Assembly (NCBI GenBank): GCA_900290095.1
Contig: OKQS01000001.1
Coordinates: forward strand, 612,431-676,430
Length of the DNA: 64,000 nt
Source: Khoudiadiopia massiliensis
GTDB lineage: Bacteria > Bacillota > Clostridia > Tissierellales > Peptoniphilaceae
Direction of reading: 5' to 3'
In this document: in pieces, positions 1-64,000 of the stretch
How positions within the stretch are numbered: position 1 is the stretch's first letter
How the letters are laid out: each line of letters starts with the position of its first letter
Program-made: the position numbers and the translations under genes
Notes under the pieces: model-generated
What the model was told of the DNA's origin: nothing
What the model saw: the letters and a program-made list of their open reading frames with translations, nothing else
Database searches by the model: none

Positions 1-75
1 ATAGAGTTTTTCAACTCCCTTTCCGGATTTAAGGTATTCAAGTACCGGCATTCTGCCGCATATATATTCTTCCAT
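1..75 (-). CDS. rlmB: 23S rRNA (guanosine-2'-O-)-methyltransferase RlmB, N-terminal fragment
   Basis: Only the first 25 codons are inside the window; the gene runs off the left edge. The visible protein begins MEEYICGRMPVLEYLKSG, which matches the start of the SpoU/TrmH-family enzyme RlmB (usual opening: MEEYIxGRNPVxEALKSG). RlmB methylates G2251 of 23S rRNA with S-adenosylmethionine. The ATG overlaps the cysS stop codon by one base (TGATG) and follows a GGAAAGGG ribosome binding site, so the two genes are translationally coupled. In Bacillus cysS is followed by mrnC and then rlmB; here mrnC is absent from that position. The call rests on a short stretch, but context and sequence agree. Confidence 0.8.
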   Translation of the reverse strand, partial: MEEYICGRMPVLEYLKSGKGVEKLY

Positions 76-1493
76 CAGGATTCCCTTTCCCAAACAGCCC
101 CGGTTGACGTGTCTTTGATGACTATCCCCATAGACTTGAGCTTATCTCTTATGGCATCGGCCTTGGCATAGTCTTTAGCCTTTCTGGCCTCTTCCCTTTC
201 CTCAACCAACTTGTCAATATCTTCCCGGCCTTCCGCTTCTTCATTGCGGTCTTCCAGGCCCAAAACATCAAGCAGGTCCGTATATGTTTTATATATTTTT
301 TCAAGGCTTCCCTTTGAAATCTTTTCCGAAAGCTTGGTGTTGACCAGCCTGGCTATGTCAAAAAGGGCCGTAAGAGCGTCTGCCGTATTCAGATCGTCGG
401 ACATGACCCTGATAAAATCCTGTCTGGCCTTCTCGGCCTCATCAAGCAGGTCCGCCTCCGAGCTTTCGCCCTGATCACCGGCATGCTCAATATAGCGCTC
501 AAGCTCATGTTTGGCATTCATAAGTCTCTCATAGCCGGCTTTTGACTGGACCATAACTTCCCTTGAGAAATTTATGGGTGACCTGTAATGGGCTGAAAGC
601 AGCCACATTCTGACAATGATCAAATCGAATTCTTCTTCAATATCCACCAAGCGGAAGAAGTTTCCCAAGGACTTGGACATCTTCTCCTGTTTTCCGTCTT
701 TTGAGGATACGGTGATCATGCCGTTGTGCATCCAGTACCTGGCAAAGGTCTTGCCGGTAAGGGTTTCAGACTGGGCCCGCTCATTCTCGTGATGGGGGAA
801 CTCCAGATCAGACCCGCCGGCATGAATATCTATGGTTTCCCCTAAGAGGGCCTTGGACATAGCCGAGCACTCTATATGCCAGCCCGGTCTTCCGGGTCCC
901 CAAGGTGAGTCCCAAGCAGGTTCATTAACATCCTTTTGTTTCTTCCAAACAGCAAAGTCCACAGGATCATTTTTCTTATCATTAACGCTTATCCTGGCTC
1001 CTGATCTGAGTTCATCAACTTTCTTACCTGAAAGCTCCCCATAGCCCTTAAAGCCTGAAACATCAAAATACACGGCATCCTCAGCCTCATAGGCACAACC
1101 CTTGTCGATTAGGCCCTGAACGAAATCTATGATGTCTTCTATATGGGCTGTGCAGCGGGGATGGCTGGTCTCTTTTTCCAGCAAATTCAGCCCTGCAGCA
1201 TTTTCATTGAAGGCCTGAATATATTTTTCCGTAACCTTATCGAAAGGGATCCCCTCCGAGTTTGCTTTATTTATTATCTTGTCATCTATATCGGTGAAAT
1301 TGACAACATAGTCAACGTCATAGCCCATATATTTCATAAAGCGGTGGAAGCAGTCAAATACCACCAAGGGTCTGGCGTTTCCTATATGAATATAGTCATA
1401 TACGGTTGGTCCGCATACATACATCTTCAGCTTATTCTCTTCTATGGGTATAAATTCCTCTTTTTTCCTGGTGAGGGTGTTATATACTTGCAT
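75..1493 (-). CDS. cysS: Cysteinyl-tRNA synthetase
   Basis: Class I aminoacyl-tRNA synthetase that charges tRNA-Cys in the cytoplasm. The N-terminus has CGPTVYDYIHIGNARP, giving the first zinc cysteine and the HIGN signature. Further zinc ligands are in GRPGWHIECSAM and HHENERAQSE, and the second ATP signature is KMSKSLGN. The C-terminal DALR-like helical domain is present. The product is 472 residues, normal for the family. The frame is open to 1523, but I start at the ATG at 1493, where AAAGGA sits six bases upstream; the earlier ATG has no ribosome binding site. It lies 36 bases after gltX and overlaps rlmB, so the three form one operon. Confidence 0.96.
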   Translation of the reverse strand: MQVYNTLTRKKEEFIPIEENKLKMYVCGPTVYDYIHIGNARPLVVFDCFHRFMKYMGYDVDYVVNFTDIDDKIINKANSEGIPFDKVTEKYIQAFNENAAGLNLLEKETSHPRCTAHIEDIIDFVQGLIDKGCAYEAEDAVYFDVSGFKGYGELSGKKVDELRSGARISVNDKKNDPVDFAVWKKQKDVNEPAWDSPWGPGRPGWHIECSAMSKALLGETIDIHAGGSDLEFPHHENERAQSETLTGKTFARYWMHNGMITVSSKDGKQEKMSKSLGNFFRLVDIEEEFDLIIVRMWLLSAHYRSPINFSREVMVQSKAGYERLMNAKHELERYIEHAGDQGESSEADLLDEAEKARQDFIRVMSDDLNTADALTALFDIARLVNTKLSEKISKGSLEKIYKTYTDLLDVLGLEDRNEEAEGREDIDKLVEEREEARKAKDYAKADAIRDKLKSMGIVIKDTSTGAVWERES

Positions 1494-1529
1494 ATTATTT
1501 CCTTTCCCGGCTTCTCTTTTCATTATATT

Positions 1530-3008
1530 TTATATTTTCATGGCCCTCTCAAGCCTTGACAGGATCTCCTCCCTGCCCAATACCAGCATGGTGTTGGTGA
1601 AATCCGGACCTGAAGCTGATCCTACAATCGCAGACCTGATGGGAAACCAAAGTTTTTTCCCCTTAATGCCGCTTTCCTCCTGAATCGACTTGACCAGGCC
1701 CGAGGCAAAGTCCTTGTCGAACTTTTCCGCCTCTTTGACTTTTTTATGGAAAAGAGGAAGGAGGATTTTGGCCTCGTCCGACTTCAATGCGGCCTCGGCC
1801 TCCTCTTCATAGGCCAGGTCTTGGCTCTTGCAGAAGAAGTGACGGGTCATTTCCGGAACCTGGTCGAAATATTCGATCCTGTTCCCATAGGTCTCCGCCA
1901 AGAGAAGGATCTTTTCATTCGGATATGAATCGTCAATTAGGCCGGCTTTTTTCAGGTATTTTTCAATATATTTGGCAATTTCTTCAGGGGCCATCTTTTT
2001 GATATATTCCTGGTTAAACCAATTGAGTTTCTTTATATCAAATATTCCGCCTCTTTTGGCCACCCTGTCAAAGTCAAACTCCTCAATCATCTCCTCCATG
2101 CTCATGATTTCCTTGTTTGATTTGGGGCTCCAGCCCAAGAGTGCCATGTAGTTAACCAGGGCCTGGGGCAGGTAACCCTTCTCATTGAAAGATTCTACTG
2201 AAACATCTCCCTGCCTCTTGGAGAGCTTTTTACCGTCATTTCCAAGAACTGTGGGAAGATGGATGAATTCGGGTTCCTTCCATCCAAAAGCCCTAAAAAG
2301 AAGGACGTGTTTAGGCGTTGAGGATATCCACTCTTCCCCTCTAACAACATGGGTAACTCCCATAGTGTGGTCGTCAACCACAACTGCAAAGTGATAGGTT
2401 GGGAAGCCGTCAGATTTTATCAGGACCTGGTCGTCCATCTCGTCAGTATTTATGGTAATTTTGCCCTTGATCCTGTCATTGAAGCTTACGTCCTCATTCT
2501 CAGGCAATTTCAAGCGGATAACGTAGGGTTCTCCCCGGCTGACCCTGGCCTCGGCCTCTTCCCGGCTCAGGTCCCTGCAATGGCCGTCATATCTGGCTGT
2601 AAGCCCTTTGGCCCTTTGTTCTTCTCTGATCTTGTCCAATCTCTCCTGGGAACAGAAACAATAATATGCCTTTCCCTCATCAAGAAGCCGGTCTATGTAA
2701 GGCTTGTATATATCCTTATCAACCCTTTCAGACTGGATATAGGGTCCGAATTGACCTTCCTGGTAAAGCTCCCCCTTGTCGTTCAGCATGGGGCCTTCAT
2801 CGTATTCCAGACCCGACCACTTCATTATTCTAATAAGGTTCTCCAAGGCCCCCTCAACAAAGCGGGTCCTGTCGGTATCCTCAATTCTGAGGACAAATCG
2901 GCCGCCATAATGACGGGCATAAAGAAAGTTAAACAGGGCGGTTCTGAGTCCCCCAATGTGCATGTATCCTGTTGGACTGGGTGCAAAACGCACGCAGATT
3001 TTAGACAT
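1530..3008 (-). CDS. gltX: Glutamyl-tRNA synthetase
   Basis: Class I synthetase that attaches glutamate to tRNA-Glu and, in most Bacillota lacking GlnRS, also to tRNA-Gln. It opens with RFAPSPTGYMHIGGLRTALFN (HIGH-type signature) and carries GKKLSKRQGDVSV as the KMSKS-type loop. A cysteine/histidine cluster lies around YYCFCSQERL. Length is 492 residues, typical. The start chosen is the ATG at 3008, preceded by a full AGGAGG with six-base spacing; the ATG at 3026 has no such site. First gene of the gltX-cysS-rlmB operon. Confidence 0.96.
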   Translation of the reverse strand: MSKICVRFAPSPTGYMHIGGLRTALFNFLYARHYGGRFVLRIEDTDRTRFVEGALENLIRIMKWSGLEYDEGPMLNDKGELYQEGQFGPYIQSERVDKDIYKPYIDRLLDEGKAYYCFCSQERLDKIREEQRAKGLTARYDGHCRDLSREEAEARVSRGEPYVIRLKLPENEDVSFNDRIKGKITINTDEMDDQVLIKSDGFPTYHFAVVVDDHTMGVTHVVRGEEWISSTPKHVLLFRAFGWKEPEFIHLPTVLGNDGKKLSKRQGDVSVESFNEKGYLPQALVNYMALLGWSPKSNKEIMSMEEMIEEFDFDRVAKRGGIFDIKKLNWFNQEYIKKMAPEEIAKYIEKYLKKAGLIDDSYPNEKILLLAETYGNRIEYFDQVPEMTRHFFCKSQDLAYEEEAEAALKSDEAKILLPLFHKKVKEAEKFDKDFASGLVKSIQEESGIKGKKLWFPIRSAIVGSASGPDFTNTMLVLGREEILSRLERAMKI

Positions 3009-3065
3009 CTCTAGCCTCCTAATCAATAAAAATAAATAAGCATAAAGTTTTCACTTAAATCGGCA

Positions 3066-3083
3066 ATTATATTTATTTTAGCA
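3066..3083 (-). promoter_or_regulatory. Candidate gltX operon promoter (extended -10)
   Basis: On the minus strand this stretch contains TTGTGCTAAAAT, an extended -10 of the form TGnTAAAAT, directly followed by ATATAAT, a second possible -10. No convincing -35 hexamer lies 17 bases upstream. It is placed 58-75 bases before the gltX start. Which hexamer is used cannot be decided by eye. Confidence 0.35.
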
Positions 3084-3201
3084 CAATTCCGTCCCCTATC
3101 TCCCCATAAATGCTACACAGATTTAATTTAGAATCTAGGGAGTTTTATTATAGAAAAAAAAACAACAAGTCGTATATGTATTGTAATTGAAAGGATTTAT
3201 T

Positions 3202-3954
3202 ATGTTTGTCGGATTATTAATATTTGCTTTAGGCTGTCTCCTCCTTTTGGGGCAGGTCTTTGCGAAAAGCATCTGGTTTCTTTGGAAATACTTTTGGCCA
3301 ACCTTTTTGATAATCTATGGGATAAGGCGACTGGCCCAAAAAAACAAATCTCGCTATATTTCATTATTCATAATAGCCTTCGGTGGCCTGTCCTTGGTAA
3401 GAAGCTTGGGTGTCTTGAAGGGTTCCGTTACCGGAATTATCATGGCAATTATATTGATCCTTTGCGGTTTGAAAATTATGCTTGATGAGAAGACCAGGAC
3501 AAACACCTTCTCCTTCAATGTCAACAGGCCAGGTTCAGGCGGCGACCATCAGACCGATGAGGAGTCTGAAGATGAGGAAGAAGCCAAATATGAATATAGG
3601 AAAAGCGGATATGAGAACACCTTCTATGAGGAGAAGGATATCATTGATGAGCGCTTCATCTTCACCCAGGCAAATCGGATTTATAGGTCTGACAATTTCA
3701 GCGGGGGCCGACTTGAAGCCGATTTCTCGGACGTTACCCTGGATCTTAAAAATGTCTGGCCCTTGGAAGATGTGGTTCGCCTTGACCTGACCATAAATTT
3801 CGGCAATGTCAAGATCATGGTGCCCTCAGACTGGCATGTAACCGTCAACGGAACCCACTACTATTCAACTTCAACAAACGATAAGGATGCCGAAAACAAT
3901 ACAACCCTGGTTATAAACAGCAAGGTTTTTGCCGGCAATCTGAAAATTGTATAA
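3202..3954 (+). CDS. LiaF-like membrane protein (cell-envelope stress family)
   Basis: Predicted membrane protein of 250 residues. The first ~95 residues hold about four hydrophobic segments (LiaI/LiaF-like transmembrane region). A charged, Glu-rich linker follows. The C-terminal beta-rich domain contains DLTINFGNVKIMVPSDWHV, which resembles the LiaF C-terminal domain (LiaF inhibits the LiaRS two-component system in Bacillus). No liaRS genes are nearby, so a link to antibiotic response is only family-based. The frame opens at a TTG at 3187, but GAAAGGA lies seven bases before the ATG at 3202, which I take as the start. It stands alone on the plus strand, convergent with cdaR across a shared terminator. 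Confidence 0.7.
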   Translation: MFVGLLIFALGCLLLLGQVFAKSIWFLWKYFWPTFLIIYGIRRLAQKNKSRYISLFIIAFGGLSLVRSLGVLKGSVTGIIMAIILILCGLKIMLDEKTRTNTFSFNVNRPGSGGDHQTDEESEDEEEAKYEYRKSGYENTFYEEKDIIDERFIFTQANRIYRSDNFSGGRLEADFSDVTLDLKNVWPLEDVVRLDLTINFGNVKIMVPSDWHVTVNGTHYYSTSTNDKDAENNTTLVINSKVFAGNLKIV

Positions 3955-3959
3955 AACCA

Positions 3960-3994
3960 CAAAAAACAGGGCCCAAATCCGGGCCCTGTTTTTT
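3960..3994. terminator. Bidirectional terminator between the LiaF-like gene and cdaR
   Basis: A perfect 9-bp stem (ACAGGGCCC / GGGCCCTGT) around a six-base loop AAATCC is flanked by an A-tract on the left and a T-tract on the right. It can end transcription in both directions, serving the plus-strand gene ending at 3954 and the minus-strand cdaAR operon ending at 3998. Confidence 0.9.
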
Positions 3995-3997
3995 ATC

Positions 3998-5224
3998 CTA
4001 TTTCTTTGTTATCCTAAAAGCAATCTTATCCGGGCTGAGTCCCAAGAGACTCATATTCTCAGGTAAGATGGCGTCTAAACTCACATCAATCCTCGAGTTT
4101 TCAACGAGATTTTCCAGGTGTGAAAAATCACAGTATATTTCAAATCCGCCGTCATTGATCTTTGCCAATTCCGAAGGAAAAGCCCTAAGCTTGACCTTTA
4201 TATTTTGGCTCGGATCTACAGGGAGAGCCTTTAAATCTTTGTTTATCCCTATGACCTTGACATCCCCGGCCACCAGGCTTATTTCCTTCTCTGTTATGGA
4301 CTCCATTAAAATATCCATTTCGGCCGTTCTGATATTTTCAACGGGCTCTACGCCCTCAGGATAATTCAGCTTTACAGTATATTTTCCGGAATTGCCTATG
4401 TCTTTCATGTCTATAGGTTCTGTCTTGATGAATTCCAAATTATCCAGAAACTCGGCCTTACCTTTTACCAGGACCTCATTAGGATTGAGCTTGTTCTCGC
4501 TTATTCTCATTCCCTCAGCTCCAACTCCTGTGAAAACGGCCTTGACCGGAACACGAGCCTGCTTAAGAATCCTGGCTGTCAAATTCACCTCTTCCAGGGA
4601 CATGTGGATCCCGTCCACCTTGTTTCCGTCCTTATCAACCGGGACCAGCTTTACATTGGCAGACGTATCCTCTGTGAGCCCACTCAAATCTATAAGGGCT
4701 TCAAGGTGGTCAACCGCCTCTATCTTTGATCTTACACCCTTGCAAGGTACCTTGGACGGATTAACGCTGACCTTCTCCAGAACACAATTTTGATCCAGTT
4801 TTCCCTTGGTCCCGGCCTGAACCGGGAGACTCCTGTTTATTATGCCCTGAACTTCTACGCTGATCCTCTCCGTGGTGCCGTCATTATTTAAACTGACATT
4901 GTCCGGCAGGTCGTATCTGACCCTGACGGTCTGCACCCCCTCATGAAGGCCGGCAGCATCTATGCTTGCCGTTATATCACCTTTCTTAATTCTTCCGACA
5001 ACATTCCTTTTCCCTATTATCCTCACACTCAATGAGGCGGGGTCAACGGTGACTATTGACATGTTCCTATTATCCAAGGTTTCGGTGTTGTTTATAACAA
5101 GATTTATATCGTTGAAAGTTTTCCTTTGCATGGGATTGACCCCGGAAACTATATATGACCAGAGCAGGAAGCCTGTTATCAGTGAAAAAAGCTTCCACTT
5201 CCAGTTATTCTTGAGAATCTTCAC
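3998..5224 (-). CDS. cdaR: YbbR-domain regulator of diadenylate cyclase (CdaR)
   Basis: Membrane-anchored protein that in other Bacillota binds and modulates the c-di-AMP synthase CdaA. One transmembrane helix near the N-terminus (LFSLITGFLLWSYIVSG) is followed by about four YbbR-type repeats (for example LSVRIIGKRNVVGRI, KVPCKGVRSKIEAV, NEVLVKGKAEFLDNL). Length is 408 residues, within the usual range. The longest frame begins at a TTG at 5248, but AAGGAGG lies six bases before the GTG at 5224, giving MKILKNNWKWKL; I use that. It overlaps the end of cdaA by 20 bases. In many Bacillota glmM follows cdaR; here a terminator follows instead. Confidence 0.9.
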   Translation of the reverse strand: MKILKNNWKWKLFSLITGFLLWSYIVSGVNPMQRKTFNDINLVINNTETLDNRNMSIVTVDPASLSVRIIGKRNVVGRIKKGDITASIDAAGLHEGVQTVRVRYDLPDNVSLNNDGTTERISVEVQGIINRSLPVQAGTKGKLDQNCVLEKVSVNPSKVPCKGVRSKIEAVDHLEALIDLSGLTEDTSANVKLVPVDKDGNKVDGIHMSLEEVNLTARILKQARVPVKAVFTGVGAEGMRISENKLNPNEVLVKGKAEFLDNLEFIKTEPIDMKDIGNSGKYTVKLNYPEGVEPVENIRTAEMDILMESITEKEISLVAGDVKVIGINKDLKALPVDPSQNIKVKLRAFPSELAKINDGGFEIYCDFSHLENLVENSRIDVSLDAILPENMSLLGLSPDKIAFRITKK

Positions 5225-6059
5225 CGGCTTCCTCCTTACTCTTTGCAAAAAATCTGTTCAATACGTTATACTTGCTTTCCTCTTCCACAAAATTTACAAG
5301 GACGGATTTTAAGGTTTCCTCATCTAGACGGCGAGCGATCTTGCCATCCCTGCATACGGATATCAGGCCTGTTTCCTCGCTAACAACTATGACCAAGGCA
5401 TCCGACCTCTCGCTTATGCCCAAGGCCGCCCTATGCCTGGTTCCAAGTTCTTTATTTAAATTGTTGTTCTGCGTGAGTGGAAGAAATACCCCGGCAGCCC
5501 TGACCTCATTGCCCTTTATCACCACGGCCCCATCATGAAGGGGAGTGTTTGGAATAAATATATTTATCAGAAGTTCGGCTGTAACAAGGCCTTCTATCTC
5601 AGTTCCTGATTCAAGCAGGTCACTCAAACCCGTCCGGCCTTCTATTACAATAAGCGCCCCTATTTTCTGTCTTGATAGGGACAGGCAGGCCCTGACTATT
5701 TCGTCAATCTGGGGATTGTCATCGCTGTCGTCATTATTAACAAAGGAGAGCAGCCAGCCTTGAGACCTACCAAGCCTCTCGAAAGCCCTCCTGAGCTCGG
5801 GTTGGAAAATTACTATTACCAAAATGAAGCCTGCGGTCAGTATGTTGGACATCAGCCAATTTACCGTATAAAGATTTAACCAGTCACTTACCTGGGCCAT
5901 TATCAATATGGCCAGAAAGCCTTTAATAAGCTGCTCGGCCCTTGTCTCCTTAACTAAGAGAATTAAATAATATATTATTACCGAGATGACCAGTATGTCG
6001 ATCAAGTCGGATAATTTAAAGGTTAAAAAAAGTTGAGTAAAATTCTGAAATGCGTCCAT
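5205..6059 (-). CDS. cdaA: Diadenylate cyclase CdaA (membrane type)
   Basis: Condenses two ATP into cyclic di-AMP, the messenger for potassium and osmotic homeostasis and cell-wall control. The first ~90 residues carry three transmembrane helices. The DisA_N catalytic domain follows with PLHDGAVVI (DGA motif) and GTRHRAALGISE (RHR motif), both intact. Length is 284 residues, normal for CdaA and distinct from DNA-scanning DisA, which has extra C-terminal domains. AAAGGAGGT lies five bases before the ATG. It is the first gene of cdaA-cdaR. The DisA paralogue that usually lies between radA and yacL is missing from this window. Confidence 0.95.
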   Translation of the reverse strand: MDAFQNFTQLFLTFKLSDLIDILVISVIIYYLILLVKETRAEQLIKGFLAILIMAQVSDWLNLYTVNWLMSNILTAGFILVIVIFQPELRRAFERLGRSQGWLLSFVNNDDSDDNPQIDEIVRACLSLSRQKIGALIVIEGRTGLSDLLESGTEIEGLVTAELLINIFIPNTPLHDGAVVIKGNEVRAAGVFLPLTQNNNLNKELGTRHRAALGISERSDALVIVVSEETGLISVCRDGKIARRLDEETLKSVLVNFVEEESKYNVLNRFFAKSKEEAGEDSQE

Positions 6060-6123
6060 ACCGACCTCCTTTTCTTTTTATTTTAACACAGTAATGTTGG
6101 AGGGAATCCACTTAATTCTAACT

Positions 6124-6150
6124 TAAAAAAAGAGCAGGCTAAACCTGCTC
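6124..6150 (-). terminator. Terminator of the HPr-like gene
   Basis: Minus-strand hairpin GAGCAGG-TTTAG-CCTGCTC (7-bp perfect stem) followed by seven T residues. It ends the monocistronic HPr-like transcript before cdaA. Confidence 0.9.
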
Positions 6151-6178
6151 GAATTTTTAGAAATACTGAGTTTCAAAA

Positions 6179-6445
6179 TCAGTACTGTCTGATTTCATCA
6201 GTTAAATAAGTATCCAGGGCTTTGATGGCCTCATCCTCGTCTTTACCGTCACATTTGACTTTTATGATACTTCCACCCGGACAGCCCATGCTCAGTACCG
6301 ACATAATGGACTTTCCGTTATATATTTTATTTCCCTTCTCTATGTAAATATCCGAATCATATAGCTTGCATCTTTCAACAAAATTAGCTGCTGCCCTTGA
6401 TACCAAGCCAATTTCATTTGCAACCATGATCTGCTTTTCTCGCAT
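6179..6445 (-). CDS. HPr-fold protein lacking the phospho-histidine (Crh-like)
   Basis: An 88-residue HPr-family protein. HPr normally carries GLHARPA, with His15 phosphorylated by PTS enzyme I. Here the same place reads GLVSRAAANF, so residue 15 is valine and phosphotransfer through His15 is not possible. The HPr-kinase site is intact: NGKSIMSVLSMG puts serine exactly at position 46. This combination resembles Bacillus Crh (Gln15, Ser46), a regulatory HPr paralogue that acts with CcpA when phosphorylated on Ser46; that role here is inference. AGAGGGGAA precedes the ATG. It is monocistronic, with its own promoter (6539-6567) and terminator. A catalytic HPr presumably lies elsewhere in the genome. 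Confidence 0.85.
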   Translation of the reverse strand: MREKQIMVANEIGLVSRAAANFVERCKLYDSDIYIEKGNKIYNGKSIMSVLSMGCPGGSIIKVKCDGKDEDEAIKALDTYLTDEIRQY

Positions 6446-6538
6446 TTTCCCCTCTCTTTCAAAAACGATTCGAAATCTTTTATGGTCTCTAAAAGAATTA
6501 AAAAAGGCCCTAAGCTTTTTAGGAAATCCTTTTCTTAA

Positions 6539-6567
6539 ATTATTGACGAAAAGTAAGCCTTTGTCAA
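6539..6567 (-). promoter_or_regulatory. Sigma-A promoter of the HPr-like gene
   Basis: Minus strand: consensus -35 TTGACA (6562-6567), 17-base spacer, -10 AATAAT (6539-6544). The predicted transcript starts near 6532 and has a leader of about 85 bases. The leader begins with a small hairpin (CCTAA / TTAGG) followed by a T-run, around 6499-6530, which could stabilise or attenuate the message. Confidence 0.7.
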
Positions 6568-6624
6568 CTGATAATTATCTCAATTTTTGATATTATAATT
6601 TTATCCACAATAGGAGGCTTCATA

Positions 6625-7989
6625 ATGATAAGGAAAACAAGGTTTAATAAAAGAAATTACAGAACCGAGCCGATGGCCGATCTTGAGAGTGAGCTTAGAC
6701 TCAGTGAAGATAGACAAATTAAAAAGAGAATGGAAAAAAGAAAAAGAAGGGCCGGCTTGAGAAAAAAGAAGATAAAAAATCGCTTGAAGCTCGGTCTCTT
6801 TGCTTTTTTGATTTTCTTTATTCCTACAAGCATTTATATTTTGGCCGGAAGGCTGTTTTTTACAGACACACCGGAAAGTATTCCCGACATCAGGCAGAGG
6901 CTTAATGAAAATATAAGCGGAAATATAAAGCCCTCGGAAACAAAAGGGCGCAAGCTCACCGGGGCTGAAATGGCGGCCGATTTTGATATCCTTACTAACA
7001 GCATTGAAGCCCTCCCCAAAGAGAACAGGTCGGATATAGAAAAGGACCAATACCTCCAGGCCAAAGAAGATGCAAAAAAAGAAATTAGAGAATTGAAAAG
7101 CGATGAGGGTTTCTATGAAATCCTAAAAAAATTTGCCAAGCTTTCTTGCGGAGACAATGTCAAGATACTGGACTTGGCTGCTTATAACAGGGCTGTGAAG
7201 AATTTGGGTCACGGAATATATGAGGAATCTTCTCCATATGCAAAAATACTCAGCCATCCCCGGGTCAAATCCCGCTATTCCAAGATGATCCCTATTGAGG
7301 CAAGCCAATTTCAAAAGATCCCGGTCCTCAAAAAAAACGGGACAGGCCTAATACTTTCAGGCCTATCTTTTGATGAGGGTGACATTGAGTCGGCAAAAAA
7401 AACCATACCGGGATTTTTAAGCCAGGCGAAAACAGCATCGAGCCTGACAATTGATCTAAGGGGGCTTGACGGGACCTCCCAAAGCTATTGGCTGGAATGC
7501 ATAGCCCCCTATATTGTTTCGGGCTCCTACCACGCTGAAAGCTACCTGTATTTCGGCAAGGGTTTTGACAATTTCGTAGACTACCTGTCCACTGAAGAAA
7601 AATCCCAAAGCATAGACCTGGAGGACGGTCGTGAAGAAGTTTCATATAGGGTTCCTGAATCCATAAGAAAGAAAATAGAAGATACAGCATATCAAAAAAA
7701 GCTTACGGCATCTGTTGTCAGCCAAAGAATGAGGCTTGAACCCGATAAGCTGATCTTTTTGGTTGACGAAAAAACTAAAAATGCAGCTGAAAGTTTTGCA
7801 GACTTCTTCCAATACAACGACCTGGCAACCATAGTCGGTGAAAAAACTTTCGGTAACGCCTGGGACATTCCTCCCTTTTATCTCATGCTTGATCACTCGG
7901 GCTATGTGGCAAGCTTTGACGTAACCCTCCAGCAAAACTTAAACGGCACAAGCCTGACAATGGATTCCCGACTGGTGCCTGACCGCTGA
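6625..7989 (+). CDS. Membrane-anchored S41-peptidase-like protein, predicted inactive
   Basis: 454 residues. A very basic cytoplasmic segment (residues 1-54, many Lys/Arg) precedes one transmembrane helix (about 55-76) and a large external domain. The C-terminal part resembles the S41 (C-terminal processing/tricorn) fold: LTIDLRGLDG, then LIFLVDEKTKNAAESFADFF and IVGEKTFGNAW. In active C-terminal processing peptidases the serine precedes Ala-Ala/Ser-Glu and a lysine follows 25 residues later. Here those places are Asn386 and Asn411, so both members of the dyad are gone. It may bind peptides or act as an adaptor (inference). AGGAGG lies seven to eight bases before the ATG. It is a single plus-strand gene, convergent with thrB two bases away, with no terminator between them. 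Confidence 0.6.
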   Translation: MIRKTRFNKRNYRTEPMADLESELRLSEDRQIKKRMEKRKRRAGLRKKKIKNRLKLGLFAFLIFFIPTSIYILAGRLFFTDTPESIPDIRQRLNENISGNIKPSETKGRKLTGAEMAADFDILTNSIEALPKENRSDIEKDQYLQAKEDAKKEIRELKSDEGFYEILKKFAKLSCGDNVKILDLAAYNRAVKNLGHGIYEESSPYAKILSHPRVKSRYSKMIPIEASQFQKIPVLKKNGTGLILSGLSFDEGDIESAKKTIPGFLSQAKTASSLTIDLRGLDGTSQSYWLECIAPYIVSGSYHAESYLYFGKGFDNFVDYLSTEEKSQSIDLEDGREEVSYRVPESIRKKIEDTAYQKKLTASVVSQRMRLEPDKLIFLVDEKTKNAAESFADFFQYNDLATIVGEKTFGNAWDIPPFYLMLDHSGYVASFDVTLQQNLNGTSLTMDSRLVPDR

Positions 7990-7991
7990 TA

Positions 7992-8951
7992 TCAACTTAC
8001 CCTCTTAATAGAGGCCCCCGTATTGTTGATTCCGGGGATTATCAATGACCATTGTTTCGGAAGGCCTGACATCCTTTGTATAAAATCTCTTAGAGTGAAT
8101 TTATTTTCCAGAATACACATAAGGCTGGGACCCGCGCCAGATATGGTGCAGCCAAGGGCTCCGGCCTTTTTTGCCATATCAATTATTTTGTCCGATCCCT
8201 TTATTAATGGAAAACGGTAGGGCTGGTGAAGCTTGTCTTTCATGCCTGCAGAAATGAGGTCTCCTCTCCCGCTCCTAAGTCCCTCCAGAAGAAAGGCCTG
8301 ATAGGCCAGATTTGCACTTGCATCGGCCCTTAAAACTTTTTCCGGCAATACCGCCCTGGCTTCGGAAGTTCTCATTTTAAAATCCGGAACCAAGACGACA
8401 AATTCCAGATTGTCTGAAACCGGAAGTTGAACGTGGCAGATCTCATCATGCATGGTTCTGCTTGCCACCAGACCTCCCCAAAGGGCTGGAGCGGCATTGT
8501 CCGGATGACCTTCCGATTCGGCCGCCACCTCAAGAATCGTGTCCATAACCTTTTGCAACTTGTTTGACCTGCTTGCCGATAGGGCCGGAAGGAATTCATT
8601 GTTTCCTCTAAGAATCAAGTCTCCTGCTGCAATTGAGGCCATGATAGCCCCACCCACCGCGAAGGCGGCTGAAGATCCCAGGCCCCTTGTGGATGGTATG
8701 TTTGATTCCACATGGATTGAGGGCCTTGGCAAGTCCTTGCCTGTCATTTTGGCATAGAGCCAATAGCAGTCTATCGCCATATTGTTTTTATTATTTGAAT
8801 AAGGGTTGCTTTTATACCTGTTATTCTTTTCATTCTGATTTAATTTTAAAGTAAAAGTAGCATATATATTAAGGGCCATCCCCAGGCAATCAAAGCCCGG
8901 GCCAAGGTTGGCGCTTGTAGCCGGCACTCGCACTTTAATTATGTCTGACAT
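7992..8951 (-). CDS. thrB: Homoserine kinase
   Basis: GHMP-family kinase that phosphorylates homoserine on the way to threonine. It opens with IKVRVPATSANLGPGFDCLG, typical of ThrB, and has the GHMP phosphate loop STRGLGSSAAFAVGG and EGHPDNAAPALWGGLV. Length is 319 residues. The ATG at 8951 (MSDIIKV) is chosen because AAGGAGA lies seven bases upstream; the frame extends only six codons further. No other threonine gene (hom, thrC) is next to it, which is unusual, as ThrB is commonly in an operon with them. Confidence 0.92.
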   Translation of the reverse strand: MSDIIKVRVPATSANLGPGFDCLGMALNIYATFTLKLNQNEKNNRYKSNPYSNNKNNMAIDCYWLYAKMTGKDLPRPSIHVESNIPSTRGLGSSAAFAVGGAIMASIAAGDLILRGNNEFLPALSASRSNKLQKVMDTILEVAAESEGHPDNAAPALWGGLVASRTMHDEICHVQLPVSDNLEFVVLVPDFKMRTSEARAVLPEKVLRADASANLAYQAFLLEGLRSGRGDLISAGMKDKLHQPYRFPLIKGSDKIIDMAKKAGALGCTISGAGPSLMCILENKFTLRDFIQRMSGLPKQWSLIIPGINNTGASIKRVS

Positions 8952-8976
8952 CGTCATTCTCCTTACCATTTTATAA

Positions 8977-8999
8977 ATTATATGCTACCATATCATGGT
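8977..8999 (-). promoter_or_regulatory. Candidate thrB promoter with overlapping palindrome
   Basis: Minus strand: TATAAT at 8977-8982, with the short palindrome ACCAT-ATC-ATGGT (8987-8999) just upstream, where it would lie in the spacer. No good -35 is seen. The palindrome sits in the 96-base divergent region between thrB and the ECF gene, so it could act on both (inference). Confidence 0.35.
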
Positions 9000-9047
9000 G
9001 CGTTTATCGCTTTTTATATTATTATTTTATTATTGGAGGCTTAAAAT

Positions 9048-9704
9048 ATGAATTCAAAATCCAGAAAAATCACCATAATAGGGGTTCTAACGGCGCTCTG
9101 CCTTATATCGGTTGCCTTGATAAGAATCCCGATCGTCCTGTTCTTAAAGTACGAGCCAAAAGACGTTATCATTACAATTGGTGGCCTTATTTTCGGTCCG
9201 GCAGTTTCTTTTATGACCTCTTTTTTAACTTCTCTTTTGGAAATGTTTGTGCTCTCGGATACGGGGATCCTAGGTATGATAATGAATGTTTTGGCCAGCG
9301 TCTGCTTTGCCTGTCCGGCTGTAATTATCTATCGTAAGGGAAGGTCAATGAAATCGGCTATTCTTGGACTTTTCACAGGAGCCATGATAATGACTGCTGT
9401 TATGATCCTATGGAACTATATAATCACCCCGATTTTCCTCAAGGTTCCAAGAGAAGAGGTTGTCAAACTCCTCGTTCCTGCCATACTCCCCTTCAACCTG
9501 ATTAAATCCGGCCTGAACTCCGGCCTTATTCTTCTCCTCTACAATCCAATCGTTACTGCACTTAGGAAGAGAAGTCTGGTAGAGCCGTCAAGCTCCATAG
9601 GTGAAGATAAGCATAGGCTTATCAACCCCTCAACCTTGGTTATAGCTTCGATAATAATTGCCAGCTCCGTTCTACTGGTAATGGTTATGAGGAATATGAT
9701 CTGA
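9048..9704 (+). CDS. ECF transporter S component, RibU-like (riboflavin)
   Basis: Membrane substrate-binding subunit of an energy-coupling factor vitamin transporter; it would work with a shared EcfAA'T module encoded elsewhere. The first ~175 residues have about six hydrophobic segments. IVLFLKYEPKDVIITIGGLIFGP resembles the RibU signature (FLKYDxSDxPxLIxGFxFGP), favouring riboflavin, although FolT/PanT-type substrates cannot be excluded. The protein is 218 residues with an extra C-terminal hydrophobic segment (about 193-215) beyond the usual S-component length. GGAGGC precedes the ATG. The upstream region is too short for an FMN riboswitch and shows none. Confidence 0.7.
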   Translation: MNSKSRKITIIGVLTALCLISVALIRIPIVLFLKYEPKDVIITIGGLIFGPAVSFMTSFLTSLLEMFVLSDTGILGMIMNVLASVCFACPAVIIYRKGRSMKSAILGLFTGAMIMTAVMILWNYIITPIFLKVPREEVVKLLVPAILPFNLIKSGLNSGLILLLYNPIVTALRKRSLVEPSSSIGEDKHRLINPSTLVIASIIIASSVLLVMVMRNMI

Positions 9705-9727
9705 TATATGTTTATCACGTATTGAAT

Positions 9728-9771
9728 TAAAAATGGCTGCCCGGTCTTAACAACCGAGCAGCCATTTTTTT
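9728..9771. terminator. Bidirectional terminator between the ECF gene and yacL
   Basis: Long stem AAATGGCTGC-CCGGT / ACCGA-GCAGCCATTT with one mismatch and a CTTAACA loop, flanked by A- and T-tracts. It ends the plus-strand ECF gene. Its right edge touches the stop codon of the minus-strand PIN-TRAM gene. Confidence 0.85.
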
Positions 9772-10936
9772 AAAAAAGAGGATGGATCCTTGTGAATATC
9801 ATTTTTCCTGCGGAGGTCTGAAGGACCGATGTGACCACCGTATCAACTGTCTTTCCTATGGCCTCTCTCCCGTCTTCAACCACTATCATGGTTCCGTCAT
9901 CCAGGTAGGCCAGGCCCTGACCGGCTTCCTTGCCCTCTTTTAGGACGAAAACTTCCAGATGCTCCCCGGGGATCACAATAGGCTTAATGGCATTGGCTAG
10001 GTCATTTACATTGAGAACATCAATGTCCTGCACTGCAGCCACCTTATTAAGATTGTAGTCATTGGTTATGATTTTCCCCTTGTATTTTTTTGTCAGCACA
10101 AGGAGCTTGGAATCCACTTCCTTGACCCTCGTAATATTGGAATTATCCACTATTACTTCTATATCGGAATTTTTCTGCATGTTCTGTAAGCAGTCAAGCC
10201 CCTTACGTCCCCTGTTCCTCCTCAGAGTGTCGGCGGAGTCGGAAATGTGCTGGAGTTCCTCCAAAACATAATGGGAGAGTATCAAGGGGCCCTGCAGGAA
10301 TCCGGTTTTTATTATCTCGAAGATTCGCCCGTCTATGATTACTGAGGTGTCCAATATCTTCGGTATCACCTTTTGTTCCTTGACACCTCTGGTTCCCTCA
10401 AAAACAAACTGTTCCTCACCTTCTTCGTCTTCGTCCTTCCTATGCTTTCTGTTTTTCTTTCTCTCGGACCTTCTGGCAGGGTCAAATATATTATTAAAAA
10501 TCTCCATAATATCCTCTTTATGGTTGAGGGCCAGCCTGAGTCCCAGGATACCGAAGAACAGATATAGTATTATTGCCAAAATCACCCCTATGGAGTTGCC
10601 CAGATAGTCGAGCGACAGTGAAAGCACAGGGCTGGATACAAGCATTGCTATAAGCAAGCCTATTACAAGCCCTCCTGTGGCTATAAGAACCTCATTAAGA
10701 GGGACTCCGTCGAAATATCTCAGCAAATTATCCTGGCCTTTTTTAATATTTTTAACAATAAAGGGTCCTAAAAAATAAAAAAGAATAATAAAAGCGATTA
10801 CGATAATGACTTGAATAACTATAGGCCATGGATCCGAGAATTTTGCAAATACTTTTAAATCATTAAGCAACAAGGCTGCTGCAAGTCCGATAGCGGCTCC
10901 GAAGAGGGCCACAATCTTTCGAATTAATTTTCCCAT
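9770..10936 (-). CDS. yacL: PIN-TRAM domain membrane protein (YacL family)
   Basis: 388 residues. Four transmembrane helices occupy roughly the first 140 residues, then a charged linker, a PIN nuclease-fold domain starting at ILDTSVIIDGRIFEII, with further acidic residues in ITNDYNLNK, and a C-terminal TRAM domain (EVFVLKEGKEAGQGLAYLDDG). PIN domains are metal-dependent RNases and TRAM binds RNA, so a membrane-associated RNase is likely, but the family has no settled function. The start is the ATG at 10936 (MGKLIRK) with AAAGGAG six bases upstream. In Bacillus yacL follows radA-disA; here carD lies in that place. Confidence 0.88.
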   Translation of the reverse strand: MGKLIRKIVALFGAAIGLAAALLLNDLKVFAKFSDPWPIVIQVIIVIAFIILFYFLGPFIVKNIKKGQDNLLRYFDGVPLNEVLIATGGLVIGLLIAMLVSSPVLSLSLDYLGNSIGVILAIILYLFFGILGLRLALNHKEDIMEIFNNIFDPARRSERKKNRKHRKDEDEEGEEQFVFEGTRGVKEQKVIPKILDTSVIIDGRIFEIIKTGFLQGPLILSHYVLEELQHISDSADTLRRNRGRKGLDCLQNMQKNSDIEVIVDNSNITRVKEVDSKLLVLTKKYKGKIITNDYNLNKVAAVQDIDVLNVNDLANAIKPIVIPGEHLEVFVLKEGKEAGQGLAYLDDGTMIVVEDGREAIGKTVDTVVTSVLQTSAGKMIFTRIHPLF

Positions 10937-11011
10937 TTTCACTCCTTTCCGGCTTCTTTTTGAGAAGTCTTCACTGTTTTCATTGTAGAAAACCCACACG
11001 ACAACATATAT

Positions 11012-11048
11012 AAAAGCAACGCACGCCGTTATTAAAAACAGCGTGCGT
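11012..11048 (-). terminator. Probable weak terminator after carD
   Basis: Inverted repeat ACGCACGC / GCGTGCGT (8 bp) with an inner GTT/AAC pairing, followed on the minus strand by TGCTTTTA. The short, interrupted T-tract makes termination plausible but leaky, so some carD transcripts may continue into yacL. Confidence 0.5.
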
Positions 11049-11118
11049 ACTGATCACAAACCGGCTTACTGTTTCTCATACAACAGATTTACAGCTTTTC
11101 TCTTGATTCTTTGTTATC

Positions 11119-11619
11119 TCAATCTTCTTCCAAATCATTTTCCAATGTGATAGCCTCATCTATCATCGTCGCCGCTTCTTCTGCGCTCATTGAACCGGCA
11201 ATGATAAGCTCGGAGACAAGCATCTTCTTGGTCCTGTTAAGCATTTTTTTCTCGGAAGTAGACAGACCTCTTTCCAGATCCCGGGTCTGCAGGTTCCTAA
11301 TAACGCTTGCCATTTCAAAGGGGTCCCCGCTTTTAAGGTTTTCCATATTTTCCCTATATCTCTGGCTCCAGTTTTCTGGCATATCCGTGCACTCGTCATG
11401 AAGGATCTCCATGACCTTCTCACCTTCTTCTTTGGACATTACAGGCCTGATCCCTATGCTGTTTATATTATCAACAGGTATTGAGATCTTTATGTCCGCT
11501 ATAGGCATCTTCAATATGAAAAAGCTGTGCTCTTCCCCCATTATTTCCTTGCTTTCGATCGAGACGATTTTCCCTGCTCCCTGCATGGGATAGACGACCC
11601 GATCACCAACCTTATACAT
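11119..11619 (-). CDS. carD: CarD-family transcriptional regulator (RNA polymerase-binding)
   Basis: 166 residues. The N-terminal RID domain (MYKVGDRVVYPMQGAGKIVSI) binds the RNA polymerase beta subunit, and the helical C-terminal part contacts promoter DNA in CarD/CdnL proteins, stabilising open complexes. I choose the ATG at 11619 with GGAGG eight bases upstream; the GTG three codons earlier overlaps that site. It has its own consensus promoter (11677-11705) and a perfect hairpin directly against its ribosome binding site. Bacillus carries disA between radA and yacL; here carD is in that place. Confidence 0.92.
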   Translation of the reverse strand: MYKVGDRVVYPMQGAGKIVSIESKEIMGEEHSFFILKMPIADIKISIPVDNINSIGIRPVMSKEEGEKVMEILHDECTDMPENWSQRYRENMENLKSGDPFEMASVIRNLQTRDLERGLSTSEKKMLNRTKKMLVSELIIAGSMSAEEAATMIDEAITLENDLEED

Positions 11620-11631
11620 AGGCTTCACCTC

Positions 11632-11655
11632 CGATATTTATTATACTAAATATCG
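11632..11655 (-). promoter_or_regulatory. Perfect inverted repeat in the carD leader
   Basis: CGATATTTA-(6 bases)-TAAATATCG, a 9-bp perfect stem. In the carD mRNA the 3' arm ends on the first G of the GGAGG Shine-Dalgarno sequence. It could be a translation-modulating or mRNA-stabilising hairpin, or a DNA operator; function is inferred only from position. Confidence 0.6.
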
Positions 11656-11676
11656 AGATTTTAAGCAAAATGATAT

Positions 11677-11705
11677 ATTTTATATTATGTGACTTGCCTT
11701 GTCAA
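11677..11705 (-). promoter_or_regulatory. Sigma-A promoter of carD
   Basis: Minus strand: perfect -35 TTGACA (11700-11705), 17-base spacer, -10 TAAAAT (11677-11682). A short inverted repeat TTGCC / GGCAA brackets the -35. It lies in the 106-base gap after radA, so carD is transcribed independently of the clp operon. Confidence 0.8.
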
Positions 11706-11725
11706 CATGGCAAAGTCTTAATTAA

Positions 11726-13120
11726 CTATTTTTGCTCTTTTCCTTCTGTAAAGATTTCTAAAAGCTTTCTTATGTCTTTACATTTTATTATTTCCAAGCC
11801 ATCCTGTTGGGCCGGGTCCGAATAAGCAGAAATGTAAGCTTTCTTAAAGCCCAGTCTGGCCATTTCCTTGAGCCTCCTGTCAAGGTCCTCTATGCGTTTG
11901 AGCTCTCCGGTTAGCCCTACCTCGGCCAGGAAAGCTCGGTCAGACCCTATGATAAATCCCTTTGATGAGGAAGCTATGGCCATTAGGACCGCCAAGTCGC
12001 AGGTCCTCTCCTTTATCTTCAATCCCCCGACGGCCTTAATAATTACATTTTGCCTGGCCAAGCTGAAAGCCGCTTTTTCTTCAAGTATGGCCACAAAAGT
12101 ATTTAACTTGTCCCTGGCTATGGAATCACCTATCCTGACCGGATACTGATCGCTGGATGATGAAACCAGAGCTTCTATCTCAATGGGGATGAGCCTTGAG
12201 CCCTCCTTCTGGAGTGAAATGGCTGTTCCGGATACTGCCTTTTCTCTTCCTGTTAAAAAAAGCTCATAGGGGTCCGAGATCTCCTCCAGACCTTTTTCCT
12301 CCATCCTGAAAAGGCCAACCTCTCCTGTGTATCCGAACCTGTTCTTGCTGGCCCTCAGAAGCCTCAGGCTTCCGTCATAGGCATCATCAAGGTACAAAAC
12401 GGTATCAACCAGGTGTTCAAGTGTCCTGAGGCCCGCCATTTCATTGGCCTTGGTCATATGCCCAACTATAAAAGCGGCCATGGCTTTTTGACCGTTTTTA
12501 CACATATCAACGATTTCAGATGTAACCTGTAAAGTCTGGGTCGGGCTCCCCCTTCTCTGGGGATACTCCTCCAATTCAAAGGTTTGAATGCTGTCAATGA
12601 TCAGGAGGTCGGGCATCAGCCTCTCAGCTTCTTCCCTGACCCTGTCCATGGAATTTCCACTCAGCACATAGAGCTTCTCAGGCATTTCCTCAAAAACTCT
12701 TATTGCCCTGTCCTTTATCTGCGAGGCCGACTCTTCACCTGAGGCGTATAGGGTCTTTACGCCCCTTTCTGAAAGCTTTCCCGCAAGCTGGAGCAGGAGG
12801 GTGGATTTACCTGCCCCGGGCCTTGCCGTCAGCATTGTGATTGAATCCTTGATCAGCCCGCCACCAAGTACCCTGTTAAGCTCTTCGAGGCCGCAATCCC
12901 ACCTTTCTGAAGTGTCTGTCTTGACCTCTTTGATGGGCAAGGCAGATTTCAAATTGGCGCTTCCGCCCCTTTTTGAACCTGAGCCTGATGAGCCCTTGTC
13001 ATTTTTTTGAACCAGGGTCTCTTCCATGGTCCCCCAGGCCCCGCAGGACGGACATTTGCCGACCCAGCCTGTTGAAACATGGCCGCATTCTGAACAGATG
13101 TAGCGAATCCTACTAGCCAT
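11726..13120 (-). CDS. radA: DNA repair protein RadA (branch migration ATPase)
   Basis: RecA-like helicase that extends recombination intermediates. Order: N-terminal four-cysteine zinc motif (CSECGHVSTGWVGKCPSCGAW), RecA core with Walker A TARPGAGKSTLLL, the RadA-specific KNRFG motif (SKNRFGYTGEVGLF), and a C-terminal Lon-protease-like domain. 464 residues, normal. The Walker A lead-in is ARPGAGKS where GDPGIGKS is usual; the catalytic Lys and Ser are kept. The ATG lies inside the last codons of clpC (8-base overlap), so it is the last gene of ctsR-mcsA-clpC-radA. Confidence 0.95.
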   Translation of the reverse strand: MASRIRYICSECGHVSTGWVGKCPSCGAWGTMEETLVQKNDKGSSGSGSKRGGSANLKSALPIKEVKTDTSERWDCGLEELNRVLGGGLIKDSITMLTARPGAGKSTLLLQLAGKLSERGVKTLYASGEESASQIKDRAIRVFEEMPEKLYVLSGNSMDRVREEAERLMPDLLIIDSIQTFELEEYPQRRGSPTQTLQVTSEIVDMCKNGQKAMAAFIVGHMTKANEMAGLRTLEHLVDTVLYLDDAYDGSLRLLRASKNRFGYTGEVGLFRMEEKGLEEISDPYELFLTGREKAVSGTAISLQKEGSRLIPIEIEALVSSSSDQYPVRIGDSIARDKLNTFVAILEEKAAFSLARQNVIIKAVGGLKIKERTCDLAVLMAIASSSKGFIIGSDRAFLAEVGLTGELKRIEDLDRRLKEMARLGFKKAYISAYSDPAQQDGLEIIKCKDIRKLLEIFTEGKEQK

Positions 13121-15566
13121 TTAAAGCCCCAACCTTATCTTCTATATTTTTTTCTTTTTCTTTTTTACTCATGACTTTTTCTTTGATCTTTATATCTATT
13201 TCGCCCTGCCTGAGGCAAATTTCATATTTTTCCCCATGCTTGATTTCTCCGCCCAGCATCTTTTCTGAGAGCAGATCCTCCAATTTATTTCTGATGGCTC
13301 TTTCAAGCGGCCTGGCGCCGAATTCGGGCTCATAGGCATCCTTGGCCAACTTCTGAGCCACAGCCGGAGTATATGATATTTCATAGCCCAGCTCTTTCAC
13401 CCTGTCCATAAGCTCGTCAATGAGGAGCTTGCTGATTTTTAGTATTGATGATTGGCTCAACCTATGGAAAACCACTACATCGTCAATCCTGTTGAGGAAT
13501 TCCGGCCTGAAGGTCTTCTTGAGCTCATCGTGTAAGATGTCATTCATCCTGTCCCTGTCCCTCTGCTCTAGGTCTTCTTCAGGGGCAAAGCCCAGCCTGT
13601 TTGACTTGTTAAGCCTCTCGGCTCCGACATTTGAGGTCAATATTATTACTGTATTTCTGAAATCTACCGTCCTACCCTGGCTGTCAGTCAGCCGTCCGTC
13701 ATCCAGAACTTGGAGCAGAACATTGAAGATATCAGGATGGGCTTTTTCTATCTCATCGAAAAGAATGACTGAATATGGGTGGCTTCTGACCTGCTCGGTA
13801 AGCTGGCCCCCTTCTTCGTAGCCCACATATCCCGGAGCCGAACCCAGAAGTCTGGAGACTGAATATTTCTCCATGTACTCTGACATGTCTATCCTTATCA
13901 TGTCCTGGTCCGATCCGAAGAGTTCCTTGGCAATTTGCTTGGCAAGATAGGTCTTCCCCACTCCTGTGGGCCCAACAAAGATAAATGAGCCTATTGGGCG
14001 GTCGGGAGATTTAAGCCCAACCCTGGCCCTCTTCAGTGCGGAACTCACGCTGTCAACCGCGTAATCCTGGCCAATGACCGATTTCTTCAGTTTCTTGTCT
14101 ATGTTCCTATATTTATCGCTCTCCGACTCTGTTAGCTTGCTTACGGGTACATGAGCCCAATCTGAAACTATGGATGCTATGGCCTCTTCATCTATGCTTG
14201 GCCAATTCTCTCTTGTCTCCTTGTCACCGGGATTTGCGTTTTCAAGTTTACTTTCCAGCTCATTTATCCTGTCCCTTAATGAAGCTGCTTCTTCAAAATC
14301 CTGGGTGAGAGCAGCCCTGGTTTTTTCATTTTCAAGCCTCTCCCTCTCCTCTTCAAGCTCCTTTATTTCATCGGGAACAACAAAGCTTTCGACCCTGAGC
14401 CTTGCCATGGCTTCATCAACCACGTCTATGGCCTTGTCGGGCAAAAACCTGTCCGGCAGATAGCGGCTGGTCAGATCCACGGCTGCTTCTATGGCCGAGT
14501 CTTCAAGAGTTATTTTATGATAATTCTCATAATTCTTTCTTATTCCCTGAAGGATCTTTATGGTGTCCTGCTTGGTTGGCTCTTCAACCATGACAGGCTG
14601 AAAGCGCCTTTCCAGGGCCGCGTCCTTCTCAATTCTTTTCCTGTATTCATCTATGGTTGTGGCCCCTATGAGCCTTAAATCGCCTTTTGATAGGGCGGGT
14701 TTCAGGATATTGGAAGCATCAAGCGAACCTTCAGACGATCCTGCACCTATTATTGTATGGAGTTCATCAATAAAGACTATAACATCATCCCTCTTGATAA
14801 TCTCATCGAGAGTATCCGACAGCCTCTGCTCAAAGTCTCCTCTATATTTGGTCCCGGCAACCATGGTGGCCATATCCAATGAATATATGGTTTTGTTTGC
14901 CATAATGTCCGGTACATCACCATTAACGATCCTCTGGGCCAGGCCCTCGGCTATGGCGGTTTTCCCCACCCCGGGCTCGCCTATCAAAACCGGGTTATTT
15001 TTACTCCTCCTGGAAAGGATCTGTATGGTCCTGTTTATTTCCATGTCCCTGCCAATGACGGGATCTATGCGGCCCTTCTGAGCTTCGGAATTGAGGTTTC
15101 TGGCATAGCGGTTTAAATTTTCATCCCCCTTGTCCGACATCCCGGCCCTAAAAGCGTCTATCAAAAAGCTGTAGACCTGCTTCTTATCCACATCAGCAAT
15201 TGTGAGCATGACCGAAGCCATGCCGGATTTATCATTCAAAATTGCAAGCAGGAGGTGGTCTGCATATACAGCCTTCTCCCCGTTCTGCCTGGCGATTCCT
15301 CCCGCCCTGGCAAACAGTCCCCTGACGGCCTCGGTAGTCTGGCTTGGCATGCCGAAACTTGTCCCTTCACCGCTGTTGGACATAACAATCTTTCTCAATG
15401 TATTATAATTGGCTCCGGCCTTGACAAGGGCTTCCGTTTCAATTCCTCCGGTCTTCATCATGGCAAGGAGTATGTGTTCCGTATCTATCAGCTCCTGTCT
15501 GAATGCCTGGCATTCCATAGCAGCCAACTGCATCAGTTTCTGTGATTCAGTCCTTTTAAGCCCCAT
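13113..15566 (-). CDS. clpC: ATP-dependent Clp protease ATPase subunit ClpC
   Basis: Hsp100 unfoldase that feeds damaged or tagged proteins to ClpP. 817 residues. Double Clp_N domain at the N-terminus; first AAA+ module with GEPGVGKTAIAEGL; a short UVR-like coiled middle domain (ELEEERERLENEKT); second AAA+ module with GPTGVGKTYLAKQIA. The ClpP-docking loop is likely NRLGFAPEE. Its ATG overlaps mcsA by 11 bases, with AAAGGA nine bases upstream. The arginine kinase McsB, which marks ClpC substrates in Bacillus and is normally encoded directly before clpC, is missing here. Confidence 0.95.
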   Translation of the reverse strand: MGLKRTESQKLMQLAAMECQAFRQELIDTEHILLAMMKTGGIETEALVKAGANYNTLRKIVMSNSGEGTSFGMPSQTTEAVRGLFARAGGIARQNGEKAVYADHLLLAILNDKSGMASVMLTIADVDKKQVYSFLIDAFRAGMSDKGDENLNRYARNLNSEAQKGRIDPVIGRDMEINRTIQILSRRSKNNPVLIGEPGVGKTAIAEGLAQRIVNGDVPDIMANKTIYSLDMATMVAGTKYRGDFEQRLSDTLDEIIKRDDVIVFIDELHTIIGAGSSEGSLDASNILKPALSKGDLRLIGATTIDEYRKRIEKDAALERRFQPVMVEEPTKQDTIKILQGIRKNYENYHKITLEDSAIEAAVDLTSRYLPDRFLPDKAIDVVDEAMARLRVESFVVPDEIKELEEERERLENEKTRAALTQDFEEAASLRDRINELESKLENANPGDKETRENWPSIDEEAIASIVSDWAHVPVSKLTESESDKYRNIDKKLKKSVIGQDYAVDSVSSALKRARVGLKSPDRPIGSFIFVGPTGVGKTYLAKQIAKELFGSDQDMIRIDMSEYMEKYSVSRLLGSAPGYVGYEEGGQLTEQVRSHPYSVILFDEIEKAHPDIFNVLLQVLDDGRLTDSQGRTVDFRNTVIILTSNVGAERLNKSNRLGFAPEEDLEQRDRDRMNDILHDELKKTFRPEFLNRIDDVVVFHRLSQSSILKISKLLIDELMDRVKELGYEISYTPAVAQKLAKDAYEPEFGARPLERAIRNKLEDLLSEKMLGGEIKHGEKYEICLRQGEIDIKIKEKVMSKKEKEKNIEDKVGALNG

Positions 15567-15984
15567 TTACATTTTTCCTTTCTTCATTAAGCCTGACAAG
15601 GGCATCCCCTATCCGGTTAATCTCGTCTCTATATATGGCACAGTGCTCATAATCCTCATTTTCCAAGGCCATCTCCAACATCCTGGTATACTCTGCCCTC
15701 TGCCTTCTCAAAGACTTCCTTTGATACCTGTAAGCCTTATCATAGGGGTCCCCTTCATCCGCTTTTTCTTCTTTTGGCATTTCCCGAAAATCAGCAGACC
15801 TGTTCATGATCTCCATGACTTGGCGGCTCAACTCCTCACCGCCCCACTCCTCGGGAATATTGGACAGCATCTCCTGCATTTTTTCGTTATAGCATGATGA
15901 GCAGAGATGAAGGGTTCTTATTTCTCCGTTAATGCTCATTTTTATTTCTAAATTAGCTTCGTTGTCGCAAAAATCACACTGCAT
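15556..15984 (-). CDS. mcsA: McsA-type zinc-finger/UVR protein
   Basis: 142 residues. Two CxxC pairs at the N-terminus (CDFCDNEA and HLCSSCYNE) form the McsA zinc-binding region, and a C-terminal UVR motif (RRQRAEYTRMLEMALENEDYE, about residues 98-118) matches the UvrB/UvrC-type interaction helix. In Bacillus McsA activates the arginine kinase McsB and helps control CtsR. No mcsB follows, so here McsA may act directly on CtsR or ClpC (inference). AAAGGAG lies seven bases before the ATG. It sits 12 bases after ctsR and overlaps clpC. Confidence 0.9.
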   Translation of the reverse strand: MQCDFCDNEANLEIKMSINGEIRTLHLCSSCYNEKMQEMLSNIPEEWGGEELSRQVMEIMNRSADFREMPKEEKADEGDPYDKAYRYQRKSLRRQRAEYTRMLEMALENEDYEHCAIYRDEINRIGDALVRLNEERKNVNGA

Positions 15985-15996
15985 ATGAAGCTCCTT

Positions 15997-16458
15997 TCAA
16001 TCTAAAAGTACCAACAACATGTTTTTAAGAATACTTGCTCTGACCGCTTTTCTCATATCCAAACTCAGGTCTTTCAAGGCCGACTCGTCTGTTGCCATTT
16101 TCATGAGCCTGTATTCCTTCTCGTTTATTAAATCCTGGTCATATAGACCCTTGAGCAGGTTTTTACAGCGATCGGAGGTCAGGCTGTCCAAGCCCGGGTC
16201 ATTAACTATCTTCTTAATAAGCCCGCCGGTCTCATAGCTCAAGCGAACTATCCTTATATATCCGGACCCTCCCCGCCTTGATTCAATATAATACCCGTTA
16301 TATGGGGTGAATCTTGTGGACAATACGTAGTTGATCTGAGAAGGGGCACAATCAAATTTTTCCGCAAGATCATTCCTGCCAATCTCAATTCTACCATCCG
16401 CGCAGTCCTGCATGAGTTCCAAAAGGAAATCCTCGATTCTTCCGCTAAGTCCTCCCAT
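15997..16458 (-). CDS. ctsR: Class III stress gene repressor CtsR
   Basis: 153 residues. Winged-helix DNA-binding N-terminal domain with DLAEKFDCAPSQINYVLSTRF and the wing residues RRGGSGYIRIVR, which carry the CtsR glycine-rich hairpin used for DNA and heat sensing. The C-terminal helical domain matches the region recognised by McsB in Bacillus. GGAG precedes the ATG. It is the first gene of the operon and probably represses itself, since a CtsR box lies 46 bases upstream. Confidence 0.95.
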   Translation of the reverse strand: MGGLSGRIEDFLLELMQDCADGRIEIGRNDLAEKFDCAPSQINYVLSTRFTPYNGYYIESRRGGSGYIRIVRLSYETGGLIKKIVNDPGLDSLTSDRCKNLLKGLYDQDLINEKEYRLMKMATDESALKDLSLDMRKAVRASILKNMLLVLLD

Positions 16459-16503
16459 TTTTTCTCCTATTCTAAAATAAGGTGTGGCTGATTGGTTCTA
16501 CCG

Positions 16504-16520
16504 ACTGACCAACTTTGACC
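16504..16520 (-). promoter_or_regulatory. CtsR operator (heptad direct repeat)
   Basis: Minus strand reads GGTCAAA-GTT-GGTCAGT, matching the CtsR box RGTCAAA-NAN-RGTCAAA. The first heptad is perfect and the second has two changes. It lies in the leader between the predicted promoter and ctsR, supporting autoregulation. Confidence 0.78.
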
Positions 16521-16583
16521 TTTCTTTTCTAAAAAAAAACCACGAATCTTTCATTAATCGCGGAAATCTCTCTAACTATTAAT

Positions 16584-16612
16584 ATTGTACACTCTTTTGG
16601 CCAAAAAGACAA
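16584..16612 (-). promoter_or_regulatory. Candidate sigma-A promoter of the ctsR-mcsA-clpC-radA operon
   Basis: Minus strand: -35 TTGTCT (16607-16612), 17-base spacer, -10 TACAAT (16584-16589). It would place the start near 16577 and the CtsR box about 55-75 bases downstream, acting as a roadblock. A promoter nearer the operator is possible but I see no good hexamers there. Confidence 0.5.
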
Positions 16613-16613
16613 A

Positions 16614-16653
16614 GGGCAACAAAATAGGGGCCCGATCTTCGTGACCGGGCCCC
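16614..16653 (-). terminator. Terminator of the HAD-mnmA-nagB operon
   Basis: Minus-strand hairpin GGGGCCCG / CGGGCCCC, 8 bp, closed by a TTCG-containing loop, then TATTTTGTT. It follows the nagB stop by about ten bases. Confidence 0.8.
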
Positions 16654-16663
16654 TTGAGATACT

Positions 16664-17377
16664 TTATTTTGTTGCGTCTTCATCAACTATTAATGTTGCA
16701 TTGGGATGAAGAAGGGCGAAGCTTACCGGACAATCGGTGCTTACCTTATCCCCTTTAATCAGATATTTTACGGCATCGGCTTTTTCTTTGCCTGAAGCTA
16801 AAATAACCAACTCTTTTGCCTTCATTATTGAACCCATGCCCATTGAAACTGCAGATACCGGAACATCGTCCTCGGACTCAAAGAATCTTGCGTTTGCTTC
16901 AATTGTTGATTGGGTCAAGCTTATTTTCCCGGTGTTTACATTGAGCTCTTTATCCGGCTCATTGAAAGCAATGTGGCCGTTTCTGCCTATTCCAAGCACC
17001 TGGATATCTATGCCGCCCGCTTCTTCAATTTCCTTGTCATAGTGGTCTCCCCGGCCATTTTCATCAAGGCATGGGAAGTGAGTGTTTTCCTTTTTAATGT
17101 TGACTTTTGAGAAAAGATTGTCGTTCATGAAGTAATGATATGACTGGTCATTATCTTCTGAGATTCCCAGGTATTCATCAAGATTAAAGGATCTGACTTC
17201 TGAGAAATCAAGCTTTCCTTCCTGATTTTCTTTGGCCAGGTTTTGATACATCCCAATCGGGGTTGATCCTGTTGCCAGGCCTAAAATTATGTCCTTCTTG
17301 TTCTTAATGCGGTCTGAAAAAATCTTTGCCGCCTCTTTACTCATTTCGTCATAGTCTTTGCATATTATTATTTTCAT
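16664..17377 (-). CDS. nagB: Glucosamine-6-phosphate deaminase
   Basis: Converts glucosamine-6-phosphate to fructose-6-phosphate and ammonia, linking amino-sugar breakdown to glycolysis. It has GLATGSTPIGMYQNL (phosphate loop), FNLDEYLG and VLGIGRNGHIAFNEP, all typical of NagB. 237 residues, the short Bacillota form without a long C-terminal allosteric tail. It is 42 bases downstream of mnmA, the last gene of the HAD-mnmA-nagB set, and is closed by a strong hairpin. No nagA or PTS gene is adjacent, so its grouping with tRNA modification looks incidental. Confidence 0.95.
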   Translation of the reverse strand: MKIIICKDYDEMSKEAAKIFSDRIKNKKDIILGLATGSTPIGMYQNLAKENQEGKLDFSEVRSFNLDEYLGISEDNDQSYHYFMNDNLFSKVNIKKENTHFPCLDENGRGDHYDKEIEEAGGIDIQVLGIGRNGHIAFNEPDKELNVNTGKISLTQSTIEANARFFESEDDVPVSAVSMGMGSIMKAKELVILASGKEKADAVKYLIKGDKVSTDCPVSFALLHPNATLIVDEDATK

Positions 17378-17419
17378 ACTTTTTTTGCCTTCCTATATTA
17401 AATTTAGCCGACAGAAGCC

Positions 17420-18493
17420 TTATTCAACTCCTGCCCGGAGAATGGTTCCCCCTCCTAAAAGTACGTCATAATTATATACCACAAAAGCCTGTCCTTTTGC
17501 AATAGCTCTTTGATTTTTTTTGAAGATTGCCTTGACTTTTTTTCCTTCGTTATCTAATGGATAGATCGTACAGTCCGCTTCCTGAGCGTTGTATCGTATT
17601 TTCCCTTGACATGAAAGGGGCCCGTCCAAGACCTTTCCCGATATCAATTTGAAGTCAACCGCTATAAGTCCTTCCGAGAATAAACTTTCATTTTTCCCAA
17701 CGGTTACTGTATTATTAGTCATATCTTTATCTAAAACATATACAGGATAAGGCATGGCCAGGCCCAGGCCCTTCCTCTGCCCTATGGTATAGGAAATGGC
17801 CCCCTTGTGCTTACCCAAAACCTTGCCCTCCGTATCCAAGAGCCGGCCCTCTTCAAATTTTTCTCCCCTATATTTTTCTATGAATTCAACATAGTTGCCG
17901 TTTTCAACAAAACATATATCTTGTGACTCTTCTTTTTCCGCCACGCTCAGGCCCAGTTCTTCCGCAATCCCCCTGATTTGATCCTTGCTGTAGTCTCCAA
18001 GGGGCATAAGGGTCCTCTTGAGTAGGGCCTGGTCAAACTGATAAAGGACATAGGACTGGTCTTTGTGGCTATCCTTTGCCTTTTTGATGATATACTCATC
18101 CCCGTCCTCTAAAATTTGTGCATAGTGACCGCTTGCCACATATTGGCAGCCAAGCTCATCAGCCAGGTCCATCAGCCTTCCGAACTTTATGTGCTTATTA
18201 CAGTAGACACAGGGATTGGGGGTTGATCCGGACTCATAAGTCCTAATCCACTTTTCTATAACATCCTGGTCAAATTGATTGGAAAAATCATAGACTTTAA
18301 ACTCTATGCCAAGTTTTTCGCAAACGTCAGCCGCATCCTTAGTATCCCTGTCGTAGATGGATTTATCCTTATCCTCAGGCCTGCGATAGAGCTTCATATG
18401 AACCCCTATACACTCATATCCCTGTTTTTTTAAAAGATAGGCAGCCACGGACGAATCCACCCCGCCCGACATGGCCATCAAAACTTTTTCCAT
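17420..18493 (-). CDS. mnmA: tRNA-specific 2-thiouridylase MnmA
   Basis: Adds sulfur to U34 of Lys, Glu and Gln tRNAs. The ATP-pyrophosphatase loop SGGVDSSVAAYLL is at the N-terminus; the catalytic cysteines are in GSTPNPCVYCNKHIKFG and ESQDICFVENG. 357 residues, normal. The start codon is one base after the HAD gene stop, with an AGGGGC ribosome binding site inside that gene, so translation is probably coupled. Confidence 0.96.
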   Translation of the reverse strand: MEKVLMAMSGGVDSSVAAYLLKKQGYECIGVHMKLYRRPEDKDKSIYDRDTKDAADVCEKLGIEFKVYDFSNQFDQDVIEKWIRTYESGSTPNPCVYCNKHIKFGRLMDLADELGCQYVASGHYAQILEDGDEYIIKKAKDSHKDQSYVLYQFDQALLKRTLMPLGDYSKDQIRGIAEELGLSVAEKEESQDICFVENGNYVEFIEKYRGEKFEEGRLLDTEGKVLGKHKGAISYTIGQRKGLGLAMPYPVYVLDKDMTNNTVTVGKNESLFSEGLIAVDFKLISGKVLDGPLSCQGKIRYNAQEADCTIYPLDNEGKKVKAIFKKNQRAIAKGQAFVVYNYDVLLGGGTILRAGVE

Positions 18494-18494
18494 C

Positions 18495-19181
18495 CTAGCC
18501 CCTCATCAATTCAATTATTTCATTAAGCGAGTTGAAGTATCCATCAACTCCCCGCTTGACCTCGTCGGTAGCCTCTGAAAGGTCTTTAATAAAGAGGGTT
18601 ATAAAGCCCCCTCTAATGCCCGCCAAGGCCCCGTTGTTTGAATCTTCAAATACGACTATCCCCGCCGGGTCCACCCCCATATTCTTTGCAACTGTTAAGA
18701 ATATTTCAGGATCGGGTTTTGAGGCTTCTATATGGTCTCCGAAAATCAAGTTATCAAAGAGTTGAGATTTTAAGGGACTGTACTGCAATTTATGCCTGGC
18801 CGTTTCTTCGCTGCTTGAGGTGGCCAGGGAAATTTTTCCTATGGACTTGGCCAGCTCCAAGATCTCATTAGCCCCCTCCTTCAAGGGAATTTTACCCTCT
18901 TCTACTGCCAGATTAAACCGGTCAAAAAACTTTCTGACATAAGCCCTATAATCGAAGCCAAGTGAGTCTCCAAAAGTCTCTTTAAAAAGCGTATCTTGAA
19001 TTTTAGAGTTTGTTCCTTTTATTAGTTCCAAGTAGTAATTGACCTTTTCCTCACCGGCTTTTTCAAGAATCTCTCTATTAATTTCCGACATGACCCCTTC
19101 ACTGTCAATTAGGGTCCCGTCCAGATCAAAGATAAAGCCTTCAGCCCCTCTTAAGACCTTAGCCAGTTTTTCTTTATCCAT
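18495..19181 (-). CDS. HAD-superfamily phosphatase, beta-phosphoglucomutase-like
   Basis: 228 residues. Motif I is FDLDGTLIDSE (nucleophile Asp and acid/base Asp), motif II lies around ATSSSEET, motif III has KPDPEIFLTVAKNMG, and motif IV is VFEDSNNGALAGIRGG. The helical cap between motifs I and II is the C1 type of beta-phosphoglucomutases and small-molecule phosphatases. The substrate cannot be told from sequence. AGGAG lies before the ATG, right after the L25 terminator, so this is the first gene of the HAD-mnmA-nagB group. Confidence 0.85.
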   Translation of the reverse strand: MDKEKLAKVLRGAEGFIFDLDGTLIDSEGVMSEINREILEKAGEEKVNYYLELIKGTNSKIQDTLFKETFGDSLGFDYRAYVRKFFDRFNLAVEEGKIPLKEGANEILELAKSIGKISLATSSSEETARHKLQYSPLKSQLFDNLIFGDHIEASKPDPEIFLTVAKNMGVDPAGIVVFEDSNNGALAGIRGGFITLFIKDLSEATDEVKRGVDGYFNSLNEIIELMRG

Positions 19182-19192
19182 AACAATCTCCT

Positions 19193-19220
19193 AAAAAAAG
19201 GAGGCGGCAAGGCCACCTCC
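19193..19220 (-). terminator. Terminator of rplY
   Basis: Minus-strand hairpin GGAGGTGGC-CTT-GCCGCCTCC (9 bp, one G-T pair) followed by seven T residues. It separates rplY from the HAD gene. Confidence 0.9.
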
Positions 19221-19249
19221 CTGAATAATAATATCCTTCAAAGCAAGGA

Positions 19250-19891
19250 TTATTCTTCTTCCTCTTCTTCTTTACCGATTTCCGGTACATCGGCAGCGCT
19301 GACTGCACCTTCCTCTTCCTCAGGAGCTTCCTCTTCTCTGGGCTCGTTCAGTGAAGCAACAGGCTCATCGAGTTCAAACTCTAATGACAATTTGTCGTTT
19401 CCGGCTATGTCCAAATCGCCGACGGTCAAAACATCGCCGATCTGCATATCTCTAACATCGACCTCTGCTGTCTGAGGTATGTCGGCCGGCAGGCACTCGA
19501 CTTCAATTTCTTCAAGCAGCTGCAGTAGTGTTGAAGGCTGTACTCTTATTTCATCGCGGCCGTTCAGGATTACAGGTACGGTTACCCTTAACTTTACATC
19601 CGCCTGTACCTCTTGGAAATCAATATTTAAAAACTGGTCGCGAATGGGGTGCCTCTGAACATCCTTGATCAAAACGGTAACTTTGTTGCCGTCAAGATCC
19701 AGGTCAATCAGGGTTGAAGTTCCGGCTTTTGCAAAAACTTTATTAAATTCCGCTTCCGAAACTTTTACACTTTCAGATTCCGCACCTTTATGATATACAA
19801 CGCCCGGAATAAATCCTTCGTTGCGCAGTTTATCGACACGATTCTTTCCTACAGCTTCACGTCGCTGTGTTTTCAGCACGTATTTAGACAT
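19250..19891 (-). CDS. rplY: 50S ribosomal protein L25, CTC (general stress) form
   Basis: Binds 5S rRNA in the large subunit; the two-domain CTC form is stress-linked in Bacillus. The N-terminal L25 domain (about residues 1-92) has REAVGKNRVDKLRNEGFIPGVVYH and KDVQRHPIRDQFLNIDFQEV; the TL5-type C-terminal beta domain follows (EVECLPADIPQTAEVDV). The tail is very acidic and ends in a run of six glutamates. 213 residues. AAGGAGG lies just before the ATG and a good promoter is at 19929-19957. Confidence 0.94.
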   Translation of the reverse strand: MSKYVLKTQRREAVGKNRVDKLRNEGFIPGVVYHKGAESESVKVSEAEFNKVFAKAGTSTLIDLDLDGNKVTVLIKDVQRHPIRDQFLNIDFQEVQADVKLRVTVPVILNGRDEIRVQPSTLLQLLEEIEVECLPADIPQTAEVDVRDMQIGDVLTVGDLDIAGNDKLSLEFELDEPVASLNEPREEEAPEEEEGAVSAADVPEIGKEEEEEE

Positions 19892-19928
19892 AACATCCTC
19901 CTTAAAAATAGTTCACATGCATCTTAAA

Positions 19929-19957
19929 ATTATAGCTAAAAAATGCTTAAATATCAA
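19929..19957 (-). promoter_or_regulatory. Sigma-A promoter of rplY
   Basis: Minus strand: -35 TTGATA (19952-19957), 17-base spacer, perfect -10 TATAAT (19929-19934). The leader to the L25 start is about 30 bases. Confidence 0.8.
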
Positions 19958-19991
19958 CAAATGCCTTAATTATCGCTTTTTTTAATAAATT

Positions 19992-20345
19992 TTACTTTTC
20001 TTTTGCCCGGCTCAAGGCCTCTTTAAGGGCCTGGCGAAAACCTTCTGAAGTCCTGGTTGCCCCTGAAATGGTATCGACCTCAGCCGAATTCTTCCTCTTT
20101 GCTTCATCAGCCAAGGTCTTTAAAGCCTTGTCGCCTATTTCCTCGGTTTCCGAGTGATCCAAAATCTTGATCTCGTAAATTGAGCCCGACTCATCAATTG
20201 TAACAGATAGTTTGATGGGATTCTCCTCTGAGTAGCCTCTCCCGCTTCCTTCAAAGGTTCCGGTCTTGTACTTTTCGGAAGATTCGCAAGCAATAAGAAG
20301 AAAACAAAGGGCAAAACAGCTTAGCAGAGTCCTCATCGTTTTCAT
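19992..20345 (-). CDS. FMN-binding domain lipoprotein
   Basis: 117 residues. The N-terminal signal ends in the lipobox LIAC, with the lipidated Cys near residue 20. The rest is a single FMN-binding domain (Rnf/Nqr subunit type) with VDTISGATRTSEGFRQAL; SGAT-x-T is the motif whose threonine is flavinylated by ApbE in related proteins. It should sit on the outer face of the membrane and carry covalent FMN, possibly in extracellular electron transfer (inference). AGGAGG precedes the ATG. It starts 11 bases after rho, so it is co-transcribed with LCP-rho. No rnf, nqr or apbE gene is near. Confidence 0.85.
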   Translation of the reverse strand: MKTMRTLLSCFALCFLLIACESSEKYKTGTFEGSGRGYSEENPIKLSVTIDESGSIYEIKILDHSETEEIGDKALKTLADEAKRKNSAEVDTISGATRTSEGFRQALKEALSRAKEK

Positions 20346-20356
20346 ATCCTATCCTC

Positions 20357-21709
20357 CTATTTCTGCCTCAGCATGATATCACAAAATTCCTCATTGCTCT
20401 TTGTGTTTCTTATGAGCCTGATAAATTGAGCTGAGCTGTCAAGTAAGTTTTGACCCAAGCCCTCACGACGAACCCTGATCATGGCCTCCTCTTCCTTATC
20501 TGTGAGCAGAAGGTCATCCCTCCTGGTTCCGGAAGAGAAGATATCTATTGCCGGGAAAATCCTCATCTCCGAAAGCTCACGATTTAAGTGGACTTCCATG
20601 TTTCCTGTCCCCTTAAACTCCTCATAGATCATATCGTCCATTCGTGAGCCAGTGTCCCTTAGACAAGTTGCCAATATTGTCAGTGATCCCGCACCGTCAA
20701 TATTCCTTGCTGCGCCGAAAAATGCCTTTGGAGGATAAAGGGCGACCGGATCAAGCCCCCCTGAAAGGGTCCTGCCGCTTGGTTGTGTAACTATATTATA
20801 AGCTCTTGAAAGTCTGGTGAGTGAATCCAAAAGAATAAATACATCCTGGCCCGACTCAACCATCCTCTTTGCCCTTTCCAGAAGGTCTTCGGCTGTTTGA
20901 GCATGATTCTGGGCTGTCTTATCAAATGTTGAAGCTATAACTTCGGTTTTTATGGGATCGTCTTCTTTCCTGATCCTGTTAACCGTTCTTTCAAAATCCG
21001 TGACCTCTTCAGGTCTCTCATCTATCAGCAAAATGAATAAGTAAATATCGGGATACTTTGATTCGATGGCATGGGCTATTGATTTTAAAAGGGTGGTTTT
21101 TCCAGCTTTGGGCGGACTGACTATTAATCCCCTCTGGCCCCTTCCTATGGGGGCTACCAGGTCAATAATCCTGTTTGATGTGTCTGCAGATCCTCTTTCA
21201 AGCCTTAGCCTTTTATCCGCGTATATTGGGACCAAGGCCTCGAAGTCTGCCCTCTTCTTATATTCAACAGGTGATGTCCCGTTTACCCTGTTTACGTAGA
21301 TTATAGGGGCATACTTGTCCTTGTCCCTTATATTTCCAACAACCCCCTCGATAATGTCTCCGGTATTAAGGCCGAAGTGCTTGATGTGCCCCGAAGGCAT
21401 ATAGAAATCTATCTTATCGCCCTCTTCGTTTTCCCCTCTCAAAAAGCCATAACCGTCAGGCATGACCTCAAGTACACCGGAGGCTATTTCATTGCTCTCT
21501 TCCTTCTTCTTTTTGCCCACTGTATCTTCAGGTTCTTCTTTTTCAAAGTCCTTGGAGTCCGATTCAGGCAAAATATCGTCAATGGGCTTTTCATTTTCTT
21601 CCAGCCAGCTGATAAGTTGGGTCTTCCTATATTTATAGACCGATTTTAATCCCAGCTTTGCAGCCTCTTCCTTAAGCTCACTGAGCTTCATTGCTTGATA
21701 GTCTTTCAA
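20357..21709 (-). CDS. rho: Transcription termination factor Rho
   Basis: Hexameric RNA helicase that ends untranslated transcripts. 450 residues. N-terminal Rho_N helical domain (MKLSELKEEAAKLGLKSVYK), a short acidic linker, a cold-shock-type RNA-binding domain (LEVMPDGYGFLRG), then the ATPase core with GQRGLIVSPPKAGKTTLL (P-loop) and RTLSGGLDP. The start is the TTG at 21709: GGAGG lies five bases upstream, while the ATG six codons later is too far from it. It is the middle gene of LCP-rho-FMN lipoprotein. Confidence 0.96.
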   Translation of the reverse strand: MKDYQAMKLSELKEEAAKLGLKSVYKYRKTQLISWLEENEKPIDDILPESDSKDFEKEEPEDTVGKKKKEESNEIASGVLEVMPDGYGFLRGENEEGDKIDFYMPSGHIKHFGLNTGDIIEGVVGNIRDKDKYAPIIYVNRVNGTSPVEYKKRADFEALVPIYADKRLRLERGSADTSNRIIDLVAPIGRGQRGLIVSPPKAGKTTLLKSIAHAIESKYPDIYLFILLIDERPEEVTDFERTVNRIRKEDDPIKTEVIASTFDKTAQNHAQTAEDLLERAKRMVESGQDVFILLDSLTRLSRAYNIVTQPSGRTLSGGLDPVALYPPKAFFGAARNIDGAGSLTILATCLRDTGSRMDDMIYEEFKGTGNMEVHLNRELSEMRIFPAIDIFSSGTRRDDLLLTDKEEEAMIRVRREGLGQNLLDSSAQFIRLIRNTKSNEEFCDIMLRQK

Positions 21710-21739
21710 CTTTTCCTCCGCGCTTGTTGCTTTGCTCTA

Positions 21740-22855
21740 TTATTCATCTTTTTCTTCGACTATTTTGTTCATCTGTCCTGAGAGCTCTTTAATGCTGCTA
21801 GGATCAGGAACATACATGTAAAGCTTGCTTCCCGGCATGGCATATGAGGGCAGACCCATCCTGGGTTTACCTCCAAGCTGGCCCGAATCAAATCTCCATT
21901 TGGTTCCCTTCTCTATCTGTTGGTTGATAAGGCCTGTCAATACGTCAGCCGGCATATTGGTCTCGACATATTCTTCCATTATTGCCAGCAAGCTGTGGGC
22001 CCTCATGACTATCTGGGGACTCAGGACCTTGTCCAAGATAGCCTTAATGATGACAACATGGTGACGTCCCCTCTCTAGCTCTCCGTCCTTAAGATGGTTT
22101 CTTTCACGGGCATAATCCAGGGCTTGGGTTCCGTTCAAGTGTATCCTGCCCTTAGCATAGCGAGTCCCGTTCTTGATCGTAAATGCATAGGGGTTGTCTA
22201 TATCGATGCCGCCAACAGTATCTACAATTTTAATCAGCGAATTGAAGTTAACCCTCACATAATATGGAATGTTTATATCGAAGAGATTCTCCAAGGTATG
22301 GACTGAAGACTTGACCCCGTAGTTTCCCGAGTGGGTCAGCTTATCATACCTGTTCTTTCCCCCATCCGCTATCCTGGCATAGGTGTCCCTGGGCACTGTT
22401 ACTATCAGGCCTTTGCCTGTTTCAGGATTTACAGAAAATACAACGTTGACATCGCTTCTGGACTGGGTTTTTAATGGTCCGAAAGTGTCAATACCTGAGA
22501 TATAAATATTAAATCCCGGATGGTCAGATGTTATTGGGGACTTGTTATCATCCTGTGTCCAATGCTCAGTCGGCTTGAAAATTCTTCCGTAGCTTGTATA
22601 GAAAGAATATATGTAATATGAAGACATCACATCGAATCCTATTACCATTAGCAGGATAAAAAGACTCACTACGGAAGTCAGGTTTGACCTGTGTTTAATT
22701 CCTTTTAAAGCCAAAAATCCCAGCAGGGTGAAAAGTACTATTAATATAACTCTTTGCCAAAGCACCAGAAAGTTGAAGTACATGAGTGTTAAGGCAAAAA
22801 TAACCATGGCCGCCAAAAAAAACACACTGAGGAAGCCGCTTAAAAATTTTTTCAT
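21740..22855 (-). CDS. LytR-CpsA-Psr (LCP) family cell-wall polymer ligase
   Basis: LCP enzymes transfer lipid-linked polymers (teichoic acids, capsule) to peptidoglycan outside the cell. 371 residues from the ATG at 22855 (MKKFLSG), which has AGGAG upstream; the longer frame start lacks one. About three hydrophobic helices lie in the first ~110 residues, then the LCP domain with RSDVNVVFSVN, IVTVPRDTYARI and the arginine-rich ALDYARERNHLKDGELERG. With the Wzx/Wzy locus 5 kb away, it is a plausible attachment enzyme for that polysaccharide (inference). Confidence 0.9.
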   Translation of the reverse strand: MKKFLSGFLSVFFLAAMVIFALTLMYFNFLVLWQRVILIVLFTLLGFLALKGIKHRSNLTSVVSLFILLMVIGFDVMSSYYIYSFYTSYGRIFKPTEHWTQDDNKSPITSDHPGFNIYISGIDTFGPLKTQSRSDVNVVFSVNPETGKGLIVTVPRDTYARIADGGKNRYDKLTHSGNYGVKSSVHTLENLFDINIPYYVRVNFNSLIKIVDTVGGIDIDNPYAFTIKNGTRYAKGRIHLNGTQALDYARERNHLKDGELERGRHHVVIIKAILDKVLSPQIVMRAHSLLAIMEEYVETNMPADVLTGLINQQIEKGTKWRFDSGQLGGKPRMGLPSYAMPGSKLYMYVPDPSSIKELSGQMNKIVEEKDE

Positions 22856-22991
22856 AAAAAATCTCCTAAACCCGAATTTGAAGGACAAATATTAAATTAA
22901 AGCTGTCTTATATCAGGGTAAGAATAAACAAGAATTTTGTTGAAACTTTGTGATAAAGGGGCCTAAATGCCCACCAGAGGATTATAACATA

Positions 22992-23038
22992 AAATGCTCC
23001 AAATAAAGTTTAAAATATAAAAATTACTTGGAGCGTTT
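22992..23038 (-). terminator. Probable glgP terminator with AT-rich loop
   Basis: Arms AAATGCTCCAA / TTGGAGCGTTT (11 bp, one G-T pair) around a 25-base AT-rich loop; the minus-strand 3' side runs into TTTTATG. It lies 26-72 bases past the glgP stop. The large loop makes it weaker than a classic terminator. Confidence 0.55.
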
Positions 23039-23063
23039 CGTATCAAATTAAGCTGTTTATATA

Positions 23064-25448
23064 CTAATATATGGGCTCTATCTTCCAGATTTCTCTCGAG
23101 TAGTCGGCTATGGTCCTGTCTGATGAGAAGTAGCCTGAATTTGCCAGGTTCATTAGACATTTTTTGGCCCAAGCCCTTCTGTCCCTGTAGTCCCTGTCGA
23201 TCTCTTTCTGCTTTTCTACATAGGCCTCGAAATCATAAAGGACAAAGTACCTGTCCCCCTTTTCTCCATTCTGGGGGTTTACCATAGAATTATATATATC
23301 CAGGAACATGAAGGTTCCGGCATCCGAGAAATTGTCCTCATCAAGCAGGCAATCCACAACGGCCTTTATATCAAGATTTTTGTAATAGTATTCCTTTGAA
23401 TTGTAGCCTGGTCCCACCTGGGTAAGTTCTTCAACCGTGGCTCCGAACCTGTAGTTGTTCTCTTCTCCGCTAGCCTTGAAGATTTCAAGGTTGGCCCCGT
23501 CATAAGTTCCAAGAGTAGGCGTGGCGTTCATCATGAACTTCATGCAGCCTGTTCCTGAGGCCTCCTTGCCGGCCGTTGAGATCTGCTCTGAAACATCGGC
23601 TGCGGGAAAGAGCTTCTCAGCCGAGCTCACCCTATAGTTTTGCAGGAATACGATCCTCAACTTGTTCCTTGTATCTGGATCCCCGTTGACTATCCTTGCA
23701 ATCTCATTGATAAACTTAATTATGGCCTTGGCCCTGAAATAGCCCGGCGCAGCCTTGGCCCCGAATAAAAAGGTCCTCGGCATCATGTCCAAACCCGGAT
23801 TTTCTTTGAGCTTATGGTAGAGGTGCAAAATATGGAAGGCGTTTAAGAGCTGGCGCTTGTATTCATGCAATCTCTTTATCTGTATATCAAAAATTGAGTT
23901 CGGATCGACCTCTATCCCTTCAGTCTTTTTAATGTAGGCTGCAAGGTCAAGCTTTCTCCTGTACTTTATGGCATTCAGTTCATCCAGTGTCTCTGGATCG
24001 TCAGCAAATTTCTCCAGCCCTTTTAAAAGCTTCAGATCATGCTTCCAATCCTCACTGCCCAGTTTCCTGCTGATAAAATCTGAAAGTTCCGGATTGGCGT
24101 ATTGGAGCCACCTTCTTGGAGTAACCCCGTTGGTCTTGTTATTAAACTTCTCAGGCATAATGTCATACCAGATCTTAAGAGTATCAGTCTTAAGTATTTC
24201 CGTGTGTATTTTTGCCACACCGTTTACTGAGGTCGACATCCAAACAGCCAGGTAGGCCATCTCCACAACATTGTCGTGGACAATCAGGTACTTGTTTTTA
24301 GCCATGCTGTCAATGCCCATTGAGTCCAGCTCCTCACACATTTTGGCATTGATCTCTTTGATCAGCACCAAGCAACGGGGGCTAACCTCTTCAACAATAT
24401 CCAGGGACCATTTTTCCAAGGCTTCTTGTAGAACGGTATGGTTTGTGAAGGCAAAGACTTTTTTAGCAAGCTGATAAGCGCTGTCCCAAGTCAGGCCCTC
24501 TTCGTCAATAAGTATTCTCATGAGCTCGGGTATGGCAATTACCGGATGGGTGTCATTCAGCTGAATGGCGGTCATCTTTGTGAAATTCTCAAATTCCTTG
24601 TCATCCGGTAAATTCTTTTTATAATTTTCAACTATATCCTGGATTGAGGCTGAAACAAAGAAGTACTGCTGCTTGAGCCTTAAGAGCTTGCCTGCCCTCT
24701 GGATATCATTTGGATAAAGTACCCTGGTGACATCTTCGGCAATGTTCTTGCCCTCAACAGCCCTGCTGTACTCAAAGTTGTTAAAAAAATCAAAATTGAA
24801 GCCTGAATCAAGGGCCTCTGATTGCCAAAGTCTCAATGTATTAACAACCCCGTTTTTATAGCCTACAACAGGCATATCATAGGGAACTGCCAAAACCGCA
24901 CTGTCTCTGAACTTTATGACTTTCGCTTCCTCAACCTTTCTGATTGACCAGAAATCACCCTTTTTGGTCCAGTCGTCGCCAAGTTCTTTCTGGAAGCCGT
25001 CAATAAACTTTTGCTTGAATATGCCCTCTGAGTACCTTACACCATAGCTCTTAACAGGCAGAGACTGGCTTGCCGCCGAGTCCACAAAACAAGCTGCCAG
25101 ACGTCCAAGTCCACCATTGCCCAGGCCGGCGTCCTCTTCGAGGTCTTCCAATTCTTCCAGGTCCAGGCCCAGATCTTCCTTTAATATCTCTTTAACATCA
25201 TCTATTATCCCCATATTAAGGAGATTGTTTCCCAGGGACCTTCCCATGAGGAACTCCGCTGAAAGATAGAACTCATTCCTTACTTTCTGCTCTTTTTCCT
25301 CGGTTTTAATCCAATCTTCAACCAGACTGTTCATTATGGTCCTTGATAGGGCTCCGTACTTTTCGAATTTTGTGGCATTCTCCCACTTTGTAGCGAAAAG
25401 ATAATGAAGATTATCCCTATAGCTTTGCAAAAATTTCTGCCTATCCAT
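23064..25448 (-). CDS. glgP: Glycogen/alpha-glucan phosphorylase
   Basis: Releases glucose-1-phosphate from alpha-1,4-glucans using phosphate and PLP. 794 residues, full length. The glycosyltransferase-35 fold is clear: EEDAGLGNGGLGRLAACF near residue 105, and the PLP region KEASGTGCMKFMMNATPTLG with the Schiff-base lysine; the canonical Asn before Met-Lys is Cys here. AGGAGG precedes the ATG. It is 45 bases after prfA. No glycogen synthesis genes (glgC/A/B) are in the window, so it may act on imported or stored glucans (inference). Confidence 0.95.
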   Translation of the reverse strand: MDRQKFLQSYRDNLHYLFATKWENATKFEKYGALSRTIMNSLVEDWIKTEEKEQKVRNEFYLSAEFLMGRSLGNNLLNMGIIDDVKEILKEDLGLDLEELEDLEEDAGLGNGGLGRLAACFVDSAASQSLPVKSYGVRYSEGIFKQKFIDGFQKELGDDWTKKGDFWSIRKVEEAKVIKFRDSAVLAVPYDMPVVGYKNGVVNTLRLWQSEALDSGFNFDFFNNFEYSRAVEGKNIAEDVTRVLYPNDIQRAGKLLRLKQQYFFVSASIQDIVENYKKNLPDDKEFENFTKMTAIQLNDTHPVIAIPELMRILIDEEGLTWDSAYQLAKKVFAFTNHTVLQEALEKWSLDIVEEVSPRCLVLIKEINAKMCEELDSMGIDSMAKNKYLIVHDNVVEMAYLAVWMSTSVNGVAKIHTEILKTDTLKIWYDIMPEKFNNKTNGVTPRRWLQYANPELSDFISRKLGSEDWKHDLKLLKGLEKFADDPETLDELNAIKYRRKLDLAAYIKKTEGIEVDPNSIFDIQIKRLHEYKRQLLNAFHILHLYHKLKENPGLDMMPRTFLFGAKAAPGYFRAKAIIKFINEIARIVNGDPDTRNKLRIVFLQNYRVSSAEKLFPAADVSEQISTAGKEASGTGCMKFMMNATPTLGTYDGANLEIFKASGEENNYRFGATVEELTQVGPGYNSKEYYYKNLDIKAVVDCLLDEDNFSDAGTFMFLDIYNSMVNPQNGEKGDRYFVLYDFEAYVEKQKEIDRDYRDRRAWAKKCLMNLANSGYFSSDRTIADYSREIWKIEPIY

Positions 25449-25493
25449 ACTTCCTCCTGTTAAAAACTCTTACCACTGATCAAATTAGCCGGC

Positions 25494-26585
25494 TCAATCC
25501 TTGCCTTGGGCCGCTTTTTCCGACATAAGTTCAAGTTTTTTAGTCTGGTCTTCCATTTGAAGCGCTGTTATCATTTCACCAATGTCCCCGTCCAAAAACT
25601 CCTGGAGCTTATAGATGGTTCTGTTTATCCTGTGATCGGTGATACGGCCCTGCTGGAAATTATATGTCCTGATCCTCTCGGACCTGTCCCCGCTTCCAAC
25701 CTGGCTTTTTCTCTCTTCCGACAATTCCTTTTGTTGGTCTTCCAACTCTTTTTCATATAGCCTGGCCCTTAAAACATTCATGGCCTTGGCCTTGTTCTTT
25801 AATTGACTTTTTTCATCCTGGCAGGTGACCACGATTCCTGTCGGCTCATGGGTAATTCTTACTGCCGAGTCTGTCGTGTTGACGCACTGGCCTCCGTGGC
25901 CTGTGGCCCTGAAAACATCTATTCTGAGATCTGACGGATCTATATCTATATCCACATCTTCAGCCTCGGGCAAAACCGCAACCGTAGCGGTGGATGTCTG
26001 GATCCTGCCTGATGACTCAGTCTCAGGCACTCTTTGAACCCTGTGCACCCCCGATTCATATTTCATTTTAGAATAGGCCCCTTCTCCTTTTATCATGAAG
26101 ACGGCCTCTCTCATTCCTCCTATTCCCTGGGCCTGCATATCGATTTCTTCAGTCTGATAGCCCTCTTTGTCGGCAAACATATGGTACATGCGATAAAGGT
26201 CTCCGGCAAAGAGCCCGGCTTCGTCTCCTCCTGCCCCGGCCCTGATCTCGACAATTACATTCTTGTAGTCGTTAGGGTCCTTGGGAACAAGCAGGAACTT
26301 TAATTCATTGGCAAGTTTTTCCGCCTGCTCTTCTTTTTCCGCCAGGTCGGCCTCAAGCATTTCTTTCATCTCAGGGTCATCAGCCTCTTTTAGCAATTCC
26401 CTGTTTTCTTGGGCCCCTTGAAGGGCTTCCTCATATTTCTTATAGCAGTCGGCCACAGGTTTGAGCTCTACATACTTCCGGTTGAATTTCTTCCACTCAT
26501 TTATGTCGCTCAAAAGCTCGGGATCTGCCAATTTAATTTCCATATCCCTGATTTTCTCATCTATGTTTTTTAAGTTGTCAAACAC
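25494..26585 (-). CDS. prfA: Peptide chain release factor 1
   Basis: Recognises UAA and UAG stops and triggers peptide release. The codon-recognition tripeptide is PET (RVQRVPETESSGR, the RF1 PxT site), and the GGQ release motif is in RATGHGGQCVNTTDSAVR. 363 residues from the GTG at 26585: GGAGG lies five bases upstream, while the TTG ten codons earlier has none. It overlaps the prmC stop by eight bases, matching the common prmC/prfA pairing, as PrmC methylates the GGQ glutamine. Confidence 0.96.
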   Translation of the reverse strand: MFDNLKNIDEKIRDMEIKLADPELLSDINEWKKFNRKYVELKPVADCYKKYEEALQGAQENRELLKEADDPEMKEMLEADLAEKEEQAEKLANELKFLLVPKDPNDYKNVIVEIRAGAGGDEAGLFAGDLYRMYHMFADKEGYQTEEIDMQAQGIGGMREAVFMIKGEGAYSKMKYESGVHRVQRVPETESSGRIQTSTATVAVLPEAEDVDIDIDPSDLRIDVFRATGHGGQCVNTTDSAVRITHEPTGIVVTCQDEKSQLKNKAKAMNVLRARLYEKELEDQQKELSEERKSQVGSGDRSERIRTYNFQQGRITDHRINRTIYKLQEFLDGDIGEMITALQMEDQTKKLELMSEKAAQGKD

Positions 26586-27414
26586 AGAAACCTCCCCGAG
26601 TTTTCCACTCCGCAAAAATCATTCTGTCTCTATTGTTATAGTCTTTCAATATTTCAATGTTTTCAAAGGATTGACTCTCAAGCATGGCACTGATATCCCG
26701 GGCCTGGTCTTGGCCTATTTCCAGCCCTATCCTGCCCCCGTCTTTAAGACGGCAAGCCGCCTGACTTATTAGCCGCCTGTATACTGCCAATCCTCTTTCT
26801 TCTGCAAAAAGGGCTTCTTGAGGCTCATAGTCAAGCTCCCTCTGCAAATTTCCCTTTTCAGCATAATCTATGTAGGGTGGGTTGGATACTATCCAATCAA
26901 CTTTTTGCTTTATTGGCTCCAGCAAATCACCCATTGTCCATTGTACCATTTTATCTCTGAAAAATAACTTTTCATTTTCCCGGGCCAGGTCCAAGGCGGG
27001 TCCCGATATGTCTGATCCGATTAATTTCTCCGGCATCTTGCCCGATTCCAAGGACTCCAGGGCCAGGCTCAGAACAATGGCACCGCTTCCGGTTCCGACG
27101 TCCACAAGAATCTTTCCTTCGATCCCCCTCTTAAGAACCTCCTCGACCAATCTCTCAGTCTCGGGACGGGGTATGAGGGCCCTTTCATCCACTTTAAAGG
27201 TCCTGCCGTAAAAATCCCACTTTCCAAGGCAATATTGGAGGGGCCTGCCCTTTGCCCTGTCTTTTAGGATCCGCTTGAAAGTCTCCTCTTCCTCAGCCGA
27301 CAGGTCCCTGTCCAGGTTAATGGCCAGCTCCGAAAAAGACAGGTCCCAGGCATATGATAAAAAGTATTTTCCTTCGCCGTCCTTCAGACCATTTATTACA
27401 TCTTTTCCCTTCAT
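26578..27414 (-). CDS. prmC: Release factor glutamine methyltransferase PrmC
   Basis: N5-methylates the glutamine of the GGQ motif in RF1 and RF2. 278 residues: N-terminal helical substrate domain, then a Rossmann methyltransferase with VDVGTGSGAIVLSLAL (SAM-binding motif I) and the catalytic IVSNPPYIDY (NPPY). It begins after the rpmE terminator and overlaps prfA, its substrate gene, by eight bases. Confidence 0.96.
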   Translation of the reverse strand: MKGKDVINGLKDGEGKYFLSYAWDLSFSELAINLDRDLSAEEEETFKRILKDRAKGRPLQYCLGKWDFYGRTFKVDERALIPRPETERLVEEVLKRGIEGKILVDVGTGSGAIVLSLALESLESGKMPEKLIGSDISGPALDLARENEKLFFRDKMVQWTMGDLLEPIKQKVDWIVSNPPYIDYAEKGNLQRELDYEPQEALFAEERGLAVYRRLISQAACRLKDGGRIGLEIGQDQARDISAMLESQSFENIEILKDYNNRDRMIFAEWKTRGGFCV

Positions 27415-27469
27415 CTATCCCTCACCACCTTAATTTTTCTGCCCCCGGAAGTAAAAACGTTTTATGCAT

Positions 27470-27491
27470 AAAAAAAGCCGGCAGGGCCGGC
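27470..27491 (-). terminator. Terminator of rpmE
   Basis: Minus-strand hairpin GCCGGC-CCT-GCCGGC (6-bp perfect GC stem) followed by seven T residues, eight bases after the L31 stop. Confidence 0.92.
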
Positions 27492-27498
27492 GATTTTA

Positions 27499-27702
27499 TT
27501 AGTCCAAGTTGTATTTCTTCTTGAAGCGCTCCACACGGCCGCCTCTCTCGTGGCTCTTCTGCTTACCTGTATAGAAAGGATGGCATGATGAGCATACTTC
27601 GACGCGCAGCTCTTTTTTTGTTGAGCCGGTTGTGAAAGTATTTCCGCAAGCACATGTAACCTTTGCATCTTCATAGAATTCCGGTTGAATATCCTTCTGC
27701 AA
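27499..27702 (-). CDS. rpmE: 50S ribosomal protein L31 (zinc form)
   Basis: 67 residues. Cysteines in VTCACGNTF and [15 protein letters not shown] give the zinc-binding (C+) form, as opposed to the zinc-free YkgM/RpmE2 type. I start at the TTG at 27702, giving MQKDIQPEF, which aligns with the usual MKKDIHPEY; AGAGG lies eight bases before it, and the longer GTG frame overlaps that site. It has its own promoter and terminator. Confidence 0.95.
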
Positions 27703-27773
27703 TGCGATCACCTCTTCTCCGTAAATTTAAAAGCCCTTTCGAGCCTGTTCGCCTTATTTTGAATAGCCTAAAA

Positions 27774-27802
27774 AGTATAGCACGAAATAAAATTTCTTGC
27801 AA
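27774..27802 (-). promoter_or_regulatory. Sigma-A promoter of rpmE (extended -10)
   Basis: Minus strand: -35 TTGCAA (27797-27802), 17-base spacer ending GTGC, -10 TATACT (27774-27779). The TGC before the -10 makes it an extended type. Confidence 0.75.
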
Positions 27803-27816
27803 ACTCAAGTTTATGA

Positions 27817-28503
27817 CTATAGGTCGAAAATCGCCCCCAGGGCCCTGAAGAATATCTTGAGCTCATTTAAGAATGAAAAATTCTCTATATCATACAGGTT
27901 GTATTCCATCTTTTTGGGCAGAATTTCCTTAATATAGTATGTATCCGTATCTTCCACTTCCTTAAGCAGGTCGGCCTCGTGTTTGAATTCTATAGCGGCT
28001 GAGGAAAGCATGCCGGCCCTCGTGAGCAAGGTTGCATACATGACCTTGTCATATTTATCCACCATGGCAGGCACTTCCGGACGAGTCCCTATTAGGCTCA
28101 TATCCCCGATCAGAACATTAATCAGTTGGGGAAATTCATCAAGACGGAAGCGGCGGAGGAAATGACCTATTCCTGTTACCCGGGGATCATTGTCTACTGT
28201 AACGCTTGAGCCTATTTTATCGGCATCCACCACCATGGTCCTGAATTTCAAAATCTTGAATTCCCTGCCATAGCGAGTCACCCTGGTCTGCCTGTAGAAA
28301 AGTGGCCCCTTTGATCCTAATTTTATGATGATGGCCGTTATCAAAATAATCGGTGAGACCAGGACCAGGGCAAGGGCTGAAAGAACTATATCCATAAGTC
28401 TTTTAAAAAACAAATAGACTCTTTTTTTAGCCACTTTCCTGTAATAAGGCCTTACCTCATCATTTCTCATAAAATCAGGCAGGTCTCTAAATTTCCTAAT
28501 CAT
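27817..28503 (-). CDS. Initiating sugar-1-phosphate transferase (monotopic phosphoglycosyl transferase)
   Basis: Transfers a sugar-1-phosphate from a UDP-sugar to undecaprenyl phosphate, the first membrane step of repeat-unit assembly. 228 residues, the small PglC-like form with one re-entrant helix (MDIVLSALALVLVSPIILI) and no extra transmembrane domain. Conserved core: LKFRTM, the catalytic Asp-Glu in RRFRLDEFPQLINVL, and GTRPEVP. It overlaps the aminotransferase by four bases and is the last gene of the polysaccharide locus. With a dehydratase and aminotransferase just upstream, its substrate is likely a UDP-4-amino-4,6-dideoxy sugar (inference). Confidence 0.9.
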   Translation of the reverse strand: MIRKFRDLPDFMRNDEVRPYYRKVAKKRVYLFFKRLMDIVLSALALVLVSPIILITAIIIKLGSKGPLFYRQTRVTRYGREFKILKFRTMVVDADKIGSSVTVDNDPRVTGIGHFLRRFRLDEFPQLINVLIGDMSLIGTRPEVPAMVDKYDKVMYATLLTRAGMLSSAAIEFKHEADLLKEVEDTDTYYIKEILPKKMEYNLYDIENFSFLNELKIFFRALGAIFDL

Positions 28504-29714
28504 GACAATTCCTTGACCACTTCTCCTACAGACTCGATTATATATTCAACATCTTCATCTGACAAAAGGGTGTGCAGGGGCAGGGTCACCTCGTCAATAT
28601 AGTATTTATATGAATTTGGATAGTCTTCAATCTTGTACCCCATATTCTTGTATGCTGTCATCATGGGCAAGGGTTTGTAGTGGACATTGCAGGCCACTCC
28701 ACGCTCAGCCATCTTGATAATAAACTCATTTCTCTTTTTCACATCATGGAAATTGAGTCTCAGAAGGTAGAGGTGGGCTGAGGAGCTGAAGTCTTTTCCG
28801 TCATGTTTAAGGGATTTGAGACCCAGGCCTTCCACAAGAGCCTTGTCATACCTGGCACAGATGTTGTGCCTCCTGGCTTCTATCTGATCATATCTCTTAA
28901 GCTGTGAAAGTCCGAGTCCGGCCTGGATATCAGTCATATTGCACTTATATCCCGGCATGACAATGTCATATTCCCAAGCCCCGGGCTTGTTTTTGGCCAA
29001 GGCGTCCTTTGACTGACCGTGTAGTGAAAGAAGCTGGAATTCTTTATATATTTCATCATGGGTCCAAGGCAGGCCTTTTCTCCAAGCCACACAGCCTCCC
29101 TCAGCTGTTGTCAGGTTCTTGACCGCATGGAAGGAGAAGGTTGAAAAATCTGCAACAGATCCCGCCTTCCTGCCCTTCCTTGAAGCTCCAAGTGAATGGG
29201 CGCAATCAGCTGTTATGGCTATCCTGCCAAGAGCTTTTTGACGGTCGTTTGAGGGCTTGAAAAGGTCTTTTTTCCCTTCAACTATCTTAAAAATCTCATC
29301 ATAGTTTTCCATGTGTCCGGCCAAGTCCACAGGGACTATAGCTTTGGTTTTCTCATTTATAGCTGCTTCCAGAGCCTTTAAATCCATGCGGAGGCTGTCC
29401 TCCTCGATGTCGACAAAAACCGGCTTGGCTCCAACATGACAAACCGGTGAAGCCGAGGCTGTGTAGGTGTATGCCGGAACGATCACTTCATCTCCGGGTC
29501 CGATTCCCAAGAAGTGGAGGGTCAGCTCCATGGCTGCCGTACAGGAATTCAGTGCCACCACACCGTCACACTCCATAAATGAAGTCAATTCTTTTTCAAA
29601 CTCTTTTACCTTGGGTCCTGTGGTGATCCAACCCGACTTCAGTGCATCTATAACATTTGCTATGTCTTCTTCTCTGATATCCGGTGGAGAAAAAGATATC
29701 TGCTTCTTATTCAT
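28500..29714 (-). CDS. DegT/DnrJ/EryC1-family sugar aminotransferase
   Basis: PLP enzyme that aminates 4-keto-6-deoxy nucleotide sugars. 404 residues. It has NVIDALKSGWITTGPKVKEFE, the cofactor region VALNSCTAAMEL, and the PLP lysine in TFSFHAVKNLTTAEGGCV, as in PglE/WbpE-type enzymes. It overlaps the upstream dehydratase by eight bases, so dehydratase and aminotransferase are translated together. No N-acetyltransferase of the PglD type follows, so the 4-amino group may stay free (inference). Confidence 0.9.
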   Translation of the reverse strand: MNKKQISFSPPDIREEDIANVIDALKSGWITTGPKVKEFEKELTSFMECDGVVALNSCTAAMELTLHFLGIGPGDEVIVPAYTYTASASPVCHVGAKPVFVDIEEDSLRMDLKALEAAINEKTKAIVPVDLAGHMENYDEIFKIVEGKKDLFKPSNDRQKALGRIAITADCAHSLGASRKGRKAGSVADFSTFSFHAVKNLTTAEGGCVAWRKGLPWTHDEIYKEFQLLSLHGQSKDALAKNKPGAWEYDIVMPGYKCNMTDIQAGLGLSQLKRYDQIEARRHNICARYDKALVEGLGLKSLKHDGKDFSSSAHLYLLRLNFHDVKKRNEFIIKMAERGVACNVHYKPLPMMTAYKNMGYKIEDYPNSYKYYIDEVTLPLHTLLSDEDVEYIIESVGEVVKELS

Positions 29715-31665
29715 TTTTGTCCTCCTTGAGCATTTTCATACCCTGTTCGTTGCTGACCCCACCATGCTTTTTGCGATATTCTGCATAGTCTTCGGGGATC
29801 CCGTTTATGGATATTTTAAAATTCGGGACGAAGAAGCTGAGCCAATCCCTGGCATCATCCGTTTCATCATATATTGCCTTGTTTAAATCCGGAAGGTACT
29901 TGTAAAACCTCTCAGAATCAAAATCTATCGGATGTCCTATCATTATTCTCTTATTGGGAGTGGTCTGAAGCCCCTCTTCGTCCATAAGAACCTCTTCATA
30001 GAGCTTTTCTCCCGGTCTCAGACCTGTAAACTCTATTTTTATATCCTCATCCGGCCTATAGCCTGAAAGACTTATGAGGTTTTTGGCCATGTCCAAAATT
30101 TTTATCGGCTGCCCCATATCGAGTATGAAAATTTCCCCGCCCTCAGCATAGGATCCGGCCTGCAAGACCAGTGAGACCGCCTCAGGTATGGTCATAAAAT
30201 ACCTTACTATGTCGGGATGGGTGACCGTTACCGGACCGCCTTCTTCAATCTGCTTTTTGAATAAGGGAATAACCGATCCGTTCGACCCTAAAACATTGCC
30301 GAACCTGACTGCCACGAACTCCGTTTTTGACTTCTCATCAAAAGACTGTATGACCATCTCGCACATGCGCTTGGTCGCTCCCATAACTGAAGTGGGATTT
30401 ACAGCCTTATCCGTTGAAATAAGGACAAAACGCTTAACTCCGCACTTGTCGGCCGCCTTGGCAGTATTATAAGTGCCGAAAACATTGTTCTTTATGGCCT
30501 CGTTGGGGCTCACCTCCATGAGGGGAACGTGTTTATGGGCAGCTGCGTGGTAGACAATATCAGGCTTTTCCGCCTCCATTATGGTCAAAAGCCTCTCGTA
30601 GTTCCTCACAGATCCTATTAGGACCAGGAGGTTGAGGTCGGGATACTTTCTCTCCAACTCCATCTGGATGGCATAGGCATTATTTTCATATATATCGAAG
30701 ATTATCAATTTTTTGGGGCTGAAATTGACCACCTGCCGGCAGATCTCAGAACCTATTGTTCCGCCGCCTCCGGTAACCATGACGATTTTGTCCCTTATGT
30801 ACTCACCGATCTGGTCGGTATCCACCTTTACCGGCTCCCTGCCCAAAAGGTCTTCAAGATCAACACTCCTAAGCTTTGAAACCGAAACTTCCCCGCTTAT
30901 AATCTGGTACATTCCCGGTAGAATCTTCAATTTACAAGAGGTCTTCTTGCAATATTCCAGTATATTCATCCTGTCGTCGGTATCCAGCGAGGGTATGGCT
31001 ATGACAATTTCGCGAATTTTCAGCTCTTTTGCAAGGGGAATAATTTGGTCCCTGCCCCCGTAAATTTTGACCCCCTCAAGGTATGACCCTTTCTTCTGTG
31101 GATTATCATCGATTATGGCCAAAACTTTATTATCCAAGCGGTCGGAAACGTTCATCTCGTGGATTATGGACTTGCCGGCTTCCCCGGCTCCGATTACCAT
31201 GGTGTTTCTCCACTTTGTGTGCTCATTCATTCTGATTATCTTGTTCTCTATGACCTTGGTAAAACGATAGAAATACCTTTGGAAGGAAACCAGGATTACC
31301 AGAATAAAATATTCAATTAAGAAGTAACCGCCGGGCAGCCAGACCTCGTCAATCATTTTTCTACTTATTAAGAAATGAGCCAGGCTGAAGAAAAAGACGG
31401 CTATAGGAATTCTTATGAACTCCTGGATGCCCGCATAACTCCACATATCCCTGTATAGCCTGAAGATGAAGAAAATAACTATTGCCAATAGGGTGAAAAT
31501 GGGAGCTGTCGGCAGCATCTGCATTGACATATTGTAGGGTATGGCTGTGTATCTGAAATCGAAACGAACCCAGATTGACCCGAAATAGGCTATATTGATA
31601 ACCAATATATCCCATATAATGGTCGCTATAATCCTTCCCTTAATATGTTCAAAAAATTTTTTCAT
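29707..31665 (-). CDS. Membrane UDP-sugar 4,6-dehydratase (CapD/PglF family)
   Basis: 652 residues. Four N-terminal transmembrane helices (about residues 11-130), a first NAD-binding domain (VIGAGEAGKSIIHEM), then the SDR catalytic domain with MVTGGGGTIGSEICRQV and the active-site region LISTDKAVNPTSVMGATKR. In CapD/PglF-type enzymes Met takes the place of the usual SDR Tyr, as here. It oxidises and dehydrates UDP-GlcNAc-type sugars to the 4-keto-6-deoxy form used by the next gene. It overlaps its neighbours on both sides by a few bases, showing one operon. Confidence 0.9.
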   Translation of the reverse strand: MKKFFEHIKGRIIATIIWDILVINIAYFGSIWVRFDFRYTAIPYNMSMQMLPTAPIFTLLAIVIFFIFRLYRDMWSYAGIQEFIRIPIAVFFFSLAHFLISRKMIDEVWLPGGYFLIEYFILVILVSFQRYFYRFTKVIENKIIRMNEHTKWRNTMVIGAGEAGKSIIHEMNVSDRLDNKVLAIIDDNPQKKGSYLEGVKIYGGRDQIIPLAKELKIREIVIAIPSLDTDDRMNILEYCKKTSCKLKILPGMYQIISGEVSVSKLRSVDLEDLLGREPVKVDTDQIGEYIRDKIVMVTGGGGTIGSEICRQVVNFSPKKLIIFDIYENNAYAIQMELERKYPDLNLLVLIGSVRNYERLLTIMEAEKPDIVYHAAAHKHVPLMEVSPNEAIKNNVFGTYNTAKAADKCGVKRFVLISTDKAVNPTSVMGATKRMCEMVIQSFDEKSKTEFVAVRFGNVLGSNGSVIPLFKKQIEEGGPVTVTHPDIVRYFMTIPEAVSLVLQAGSYAEGGEIFILDMGQPIKILDMAKNLISLSGYRPDEDIKIEFTGLRPGEKLYEEVLMDEEGLQTTPNKRIMIGHPIDFDSERFYKYLPDLNKAIYDETDDARDWLSFFVPNFKISINGIPEDYAEYRKKHGGVSNEQGMKMLKEDKNE

Positions 31666-32915
31666 GATATGGCTCCTGTTAGGATCTTTTCCAAAACTTT
31701 GCTCAGGTATTTAAAATCAAAATCTTTGACAACTTCTCTCATATTTTTCTTTATTTCAGCCCTCTCCTCCGGTGTCCATGAAAGGGCCTTTTCTATGGCT
31801 TTGGCTATGGTCTCCGGCCTCTGATCAGGGCACTCTATACCGCAATTGTCCTCTCTGACAATGGAATAGCCGCTTTTTACCGTTGATAAAACAGGGGCCC
31901 CCGATGCCAGGTATTCAAAAAGCTTGTTATTTGAAGTGCCGAAACGCACAAGTCCGACAGCCTCGTGGTGCATTAGAGTCATGTCGGCCCTGCTCAATAT
32001 TGAAGGGATCTCCTTCTTGCTGACCCTTCCCTTGAACTTGAAATTTTCAAGCCCTCTCTGCCTGACCTCCCTCTCAAGCTTGTCCCTTTCCGGCCCTGCT
32101 CCATAGAAAAAGAAGCGGACTTGGGGGAACTTGTTCCTGATAAGGTCGGCAGTTTTTATAATTATATCTATATGGTAAATGCTCCTAATTGAGCCGGTAT
32201 AAACAATCTTGAAGGTCTCGGGATCATCCAGGTCCGGATCCTCATAATGACATGACTCCAGGAATTCATAGAACTCATCAAGGTCAACCCCGTTATTTAT
32301 ATAATATATCTTGTCAAGATCGACATCTGTCCAGCCCATGTCCTCCACATAATCCTTGCCACCCTCAATGGTGAAGATAGAGGCGGCGCTGTTACGGTGA
32401 GCCTTGTGCTGGCAATGCTCCAGGAATTTTATTGCCGGTATGATCGGGGAATACTTTCCGAAATGCCCGTATTCTCTGATCGCCATGGGCCAAAGATCCC
32501 TCTCCTCATAGACATATGGTATTCCCAGCTTCTTGGCAAAGGAAAAGGCTCTATAAGGAGCAAATGGTGAAGGAGAAGAAGCATATATGACATCCGGCTT
32601 CTCGCCGGACTTATATAGGGCTTTCATTGCCCTCTTAACATTTCTCGTAAATTGAATTATGTTGAAAATCCGCCTGTAGTCATTCTTTGTATAGGACATT
32701 CCCCTTACAAATGTGTAAGTCACCCCGTCAAAGTCCTTGTCAGCCATTAACTGCCCTTTTTCCACAAAGTTTACCTCTGTGTTGTGGACCTGGCTATCGG
32801 TTATGATCCTGACCCGGTGACCCATTTTTTGCAATTCACGGGCAAAGTAAAAGTGTCTGACCAGGCCGCCCAAACTGGGAGGTATGGCGTTGTTATTTAC
32901 AATCCAGACTCTCAT
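31662..32915 (-). CDS. Glycosyltransferase, GT-B fold (family 4)
   Basis: 417 residues from the ATG at 32915 (MRVWIVNNNAIPP), chosen because AAGGGG lies seven bases upstream; the ATG two codons earlier is too close. The N-terminal acceptor domain opens with the WbuB-like NNNAIPPSLGGLVRHFYFA and the C-terminal nucleotide-sugar domain has IVYTGSIRSIYH and EYLASGAPVLST. No transmembrane helix is seen; it should work at the inner face of the membrane, adding a sugar to the lipid-linked unit. The exact donor and acceptor cannot be inferred. Confidence 0.88.
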   Translation of the reverse strand: MRVWIVNNNAIPPSLGGLVRHFYFARELQKMGHRVRIITDSQVHNTEVNFVEKGQLMADKDFDGVTYTFVRGMSYTKNDYRRIFNIIQFTRNVKRAMKALYKSGEKPDVIYASSPSPFAPYRAFSFAKKLGIPYVYEERDLWPMAIREYGHFGKYSPIIPAIKFLEHCQHKAHRNSAASIFTIEGGKDYVEDMGWTDVDLDKIYYINNGVDLDEFYEFLESCHYEDPDLDDPETFKIVYTGSIRSIYHIDIIIKTADLIRNKFPQVRFFFYGAGPERDKLEREVRQRGLENFKFKGRVSKKEIPSILSRADMTLMHHEAVGLVRFGTSNNKLFEYLASGAPVLSTVKSGYSIVREDNCGIECPDQRPETIAKAIEKALSWTPEERAEIKKNMREVVKDFDFKYLSKVLEKILTGAIS

Positions 32916-32960
32916 TCCCATCCCCTTTATTTATTATCATAAACGTGTACTTCCGTCCTA

Positions 32961-34277
32961 TTAGAGAATATCAACAAAATCGTATTTCTCGGGATTTTCT
33001 ATCGCATGTCTGCTGTCAAAAATCGCCTGAGAGTTTTTAAGGATTTTCTCATAGTCATAGGCCTTGTGGGCTGTTGTTATGACAACTATGTCAGCTTCTT
33101 GAAGTTTTTTCTCAGTTAAGTCATCCAGACCCTTCCAAGTCTTGCCCTCATGTTTGAACTCCTTAATATAGGGATCGAAGAATTCCACATCCCCTCCCCT
33201 CTCTTTAAGGATCTCAAAAACCTTAATGGCCGGGCTCTCTCTGTAGTCGTCAATGTCGTTTTTATAGGCAACTCCCAAAAGAAGGATCTTTGACCCCTTG
33301 ATGGCCTTTTCTCTTTCATTGAGCATGCGGGCCACCCTGTCAACCGTATATTCCGGCATGCGGTCATTTATCATCATGGATGACTCAATCATTGATGTGT
33401 GGAAGCCGTATTCTCTTGCCTTCCATGACAGATAGTAGGGATCCAGGGGTATGCAGTGACCTCCCAGGCCGGGTCCCGGATAAAAGGCCTGGAATCCGTA
33501 GGGCTTAGTCTTGGCGGCATCTACAACTTCCCAGATGGAGATCCCCATCCTGTCGCAGAGCATGGCCAGCTCATTTACCAAACCTATGTTGATATTCCTG
33601 TATGTGTTTTCCAGGATTTTCTCCATTTCGGCCACGGCCGGCGATGATACGGAGTAAACCCCTCCGTCAAGGAAGCTCTCATAAACCTTTTTAATTACTT
33701 CGGTGGCATCCTGTCCAAGGGCTCCGACAACTTTCGGGGTGTTGTGGGTCTTGTATACGGCATTGCCCGGATCCACCCTCTCGGGTGAGAATCCAAGATA
33801 AAATTCCTGACCGCACTTGAGGCCCGATCCTTCTTCCAGAATGGGTTTCAAAAGTTCCTCAGTAGTACCCGGATATGTTGTTGATTCAAGAACAACCGCA
33901 CTTCCGGCCGACAAATACTTTGAAACCGACTCGGTTGAACTTTTAACATAAGAAATATCGGGCTGTTGGTACCTGTCCAGGGGTGTGGGAACGCAGATGG
34001 CAATGAAGTCCATATCTGAAATCAGGCTGAAATCAGTGCTTGCCTTAAGCATGCCTGAGTCAACCATCTCTTTCAGCTCCTCATCCTTAATATCTCCTAT
34101 ATAGTTTTTTCCGCTGTTGACCAGGTCGACTTTTTCACTGACCACGTCAAAACCTATGGTTTTAAAGCCGGCCTTGGCCATTTCAACAGCCAGGGGCAGA
34201 CCGACATAGCCCAGTCCTACGACCGAGCAGGCTATTTCCTTCGCTTCTATTTTTTTCAGCATTTCCTTTTTCATCAT
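32961..34277 (-). CDS. UDP-sugar 6-dehydrogenase (WecC/WbpA/Ugd superfamily)
   Basis: 438 residues. NAD-binding VVGLGYVGLPLAVEMAKAG at the N-terminus, and the catalytic cysteine in GPGLGGHCIPLDPYYLSW. It oxidises the C6 hydroxyl of a UDP-sugar (UDP-GlcNAc, UDP-ManNAc or UDP-Glc) to a uronic acid; the HCIPLDPYYL form is commoner in the N-acetyl-hexosamine group (WbpA/WecC) than in UDP-glucose dehydrogenases. First gene after an extended -10 promoter (34386-34394), within the polysaccharide locus. Confidence 0.9.
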   Translation of the reverse strand: MMKKEMLKKIEAKEIACSVVGLGYVGLPLAVEMAKAGFKTIGFDVVSEKVDLVNSGKNYIGDIKDEELKEMVDSGMLKASTDFSLISDMDFIAICVPTPLDRYQQPDISYVKSSTESVSKYLSAGSAVVLESTTYPGTTEELLKPILEEGSGLKCGQEFYLGFSPERVDPGNAVYKTHNTPKVVGALGQDATEVIKKVYESFLDGGVYSVSSPAVAEMEKILENTYRNINIGLVNELAMLCDRMGISIWEVVDAAKTKPYGFQAFYPGPGLGGHCIPLDPYYLSWKAREYGFHTSMIESSMMINDRMPEYTVDRVARMLNEREKAIKGSKILLLGVAYKNDIDDYRESPAIKVFEILKERGGDVEFFDPYIKEFKHEGKTWKGLDDLTEKKLQEADIVVITTAHKAYDYEKILKNSQAIFDSRHAIENPEKYDFVDIL

Positions 34278-34292
34278 CGCTATAATCCTTTC

Positions 34293-34308
34293 ATTATCAA
34301 ATGATAAT
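34293..34308. promoter_or_regulatory. Palindrome in the leader of the UDP-sugar dehydrogenase gene
   Basis: Perfect ATTATCA-AA-TGATAAT inverted repeat (7-2-7) between the extended -10 and the start codon. It could be an operator or a small leader hairpin; AT-rich palindromes of this size also occur by chance. Confidence 0.35.
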
Positions 34309-34385
34309 AAATCTCCTATAATATCAGCCGGGCAGTTTTAGAATAAAAGCTTGCGGCCGGCCATATATTCATCTTTAACCTAGCT

Positions 34386-34394
34386 ATTATAGCA
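34386..34394 (-). promoter_or_regulatory. Internal promoter of the polysaccharide locus (extended -10)
   Basis: Minus strand TGCTATAAT, a consensus -10 with the TGn extension, in the 145-base gap between the chain-length gene and the UDP-sugar dehydrogenase gene. No -35 match. It would drive the last five genes of the locus separately from the export genes. Confidence 0.55.
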
Positions 34395-34422
34395 CAACAA
34401 TTCTAACCGTCTAATGTCGGTT

Positions 34423-35529
34423 TTAATTTTTATGTGTCTTATCAAGCCCGATTATATGCAGAATATATACAGGGGCCTTGATCCTGTCGGCAATGTACTT
34501 CTGCTTCCTGTACCAGCTTCTTAAGGTCTTGTTCTCCTCAACAACTATGCTGATCCTTTCAATATTATCTTCATTTTCCAAGCCTATAAGGTCGTCTATG
34601 CTCTCAAGAGAGCTGAATCCTGGCTTGGCCAGGACTATGTGGCCCTGTTTTGCCTCTGTGAGTTTTTGGAATTCTTTTCTATCCTCCTCTTTTTTCATGT
34701 TGAAAATGAATTGAAGGTCATTGACATCCCAGCTGTATTGGAAGGCATAGCGAATCCTGTTTCTGAAGAGATAGTAGCAGAATATGAGACCTATGGACAT
34801 GAAGGTTCCGCCTACCGCTCCTATGAAAGCCCAGATCTTTAGCGGCCTCGTCTTGATCTTTGAAATCTTTGCGTCTGAAGGCAGGTTGATCGGGGAGTTG
34901 GGATCCAGCTCCTCAGCATCCTTTCCACTTTCCGGCACTATTGGATATATATGTTCGGGTTCAATTGAGGGAGCCTTGAGGACCGTCATTGTGGTGTTGT
35001 TTGTCAAGGGCAAGCCCTTACTAAGGACATCAAATATATCTTTTGCCAAAACAAGATTATCTTTAGAGCTTTTTAAACAGTTTATATAGGCGGTTATTAC
35101 ATTGCTGACCTTGTCCCTATGGAAAAAAATTCCTCCCCTGCCCTCATATTTTTCAGCTATATGCATGTTTCTTTCATTTTCAGCCCATGTCCTTATGTCT
35201 TTCTCGAGTTCCGGGTGTTTGGCTGAAAACGCATCAAGATAATTATCCGAGCTGAAGTACTCGTCCAGGAAGGATGAGTTCATGAAATAGGTCCCGTCTT
35301 TTGTATATATGTAGAGAAGTTTAAAGGTGGCCGGATTGTTGGCATAGACGCTTTCCAGATAATCCAGAGCATCATTCTTTGAGACTTTTTCTGTCTGCGT
35401 TCCCTTCTTATTCTTAGCCATCCCGAAAGCTGTCATAGCACAGGCCATGATTACAATAGCAAGAATAACGAAAATAATCTTTTCTTTTATCATACGTATA
35501 AATTCTTTAATTATTGTGTTCAAGCTCAT
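34423..35529 (-). CDS. Wzz-like polysaccharide co-polymerase (chain-length determinant)
   Basis: 368 residues with the topology of Wzz/CapA proteins: one transmembrane helix near residues 15-37 (IIFVILAIVIMACAMTAFGMA), a long external alpha-rich segment, a second helix near 230-255 (IWAFIGAVGGTFMSIGLIF), and a cytoplasmic tail of about 110 residues. Sequence similarity to known Wzz is weak by eye; the call rests on topology and on its place directly after the polymerase, which it overlaps by 23 bases. The tail has no Walker A motif, so it is not a CapB-type kinase. Confidence 0.65.
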   Translation of the reverse strand: MSLNTIIKEFIRMIKEKIIFVILAIVIMACAMTAFGMAKNKKGTQTEKVSKNDALDYLESVYANNPATFKLLYIYTKDGTYFMNSSFLDEYFSSDNYLDAFSAKHPELEKDIRTWAENERNMHIAEKYEGRGGIFFHRDKVSNVITAYINCLKSSKDNLVLAKDIFDVLSKGLPLTNNTTMTVLKAPSIEPEHIYPIVPESGKDAEELDPNSPINLPSDAKISKIKTRPLKIWAFIGAVGGTFMSIGLIFCYYLFRNRIRYAFQYSWDVNDLQFIFNMKKEEDRKEFQKLTEAKQGHIVLAKPGFSSLESIDDLIGLENEDNIERISIVVEENKTLRSWYRKQKYIADRIKAPVYILHIIGLDKTHKN

Positions 35530-36787
35530 TCTTTTTCCTCATTTCCATTTCACTCACTTTTATGAAGCTTAGCATCAGGGCAAATACAACCCAGTGCCAT
35601 TCGATAGTCACCATGCTGGAAGATATCCCGCTGGTTAAAATAAAGCTCACAGCAAAGGCAATAAGGCCCCTGCAATCATTTTTATATTCAAGGTGTCTCC
35701 TCCGTTGGAAGAGGCAGAATATGATCAGGCCATAGGCGGCAATGTATGAAATAAAGCTTAGAATGCCTCCGCTGACCAGAATTTCTATAAACCAATTGTG
35801 CATTCTTATAACTTTTCTTGTCGGGAAGTATTTGAATGTTGACAAATAATACTCAACATTGCCTATGCCAATTCCCAATCCCCAACTCCGGGCCAAGTAT
35901 AATATACCGCTCTTGATAACATTGACCCTGATCTGCTCCGAGGATATGTAGCCATCCTGTGCTATAATCATATGTCTTTTGAGCATTTTTAACAATTTTA
36001 ACCCGCCGAAAAGGAAAATAAGCAGCAGGAAAATTCCTATGCAGATCCAGTACTTGTTTTTCCTTACATCAACGTGGAATTTATAGCGGGAGGCGACGAA
36101 AATTAAAATTAAGAGCAAGGATGACAGGACAGCCATTCTCGATGTTGACTTGGCTATCAGAAAAAAGGCCAATAGGTCCATAAGCAAAACCGGAATCAGC
36201 TTTTTGAGCTTAGTTTCCGGACTTATGTATCTGAAAGACAGGGCCAGATAGGCAACCAGGAGGGTTGCATAGTCGTTGCCGTTGGCAAAGATGGTGAAGG
36301 GTATCATGGGGTCATAGGTCGCCTTTGACCTATACAGGGCCTTATAAGCGGCATCGCTGAATAGATATGACTTGGTGAAATATTCATATAGTCCCATAAA
36401 GACCAGGACCCCCAGAAAAATCCACACCACATCCATGACCCGCCTCCAGGCCTTCATATCCTCAATAGTGAAAAAGAGAAGGCTTATTGCCATGAAGCCC
36501 AGAAAATAGAAATAGGCGGCTCTGAACCAGGCTTTCACATCCTTGGCCAAAATTATTGTCAGCAAGGAAATAAAAAAGAAAATAATAAAAATTATATATA
36601 TTTTTGTTGCTTGGAGCTTATTGTCCCAAACAAGCTTTTTTTTGTCCTGTATAATGCTTATCAAAAGCAAGGCAAGGCCCAAGAAAATCATAAGCCTATA
36701 TAAAGACATCTTTCCTATGCCCAGCGTTATGGCAAATTGAGTGCCTAAAAAAACTGAAGCCGATAGGATTGATGAAAATAGCGTCAT
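35507..36787 (-). CDS. O-antigen/capsule polymerase (Wzy/O-antigen ligase family)
   Basis: 426 residues with about 12 transmembrane segments. The typical external loop of the Wzy_C/O-antigen ligase family is visible around ARSWGLGIGIGNVEYYLST and RMHNWFIEILVSGGILSFI, where the His-Asn and following Gly are commonly conserved. It would polymerise flipped repeat units on the outer face. It lies between the flippase and the Wzz-like gene, the standard Wzx/Wzy arrangement. A ligase role is less likely in a Gram-positive organism. Confidence 0.82.
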   Translation of the reverse strand: MTLFSSILSASVFLGTQFAITLGIGKMSLYRLMIFLGLALLLISIIQDKKKLVWDNKLQATKIYIIFIIFFFISLLTIILAKDVKAWFRAAYFYFLGFMAISLLFFTIEDMKAWRRVMDVVWIFLGVLVFMGLYEYFTKSYLFSDAAYKALYRSKATYDPMIPFTIFANGNDYATLLVAYLALSFRYISPETKLKKLIPVLLMDLLAFFLIAKSTSRMAVLSSLLLILIFVASRYKFHVDVRKNKYWICIGIFLLLIFLFGGLKLLKMLKRHMIIAQDGYISSEQIRVNVIKSGILYLARSWGLGIGIGNVEYYLSTFKYFPTRKVIRMHNWFIEILVSGGILSFISYIAAYGLIIFCLFQRRRHLEYKNDCRGLIAFAVSFILTSGISSSMVTIEWHWVVFALMLSFIKVSEMEMRKKNELEHNN

Positions 36788-36843
36788 AATATATTCCCCT
36801 TGATCATTACTGCGGTCTTTAAAATATTAGAAATTGACCAAAC

Positions 36844-38256
36844 CTATCTGAAATCCCAATTACCCTCGCCCCGGCGTATATCCTTGGCTGTCTTTAATGT
36901 CGGCAGCTGAACTATCAGGGCTCCGGCAAAACATGCCGCTAAGACTAAATTCCTGCCGGCCAGGCCCAGGCCCAACCAGCTTCCGGAAAGCATCATCAGC
37001 AATATTGTTAAGAATTGCTTGGTCTGGCCTATCTTAAAGCCGCATAGGCTCGAGAAAAAGGTCCTGGCCAGGTAGAAAACCACGAATGAGATGGCGGTTG
37101 CCAGAGCGGCCCCCTCATATCCAATTCTAGGTGTTAATATCATATTTATCAAAAGTCCCGGTATAAAAGTTATTATACTTATCACTAAATTATAGTGACT
37201 CCTCCTCTGAAAGGTTATTCCGAGATTGGTGGTCTCCGACATTATAGTCATTATATGCCTCATTGCCAATAGGCCCAAAATTCCTTCCACCGCCCTATAC
37301 TGAGGCCCCAAGACCTTGCTGACAAGCGGGCTCATCCACATAAGGGCAAAATATATCAGTGTAAGAATTGCAAGCAGGGCATCGGCTATAAAAGAATAAT
37401 GCTTTATATCCTTGCCCTCCTCAAACCACCTCAAAGCTGTGGGCACCCAGAAGTTGGCGAAGGCCGTGGTGATCAGGCTGAATAGATTTACTATTGAAAG
37501 GCCTGCATTATAAATTCCCAGGTCCTCCTTGCTGGCGAAGGCATGGATAAAGATATTGTCTATGGTATTAAGGCCCGCCTGCAAGGCGATTACCAATATA
37601 AGGGGTACCCCGTATACCAGCATTCTCTTGAAGAGCTCCCTGTCTTTTTCAAAGGTTCTGAAATCAAAGAATTTTCTGAAACGATATAGGAGGACCAGGT
37701 CAACCGAAATATTGGCCAGGGTCAGGCCAAGGATTGGCCCATGGTAAGTCCTTATTCCGAATAAAAGGAACATGATGCTCAATATAAACACGGTCAATTT
37801 TATGGTTATGGCCATCTTTGAATAAGCCATGGCCCTTTCCTCCATCCTGATAATTAGGTAGATGAAGCGCTCAATGACCCCCATAAAGCACCATAGGCCA
37901 CCCAATATGACCATCAGACCCTCATCGGGCCTACCAAACATCCAGTTGGAAATTTGTGGCGAAAAAATCATTGACAGGATAAAAAAGCTCAATCCGCTTA
38001 TCAAGGGCAGGACTACAGCCTGCTGAAATATATGTACCTTTTTGTCAGATGTGTTGTATTCTCTCACAAAAGACTGGTCCAAGCCTATGCATAGGAAAAC
38101 CGGTATTTGAAAAATAAGGGTCTTAAAGAAACTGAACATCCCATAGTCGCTGCTTGTCATTAGCCTGGTCATTATCGGAATCTGGGCTACTGAAATAATA
38201 GCTCCGATAATCGGTCCCAAAGAGAAACCGGCCAGTCTCCTTAAAAATTCTTTCAT
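36844..38256 (-). CDS. Polysaccharide flippase (Wzx, MOP/MATE superfamily)
   Basis: 470 residues and about 14 transmembrane segments, starting with FSLGPIIGAIISVAQIPIMTRLMTS, which carries the usual N-terminal flippase pattern (…GxIxxxIxxxxPILTRLxxxxxYG). It moves undecaprenyl-linked repeat units across the membrane. The ATG at 38256 (MKEFLRRL) has GGAG six bases upstream, so I prefer it to the start four codons earlier. The Wzy gene follows 56 bases later. Confidence 0.9.
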   Translation of the reverse strand: MKEFLRRLAGFSLGPIIGAIISVAQIPIMTRLMTSSDYGMFSFFKTLIFQIPVFLCIGLDQSFVREYNTSDKKVHIFQQAVVLPLISGLSFFILSMIFSPQISNWMFGRPDEGLMVILGGLWCFMGVIERFIYLIIRMEERAMAYSKMAITIKLTVFILSIMFLLFGIRTYHGPILGLTLANISVDLVLLYRFRKFFDFRTFEKDRELFKRMLVYGVPLILVIALQAGLNTIDNIFIHAFASKEDLGIYNAGLSIVNLFSLITTAFANFWVPTALRWFEEGKDIKHYSFIADALLAILTLIYFALMWMSPLVSKVLGPQYRAVEGILGLLAMRHIMTIMSETTNLGITFQRRSHYNLVISIITFIPGLLINMILTPRIGYEGAALATAISFVVFYLARTFFSSLCGFKIGQTKQFLTILLMMLSGSWLGLGLAGRNLVLAACFAGALIVQLPTLKTAKDIRRGEGNWDFR

Positions 38257-38310
38257 AAAACTCTCCAAACACGGTCTATCCCGCTAAAGCTAACAAACCA
38301 TGACATTCTA

Positions 38311-39435
38311 TCACAAAAAGTCTTTATAGACTTCAATATACTCTTCGGTAATCCTGTCCCAGTCGAACTTTTTTGCCAATTCTATGCAGGCCCTTGACCT
38401 GGCCTCATAGTCATCCAGGGCCCTGACTATGGTTTGGGCAATCTGGGCCGGATCATTGTCATCCAGACCGAAGCCTGCCCTGCCCTCCTCAAACTGGCCG
38501 TCAAAGCCCTGGCCCTTGGTATATAGGACAGGTAAACCCCGGCTCATGGCCTCGGCGTAGACAAGGCCGAAGGTCTCCACATGGGAGGGCAGAATAAAGA
38601 GGTCATTGGACTCATAGAAGCTGATAAGCTCCTTCTTGCTTTTCTTATCTATCAAATTTACAAATGGGAAGGCCCGAAGTTTTTCAGCATAGTCCTCATT
38701 CTTCACAGGTCCCACTATTGTGTATTCAATATCATAGCCCTCATCCATTAAGATCTGGCCGGCAAGGCAGGCGGTAAGCAGGTTTTTCTGGGGCATTATC
38801 GTGGCCACCGAAAGGAGCTTTATCCTGCGGTTTTCCGGTTTTTTATGTGCCTGATCCGGCGGGTTTTGGAAAAATACGGGATCAATCCCATTAGGCATTA
38901 CAAGGCTCTTGGCCATAAGGTCCTGCCTCTTATCATGACTTATATACTTGTCAAAAAACATTTCTCTAGTGGCCGGTGACAGAAAGATTATCCTGGAGGC
39001 ATTTTCCAAGATTCTTCTGCCCAGGCCCCGTAAATAGACACGATATTTGAAAAAATAGGCATAGTCGGTTGACCTGACCGCTACAACATAGGGTATCCCC
39101 TTCTCCTTGTGGAGCCTATAGGCCAGGTATCCGTCAGAAAACAGGGTGTGGGCATGGACCAGGGCCGGCAAGTTATCCTCTTTATCAAGAAATTTCTTAA
39201 GACTTCCAAGAGTCTTTCCTTCTTTATAAAAGAAAAACAGCCTGTTCCAATTTTTATAGGTCAAAAAAGAGTGTATATATGGTTTATCAAATGGGGAATC
39301 GGATCCGGGCAGACCCTCTTCTTTCTTGCTGAAGTGAAATGCTTGCAGGGAAATTCCCTTATCAAGCAGCCTCCCCCAAAGCTCAATATATAGCTCAGTC
39401 CTGTTTGTGCAAATTTCTAAGACCCAATTATCCAT
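38311..39435 (-). CDS. Glycosyltransferase, GT-B fold (family 4)
   Basis: 374 residues from the ATG at 39435 (MDNWVLEICTNRT), with AAAGGA six bases upstream; 21 upstream codons are open but lack a ribosome binding site. The C-terminal donor domain has LLSVATIMPQKNL and a nucleotide-sugar motif near FILPSHVETFGLVYAEAMSRG. No membrane helix. It is the first gene of the polysaccharide locus, following an extended -10 at 39477-39485 and the CoA-transferase terminator. Donor and linkage are unknown. Confidence 0.88.
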   Translation of the reverse strand: MDNWVLEICTNRTELYIELWGRLLDKGISLQAFHFSKKEEGLPGSDSPFDKPYIHSFLTYKNWNRLFFFYKEGKTLGSLKKFLDKEDNLPALVHAHTLFSDGYLAYRLHKEKGIPYVVAVRSTDYAYFFKYRVYLRGLGRRILENASRIIFLSPATREMFFDKYISHDKRQDLMAKSLVMPNGIDPVFFQNPPDQAHKKPENRRIKLLSVATIMPQKNLLTACLAGQILMDEGYDIEYTIVGPVKNEDYAEKLRAFPFVNLIDKKSKKELISFYESNDLFILPSHVETFGLVYAEAMSRGLPVLYTKGQGFDGQFEEGRAGFGLDDNDPAQIAQTIVRALDDYEARSRACIELAKKFDWDRITEEYIEVYKDFL

Positions 39436-39476
39436 CCCAAATCCTTTCAAAACTTGCGCTATCTCATATATCGATA

Positions 39477-39485
39477 ATAATAGCA
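39477..39485 (-). promoter_or_regulatory. Candidate main promoter of the polysaccharide locus
   Basis: Minus strand TGCTATTAT, an extended -10 form, 42 bases before the first glycosyltransferase start. No -35 is apparent. Confidence 0.4.
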
Positions 39486-39512
39486 TATAAAAAGGCATGA
39501 ATTTTGAAGCTA

Positions 39513-39546
39513 AAAAGGAGCAATCCGAAAATCGATCGCTCCTTTT
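39513..39546 (-). terminator. Terminator of the CoA-transferase/thioesterase operon
   Basis: Arms AAAAGGAGC / GCTCCTTTT (9 bp) extended inside by three more pairs after one mismatch; on the minus strand the stem ends in a run of T. The sequence is nearly symmetric, so it could also work on the plus strand. Confidence 0.8.
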
Positions 39547-39606
39547 AATTCTTTATTTTATTAATTACGATTTGTCAAATATTGACAAGGCTCGGCACTT
39601 CAGAGC

Positions 39607-40959
39607 TTAACGCTTGTTGGACCTTCTCCAAATTCCCATCTGTTCAGCTTCTTTAATAAGCTGGTCCCTGAAATCCGGATGGGCCAAATTGATCAGACCC
39701 TCTGCTCTCTGCCACATTGACTTACCCTTCAAATTATAAATTCCATATTCCGTAGCAATGTAGCCGGTCGTTGTCCTTGGGTCCGTAACTGTGGATCCCT
39801 GGGGCAGGGTTGGAAGGATCCTGCTCATGACTTCTCCATTTTTGTTCTTGAAAGTGGATGAGAGGGCGATTATTGAAATCCCCCCTTCCGACAGATAGGC
39901 TCCCAACACGAAGTCAAGCTGTCCACCTGTACCTGAAATCTGCTTGCTTCCTGCAGACTCCCCGTTTACCTGGCCAAAGAGGTCAATGTTTACCGCATTA
40001 TTGATTGAGGTGAAGTTCTTCATCTGGGCACAGACTGCCGGATCGTTGACATAGTCAACAGGAGCCGCAATCATCTCGGGGTTGCGGTCAAGGAATTCAT
40101 ATAGGTCTTTTGTACCTGTAGAGAATGCAAACATCTGCTTGCCCGGATGGATTTCATTATATTTTCCTGTGATCTTACCCGCCTTGGTCATCTTCATCAT
40201 TGAGTCAACATACATCTCTGAATGGATGGATAGGTCCTTTAAATCCGACTGGGCTATCATGCTCCCGACAGCATTTGGCATTCCCCCTATCCCCAGCTGG
40301 AGGGTGGCCCTGTCACGGACGTAAGGCATTACAACTTCCGCTATCTTCTTATCCAGTTCTCCGGGTTCTGAATCCGGTATGGTATCCAGATCTGTGCTTG
40401 TTTCGATAACGGCATCGACATCTCTGATGTGGAGCATGTCTCCAAAGGCCCCGTTGACATAAGGCATCCTGTCATTGGCCTCGACCACTATCTTTTTAGC
40501 CCTCTGAATCAGTGACCAGCTGTGGGCAATGGAGGGTCCCATATTGAAATAGCCGAACTTGTCCATTCTTCCGGTCTGAATAAAGAGAACGTCTAATTCT
40601 TCCACATCCTCTTCCCGCCTATAATATTCGGGCAATTGAGCAAAACGCATGGGTGCGTGGAAAAGGACTCCCGGCCTTTTGACCTTCCTGTCATATCCCC
40701 CCATGTACCAAGAATTCCAAGTAAATACATCCCTATCCTCTTTTTCATTGGCTTCCATTATCGCCAAGGGGTGGAAAAGCAGATAACCTCTGACATTAAC
40801 ATCCTCAAGTTCATGGGCCCTGGCTGCCAATGCCTTGTCCAAAACAATTGGCATCTGAGAAGCGTGGGAATAATCCACCCAATCTCCGGATTTTACGATT
40901 TTTACAGCTTCTTCAGGGGTCGTCAATTTTTCTTTGTAGAGCTTTTCAAATGAGTTCAT
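39607..40959 (-). CDS. Acetyl-CoA hydrolase/transferase family CoA-transferase (butyryl-CoA:acetate type)
   Basis: 450 residues. It has LQLGIGGMPNAVGSMI, SIHSEMYVDSMMKM (the catalytic Glu is probably in HSEM) and ISGTGGQLDFVLGAYLS, the signatures of the 4-hydroxybutyrate/butyryl-CoA:acetate CoA-transferase group. It would exchange CoA between butyryl-CoA and acetate, the last step of butyrate formation in many anaerobes; 4-hydroxybutyrate or propionate are alternatives. It is 32 bases after the thioesterase gene with its own AAGGAAAGG site. No other butyrate-pathway gene is in the window. Confidence 0.85.
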   Translation of the reverse strand: MNSFEKLYKEKLTTPEEAVKIVKSGDWVDYSHASQMPIVLDKALAARAHELEDVNVRGYLLFHPLAIMEANEKEDRDVFTWNSWYMGGYDRKVKRPGVLFHAPMRFAQLPEYYRREEDVEELDVLFIQTGRMDKFGYFNMGPSIAHSWSLIQRAKKIVVEANDRMPYVNGAFGDMLHIRDVDAVIETSTDLDTIPDSEPGELDKKIAEVVMPYVRDRATLQLGIGGMPNAVGSMIAQSDLKDLSIHSEMYVDSMMKMTKAGKITGKYNEIHPGKQMFAFSTGTKDLYEFLDRNPEMIAAPVDYVNDPAVCAQMKNFTSINNAVNIDLFGQVNGESAGSKQISGTGGQLDFVLGAYLSEGGISIIALSSTFKNKNGEVMSRILPTLPQGSTVTDPRTTTGYIATEYGIYNLKGKSMWQRAEGLINLAHPDFRDQLIKEAEQMGIWRRSNKR

Positions 40960-40991
40960 AGAATATTCCCTTTCCTTAGACGGTTTTCTAA

Positions 40992-41390
40992 CTATTTGCC
41001 ATCATTTAACCTATACAGTTGAGCCCCGGCTATGCCTATTAATTCTCCATTGCATCTTAGCCTGCACTCTGCCACCATTATACTTCTTCCCTGCCTGACT
41101 ATCTTGGCTTCCGCATATACTTTTTCTCCTATTGGAGCGGCCTTCAGGAACCTGTAATTTACATCGGTAGTAACATAGTTATTGCAAGTCTTGTCAAAGG
41201 CCATTCCCATGGCGTGATCGGCTAAGGCCAGCATAAGCCCTCCATGAGCCATGTTCATCCTGTTAGATACTTCTTTCGTAATTATACATGAATAAACAGC
41301 CCTGCCTTCTTCCAAGATCTCCCTCTTAAAATTTAAATATTCTGAAAGACTGCTTTCCTTATTAAAATTTCCTTTTTCCATTTCCTTCAA
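40992..41390 (-). CDS. PaaI-like hotdog thioesterase
   Basis: 132 residues. Single hotdog domain with MNMAHGGLMLALADHAMGMA (HGG and the active-site Asp of the PaaI family) and ADHAMGMAFDKTCNNYVTTD. It hydrolyses acyl- or aryl-CoA thioesters; the substrate is not readable. The start is the TTG at 41390, with AAGGAG six bases upstream; the ATG three codons later is too near a weak AAGG. It forms an operon with the CoA-transferase, both acting on CoA thioesters. Confidence 0.85.
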   Translation of the reverse strand: MKEMEKGNFNKESSLSEYLNFKREILEEGRAVYSCIITKEVSNRMNMAHGGLMLALADHAMGMAFDKTCNNYVTTDVNYRFLKAAPIGEKVYAEAKIVRQGRSIMVAECRLRCNGELIGIAGAQLYRLNDGK

Positions 41391-41461
41391 AGCCGACTCC
41401 TTACTAACTATAAACTAAAAGTTTATTACCCAAACTGGATAAGAACAATTCAAAATCATAC

Positions 41462-41501
41462 TAAAAAAGTAAAAGATCCTTCCGTTTAATACGAAAGGAT
41501 C
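41462..41501 (-). terminator. Terminator of the opp operon
   Basis: Minus-strand hairpin GATCCTTTCGT-ATTAA-ACGGAAGGATC (11 bp with one G-T pair) followed by TTTTACTTTTTT, 31 bases past the oppF stop. Confidence 0.92.
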
Positions 41502-41532
41502 CCACTTTGATATCTTTGCAAGTATTTATTTC

Positions 41533-42513
41533 TTATAAAACTCCGCTTTTCTCTTTTTCAAGCTTCATATTTTTGTACTCTTCTTCATACTCAGCCTTTT
41601 CCCTATCATTCATGAAAACATAATGACCGGGAACCAGCTCTCTTAGTAGAGGTTTTTCCCCTGATAAGTCACGGTTTATGCTGTCATAAATTATAAGGTC
41701 TTTTGCCTTCTCAATTCTTGGATCCGGAATCGGAACCGACTGGAGAAGTGACCTTGTATACGGGTGCATGGGGAAAGCGAAAAGTTCCTCTGTCGGGGCC
41801 ATTTCCACTATTCTTCCGTTATGGATAACACCTATCCTGTCCGAGAAATACCTGACTACGGACAAGTCATGGGCAATGAAGAGATATGTGATTCCCTTCT
41901 CCCTCTTGAACTTATTCAGCAGATTCAAAACCTGGGCCCTGATGGAAACGTCAAGGGCTGAGATCGGCTCATCGGCAATTATGAATTCGGGCTCCATTAC
42001 TATTGAGCGGGCGATACCTATACGCTGACGCTGGCCGCCTGAAAATTCATGAGGATAACGTGACTTGTGCTCCGGCAGTAGTCCTACATCTTCAATAGCC
42101 TGAGTAATCTTCCTATCCCTCTCCTCTTTGCTGCTATAGAGATTAAAGTTGTCCAAGCCCTCGGCTACTATGAAGTCTATTGTTGCCCTTTCATTTAGTG
42201 AGGCTGCCGGATCCTGGAAGATCATCTGAATTTCTCTTATAAGCTCCCTATGCTCTTTTCTTCCCAGACCGCCGTTGATCTTGTGGCCCTTATATATTAT
42301 ATCTCCGCCCGAAGTCTCATTGAGGCCTATGATGGAACGTCCGATTGTAGTCTTTCCTGATCCCGATTCTCCAACAAGAGAAAAGGTCTCGCCTTTATTT
42401 ATATGAAAGTTAACGTCTTTTACAGCTCTGAACTTTTTCTTGTTATTATAGAATGTTACTTCGAGGTGCTTAACTTCCAGTAAAACTTCCTTATCTTTAG
42501 TGGCTTCTATCAC
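41533..42513 (-). CDS. oppF: Oligopeptide ABC transporter ATPase OppF (AmiF type)
   Basis: 326 residues. ABC ATPase with Walker [15 protein letters not shown], signature ..[16 protein letters not shown], Walker [14 protein letters not shown], and the C-terminal oligo_HPY region ([21 protein letters not shown]). It pairs with OppD to power peptide import. I start at the GTG at 42513 with GGGAGG eight bases upstream; the GTG three codons before it overlaps that site. It overlaps oppD by 17 bases and is the last gene of the operon. Confidence 0.93.
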
Positions 42514-43579
42514 TGTAAACACCTCCCTTTGACGTTAATGCAACCATCTTCTCATGCAAACTCCGGATAACCTCAGGCTTTTCCACTTCAGGAGCCCTTG
42601 GATCCTCCAGCCAAGTCTTGGCATAGTGGGTATCCGTAATCTTGAACATGGGCGGCTCTTTGATAAAATCTATTGCCAATGAATAATGGTTACGAGGTGC
42701 GAAGGCATCCCCCACTATCTTATTATATAGAGAAGGAGGAGTCCCCGGTATGGCATAGAGGTCGCTTGCCTTGTCCCCCAGCTGGGGCAGGGAAGAAAGC
42801 AGTCCCCAAGTGTATGGGTGACGTGGATCGTAGAATATCTCTTCAATATTTCCATATTCTATAATCTGACCTGCATACATGACCGCAACCCTATCGGCAA
42901 CTTTAGCAACAACGCCCAGATCGTGCGTTATATATATGGTTGTGAAATTGAACTCGTGGCTGAGCTCTTTAATAAGCTCAATAATCTGTGCCTGAATGGT
43001 AACATCCAGCGCCGTTGTCGGCTCATCGCAAATCAAGACCTTGGGCTGGCAGGCCAGGGCAATGGCTATGACTATCCTCTGTCTCATGCCGCCTGAGAAC
43101 ATAAAGGGATACTCATCATATCTCTTCTCAGCGTCTTTTATACCGACCCTGTCCATAAGATCAACTGCTATGTCCTTGGCTTCTTCTTTGGATTTTCCCT
43201 GATGTTTTATTATAACTTCGGAAATCTGATATCCGATAGTTCTGACCGGGTCAAGTGATGTTAGAGGGTCCTGGAAAATCATGGCAATCTTTTTGCCTCT
43301 GATTTTTTCCCACTCACGATCTTCTTTTATTTTTGATATATCTCGATCTTCAAATATGATCTCACCATTCGAAATGGATCCGTTATTGTCCAACATACCG
43401 GTAAAAGTCTTGGTAAATACGGATTTTCCGGAGCCTGATTCACCGACTATGGCGATAACCTGGCCCTCTTCAAAGTCCAGACTTATATTTCTTATGGCTA
43501 CGAGTTCCCTGTCTCTAACCTTAAATTTTACTTCAAGATTTCGGACGGATATAACCGGATTCTTTTCCTGTTTTTCCAT
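42497..43579 (-). CDS. oppD: Oligopeptide ABC transporter ATPase OppD (AmiE type)
   Basis: 360 residues. Walker [17 protein letters not shown], signature [16 protein letters not shown], Walker [13 protein letters not shown], and a C-terminal oligo_HPY peptide-transporter domain ([19 protein letters not shown]). Partner of OppF below OppB/OppC. Eleven bases separate it from oppC, with a clear AAAGGAGGG ribosome binding site. Confidence 0.94.
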
Positions 43580-43590
43580 TTTTCCCTCCT

Positions 43591-44577
43591 TTAAGCCATG
43601 TGGTTACGCGGGTCTGAAGCATCCGCTAAGGTCTGGCCTACAAGATATGTGGTAACCGAAATAAGAGCTGTGATTACCAGGGGTATGAGGAAGAGGTAAG
43701 GTGCCGATGTCATAAAATCGACGTTCTTCTGTACAATCCTGCCCAATGAAGCGTATTCCTCTGAAAGTCCCGTACCCAGGAAGGATAGGAAAACTTCAGT
43801 TGAAATAAAGGCCGGTATCAACCTGGATATTGAAGTCATTATTACCGAGATCAGGTAGGGGAAAATATTGTGGATCAATATCTTCTTTGTCGATGATCCC
43901 AGAGTTTTTGATGCAAGGTTGTACTCTCGATCACGTATGATCATTACCTGGACCCTGTAAAAATAGGCTTCTCCAACCCATGTCGTTACGGTCAAGGCAA
44001 ATATCAGCTGAGCCATACCTGATCCGAGTGCATATGACAAAACCATTACTATAAGGATGAAGGGGATATTTGAAATGACGTTATAGACTTCAATCATCAC
44101 CGCATCAACTCTTTTTGAAAAGCCCCACCACATACCTACTACCAATCCGATAACGGTTACTATGGCTGTTGATACAATGGAGACATATAGGCTGGTCTTG
44201 GCCCCGGCCCATACCTGGTTAAAGAGGTCCTGGCCCTTGTCATTGGTACCGAACAAGTGCTCAAGCGAAGGCGGTTTAAACCACTGGGACCTGTCGTTTA
44301 TGTTTTCAGCATCCATGTTGCTGAATCCTGATATTAAGGGCTGTATGAAAGACATAAGCAGTATTAAAACGAGAAGAATCAGCATGGCCACAGCCAGTTT
44401 TGAAGAAAAGAATTTCTTGAAAACATTGGACCAGTATGAGTATTCCGGTGCTTTTATTCTTTCAGACTCCACCTCATCTATTCTGTAAAAGGAGAAAAGT
44501 TCTTCATCGGTCTTCGCCTCTTCGGAAGTCGGCAAATGATGGTGAACGGTCATTTTATCCAATTCTTCATTTGTCAT
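43591..44577 (-). CDS. oppC: Oligopeptide ABC transporter permease OppC (AmiD type)
   Basis: 328 residues. A cytoplasmic N-terminal tail of about 55 residues, one transmembrane helix (AVAMLILLVLILLMSFI), an external segment, then five helices of the permease core. The coupling (EAA) loop is around YNLASKTLGSSTKKILIHNI. AGGAG precedes the ATG, one base after the oppB stop. Confidence 0.93.
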   Translation of the reverse strand: MTNEELDKMTVHHHLPTSEEAKTDEELFSFYRIDEVESERIKAPEYSYWSNVFKKFFSSKLAVAMLILLVLILLMSFIQPLISGFSNMDAENINDRSQWFKPPSLEHLFGTNDKGQDLFNQVWAGAKTSLYVSIVSTAIVTVIGLVVGMWWGFSKRVDAVMIEVYNVISNIPFILIVMVLSYALGSGMAQLIFALTVTTWVGEAYFYRVQVMIIRDREYNLASKTLGSSTKKILIHNIFPYLISVIMTSISRLIPAFISTEVFLSFLGTGLSEEYASLGRIVQKNVDFMTSAPYLFLIPLVITALISVTTYLVGQTLADASDPRNHMA

Positions 44578-44578
44578 C

Positions 44579-46060
44579 TTATTCTCCTTTCTTTACATTC
44601 AGTGAAATTCTCGGGTCAACAACTGTCATAAGCAGGTCGCCTATGAAAACTGAAATAACTGCAAGACTTGAGAATATAAATGTCAGGGTTATAACCATAT
44701 TATTGTTCGATGCTTGTATAGCATCGGGAAGCATCTTGCCCATTCCCGGTATAGCAAATACCGTTTCTGTAAGAACGGCTCCGCCTATTGCCATTATTAT
44801 TGATGACGGCAAGCCGTTAACAATAGGTATAATAGCGTTTTTCAGTATATGCCTTCTCGATATTTCCTTTTTAGAAAGACCCTTGGCTTTGGCGAATTTT
44901 ACATAGTCGGCGTTTTCCTGGTCGACCATATAACGCCTTACCCAAAGCATAATGCTTGGTGTGCTTAATAGAGCCATTATTATAATCGGCAATATATACG
45001 ATATAGGGTTTCCAAAGCCCAGGTGAGGGAATTTATCAGGCAGCCCCATGGCGACTCCAATATATTTTATAAAGAATATAAATGCCAATGACGGTAGAGA
45101 TATGGTCAGGTTTATATAACCGATACCTATCCTGTCTATGAGCCTGTCCTTATTCCTTGCCATGGCAACAGCTGCCGGTATGGCAATAGCATAGGCCAGT
45201 ATAACTGATGAAACTCCGAAAATATATGAAGTGGTTATCATAGATGGATTTTCATGTACGCTCTCGCCGCTTGCATAATGGTCAGTAAAGCGCTTCTGAT
45301 CCAAGTGATCTATTTCAGACTTGTACTTTAATGTGTATTGGTTGATCGGGCTCTTTAGTACTTCTCCCGTTGGGAATGTCTGTTCCCTATTAACCAAAGG
45401 TCCCTGTCCTACACCTATAACATCCAAGGTTGCAACTCCCTGATTGCTTGGAAAAGATTCCCCAAAATTCAATTTGAATTTGTTTTGATGGATGAATGGA
45501 AATTTCCCATCAATATATAGTTGATACTTATACTTACAACCTGAACAAGCTACAGCCGGAATCCCGTTGGGTCCCTTTTCGATCCTATATCCTCTTTCCA
45601 GATCAGGGTTCTTGGGATCCTGAATGAAGTTTTTATTATCCACTACAATCAGATTACTAAAAAATTTTCCCACAAGTTGCAAAGCCGAATACTCTTTATA
45701 GGCAACCATTGCTCCATTGCCTTCACCGGGTTCATCCAATACTTTTATAGTGTAACCGTCTTTCTTAAGCTCTTCAGCAACCCTTTTTTGTTCTTCACTC
45801 CCTGCTTCTGCGCACCCGCTTTTGCCTGATTTTGCCGCACACATTTCTGCCTGTGTCATAAAATCCAGGTAACCGAGATTCTCCATCTTTTCGTACATAT
45901 AAACAATCTTGGGATTTCCCTTCATCTTCTTGTACGCATCATCCTGGAGAAAAATCCTGGAAATGGGCACAAGCTTGTATACAATCCCAACGACCAAAGA
46001 TACTACTATTAAAATGGATAGAATTGATTTAACCAAGCGGGTTAGGATATATCGAGTCAT
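44579..46060 (-). CDS. oppB: Oligopeptide ABC transporter permease OppB with large external insertion (AmiC type)
   Basis: 493 residues, far above the ~310 of enterobacterial OppB but close to streptococcal AmiC. After the first helix (residues ~10-30) comes an external domain of about 240 residues, then five permease helices starting at SYIFGVSSVILAYAIAIPAAV, with the EAA loop at YVKFAKAKGLSKKEISRRH. The external domain contains two cysteine pairs, MCAAKSGKSGC and ACSGCKY, which could form disulfides or bind metal (inference). It is separated from oppA by a terminator and has its own promoter. Confidence 0.92.
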   Translation of the reverse strand: MTRYILTRLVKSILSILIVVSLVVGIVYKLVPISRIFLQDDAYKKMKGNPKIVYMYEKMENLGYLDFMTQAEMCAAKSGKSGCAEAGSEEQKRVAEELKKDGYTIKVLDEPGEGNGAMVAYKEYSALQLVGKFFSNLIVVDNKNFIQDPKNPDLERGYRIEKGPNGIPAVACSGCKYKYQLYIDGKFPFIHQNKFKLNFGESFPSNQGVATLDVIGVGQGPLVNREQTFPTGEVLKSPINQYTLKYKSEIDHLDQKRFTDHYASGESVHENPSMITTSYIFGVSSVILAYAIAIPAAVAMARNKDRLIDRIGIGYINLTISLPSLAFIFFIKYIGVAMGLPDKFPHLGFGNPISYILPIIIMALLSTPSIMLWVRRYMVDQENADYVKFAKAKGLSKKEISRRHILKNAIIPIVNGLPSSIIMAIGGAVLTETVFAIPGMGKMLPDAIQASNNNMVITLTFIFSSLAVISVFIGDLLMTVVDPRISLNVKKGE

Positions 46061-46125
46061 ATTGTCTCCTAACTACATTACTAACTTCTTCTAAAGTTTC
46101 CAGTTTCCTACAACGAATATCAGAT

Positions 46126-46134
46126 AGTATAGCA
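46126..46134 (-). promoter_or_regulatory. Promoter for oppBCDF (extended -10)
   Basis: Minus strand TGCTATACT within TGTGCTATACT, 66 bases before the oppB start. No clear -35. It would allow oppBCDF expression apart from oppA. Confidence 0.55.
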
Positions 46135-46283
46135 CATAAACATAAATTTATTAAATAAAAAACAAGATTTTTTTCAATTATATTAGATATTTTTGTATAC
46201 TTATCCCGTATTTTCCGAATAAATGCAACATTAATGCATATGGCAAATATTTTTTTAATATCTTAAGATTTCCAATACTTATA

Positions 46284-46318
46284 CGAAAAAAGAAAGAGCC
46301 GGTAAAAACCGGCCCTTT
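46284..46318 (-). terminator. Terminator after oppA
   Basis: Minus-strand stem AAAGGGCCGGT-TTTT-ACCGGCTCTTT (11 bp with one G-T pair) then TCTTTTTTC. Placed inside the operon, it should make the binding protein message more abundant than the permease/ATPase message. Confidence 0.9.
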
Positions 46319-46361
46319 CCAAATGAACACTATTGACTTCTACAGTTTGATCAAGACTTAA

Positions 46362-48362
46362 TTATTTTCCACCTTGTTCGAATATAGCAAAAGCCTTGTC
46401 ATATTCTTCTGTAGTTACTATGTCGTCACGTAATACGAGTCCCTTGTATTTTTCTACTGAAGAACCGTAGCTTGCATATGGTCTTGTGAAGGGCTGGAAT
46501 TTTGTTACGACTTCGAAACGTGCCTTCTGAGTTGTCGGGATGAAGATACAGCGTTCGATCAGGTAGGCATCAGCCTTTGCAAATGCTTCATAACGAGCAT
46601 CAAGATCATCTGAGATAGCATCAGCAGCCCTATAGAGCTTCTCATATTCCATCAGGCCGATCTTCTCTTTTATATCCTCATTATCTACAACTTCTTCCTT
46701 CTTGTCATTGAGAGAAGTTGTTCCTAAGCCCATAGCCGCCATGTAGTATCCTGTTGTCGGTGAATAGATGTCAACATATGTCTTAGGATCTTTATAGTCC
46801 GGACCCCAACCTGTGAATGTTGAAATATCATAATCCATTCCCTTAGGATCTGTGTTGATATAGGCAATGTTTGTTACGGTATTTTCGTCCCTCATGACCA
46901 GCTCGACTATTACCTTGCCTTCGGTGTTGGTTTCAATTGACTTCTTCATGGACTGAGCTTGCTTTGTCAGACGTTCACTCGATTCCATTACCAGCATATC
47001 CAGATGTACCGGGAATTTGACTCCTTCTTCTTCAGCTTTTGCAAGATATTTTGCACATTCTTCTTTTGAGAAGAATGGTGTCTGTCCGTCATTCAAATCA
47101 CGTTTTTCACCTGTTGCTTCATTATAAGCCTTTGTTACAATATCAAAATACTTTGTTCCGTCAGACTTGGTTCCCATATCAGGAGCATTGTTGATGTTCC
47201 TCAACTGGGCTACGGCCAAATCATGGGGTGCTGATATTTCGTTATAAGCAACTACGTCGAATGCGGCACGAACAGCCTTACGGAAGTTTTCATTCATGAC
47301 AGCTTCACGAGTGTTCTTCCTCATGTCTTTATCTTTTGCGTAGTTTGTCTCGTTAAATGACTGACGATTGTAATTCCAGACCAGACCGAAGGTTGATGAG
47401 TTGGGCATTTCATAATGTGTCAAGCCTTCATACTTTTTCTTGTAGTCATTATAGTCTTTCCATGAAGGGTTAAGAGCAAAGCTTGAATATACGCCCTGGT
47501 CGAAGCCCTTTGCTACTGAATATACGTCCTTGCCGTCATCATAAACTTCTGTGACCTTTGATGCGTGTACATTGTCTACGTCCCAATAATTTTCATTCTT
47601 TGTAAAAACACGCTGTGATTTGGCTGTGTTTTCAGTAAGAATAAATCCGCCGTTGTAAAGGATTGAGTCCAATTTAACAGCACCGAATTCACACTTCTTT
47701 GTGTCCGGGCTACCAAGTTTGCAGCCTTCACCCTTTGATTCCAGGAAGTCCTTGTTGACCGGGAAGAGAACTGTGTATGTTGTCATAGAATCGAAATAAG
47801 GAATCGGTTTTTCCATGGTGTACTTGACTGTGTAGTCATCTTCAGCCTTTACTCCAACCTTATCCCATTCGGCGTCAGAGAAATCACTGCTCAGATACTC
47901 ATTGTATCCTTTGATAACGCCCTGGAGCAGCCATTTTGTACCTGAATTGAATTCGGCACCGTGACGGACGCCCGTTACGAAATCTTGAGCTTTGAGCTCG
48001 CCATATTCTTCGCCCTGGTTTGTGACCCACTTAACTCCCTTACGGATCTTAAATGTCCACTCTGTATAATCTTCGTTGTGTTCCCAGCTTTCAGCCAAGC
48101 ATGGAACGATCTTTCCATAAGCATCATTTTCCACAAGTCCGTCAACCAGGTTGGCGTTGACTCTGTGGTTGGTCTGAAGAGCTGTAGTTACATAGTCCAT
48201 GCTGTCCAAATCTGTAGCATATGTAACAGTAATGTCCTTATCTTCAATCTTAGCTTGTGATTCTCCGCTTCCTGAAGTTCCTGATGTGCCCGGTTTGCTG
48301 CCACCGCAAGCTGTAAGTGCTAAAGCGGCTGCCAGCATAAGTGATAGCCATTTCTTTTTCAT
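46362..48362 (-). CDS. oppA: Oligopeptide-binding lipoprotein OppA (AmiA type)
   Basis: 666 residues. Lipoprotein signal with lipobox LTACGG (Cys about residue 19), a Ser/Gly linker, then a full SBP_bac_5 fold: KDITVTYATDLDSMDYVTT opening and VPCLAESWEHNEDYTEWTF early, the usual peptide-binding core after. The length matches streptococcal AmiA rather than the ~540 of E. coli OppA. It is anchored outside the membrane and delivers peptides to OppBC; such proteins can also import signalling peptides. AAGGAGG precedes the ATG. First gene of the oppABCDF cluster, with the same order as amiACDEF. Confidence 0.95.
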   Translation of the reverse strand: MKKKWLSLMLAAALALTACGGSKPGTSGTSGSGESQAKIEDKDITVTYATDLDSMDYVTTALQTNHRVNANLVDGLVENDAYGKIVPCLAESWEHNEDYTEWTFKIRKGVKWVTNQGEEYGELKAQDFVTGVRHGAEFNSGTKWLLQGVIKGYNEYLSSDFSDAEWDKVGVKAEDDYTVKYTMEKPIPYFDSMTTYTVLFPVNKDFLESKGEGCKLGSPDTKKCEFGAVKLDSILYNGGFILTENTAKSQRVFTKNENYWDVDNVHASKVTEVYDDGKDVYSVAKGFDQGVYSSFALNPSWKDYNDYKKKYEGLTHYEMPNSSTFGLVWNYNRQSFNETNYAKDKDMRKNTREAVMNENFRKAVRAAFDVVAYNEISAPHDLAVAQLRNINNAPDMGTKSDGTKYFDIVTKAYNEATGEKRDLNDGQTPFFSKEECAKYLAKAEEEGVKFPVHLDMLVMESSERLTKQAQSMKKSIETNTEGKVIVELVMRDENTVTNIAYINTDPKGMDYDISTFTGWGPDYKDPKTYVDIYSPTTGYYMAAMGLGTTSLNDKKEEVVDNEDIKEKIGLMEYEKLYRAADAISDDLDARYEAFAKADAYLIERCIFIPTTQKARFEVVTKFQPFTRPYASYGSSVEKYKGLVLRDDIVTTEEYDKAFAIFEQGGK

Positions 48363-48411
48363 ATTGTCCTCCTTGGGAATAACCTATTCATTTTTCTAAT
48401 GAATTGCTACC

Positions 48412-48440
48412 AGTATACCACAAAATTCTAAAAAGGCGAA
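48412..48440 (-). promoter_or_regulatory. Promoter of oppA (extended -10)
   Basis: Minus strand: weak -35 TTCGCC (48435-48440), 17-base spacer ending TGTGG, -10 TATACT (48412-48417) with TGG extension. The leader to oppA is about 45 bases. Confidence 0.6.
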
Positions 48441-48470
48441 TTCTAAAAAATATTTTTTTATAAATATGCT

Positions 48471-48545
48471 TTAAGAGCAGTAAATAAGCCGCCCCTCAGA
48501 CTAAGTGATTTTAAACACTTAACTAATTGGGCGGCCTGCTCTTAA
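48471..48545 (-). terminator. Three-tier hairpin after the thioredoxin lipoprotein gene
   Basis: Outer perfect arms TTAAGAGCAG / CTGCTCTTAA (10 bp), middle stem GCCGCCC / GGGCGGC (7 bp), inner stem TAAGTG / CACTTA, with a one-sided TAAATAA bulge between outer and middle stems. It lies 12 bases past the stop at 48558. The minus-strand 3' flank is AT-rich but not a clean T-run, so it may terminate, protect an mRNA end, or do something else. Confidence 0.6.
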
Positions 48546-48557
48546 ACTTTTCTTTAA

Positions 48558-49127
48558 TTATTTTGTTTTTACGATTTCATCTATTTTGTTTGAAATATCT
48601 GACTTGCTGAAAGGTACATTAAAGAAATATGTATCATATCCCTTACTTTTGCCGTCTTTCAAATAGAAAATAGCCGGTATATACTCGACATTTTTATCGG
48701 CGGCATAGGCATCAAAATCGGTCCCTGCCTTCTCTGCATCCAGATAATATACCTCTACGTTTTTCTTTTTGGCGAGTTCATCCAGGATTGGCGCAAAATT
48801 TCTGCAATAGGGACAATACAAAGCTCCTGAATAAATAAAAGCCTCTTTTTTATCCTTTTCCAGCTTTTTTAATTCATCCATTGTAATTTCTTTGAAATCT
48901 CCAATGGCCTTTTCATAAGCCTGCTTTTCTTCCTCGGGGATCTCGTTCTCGGAGCTCCCCCCATCTGAGCTTTCCGCTACAGAATTTTCAGTGCTCTCGC
49001 TTTCAGTCTGTGATATCTGATCTGAAATCCCGGCTGAATCCGTATCTTCGCCACCCCTGCCCGAGCACCCCATAATTGCCAGGGATGTAGCCAAGATTAT
49101 TGACAAAAAAACCGCTTTATTTTTCAT
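48558..49127 (-). CDS. Thioredoxin-fold lipoprotein (CPYC)
   Basis: 189 residues. Lipoprotein signal with lipobox IMGC (Cys about 21), a Ser/Glu-rich linker of about 45 residues, then a thioredoxin-like domain with SGALYCPYCRNFAPILDELA; the active site is CPYC. The cis-proline region is EYIPAIFYLKDG. The domain resembles the bacteriocin-transport-accessory type of thioredoxin-like protein, but no bacteriocin genes are near. It probably acts in disulfide exchange outside the membrane. The oppB external domain, encoded 2.5 kb away, has cysteine pairs that could be clients (speculation). Confidence 0.82.
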   Translation of the reverse strand: MKNKAVFLSIILATSLAIMGCSGRGGEDTDSAGISDQISQTESESTENSVAESSDGGSSENEIPEEEKQAYEKAIGDFKEITMDELKKLEKDKKEAFIYSGALYCPYCRNFAPILDELAKKKNVEVYYLDAEKAGTDFDAYAADKNVEYIPAIFYLKDGKSKGYDTYFFNVPFSKSDISNKIDEIVKTK

Positions 49128-49168
49128 CTCTTTCTCTCCTAAAATAAGGTTGAAAAATTATAAAAATT

Positions 49169-50881
49169 CTATGAAATTTTACCCAACTCTTCATGAATCT
49201 TTTCTATGGCTTGCTCATATGGAATTTCCAAATTTTCCATTTCTTTCCTTGTGGAAAACTCAACAATCCCCTCCGGAGCCTTCTTGCCCACTGTTATTCT
49301 CAGCGGGATTCCTATAAGATCCCTATCGTTGAACTTTACTCCGACCCTCTCATCCCTGTCATCCAGTAGGGTTTCAACCCCTGACTTGGTCAATGATTCA
49401 TAAATATCTTCGGCCAATTTTACCTGGTCTTGGTTTTTGCAGTTGACAATAGTCACTATTGCGTGGAATGGTGCCGCTATGAGTGGCCAGACAATGCCCT
49501 TGTCATCATGGTTTTGTTCAACTATGGCAGATATGGTCCTGCTGATTCCTATGCCATATGATCCCATTACAAAGGGTGTGGCCTTGCCGTTTTCATCCAG
49601 GAAGGTGGCATTCATGGATTCAGAGTACTTTGTTCCAAGCTGGAAGATATTTCCGACTTCGATGCCTCTGGCGAACTCCAAGGGCTCTCCGCAAGACGGG
49701 CAAAGGTCTCCTTCTTTAACCATAAGGAGATCCTCGGCGACCTCTCCTTCAAAGTCCCTTCCATAATTCACATTTTTAATATGGTAGCCTGTTTCATCGG
49801 CCCCACAAAGAAGATTTTTCTTCAATGTCAGGCTCTTATCAATGATCACTCTGGCTTCCTCGGCCAAGCCCAGAGGCCCTGTAAAGCCCGCCTCAGCCCC
49901 GGTTATTTTCTCAATGCTCTCATCATCAAGCATTTCAATCTCATGCTCAGGCACCTTGAGGTAGGATACCAGCTTGGCCATATTTAGCTCCCTGTCTCCC
50001 GGGACGAAAACTATTACCGGCTTCTTCTCAACTGACAGGCATATGGCCTTCATCATCCTGTCGGAAGGAACAGATAGGAAATCTTCCAACTCATCAATTG
50101 TTTTTATTCCGGGAGTATGGACCTTCTCAACATCAAGCATGTCGACCTTTTCCTCTTCTCCCGTCCTGACACCGCATTTTTCATCGGTTGCCGCATAATC
50201 GCATGAATTGCAGTAGGCGATCAAACCCTCGCCAACTTCGGAAAGGGCTGTGAACTCATGTGACACATTTCCGCCCATGGCTCCCGAATCCCCTAAAACG
50301 ACCCTGTATTCTATCCCCAGCCTGTCAAAGACCTTGACATAGGCATCCCACATAATCTGATAGGCTTCTTCCATGCCGGCCCTGTCCTTGTCAAAGCTGT
50401 AGGCATCTTTCATCAAGAATTCTCTGGACCTGTTAATGCCGAAGCGGGGTCTTTTCTCATCGCGGTACTTCCACTGTATTTGATAAATATTCAATGGCAA
50501 CTGCTTATATGACCTGATTTCCTGTGAAACCAGGGCTGTGAAGTATTCTTCAGCAGTGGGTCCCAGGCAGAATTCCCTGTCTCCCCTGTCCTTTAATTTA
50601 AACATTTCAGGGCCGAAAGTCTGCCAGCGACCTGACTCCTCCCAAATTTCTCTTGGCTGTATAATCGATGTCCTGATTTCCTGGGAACCGGACCTGTCCA
50701 TCTCTTCTCTGACAATTTTCTCAATTTTTTCCAGGACCCTGATTCCTAAAGGAAGATAGCTGTATATCCCCGATGCGGTCTTTCTTATCATGCCTGCCCT
50801 TAGAAGCAGCTTATGGCTTGCTATCTCGGCATCTGCCGGCGATTCTCTAAGAGTCGGCATGTAGTACCTTTTCATTCTCAT
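49169..50881 (-). CDS. proS: Prolyl-tRNA synthetase (bacterial type)
   Basis: Class II synthetase for tRNA-Pro. 570 residues. Motif 2 region is around FRDEKRPRFGINRSREFLMKDAYSF (residues ~140-165), motif 3 near FVMGSYGIGISRT, and the YbaK-type editing insertion occupies about 225-390 (VEKVHTPGIKTIDELEDFL onward), followed by the anticodon-binding domain. The start is the ATG at 50881: GAGGAG lies eight bases upstream and it overlaps the prfB stop as ATGA. The longer frame has no such signal. Confidence 0.95.
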   Translation of the reverse strand: MRMKRYYMPTLRESPADAEIASHKLLLRAGMIRKTASGIYSYLPLGIRVLEKIEKIVREEMDRSGSQEIRTSIIQPREIWEESGRWQTFGPEMFKLKDRGDREFCLGPTAEEYFTALVSQEIRSYKQLPLNIYQIQWKYRDEKRPRFGINRSREFLMKDAYSFDKDRAGMEEAYQIMWDAYVKVFDRLGIEYRVVLGDSGAMGGNVSHEFTALSEVGEGLIAYCNSCDYAATDEKCGVRTGEEEKVDMLDVEKVHTPGIKTIDELEDFLSVPSDRMMKAICLSVEKKPVIVFVPGDRELNMAKLVSYLKVPEHEIEMLDDESIEKITGAEAGFTGPLGLAEEARVIIDKSLTLKKNLLCGADETGYHIKNVNYGRDFEGEVAEDLLMVKEGDLCPSCGEPLEFARGIEVGNIFQLGTKYSESMNATFLDENGKATPFVMGSYGIGISRTISAIVEQNHDDKGIVWPLIAAPFHAIVTIVNCKNQDQVKLAEDIYESLTKSGVETLLDDRDERVGVKFNDRDLIGIPLRITVGKKAPEGIVEFSTRKEMENLEIPYEQAIEKIHEELGKIS

Positions 50882-51997
50882 TGCTTGTTCTCCTCTTCCT
50901 TTGCCTTCCAATTTAGATAAGCGTCAATAAATTCATCCAGGTTGCCGTCCATAACTCCCGCAACATTGGGGGTCTCGCATGCTGTCCTATGGTCTTTTAC
51001 CATGGTATATGGTTGGAATACATAGGACCTGATCTGGTTGCCCCAGGAGATTTGGGTGTACTTGCCTTGGATATCCTCTATTCTTTCTTTTCTTTCTTCT
51101 TCCTTAATCTGAACCAGCTTTGCTACCAGTTCTTCATAGGCCTTGACCCTGTTCTGAATCTGTGATCTCTCATTCTGGCAGGTGGCCACAACCCCGGTCG
51201 GGAGATGGGTTATCCTTACGGCGGAGTCAGTGGTATTTACGTGCTGACCACCCTTTCCGGAAGACCTGTAAGTGTCGATTTTCAGGTCTTTTTCATCTAT
51301 CTCTATTTTTCCGATATCCTTGATTTCGGGATAAACATCTATGCTTGAAAAGGATGTGTGGCGCCTGCTCTGTGAGTCGAAAGGCGATATACGAACCAGC
51401 CTGTGGACTCCCTTCTCTCCCTTGCAATAGCCGTAAGCATAGGGGCCTTTGATGAGGTAGTTGACGGACTTTATTCCCGCCCCCTCTTCTTCGCTGATTG
51501 CTGTCATCTCAACCTTCCAGCCCCGGGACTCAAACCATCTCTCATACATCCTTTGGAGCATCTGGGCCCAATCTGTCGCCTCCATTCCTCCGGATCCGGC
51601 ATGAATGGAAAAATAGCAGTTGTTGTGGTCATATTCTCCGGACAGGAGGGCCTGGGTCTTAAGCCCGTTGTATTTTTTATTAATATCCAGGAGTTCGCTT
51701 TCAAGCTGGTCAGCCTCTTTGTGGTATTCCTCTTCAGAGAGCAATTCCAAGAGATCGGCCATATCGCTGTAAGCGCCTTCCAGGTTCTCATAGCTTTCTA
51801 TGGTCTTTTTCTTATCATTTAGGTCAACCATATGATCCTGGGCCGAATCGGAGTCGTCCCAAAAGCCCGGGTCCATGGTCTTTCTTTCCATTTCTTCGGC
51901 ATCGACCTTTAAACCGTCAATGTCAAAGGGACCCCCTTAGGTCTTCAAGCTTTTGGCCCAGAAGATCGATCTCTTTTTCCATCTCGTACTTTTCCAT
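50878..51997 (-). CDS. prfB: Peptide chain release factor 2 (programmed +1 frameshift)
   Basis: Recognises UGA and UAA stops. The gene is in two frames: codons 1-24 from the ATG at 51997 (AAGGGG upstream) end at an in-frame TGA (51923-51925); after a +1 slip at CTT TGA C, translation continues from 51924 to the stop at 50878, giving about 372 residues. Downstream signatures are SPF (RLVRISPFDSQSRRHTSF) and the GGQ loop (RSSGKGGQHVNTTDSAVR). The slip is autoregulatory: low RF2 favours it. It lies ten bases after secA and overlaps proS by four. Reading only the second frame would lose the N-terminus. Confidence 0.95.
51922..51937 (-). promoter_or_regulatory. RF2 programmed frameshift site
   Basis: Minus strand AGGGGG-TCC-CTT-TGA-C: an internal Shine-Dalgarno three bases before the slippery CTT, then the UGA stop with C after it. 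This is the standard RF2 frameshift cassette; the ribosome slips +1 from CUU to UUU. Confidence 0.95.
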
Positions 51998-52007
51998 ACC
52001 ATTCCCC

Positions 52008-54836
52008 TTATTTGTTTTTCCCGTGGCAGTTTTTATACTTCTTTCCTGAGCCACAGGGGCACGGGTCATTTCTTCCTATTTTTTTTGACTTTCTTACGAA
52101 TGGCTGATTGCTGCCCTCATCGTCCGGGGCTCCACCTTCCATTATCGGACCTGAAACCTGCTTTCTCTCAATACTTGAAGCCGGCACCAGATGATAGATA
52201 AGGCGGACAGTCTCTTCCTTAATGGAATCATTCATAGCCATAAACATGTCATAGCCCTCGTTGGCATAGGCCCTGACCGGATCCTCGTTTCCGTAGGATC
52301 TGACATTTATCTCTTTCCTGAGCTGGTCCATTGCATCGATGTGGTCCATCCATTTTGTGTCGACCACCCTCAAGAGGACAACGCGCTCAAGCTCTCTCAT
52401 GTTTTCGCTGCCAAGTTCCTCTTCCTTCTTTTCATAAAGGTCTTCGGCGATCTGTATGAGCTTTTTCTTCAGGTCTTCCTGGCTGATATCCCGGATTCGG
52501 CCAATGGCAAGCATGCCCTCCGGCAAATAAAGATTGTTGAGATAAGTAAAAAGTCCCTTCATTTCCCAATTCTCGGGCGATACGGTTTTTGAGCAGAAGG
52601 AATCCACAGCTTCAGAGATAACAGACTTTATCATCTCGTTGATGTAGTCTTTCATGTTTTCTCCCTTTAGGACCCTGTTGCGCTCCCCATAGACCGTATT
52701 CCTCTGAACATTCATGACATTGTCATATTCAAGAACTCTTTTTCTTATTGAGAAGTTGTTGGCCTCAACCCTCTTCTGAGCCATTTCTATGGACTTGGTC
52801 AGCATCCTGGCTTCCAGGGGGTCATCATCCGGAAGGAACTTTGATTGGGACATCTGCTTCATCTTCTCACCGCCATAGAGGAACATGAGCTTGTCCTCCA
52901 AGGATATGAAGAATCTTGAAACGCCCGGGTCTCCTTGCCTGCCTGAACGGCCTCTGAGCTGGTTATCAATACGCCTGGACTCGTGCCTGGAGGTGCCTAG
53001 GATATAGAGGCCTCCCCTTTCGACGACTTCCCTTGCGTTTTCTCCGGTTTCTACTGAAAACTCTTCCTTGAGCTTGCTGAATTTTTCACGGCTTTCCATG
53101 ATTTCCTTGCCGCTTACCCAGGCCTCTTCCTCGATCTCCCCGTCCTCATTGACTACGGGATCAAGCGGGAACCTGTCATCTTCTTCAACATGCCTGAATG
53201 AGTCGGCCCACTCTATGAGGGCATCCGTATAGCCCTGTTTTCTCATGGCATCCTTGGCCATCCATTCGGGGTTTCCTCCCAAAACTATATCGGTACCACG
53301 ACCGGCCATGTTGGTTGCTATGGTTACTGTTCCCAATCGACCTGCCTGGGCTACGATCTGGGCTTCCAGTTTATGCTGCTTGGCATTCAAGACTGAGTGC
53401 TTGATTCCGGCCCTCTTCAAAAGGCTTGAGATCAGCTCCGATGTCTCGATATCGACGGTACCTACCAGGATAGGCTGGCCAGTCTCATGGACGCTTCTTA
53501 TTTCTTCAACAATGGCCTTGAATTTCCCCTCTTCGTTTTTGAAGATGAGGTCATCATTGTCGGCCCTTATCATTGGTTTGTTTGTTGGAATTTCTATAAC
53601 GTCCAGGTTATATATTTCGGCAAATTCATCTTTTTCGGTCATGGCTGTACCGGTCATACCGGAGAGCTTGCCGTACATTAAGAAGAAGTTCTGGAAGGTT
53701 ATGGTTGCCAATGTTTTCGATTCGGACTGGATCTCAACATTTTCCTTGGCTTCAATGGCCTGGTGGAGGCCGTCGGAGTAGCGACGTCCCTCCATAATAC
53801 GTCCGGTAAACTCATCGACTATTTTGACCTGGCCGTCAACGACTACATAGTCTATATCCCTTTTCATGGTGGTCCTGGCTTTCAGGGCCTGGTTTATGTA
53901 GTGCATAAGCTCCATGTGGGAGGGATCCGAGATATTCTCAACATTGAAAAAAGCTTCAGCCTTGCCGTTTCCTTTTTCTGTGAGGTTGGCGGACTTTCTC
54001 TTCATGTCCACAACATAGTCCACGGTCTCCATCTTGTGCTCTTCCAAGAGATTGTCAAGTGGGTTAGACTTGTCGTCCTCATCCGGGTCCAGAATCCTTC
54101 CCTTCAATGTTTTGATGAAGGTGTCGGCCCTGCTGTACATCTCTGTTGAGGGGTCGCCCTGGCCTGAAATTATCAAGGGGGTCCTGGCCTCATCGATCAG
54201 GATGGAGTCAACCTCATCGACTATGGCAAAATTTAAGCCCCTCTGGACAACTCCCGATTCATAGATGGCCATATTGTCCCTCAAGTAGTCAAAACCGAAC
54301 TGGTTGTTGGTACCATAGGTGATGTCGGCATTATAGGCAGACTGCCTTTCAGTCGTGGTCATCTCCTGCAAAATACATCCTACTGTCAGGCCCAAAAATT
54401 CATGGACCTTGCCCATCCATTCAGAGTCACGGTTGGCCAGGTAGTCGTTCACGGTTACTATGTGGACGCCCTTGCCGGCAATGGCGTTTAAATATGCGGG
54501 CATGGTTGATACAAGGGTCTTTCCTTCACCGGTCTTCATCTCGGCTATCCTGCCCTGGTGGAGGATAATTCCTCCGATGATCTGGACCGGATAGGGTTTC
54601 ATATTTAAAACTCTCCAAGCCGCCTCTCTTACGGTTGCGAAAGCTTCCGGCAGAAGGTCGTCAAGACTTTCCCCGTTTTTATATCTTTCCTTGAACTCGG
54701 CAGTCTTAGATCTGAGTTGGCTGTCGCTAAGCGTCTCCATGGTTTTTTCCAATCCCAGAACTTTGTCTACCAGGGGTTGGATTTTGGCAATTTCCTTTTC
54801 AGAAAAGGATTTTGTAAAGAAATCAAATAAGCCCAT
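52008..54836 (-). CDS. secA: Preprotein translocase ATPase SecA
   Basis: Motor of the Sec export pathway at SecYEG. 942 residues. Walker A is in [23 protein letters not shown]-type motif in [19 protein letters not shown], and the C-terminal zinc finger is [18 protein letters not shown], used for SecB or membrane binding. The start is the ATG at 54836 (MGLFDFF) with AAAGGA upstream. secA-prfB adjacency, with hpf upstream, is conserved across Bacillota. Confidence 0.96.
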
Positions 54837-54884
54837 ACTTTCCTTTCTCACTTCCTCTTAAATTACAAATAGTCATACAGATTT

Positions 54885-54926
54885 ATTATACACAATATTA
54901 GACATGCTGATATAGTCAGCATGTCT
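54885..54926 (-). promoter_or_regulatory. secA promoter region with perfect 11-bp inverted repeat
   Basis: Minus strand TATAAT (54885-54890) lies about 50 bases before secA. Just upstream is the inverted repeat AGACATGCTGA-(5)-TCAGCATGTCT (54900-54926), covering the spacer and -35 zone. Neither strand has a T-run after it, so it looks more like an operator than a terminator (inference). Confidence 0.5.
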
Positions 54927-55039
54927 CAAAATCAACCTTCTTTTAATTTTTCTCGTTATTATATCAAATTTGAACTTTATAAGTGTGTAAATTATGAGTA
55001 GGAAAGCTGTTAAGGAATAAAAAAACTTCAGATACATTG

Positions 55040-55084
55040 AAAAGGGGCCATGCATCAGGCCTCGCCTTTTGCATAACCCCTTTT
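55040..55084 (-). terminator. Long hairpin terminator after the 55089 lipoprotein gene
   Basis: Minus-strand arms AAAAGGGGTTATGC / GCATGGCCCCTTTT (14 bp with two G-T pairs), a 3x3 internal loop, then AGGC-GAG-GCCT. The 3' arm ends in TTTT. It begins five bases past the stop codon. Confidence 0.75.
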
Positions 55085-55088
55085 ATAA

Positions 55089-55721
55089 CTATTTTATTTC
55101 AAAATCCTTTTTATTAAAGTTGTTTCTAAACGGATAGATTCTTTTGCCAGTGAACCTGCTTTTGAAGAAAAGCTTTTTCATGACTTCATCATTTAGTTCT
55201 GAATAAAAGTCTTGATTTTCAGGGAGTTCTATTGGTGGACAAGACTCAAGTTCCGGAGTCAAATCTTTACCATAATCATAGCCCAAACTGTATTCTGAGT
55301 CTATTTCATCACATCTACTAATATATCCTGTAGTTCCAGCCACCTTACTAAACTTATCATTTTTGACGTCATATACATAATAAAAGTCTCTGAAATCAGC
55401 AAATGTTTCATCCCTTCCTTCTAAAATGACTTGATCTTTTTTATAATCCAAAACGGGTAAAGCTAAATACCCTGGAGCAAAAGCTTTGTCATCGTCAAGA
55501 GAATAGGCATGGGTTATTTCCTTTTTATTCTTATCATATATGAAGAATGTTTGCGGCATTGTTATTACAGCATAATCCTCTTTTTCGAAAACACGCGGTG
55601 AATTGGATCCAAAAAATATATAGGTCATATAAGAAGGTGATGTTAAAAAACTTCTGTCTTCTCTTCCGCATGATGTAAGCAATACTATAATCGCGAATAG
55701 TGTAACAAAAATTTTTTTCAT
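55089..55721 (-). CDS. Lipoprotein of unknown function
   Basis: 210 residues. Clear lipoprotein signal (MKKIFVTLFAIIVLLTSCG; lipobox LTSC, Cys about 18). The mature part is rich in Tyr, Phe, Asp and Lys, with possible beta-propeller-like strands (TFFIYDKNKKEITHAYSL, FYYVYDVKNDKFSKVAG). Two more cysteines occur at about residues 136 and 159. I do not recognise the family. AGGAGG precedes the ATG. It is inserted between hpf and secA, has its own promoter and a strong terminator, and is visibly more AT-rich than its neighbours, which may point to recent acquisition. Confidence 0.8.
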   Translation of the reverse strand: MKKIFVTLFAIIVLLTSCGREDRSFLTSPSYMTYIFFGSNSPRVFEKEDYAVITMPQTFFIYDKNKKEITHAYSLDDDKAFAPGYLALPVLDYKKDQVILEGRDETFADFRDFYYVYDVKNDKFSKVAGTTGYISRCDEIDSEYSLGYDYGKDLTPELESCPPIELPENQDFYSELNDEVMKKLFFKSRFTGKRIYPFRNNFNKKDFEIK

Positions 55722-55741
55722 ATTGCCTCCTAAAACTTAGC

Positions 55742-55771
55742 ATTATTCAAGTTCTGCTATTTTCTAGTCAA
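55742..55771 (-). promoter_or_regulatory. Candidate promoter of the 55089 lipoprotein gene
   Basis: Minus strand: -35 TTGACT (55766-55771), 18-base spacer, -10 AATAAT (55742-55747), directly after the hpf stop. Confidence 0.55.
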
Positions 55772-55775
55772 GCAA

Positions 55776-56336
55776 CTACTTGGTAAAGTGTCCCTCAGCC
55801 GGGCTGATCATGCCATAATTTCCGGCCTTTCTTCTATATACAACTGAGAGGGTATCAAGGTCCATATTGAGGAAGAGGAAGAAGTCATGGCCCAAAAGCT
55901 CCATCTGCATAACAGCTTCTTCAGGTGTCATGGGCTTGACATCTATTTCCTTTACCCTCTCAAGATCAACACCTTCGCCGGCCTGAGCCTCTTCGGGCAG
56001 GTCTTTGATTTCTTCGAATACCAGGCCTGTTTTTGTCTTCCTATGCTTCTTCTGCAATTTGGTCTTGAATTTTCTTATCTGTGATACCAGGGCATCCACG
56101 CATTGGTCCACACTCTGCAGCATATCGAAGGAGGATTGGTCTGCACGGAAAATCGTATCTGAACCCGGCACAGGAATTGTTATTTCAACCCTTTTATGCT
56201 GGCCCTCAGTGGACATGGTTATGGTTGCCTGAACGTCTTCTTCAAAGTACTTGTCAAGCCTGTTTACTTTTGACAAGGTTTCTTCTTTGAAATTGTCGCG
56301 AACGTGAATATTCTTACCTACAAAACGAGCTTTCAT
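55776..56336 (-). CDS. hpf: Ribosome hibernation promoting factor, long form
   Basis: 186 residues. The N-terminal S30AE domain (about 1-100; MKARFVGKNIHVRDNFKEE, then IPVPGSDTIFRADQSS and KKHRK) binds the decoding region of 30S. The C-terminal dimerisation domain has VVYRRKAGNYGMISP, which pairs two 70S ribosomes into 100S dimers. AAAAGGAGG precedes the ATG. It lies upstream of secA as in other Bacillota, though a lipoprotein gene now separates them. Confidence 0.94.
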   Translation of the reverse strand: MKARFVGKNIHVRDNFKEETLSKVNRLDKYFEEDVQATITMSTEGQHKRVEITIPVPGSDTIFRADQSSFDMLQSVDQCVDALVSQIRKFKTKLQKKHRKTKTGLVFEEIKDLPEEAQAGEGVDLERVKEIDVKPMTPEEAVMQMELLGHDFFLFLNMDLDTLSVVYRRKAGNYGMISPAEGHFTK

Positions 56337-56892
56337 AGCGTCCTCCTTTTCTATTAATTCAATTTTACCCTATTTTCACCTTTAGCGGAGAATTTTGGGA
56401 AAAAGTTTTCATATTTTTTCTCTAAAATGCCAAGAGGGTCCGAAAAAAGAATATTAATTAATCCTTAAATTTCAAAGCCCATGTTTTAGACCTTTGAATA
56501 AATATTTTTCAATTTGCCGTTTTACACCATGCTTAAATCTTGTGGGAAAAGGTGGGAAAATATTGTGGATAATGTTGATAATTTTCTGTATAAGCCTTTA
56601 TAAGCCATTTTTATCCACAAGTTGTCCACATTTTGGTGGATAACTTGTGGACTTTACTAAAATTTGACATTTCCTTTACTTTTTGTATGCAATCTTCTCC
56701 ACCTAAAATATGCCCATTTGCTTGAAAAAATATTCTCTCACTTGTGGTTTTCAATTTACAGTCCACCCCATATTGTGGCCTGAACAATTGTTCCCTTTGA
56801 GTTTTTTGAAATATTATTAGGTCTCCATACCTTGGGTATAAATAATTTCCGAAAGATAGAAAAGTTTTTCTGAGTTATGGAAAGGAAATAAT
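56337..56892. other. 556-base AT-rich intergenic region between hpf and a glutaredoxin gene
   Basis: Largest gap in the window, lying between divergently transcribed genes. It contains an AT-rich stretch (about 56440-56515), the DnaA-box cluster (56564-56651), scattered TGTGG/CCACA fragments up to about 56780, and the upstream region of the glutaredoxin gene. No open frame with a ribosome binding site and no tRNA are seen. Gene direction and strand composition do not switch here. Confidence 0.7.
56564..56651. repeat. DnaA-box cluster with near-perfect 16-bp inverted repeat
   Basis: Two perfect DnaA boxes (TGTGGATAA 56564-56572; TTATCCACA 56611-56619) and three one-mismatch boxes (56573-56581, 56622-56630, 56635-56643) lie within 80 bases on both strands. 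Positions 56614-56629 and 56636-56651 form arms TCCACAAGTTGTCCAC / GTGGATAACTTGTGGA with one G-T mismatch and a six-base loop. Confidence 0.75.
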
Positions 56893-57195
56893 ATGAAAAA
56901 ATTAGTTCTCTATAAAAAAGATGTCTGCCCCTACTGCCAAAAAGTCATGAACTTCATGGACAAAAACGGCATCGACAGCGTTGAAATGAAGGATATTATT
57001 GAAGATCCAAAAAATGAGGAGTTCTTGATAAAAGAGGGTGGACTTGATCAGGTTCCCTGCCTCTTTATCGACGGCAAGGCTATGTATGAGTCTGATGACA
57101 TCATTGAATACTTGAAAGAAAGCCTCCTGCAGGGAAAAGATATTTCCGAATCAAAGGATGATCAGGCTTCTGACGGTATGTGCCCCATATTCTAA
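56893..57195 (+). CDS. Glutaredoxin-like protein with cysteine tail
   Basis: 100 residues. Thioredoxin fold with KKDVCPYCQKVMNFMDKNGI (active site CPYC), the cis-Pro segment DQVPCLFIDGKAMYESDD and IIEYLKE, as in glutaredoxins. After the domain comes a polar tail ending in MCPIF, so the protein has four cysteines. Substrate is unknown; reduction of disulfides or mycothiol/glutathione-like mixed disulfides are options. AAAGGA sits six bases before the ATG. It stands alone on the plus strand, closed by a hairpin terminator. Confidence 0.88.
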   Translation: MKKLVLYKKDVCPYCQKVMNFMDKNGIDSVEMKDIIEDPKNEEFLIKEGGLDQVPCLFIDGKAMYESDDIIEYLKESLLQGKDISESKDDQASDGMCPIF

Positions 57196-57221
57196 AATCT
57201 TTATCAAATAAAATAAAAATA

Positions 57222-57270
57222 AACCCTTACTTGCGGATCCACTTGATATCCACTTGTAAGGGTTGTTTTT
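57222..57270. terminator. Terminator of the glutaredoxin gene
   Basis: Perfect 9-bp arms AACCCTTAC / GTAAGGGTT (57222-57230, 57256-57264) followed by GTTTTT on the plus strand; the minus strand also ends in a T-rich run. The loop holds two copies of ATCCACTTG. Confidence 0.8.
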
Positions 57271-57284
57271 AAATAAAACTGCTC

Positions 57285-58226
57285 TTACTTAAAAAAGCTT
57301 TTTATGAAGCTCATGACTATATAGGTGGCCAGGGCAGAGGCCCCAATGGAAATAGCCATTGAAATAAGAACTCCACCCAGTCTTCCCGATGACTTCTTCT
57401 TTTTCCCCAATCTGAATCTCTTCTTTATATTGGTGAAATCCATTGTGTTGATTTTTTCATCTTCCTCGGGAATAATTCTGGCCAGGTCCATCTCCTCTTT
57501 GGAAAATGGCATGGGATTTTTCAGGTATTCCCTCAAGGCTTTTACATTCCTACTTAGAATTGCTTTGGGTTCAAAAATCTTCAGGCGGTTTAGGGCTGCA
57601 GGCCTGTCAACCACTCCTGTCCAAAGCTCTATTTCCCTTTTATTACATTCCTCTACAAAAGCCTCTTTAATGCTCATATTCCTGACTATGATGGCTTCCA
57701 GCTTGAGGTCCCCTATATCTTCGAAAAAGTTCTGGGGCGGGTTCTCCACCAAGAGGGCCAGCCTGGCCTCGGAATTGTGGTCCCTTATTATCCTCATGCT
57801 TGAAATCCTGTTTGAGGTGAAGATTGTTCGGTCCAAAAGCTTGTGGCGTGTGACCGTTTCAAGCAGGGCTTCTTCCATCCCCGGATATAGGAAATTGTCG
57901 TTCTTCATCCTGATTATGCTCTCGTGAGGGAGTCTTTCAGCCCATTCAAGATACTCTTCAAGGCTGGGTATATGGACATCTTCCTTGGAAGTAAAGTTCC
58001 TGAATGTCTGTGATTGGAGCTCTGCCAGGGTATGGTGGCGGACAAAGCCCACCCCCTCTATCATCCTTGACTCGGAGTCATCGTGAAAAACCACCAGCTT
58101 GCTGTCTCTTGAGAAATGAACATCCAGCTGGATCCCGTCGGCTCCGGCAAAAATGGCCTCCTGAAAAGCCTGCATTGTATTCTCGGGATATTTATCGTCA
58201 ACCCCTCTATAGGCGAAAATCTTCAT
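57285..58226 (-). CDS. Membrane-anchored GDPD-fold protein, predicted inactive
   Basis: 313 residues. The glycerophosphodiester phosphodiesterase fold is recognisable: PENTMQAFQEAI, then GIQLDVHFSRDSKLVVFHDD. Active-site positions have changed. The catalytic His of AHRG is Tyr6 (AYRG), the metal-binding Glu of E-x-D is Gln33 (IQLDV), and the Glu of the later E-x-K motif is Arg106 (IIRMKND); the second His (His48) remains. A C-terminal transmembrane helix (about 286-310) would hold it in the membrane with the domain in the cytoplasm. I predict little or no diesterase activity. It is 18 bases after the ABC-F gene, in its operon. Confidence 0.75.
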   Translation of the reverse strand: MKIFAYRGVDDKYPENTMQAFQEAIFAGADGIQLDVHFSRDSKLVVFHDDSESRMIEGVGFVRHHTLAELQSQTFRNFTSKEDVHIPSLEEYLEWAERLPHESIIRMKNDNFLYPGMEEALLETVTRHKLLDRTIFTSNRISSMRIIRDHNSEARLALLVENPPQNFFEDIGDLKLEAIIVRNMSIKEAFVEECNKREIELWTGVVDRPAALNRLKIFEPKAILSRNVKALREYLKNPMPFSKEEMDLARIIPEEDEKINTMDFTNIKKRFRLGKKKKSSGRLGGVLISMAISIGASALATYIVMSFIKSFFK

Positions 58227-58244
58227 CTCTTCCCCCTTCCGGAC

Positions 58245-60191
58245 TCAAAATTGGTCATCCTCTTCATCAAAGAGCATGGCCAGCTCGAGCCACGAATCCC
58301 CAAGTTCCTCTTTTTCCTTGGCTATATTTGAAAGCCGGTCATGCAGAGACATGGCTTCCTCATAGTTTTCATAAAGAGTCCCGTCCAAAGCCTTCTTCTG
58401 CAATTCCGCTTCTTTTTCAGTCAGTTCTTTAATTTTATCATCAATTTCTTTCATTTGGGTCTTTAGTCGCCTAATTTCTTTCTTGGCCAGCTTTTCCTTT
58501 TTTCTTTCCTTTTTCTTTTGGGTTTCTGTCAGCAAGGCCGAGTCTGAATTTTCTTCTTCCTTTTTATTCACTGAATCTATATAGGCCAGATAGTCATCGT
58601 AATTTCCCTTAACCTCTTCAATGCCTCCCTCTGTCAGGCGGAGGATTTTCTTACAGACCCTGTTTAGAAAATATCGGTCGTGGCTTATGGCAAGCACAGT
58701 CCCCTCATAGTCCCTCAGGGCATTTTCCAGGATTTCCCGGCTCTCCATATCGAGATGGTTTGTGGGCTCGTCCATTAGAAGAAGATTGGCTTGTGAAAGC
58801 ATTAGCTTGAGTAGGGCCAGCCTGGCTTTTTCACCGCCTGAGAGGCCTCCGACTTTTCTGAACAGGGTATCCCCCTTAAACTGGAACTTGGCCAAGTTTG
58901 ACCTGACCTCGTAGCGGTCCATCTGCGGATAGGCCGACCAGAATTCTTCAATAACGGTATTGTCATCATCCAAGGTCTTTTGCTCCTGGTCGAAATAGGC
59001 CACCTTAACAGCCGATCCGAAGCGTATATCTCCCCCGTCAATGCCTTCTTTTTTCATAAGCATCCTGAAAAGGGTTGTCTTTCCTGCCCCGTTTGGACCT
59101 ATAAGCCCGGCTTTTTCCCCCCTGCCCAGGTAAAAACTCAGGTTTTTAAAAAGGGGCCTACCGTCAAAGCTTTTTTCAAGGTCCTCAACTATCAGGACAT
59201 CATCTCCCGACCTGTACCTGGCTTTTAGGTTAAAGGCCATCTGCTTTTGATCTTTTGGCGGGAGCTCTATCCTCTCCATCTTGTCAAGGAGTTTTTGCCT
59301 TGACCTGGATTGGGAAATCCCCCTCTTCCTCTTGGATCCTCCAAGCTTTGACAGCCTTTCAATTATTTCTTCCTGGCGGGCAATCTCTTCCTGCTGGTTT
59401 TCATAGGCTCTTTCAAGGATTTCCAGATCCTTGGCCCTCCTAACCGTGTATTCCCCGTAGCCGCAGTTATATATATGTATTTTTTTGCCTTGGATCAAAA
59501 AGGTCCTGTCGGCCAACTTGTCCAGGAAATACCTGTCGTGGGAAATAATCATACAGGCTCCCCTGAAATCCCCAATAAAGTTCTCCAAAAATCTTATGGC
59601 GTCTATGTCAAGATGGTTGGTGGGCTCGTCCAGTAGGAGCATGTCGGGCCGGCCGCTCAGCATTTGAGCAAGCTCCAATCTCGATTTTTCCCCACCCGAA
59701 AGGACATTGACAGGATCATCATACCTGTCCTCGCTGAATCCCATGCCCTTCAATATCCCCTTAATTTCAGACATATAGGAAAGGCCGCCCTCTTCCTCAA
59801 ACTTATCTGTAAGCCACTGGTAGTCACTCATGATCCTGGTCAGTTCTTCCTTGGTCTGCTTTTCTCCCATGAGTTTTTCCAAGCGCCCCATCTTTTTTTC
59901 TATTTCAAAAGCCCGCCAATAGGCCTTTTTACATTCTTCGAAGATGCTGTTTTCCGACTCTATGTGGACATTTTGCTTTAAATAGGCAATCCTCAGGTCC
60001 CCGCTTTTAAAGATATTCCCCGAGTCGACCTCCATTTCTCCTACAATCATGCGGAAAAGGCTGGTTTTGCCAACTCCGTTTGCCCCGATGATGGCCACCT
60101 TGTCCCCGTCATCGATCTGAAAGCTGACGTCATTTATTATGGTTTTATCAGCAAAGCTCTTGGTTAAATTGTCAACAGTCAGTATGGCCAT
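58245..60191 (-). CDS. ABC-F family ribosome-associated ATPase (YdiF-like)
   Basis: 648 residues with two ABC ATPase domains and no transmembrane part. First Walker A GANGVGKTSLFRMIVGE and signature VLSGGEKSRLELAQML; second Walker A GPNGAGKTTLFRMLMKK and signature GLSGGEKARLALLKLM. The interdomain linker (about 235-310) is basic and helical, and the C-terminus is a Lys/Glu-rich coiled coil, as in Uup/YdiF. ABC-F proteins resolve stalled ribosomes or give antibiotic protection; the housekeeping YdiF type is favoured by its place next to rex, as in Bacillus. Confidence 0.92.
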   Translation of the reverse strand: MAILTVDNLTKSFADKTIINDVSFQIDDGDKVAIIGANGVGKTSLFRMIVGEMEVDSGNIFKSGDLRIAYLKQNVHIESENSIFEECKKAYWRAFEIEKKMGRLEKLMGEKQTKEELTRIMSDYQWLTDKFEEEGGLSYMSEIKGILKGMGFSEDRYDDPVNVLSGGEKSRLELAQMLSGRPDMLLLDEPTNHLDIDAIRFLENFIGDFRGACMIISHDRYFLDKLADRTFLIQGKKIHIYNCGYGEYTVRRAKDLEILERAYENQQEEIARQEEIIERLSKLGGSKRKRGISQSRSRQKLLDKMERIELPPKDQKQMAFNLKARYRSGDDVLIVEDLEKSFDGRPLFKNLSFYLGRGEKAGLIGPNGAGKTTLFRMLMKKEGIDGGDIRFGSAVKVAYFDQEQKTLDDDNTVIEEFWSAYPQMDRYEVRSNLAKFQFKGDTLFRKVGGLSGGEKARLALLKLMLSQANLLLMDEPTNHLDMESREILENALRDYEGTVLAISHDRYFLNRVCKKILRLTEGGIEEVKGNYDDYLAYIDSVNKKEEENSDSALLTETQKKKERKKEKLAKKEIRRLKTQMKEIDDKIKELTEKEAELQKKALDGTLYENYEEAMSLHDRLSNIAKEKEELGDSWLELAMLFDEEDDQF

Positions 60192-60217
60192 ATCAAACTC
60201 TTCTTATAAACTCTCTT

Positions 60218-60868
60218 CTAGTTTTCCCAATAATCGTGAGGGTTATGTATGTAATAAGTTAATGTGTGCAGGCTCTCCTCAAGAGAGACATTCTCTATAA
60301 CAAGGCCTTTCGGAAGAACCAGGTCCGAATATGCAAAATTCCATATCCCCTGGATACCGGCCCTGGCAGCGGCCTCTGCCACTTCCTGGGCATATTCGGG
60401 CGGTGTGGTAATGGTTAAAATATTGATTTCAAGTTTCCGACAAGTCTCCTCAAGTTCCTTTACATCCAGGATTTCTATTCCCCTCAAGGATTTTCCTATC
60501 TTTTCAGGGCTACTGTCGAAAAGGGCGGTCAGCCTGTAACCCCGGTCGGTAAAAAGCTGGGAATTGGCTATGGCCTTTCCCATATGTCCAATACCGACTA
60601 TGGCCAACTTCTCTCCCCTATTCAAGCCCAAAATCTCAGCTACCTGTTCCTTCAAAGAAGCAACCCTATATCCGAAGCCCTGTTGGCCGAAGCCTCCGAA
60701 ATGATTGAGGTCCTGGCGGATCTGAGATGCTGTAAATCCCGTTATCCGACTGAGTTCCGCTGAAGACACTCTCTCAGTTCCTCGATGTTGGAGCTCCGTC
60801 AAATAGCGATAATACTTGGTCAATCTCCTAACCACCGCCTTGGGGATTTTTTTCATAACCTTCTTCAT
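60218..60868 (-). CDS. rex: Redox-sensing transcriptional repressor Rex
   Basis: 216 residues. N-terminal winged helix (RVSSAELSRITGFTASQIRQDL) and Rossmann domain (LAIVGIGHMGKAIAN) that reads the NADH/NAD+ ratio; a C-terminal swapped helix ends the protein. It represses fermentation and electron-transfer genes at high NAD+. The ATG at 60868 is chosen because GGGAGG lies seven bases upstream; the ATG two codons earlier is almost on top of it. The ABC-F gene follows after 26 bases. I found no convincing Rex operator in the window. Confidence 0.95.
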   Translation of the reverse strand: MKKVMKKIPKAVVRRLTKYYRYLTELQHRGTERVSSAELSRITGFTASQIRQDLNHFGGFGQQGFGYRVASLKEQVAEILGLNRGEKLAIVGIGHMGKAIANSQLFTDRGYRLTALFDSSPEKIGKSLRGIEILDVKELEETCRKLEINILTITTPPEYAQEVAEAAARAGIQGIWNFAYSDLVLPKGLVIENVSLEESLHTLTYYIHNPHDYWEN

Positions 60869-60919
60869 CGACATGCCTCCCTTCCCTGGATTTTCACTTT
60901 TCCCGTTTTACTTACTTAA

Positions 60920-62389
60920 TCATAACAGCGGAGCAAAAAGTCGACAAATCGGCTCCTTTGCCCTTATGAAAAATGATCTCTTATCCAATTTTTCCCTTGT
61001 TAACTTAGTTGATTTCTTCATATCTTGGATAAAGGCCTCTCTCAGCTTGGCATTGACCTCAGCCGAATATATGATCATTGAAGCCTCAAAGTTCAAGGAA
61101 AATGACCTCTCGTCAATATTTGCCGAACCCACCATTGATAAAGAGTCATCCACCATTATTGCTTTTGAATGGAGAAAACCGCCGTCATAGCGATAGACAT
61201 TGCCTCCCGCATCTATGATATCCGATACAAATGAAAGGGTCGCCGGATAGACTATCGGATGATCCGGCCGATCCGGTATCATAAGGTTGACCTCGACCCC
61301 CTGATGAAGGATCATAACCAACACTTCGTAAAAGCCCGCATCCGGAATAAAGTAGGGGGTCTGTATATAGACGCTGTGATTGGCTTCCATGATCATTTTT
61401 GTCATGGATAATTTTATGTTTTTAAGCTCCGTGTCCGGACCGCTGGTCAATAGCTGGCAGGGGGTATCTCCTGATCCCGAAACATCTCTGCATGGAGGTT
61501 CAAGATCTGCTTGCAAGCCGCTTGCATAGAACCAATCCTGCAAAAATCTTGTTTTTATAGCCTTTGCAGCTGAACCCCTGATTCTCAGGTGGGTATCCCG
61601 CCAATATCCGAATTTTGGGTATTTGCCCAAATATTCATCACCGACATTAAAACCTCCGCAATAGCCTATTTCATCATCTATGCAGACCAGCTTCCTGTGG
61701 TTCCTATAGTTCAAGCGCAAATTAAAGTATTTCAAAATTGAGCGATAGAAAAATGCTGTCTCTATTCCGGCCCTTTTCATATCCCTTACCTCAGATTTTC
61801 TCAAATATCTGCCGCCCACGCCGTCAGTCAAAAAGCGGACCTTAACGCCCCTTCCTGCCGCCTCTATGAGCTTATCGATAATAGTCTTGCCCAGATTATC
61901 AGATTTTATGATATAGTACTGAAACTCTATGCTGTATTTGGCCCCTTCTATATCTCTTATAAGGCTCTTAAATTTTTCCCTGCCGTCAACAAAAATTTCT
62001 ACATCATTATCAGCGGTTATAAGGCTTCCTCCGAGGTTAAGGCCCAAAAGGGCCAGTTCCCTGGCTGCGGCAGCTTCCTCATTCTTGCTGGCTTGTGCCA
62101 ATTTACTCGGTATCCTGTCAATTTCTTCCTGCTGGAGCTTGATCTTATCGCTTATGGCAAGGTCTCTGTCCATTTTGAAATTGAACATGTTAATTCTTCT
62201 GGTGTCCCTTCCCATGAGTATATATGGGATAAAACCTACAATGGGAAAGAGGGTCAAAACCATGATCCACATCATGGTTGACCTTGGCTGGCGGTTCCTC
62301 CCCGAATAAATAACTATAAGAGTTAAAAATATGTTCAGCCACCAAGCGTTTGACCATATCAAACTGATGGTATTAAAGAACATCTTCAT
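60920..62389 (-). CDS. cls: Cardiolipin synthase (phospholipase D family)
   Basis: 489 residues. Two N-terminal transmembrane helices, then two PLD domains with complete HKD motifs: YRNHRKLVCIDDEIGYCGG and FLHSKAIMVDDSLSMVGSANID. It joins two phosphatidylglycerols into cardiolipin and glycerol at the membrane. Length and layout match bacterial Cls. It lies between typA (39 bases upstream) and rex (51 bases downstream). Confidence 0.94.
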   Translation of the reverse strand: MKMFFNTISLIWSNAWWLNIFLTLIVIYSGRNRQPRSTMMWIMVLTLFPIVGFIPYILMGRDTRRINMFNFKMDRDLAISDKIKLQQEEIDRIPSKLAQASKNEEAAAARELALLGLNLGGSLITADNDVEIFVDGREKFKSLIRDIEGAKYSIEFQYYIIKSDNLGKTIIDKLIEAAGRGVKVRFLTDGVGGRYLRKSEVRDMKRAGIETAFFYRSILKYFNLRLNYRNHRKLVCIDDEIGYCGGFNVGDEYLGKYPKFGYWRDTHLRIRGSAAKAIKTRFLQDWFYASGLQADLEPPCRDVSGSGDTPCQLLTSGPDTELKNIKLSMTKMIMEANHSVYIQTPYFIPDAGFYEVLVMILHQGVEVNLMIPDRPDHPIVYPATLSFVSDIIDAGGNVYRYDGGFLHSKAIMVDDSLSMVGSANIDERSFSLNFEASMIIYSAEVNAKLREAFIQDMKKSTKLTREKLDKRSFFIRAKEPICRLFAPLL

Positions 62390-62428
62390 ACTTTCCCCCT
62401 GCTTATCTCTTATGGTTTAAGTCTCAAA

Positions 62429-64000
62429 TCAGCGATTCTTCATCGACTTATATCTCTTGCCTGAATCCAAAATCCTCTTTCTCATCCTGAATTCATCAGG
62501 TGTTACCTCTATAAGCTCATCTTTTTCAATAAATTCCATCATCTGCTCAAGGCTCAGTCTTATGGGCGGAGTAAGTTTAAGCGCATCGTCTGATGCGGCC
62601 GAACGGATGTTGGTCATGGCCTTCTTCCTGCAGACATTGACCTCCACATCAACTCCCTTGGGGTCCCTGCCTATGACCATGCCCTCGTAAACTTCTTCTC
62701 CCGGTCCTATAAAAAGATCCCCACGGTTTTGAGCCTGGAAGAGACCGTAGCCTGTGGATATTCCGGTATCGAAGGAAATGAGCGAGCCCATGGCCCTTTT
62801 CGGTATTTCTCCCTTGTGGGGCATATAGGCGTAGAATTCCGAATTCAGGATTCCGGTTCCCCGGCTGTCCGTCATCAATTGCTGCCTATAGCCTATGAGG
62901 CCCCTGGCCGGAACATGGAATACAAGCCTGGTAAAGCCGGAAGGTGAAGATTTGAGTTCCTTAAGCTCACCCTTTCTCCTTCCAAGAGCCTGGATCACGG
63001 TGCCGGAATATTCCTGATCAATATCTATAACAACCTCTTCGATAGGCTCAAGTATATGGCCATTCTCATCAGTTCTTAAAAGGACCTCGGGTTTTGATAC
63101 CTGGAACTCATAGCCCTCTCTTCTCATTTTTTCAATTAGGACTGAAAGATGGAGTTCCCCCCTTCCGCTCACTTTAAATTCTTCTGTCGTCTCCCCTTCT
63201 TCAACCCTCAAGCTGACATCTGTCTCAAGCTCTTTAAAGAGCCTGTCTCGTATATGCCTTGAGGTTACGTACTTGCCGGACTTGCCGGCAAAGGGTGAGT
63301 CGTTGACCGAGAACTTCATGCTCAGGGTGGGCTCCGAAATTTTAACGAAGGGCAGGGGGGTCAAGTCCTGATCGGAGCAAAGCGTATCCCCGACCTCAAT
63401 ACCTTCGACTCCTGAAACTGCAACAATGGATCCCATTGACGATTCATCAACGGCTACCCTGTTAAGACCGTCAAACTCAAACATCTTGGTTATATGTACA
63501 AGCCTTTTAACTTCAGGATTGTTATAGTTTCTGATCACGGCCTTATCATTGACCTTTACGCTTCCCTGCTCAATTTTTCCAATTCCTATCCTACCCACAT
63601 AATCATTGTAGTCGCAGGTGGATATGAGCAGTTTAAAGGGTTTGTCAAAATCCCCGTGAGGGGCCGGAATATAGTCTATGATCAACTTGAGCATGGGTTC
63701 CATATTTTTCGCATGATTTTCCATGGACTGATCAGCCCAGCCCTCTTTTGCCGAAGCATAAATCATTGGCGAATCCAGGTATTCTTCCGGAGCATCTAAG
63801 GAAATAAAGAGGTCCAGGAGCTCATCCTTGACTTCCTCTATCCTGGCATCAGGTCTGTCGACCTTGTTTATGCATAGAATGGCGGGAAGCTTTAATTCAA
63901 TGGCCTTCCTCAGGACAAACTTGGTCTGGGGCATGGGGCCTTCAAAGGCGTCCACCAAAAGCACAACCCCGTCACACATCTTAAGAACCCTCTCGACTTC
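62429..64000 (-). CDS. typA: GTPase TypA/BipA, C-terminal part (runs off the right edge)
   Basis: Ribosome-associated translational GTPase for stress and large-subunit assembly. The frame is open to the window edge: the seven codons before the Met at 63979 read EVERVLK and continue into MCDGVVLLVDAFEGPMPQT, the G3-to-switch II region of TypA, so the Met is internal and the first ~80 residues are outside. Present are the G4 motif (CINKVDRPDAR), domain II, the EF-G-like domains, and the C-terminal TypA domain (MGSLISFDTGISTGYGLFQAQ). The stop lies 39 bases before cls. Confidence 0.95.
   Translation of the reverse strand, partial: EVERVLKMCDGVVLLVDAFEGPMPQTKFVLRKAIELKLPAILCINKVDRPDARIEEVKDELLDLFISLDAPEEYLDSPMIYASAKEGWADQSMENHAKNMEPMLKLIIDYIPAPHGDFDKPFKLLISTCDYNDYVGRIGIGKIEQGSVKVNDKAVIRNYNNPEVKRLVHITKMFEFDGLNRVAVDESSMGSIVAVSGVEGIEVGDTLCSDQDLTPLPFVKISEPTLSMKFSVNDSPFAGKSGKYVTSRHIRDRLFKELETDVSLRVEEGETTEEFKVSGRGELHLSVLIEKMRREGYEFQVSKPEVLLRTDENGHILEPIEEVVIDIDQEYSGTVIQALGRRKGELKELKSSPSGFTRLVFHVPARGLIGYRQQLMTDSRGTGILNSEFYAYMPHKGEIPKRAMGSLISFDTGISTGYGLFQAQNRGDLFIGPGEEVYEGMVIGRDPKGVDVEVNVCRKKAMTNIRSAASDDALKLTPPIRLSLEQMMEFIEKDELIEVTPDEFRMRKRILDSGKRYKSMKNR

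Follow-up and report, generated by a model that had tools for sequence, protein, structure and literature searches.

A cluster of DnaA boxes lies upstream of hpf, the gene for the ribosome hibernation promoting factor, in Khoudiadiopia massiliensis, and clusters in this position are kept by many members of its family and order and in part of the class Clostridia. The cluster probably functions in control, as a sink for DnaA or as a switch for hpf, and of these we favour, at a probability of about one-half, a DnaA-binding sink of the kind formed by the oriC-distal clusters of Bacillus subtilis. The link with hpf appears to be new, though priority is not proven: the open-access literature searched yielded no paper connecting DnaA boxes with hpf (yvyD). 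Clusters of DnaA boxes outside oriC are known in a few model species, and whether they serve as sinks, as switches or in the control of promoters is disputed.

The DnaA-box cluster

The features discussed below are numbered by position in the window, by which we mean the whole stretch of 64,000 nucleotides analysed. Sites with at most one mismatch to TTATCCACA were counted as boxes.

55776-56336, minus strand: hpf, long-form ribosome hibernation promoting factor (S30AE plus C-terminal domain)
56365-56370, minus strand: GGGTAA, candidate hpf promoter motif (GGGTAW is kept in relatives; the -35 match is poor here)
56494-56505, no strand assigned: AT-rich element TTGAATAAATAT (on the hpf strand ATATTTATTCAA), which many relatives also have between their array and hpf
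56564-56643, no strand assigned: DnaA-box cluster, five boxes spread over 80 bp, two of them perfect
56564-56572, minus strand: box 1, TTATCCACA, perfect
56573-56581, minus strand: box 2, TTATCAACA
56564-56581, minus strand: abutting direct pair TTATCAACA-TTATCCACA (hpf-strand reading), corresponding to the pair that abuts in the core array of the order
56585-56593, minus strand: sixth, weak DnaA-box-like site, TTATACAGA
56611-56619, plus strand: box 3, TTATCCACA, perfect
56622-56630, plus strand: box 4, TTGTCCACA
56635-56643, minus strand: box 5, TTATCCACC
56614-56651, no strand assigned: inverted repeat (arms 56614-56629 and 56636-56651), built from inverted DnaA boxes
56893-57195, plus strand: glutaredoxin-like gene, divergent neighbour, whose adjacency to the cluster is not conserved
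58245-60191: ydiF, 1.6 kb from the cluster

The five boxes, two of them perfect, stand within 80 bases just where the original prediction, made from the sequence of the window, had placed them, and the AT-rich flank that it described on their left is also present. Their number is well beyond chance: five are found in 88 bp, and neither 3000 dinucleotide shuffles of the 556-bp intergenic region nor 40 shuffles of the whole window ever gave more than two in such a length. A scan of all 10 contigs of the available genome (1.53 Mb, in an assembly that is 88% complete and of which about 36 kb reads N, including 32 kb of contig C10 together with contigs C1 and C3) revealed three or more one-mismatch boxes at only two places, the cluster upstream of hpf and the oriC cluster in front of dnaA (C8:261094-261348). 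Across the window as a whole, the looser pattern TTWTNCACA (at most one mismatch) is in excess, occurring 191 times as against 122.5 (sd 11.3) in shuffles. A tandem repeat array was looked for and none was found.

The predicted inverted repeat is likewise real, with 16-nt arms, a 6-nt loop and one mismatch, and it folds as single-stranded DNA at -15.7 kcal/mol (z -4.9). The cruciform proposed on this basis stands as a fold and falls as a separate device, being a by-product of inverted boxes that only the closest clade shares. A conserved function as cruciform or RNA hairpin was rejected because the arrays seen at the level of the order are mostly direct repeats; it is only the boxes that are shared.

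Conservation upstream of hpf

Genomes were compared at the levels of family, order and class. Three or more boxes within 450 bp upstream of hpf were present in 31 of 60 relatives, as against none of 99 control windows, and TTATCCACA emerged, unselected, as the commonest 9-mer in 88 hpf upstream regions from 50 genomes, with no occurrence at all in 87 control stretches taken 1 kb further up. The array typical of the order reads TTATCCACA, 21 bp, TTTTCCACA, 3 bp, an abutting TTATNCACA and TTATCCACA, 14 bp, and TTATCCACA, followed by an inverted box. When 130 genomes of the order were searched for its spaced three-box core, allowing up to 3 mismatches, 74 places were found, 57 of them upstream of hpf at 77-1165 bp (median 189 bp) and every one of these 57 on the hpf strand; the hpf-upstream share was 11/11 among exact matches and 16/17 among those with one mismatch.

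Clusters at hpf extend through the family and the order into several other families of the class, with examples in Murdochiella, Alkaliphilus, Caloranaerobacter, Thermohalobacter, Paraclostridium and Anaerotignum; in the few Lactobacillus-type, Alicyclobacillus and Brevibacillus loci inspected, the region just upstream of hpf showed none. The closest clade (G014, G023, G036, Murdochiella and, loosely, G006) differs in box spacing from the rest of the order. It shares with K. massiliensis an inverted pair, TTATCCAC-N4/5-TGTGGATA, on the hpf-distal side, and several of its members have abutting direct boxes nearer hpf. A lack of conservation in close relatives had been named as the outcome that would count against the prediction, and the opposite was found; this conservation supports two of the roles that had been put forward, a DnaA titration or reservoir site and a control site linked to hpf.

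The array adjoins hpf in 16 of 20 neighbourhoods, and the genes on its other side are of at least seven kinds (among them flgN and an ArAE exporter, identified by Pfam, the remainder being assigned by reading). In one of the 20 there is just a pair of boxes, and in three genomes, from two class-level families, the cluster lies 3.3-4.4 kb upstream of hpf, behind an apparent transporter operon. A glutaredoxin gene beside the cluster was seen only here and in G006. Since the upstream neighbours vary and the glutaredoxin gene is usually elsewhere, the element belongs with hpf, and the suggestion that it might serve as a glutaredoxin promoter was dropped: most relatives have the cluster at hpf and that gene in some other place.

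Two other elements lie upstream of the glutaredoxin gene. One is a perfect 12-bp palindrome, GAACAATTGTTC (56782-56793), resembling a Gram-positive LexA box; the other, ATACCTTGGGTAT (56827-56839), could be an operator of the CsoR/CstR type or else a promoter motif, GGGTAT, such as hpf has.

The candidate hpf promoter motif

Between the array and hpf there are further conserved elements. The AT-rich element takes the form AATAAATAT in 20 of 88 hpf upstream regions and in one of 87 controls. The motif GGGTAW precedes hpf in 70 of the 88 (about 13 in shuffles), and in 39 it is accompanied by a good GTTTA-like -35 sequence (one in shuffles), often at 13-15 bp. We take this motif to resemble the promoters recognized by sigma-B, sigma-F and sigma-G. 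A regular-expression search of the K. massiliensis genome for a corresponding sigma factor returned an RpoD-like protein only; a promoter-like GTTTA-N14-GGGTAT sequence stands before hpf (for example, at loci L103, L101 and L095) even where there is no obvious matching sigma factor. The distance from the last box to GGGTAW varies, mostly between about 20 and 290 bp, and the motif is retained in genomes that have no array.

The replication origin lies elsewhere

The combination of several boxes with an AT-rich flank is what might be expected of a secondary or relic origin, which had been among the possibilities raised, and cumulative GC skew over the whole genome had been proposed as the means of checking it. 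The skew passes from minus to plus at about 260 kb on contig C8, its minimum and the site of dnaA, and it changes back at about 158 kb on C10, the contig that carries the hpf cluster; the cluster therefore does not adjoin dnaA and dnaN. Around it the skew is -0.108 on the left and -0.133 on the right, so that, as had been claimed, its sign does not switch, and the window forms part of one long negative-skew arm. Five single-contig relatives likewise show no switch of sign at hpf. What looks like a complete oriC is already present at dnaA, whose flanks hold oriC1 boxes and an oriC2-like dnaA-dnaN spacer in which, by eye, a perfect box and trio-like repeats can be made out, and inspection by eye revealed no DnaA-trio at hpf. 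It is thus most improbable that the cluster is an active secondary origin or the relic of one, and we excluded this reading on the grounds of skew and of the position of dnaA. In 11 single-contig genomes the clusters lie 5-22% of the genome length from dnaA. C8:100391-100774 codes for a second protein with a Bac_DnaA domain, weak at 40 bits, which may be a helicase loader or a regulator related to DnaA.

A second cluster between tsaD and ydiF

In seven of eight genomes of the order tested, a further cluster is found where the 3' ends of tsaD (gcp) and ydiF converge (it was noted in relatives L353, L356, L357, L358, L360, L361, L363 and L386). A strong DnaA site of B. subtilis occupies the same position, 'downstream of gcp; downstream of ydiF' (PMC4447404). 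The genome of K. massiliensis has kept the cluster at hpf and has none between tsaD and ydiF. Within the family, 15 genomes have a cluster at hpf only, six at ydiF only and two at both, while 14 of 37 have one at neither place; as the two are often kept singly, they provide natural deletions for comparison. Some family members that have neither possess clusters of DnaA boxes at other sites (L312/L313 in G005 and G292, and L311 in G015).

Sink or switch?

As in the oriC-distal clusters of B. subtilis, the boxes at hpf are several, intergenic, clustered beyond chance and situated away from oriC. Binding of DnaA, its titration, and any effects on initiation and on hpf are what we infer for this cluster. 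A fixed site upstream of hpf would bind several DnaA molecules and so remove them from the free pool; passage of the replication fork would double the cluster, providing a second sink, and re-initiation at oriC might then be delayed. We also count in favour of the sink the early initiation of B. subtilis lacking all six of its non-oriC clusters, which has been interpreted as sensitivity to free DnaA (PMC13220808). The sink is further favoured by a spacing within the array that is fixed in the order, combined with a variable distance to the hpf promoter motif, by the persistence of that motif in genomes lacking the array, and by the three genomes in which other genes come between array and hpf. 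The same is true of the cluster between tsaD and ydiF, where two 3' ends meet and no promoter is expected, of the patchy way in which one or other site has been kept, of the fact that the cluster is the only one outside oriC found in the available genome, and of the range of distances from dnaA. A pure sink, on the other hand, needs neither the uniform orientation of the core on the hpf strand nor its constant adjacency to hpf, and the family members with a cluster at neither place also speak against a sink.

These last features of orientation and adjacency, with the varied genes on the far side, are what would be expected if DnaA regulated the transcription of hpf, with the array as an upstream operator that acts from a distance on the GGGTAW-type promoter and couples ribosome hibernation to the level or nucleotide state of DnaA; DnaA is known to regulate promoters such as that of sda in B. 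subtilis (PMC4447404). The DnaA-regulated promoters of sda and dnaA in that organism have, like hpf, a box cluster upstream of the gene; at hpf the boxes are indeed conserved with the gene, but the geometry between boxes and promoter motif is not constant. The survival of the motif without the array, the block of genes that can part the two, and the similar clusters at the tsaD-ydiF 3' ends all weigh against such control of hpf, which we regard as the main alternative, held tentatively. Sink and hpf control can both hold, and it is with the same reserve that we entertain direct control of hpf by DnaA across the order and part of the class from an array that is also a sink. Unlikely, in our judgement, is a site of the datA or DARS type that goes beyond binding to alter the nucleotide state of DnaA by hydrolysis or reactivation. 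Such assemblies, which go with sites for partner proteins (IHF/Fis), need the kind of lineage-fixed order, orientation and spacing of boxes that is found here, and at 55 nM ATP-DnaA recovered 16-fold more gcp-ydiF DNA of B. subtilis than did ADP-DnaA (PMC4447404); against this, spacing in the closest clade is unlike that in the rest of the order, and datA, DARS1 and DARS2 are reported to be absent from B. subtilis (PMC13220808).

Comparison with known systems and significance

The hpf cluster departs from those of B. subtilis in its conserved place, upstream of hpf, and in a fixed spacing that is specific to the lineage; hpf (yvyD) is not among the strong B. subtilis sites given in the main text of PMC4447404. 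It is the gcp (tsaD)/ydiF cluster of that organism that has its counterpart, at the same position, in relatives of K. massiliensis. The datA, DARS1 and DARS2 loci of Escherichia coli (PMC4585315, PMC5010248) are also non-coding DnaA-box loci at a conserved distance from oriC, but they differ from the hpf cluster in their neighbours and in the group of organisms concerned. The bipartite oriC of clostridia (oriC1/oriC2; PMC7561715) comprises clusters of the same box as the hpf site, which differs in not lying by dnaA and in having neither a skew switch nor, by eye, a DnaA-trio.

Clusters at hpf and at tsaD-ydiF, the latter a position shared with B. subtilis, thus persist over many genera, and they suggest a connection, open to testing, of the replication initiator with ribosome hibernation. 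If DnaA does control hpf, the state of replication initiation would set the number of ribosomes that are put to sleep.
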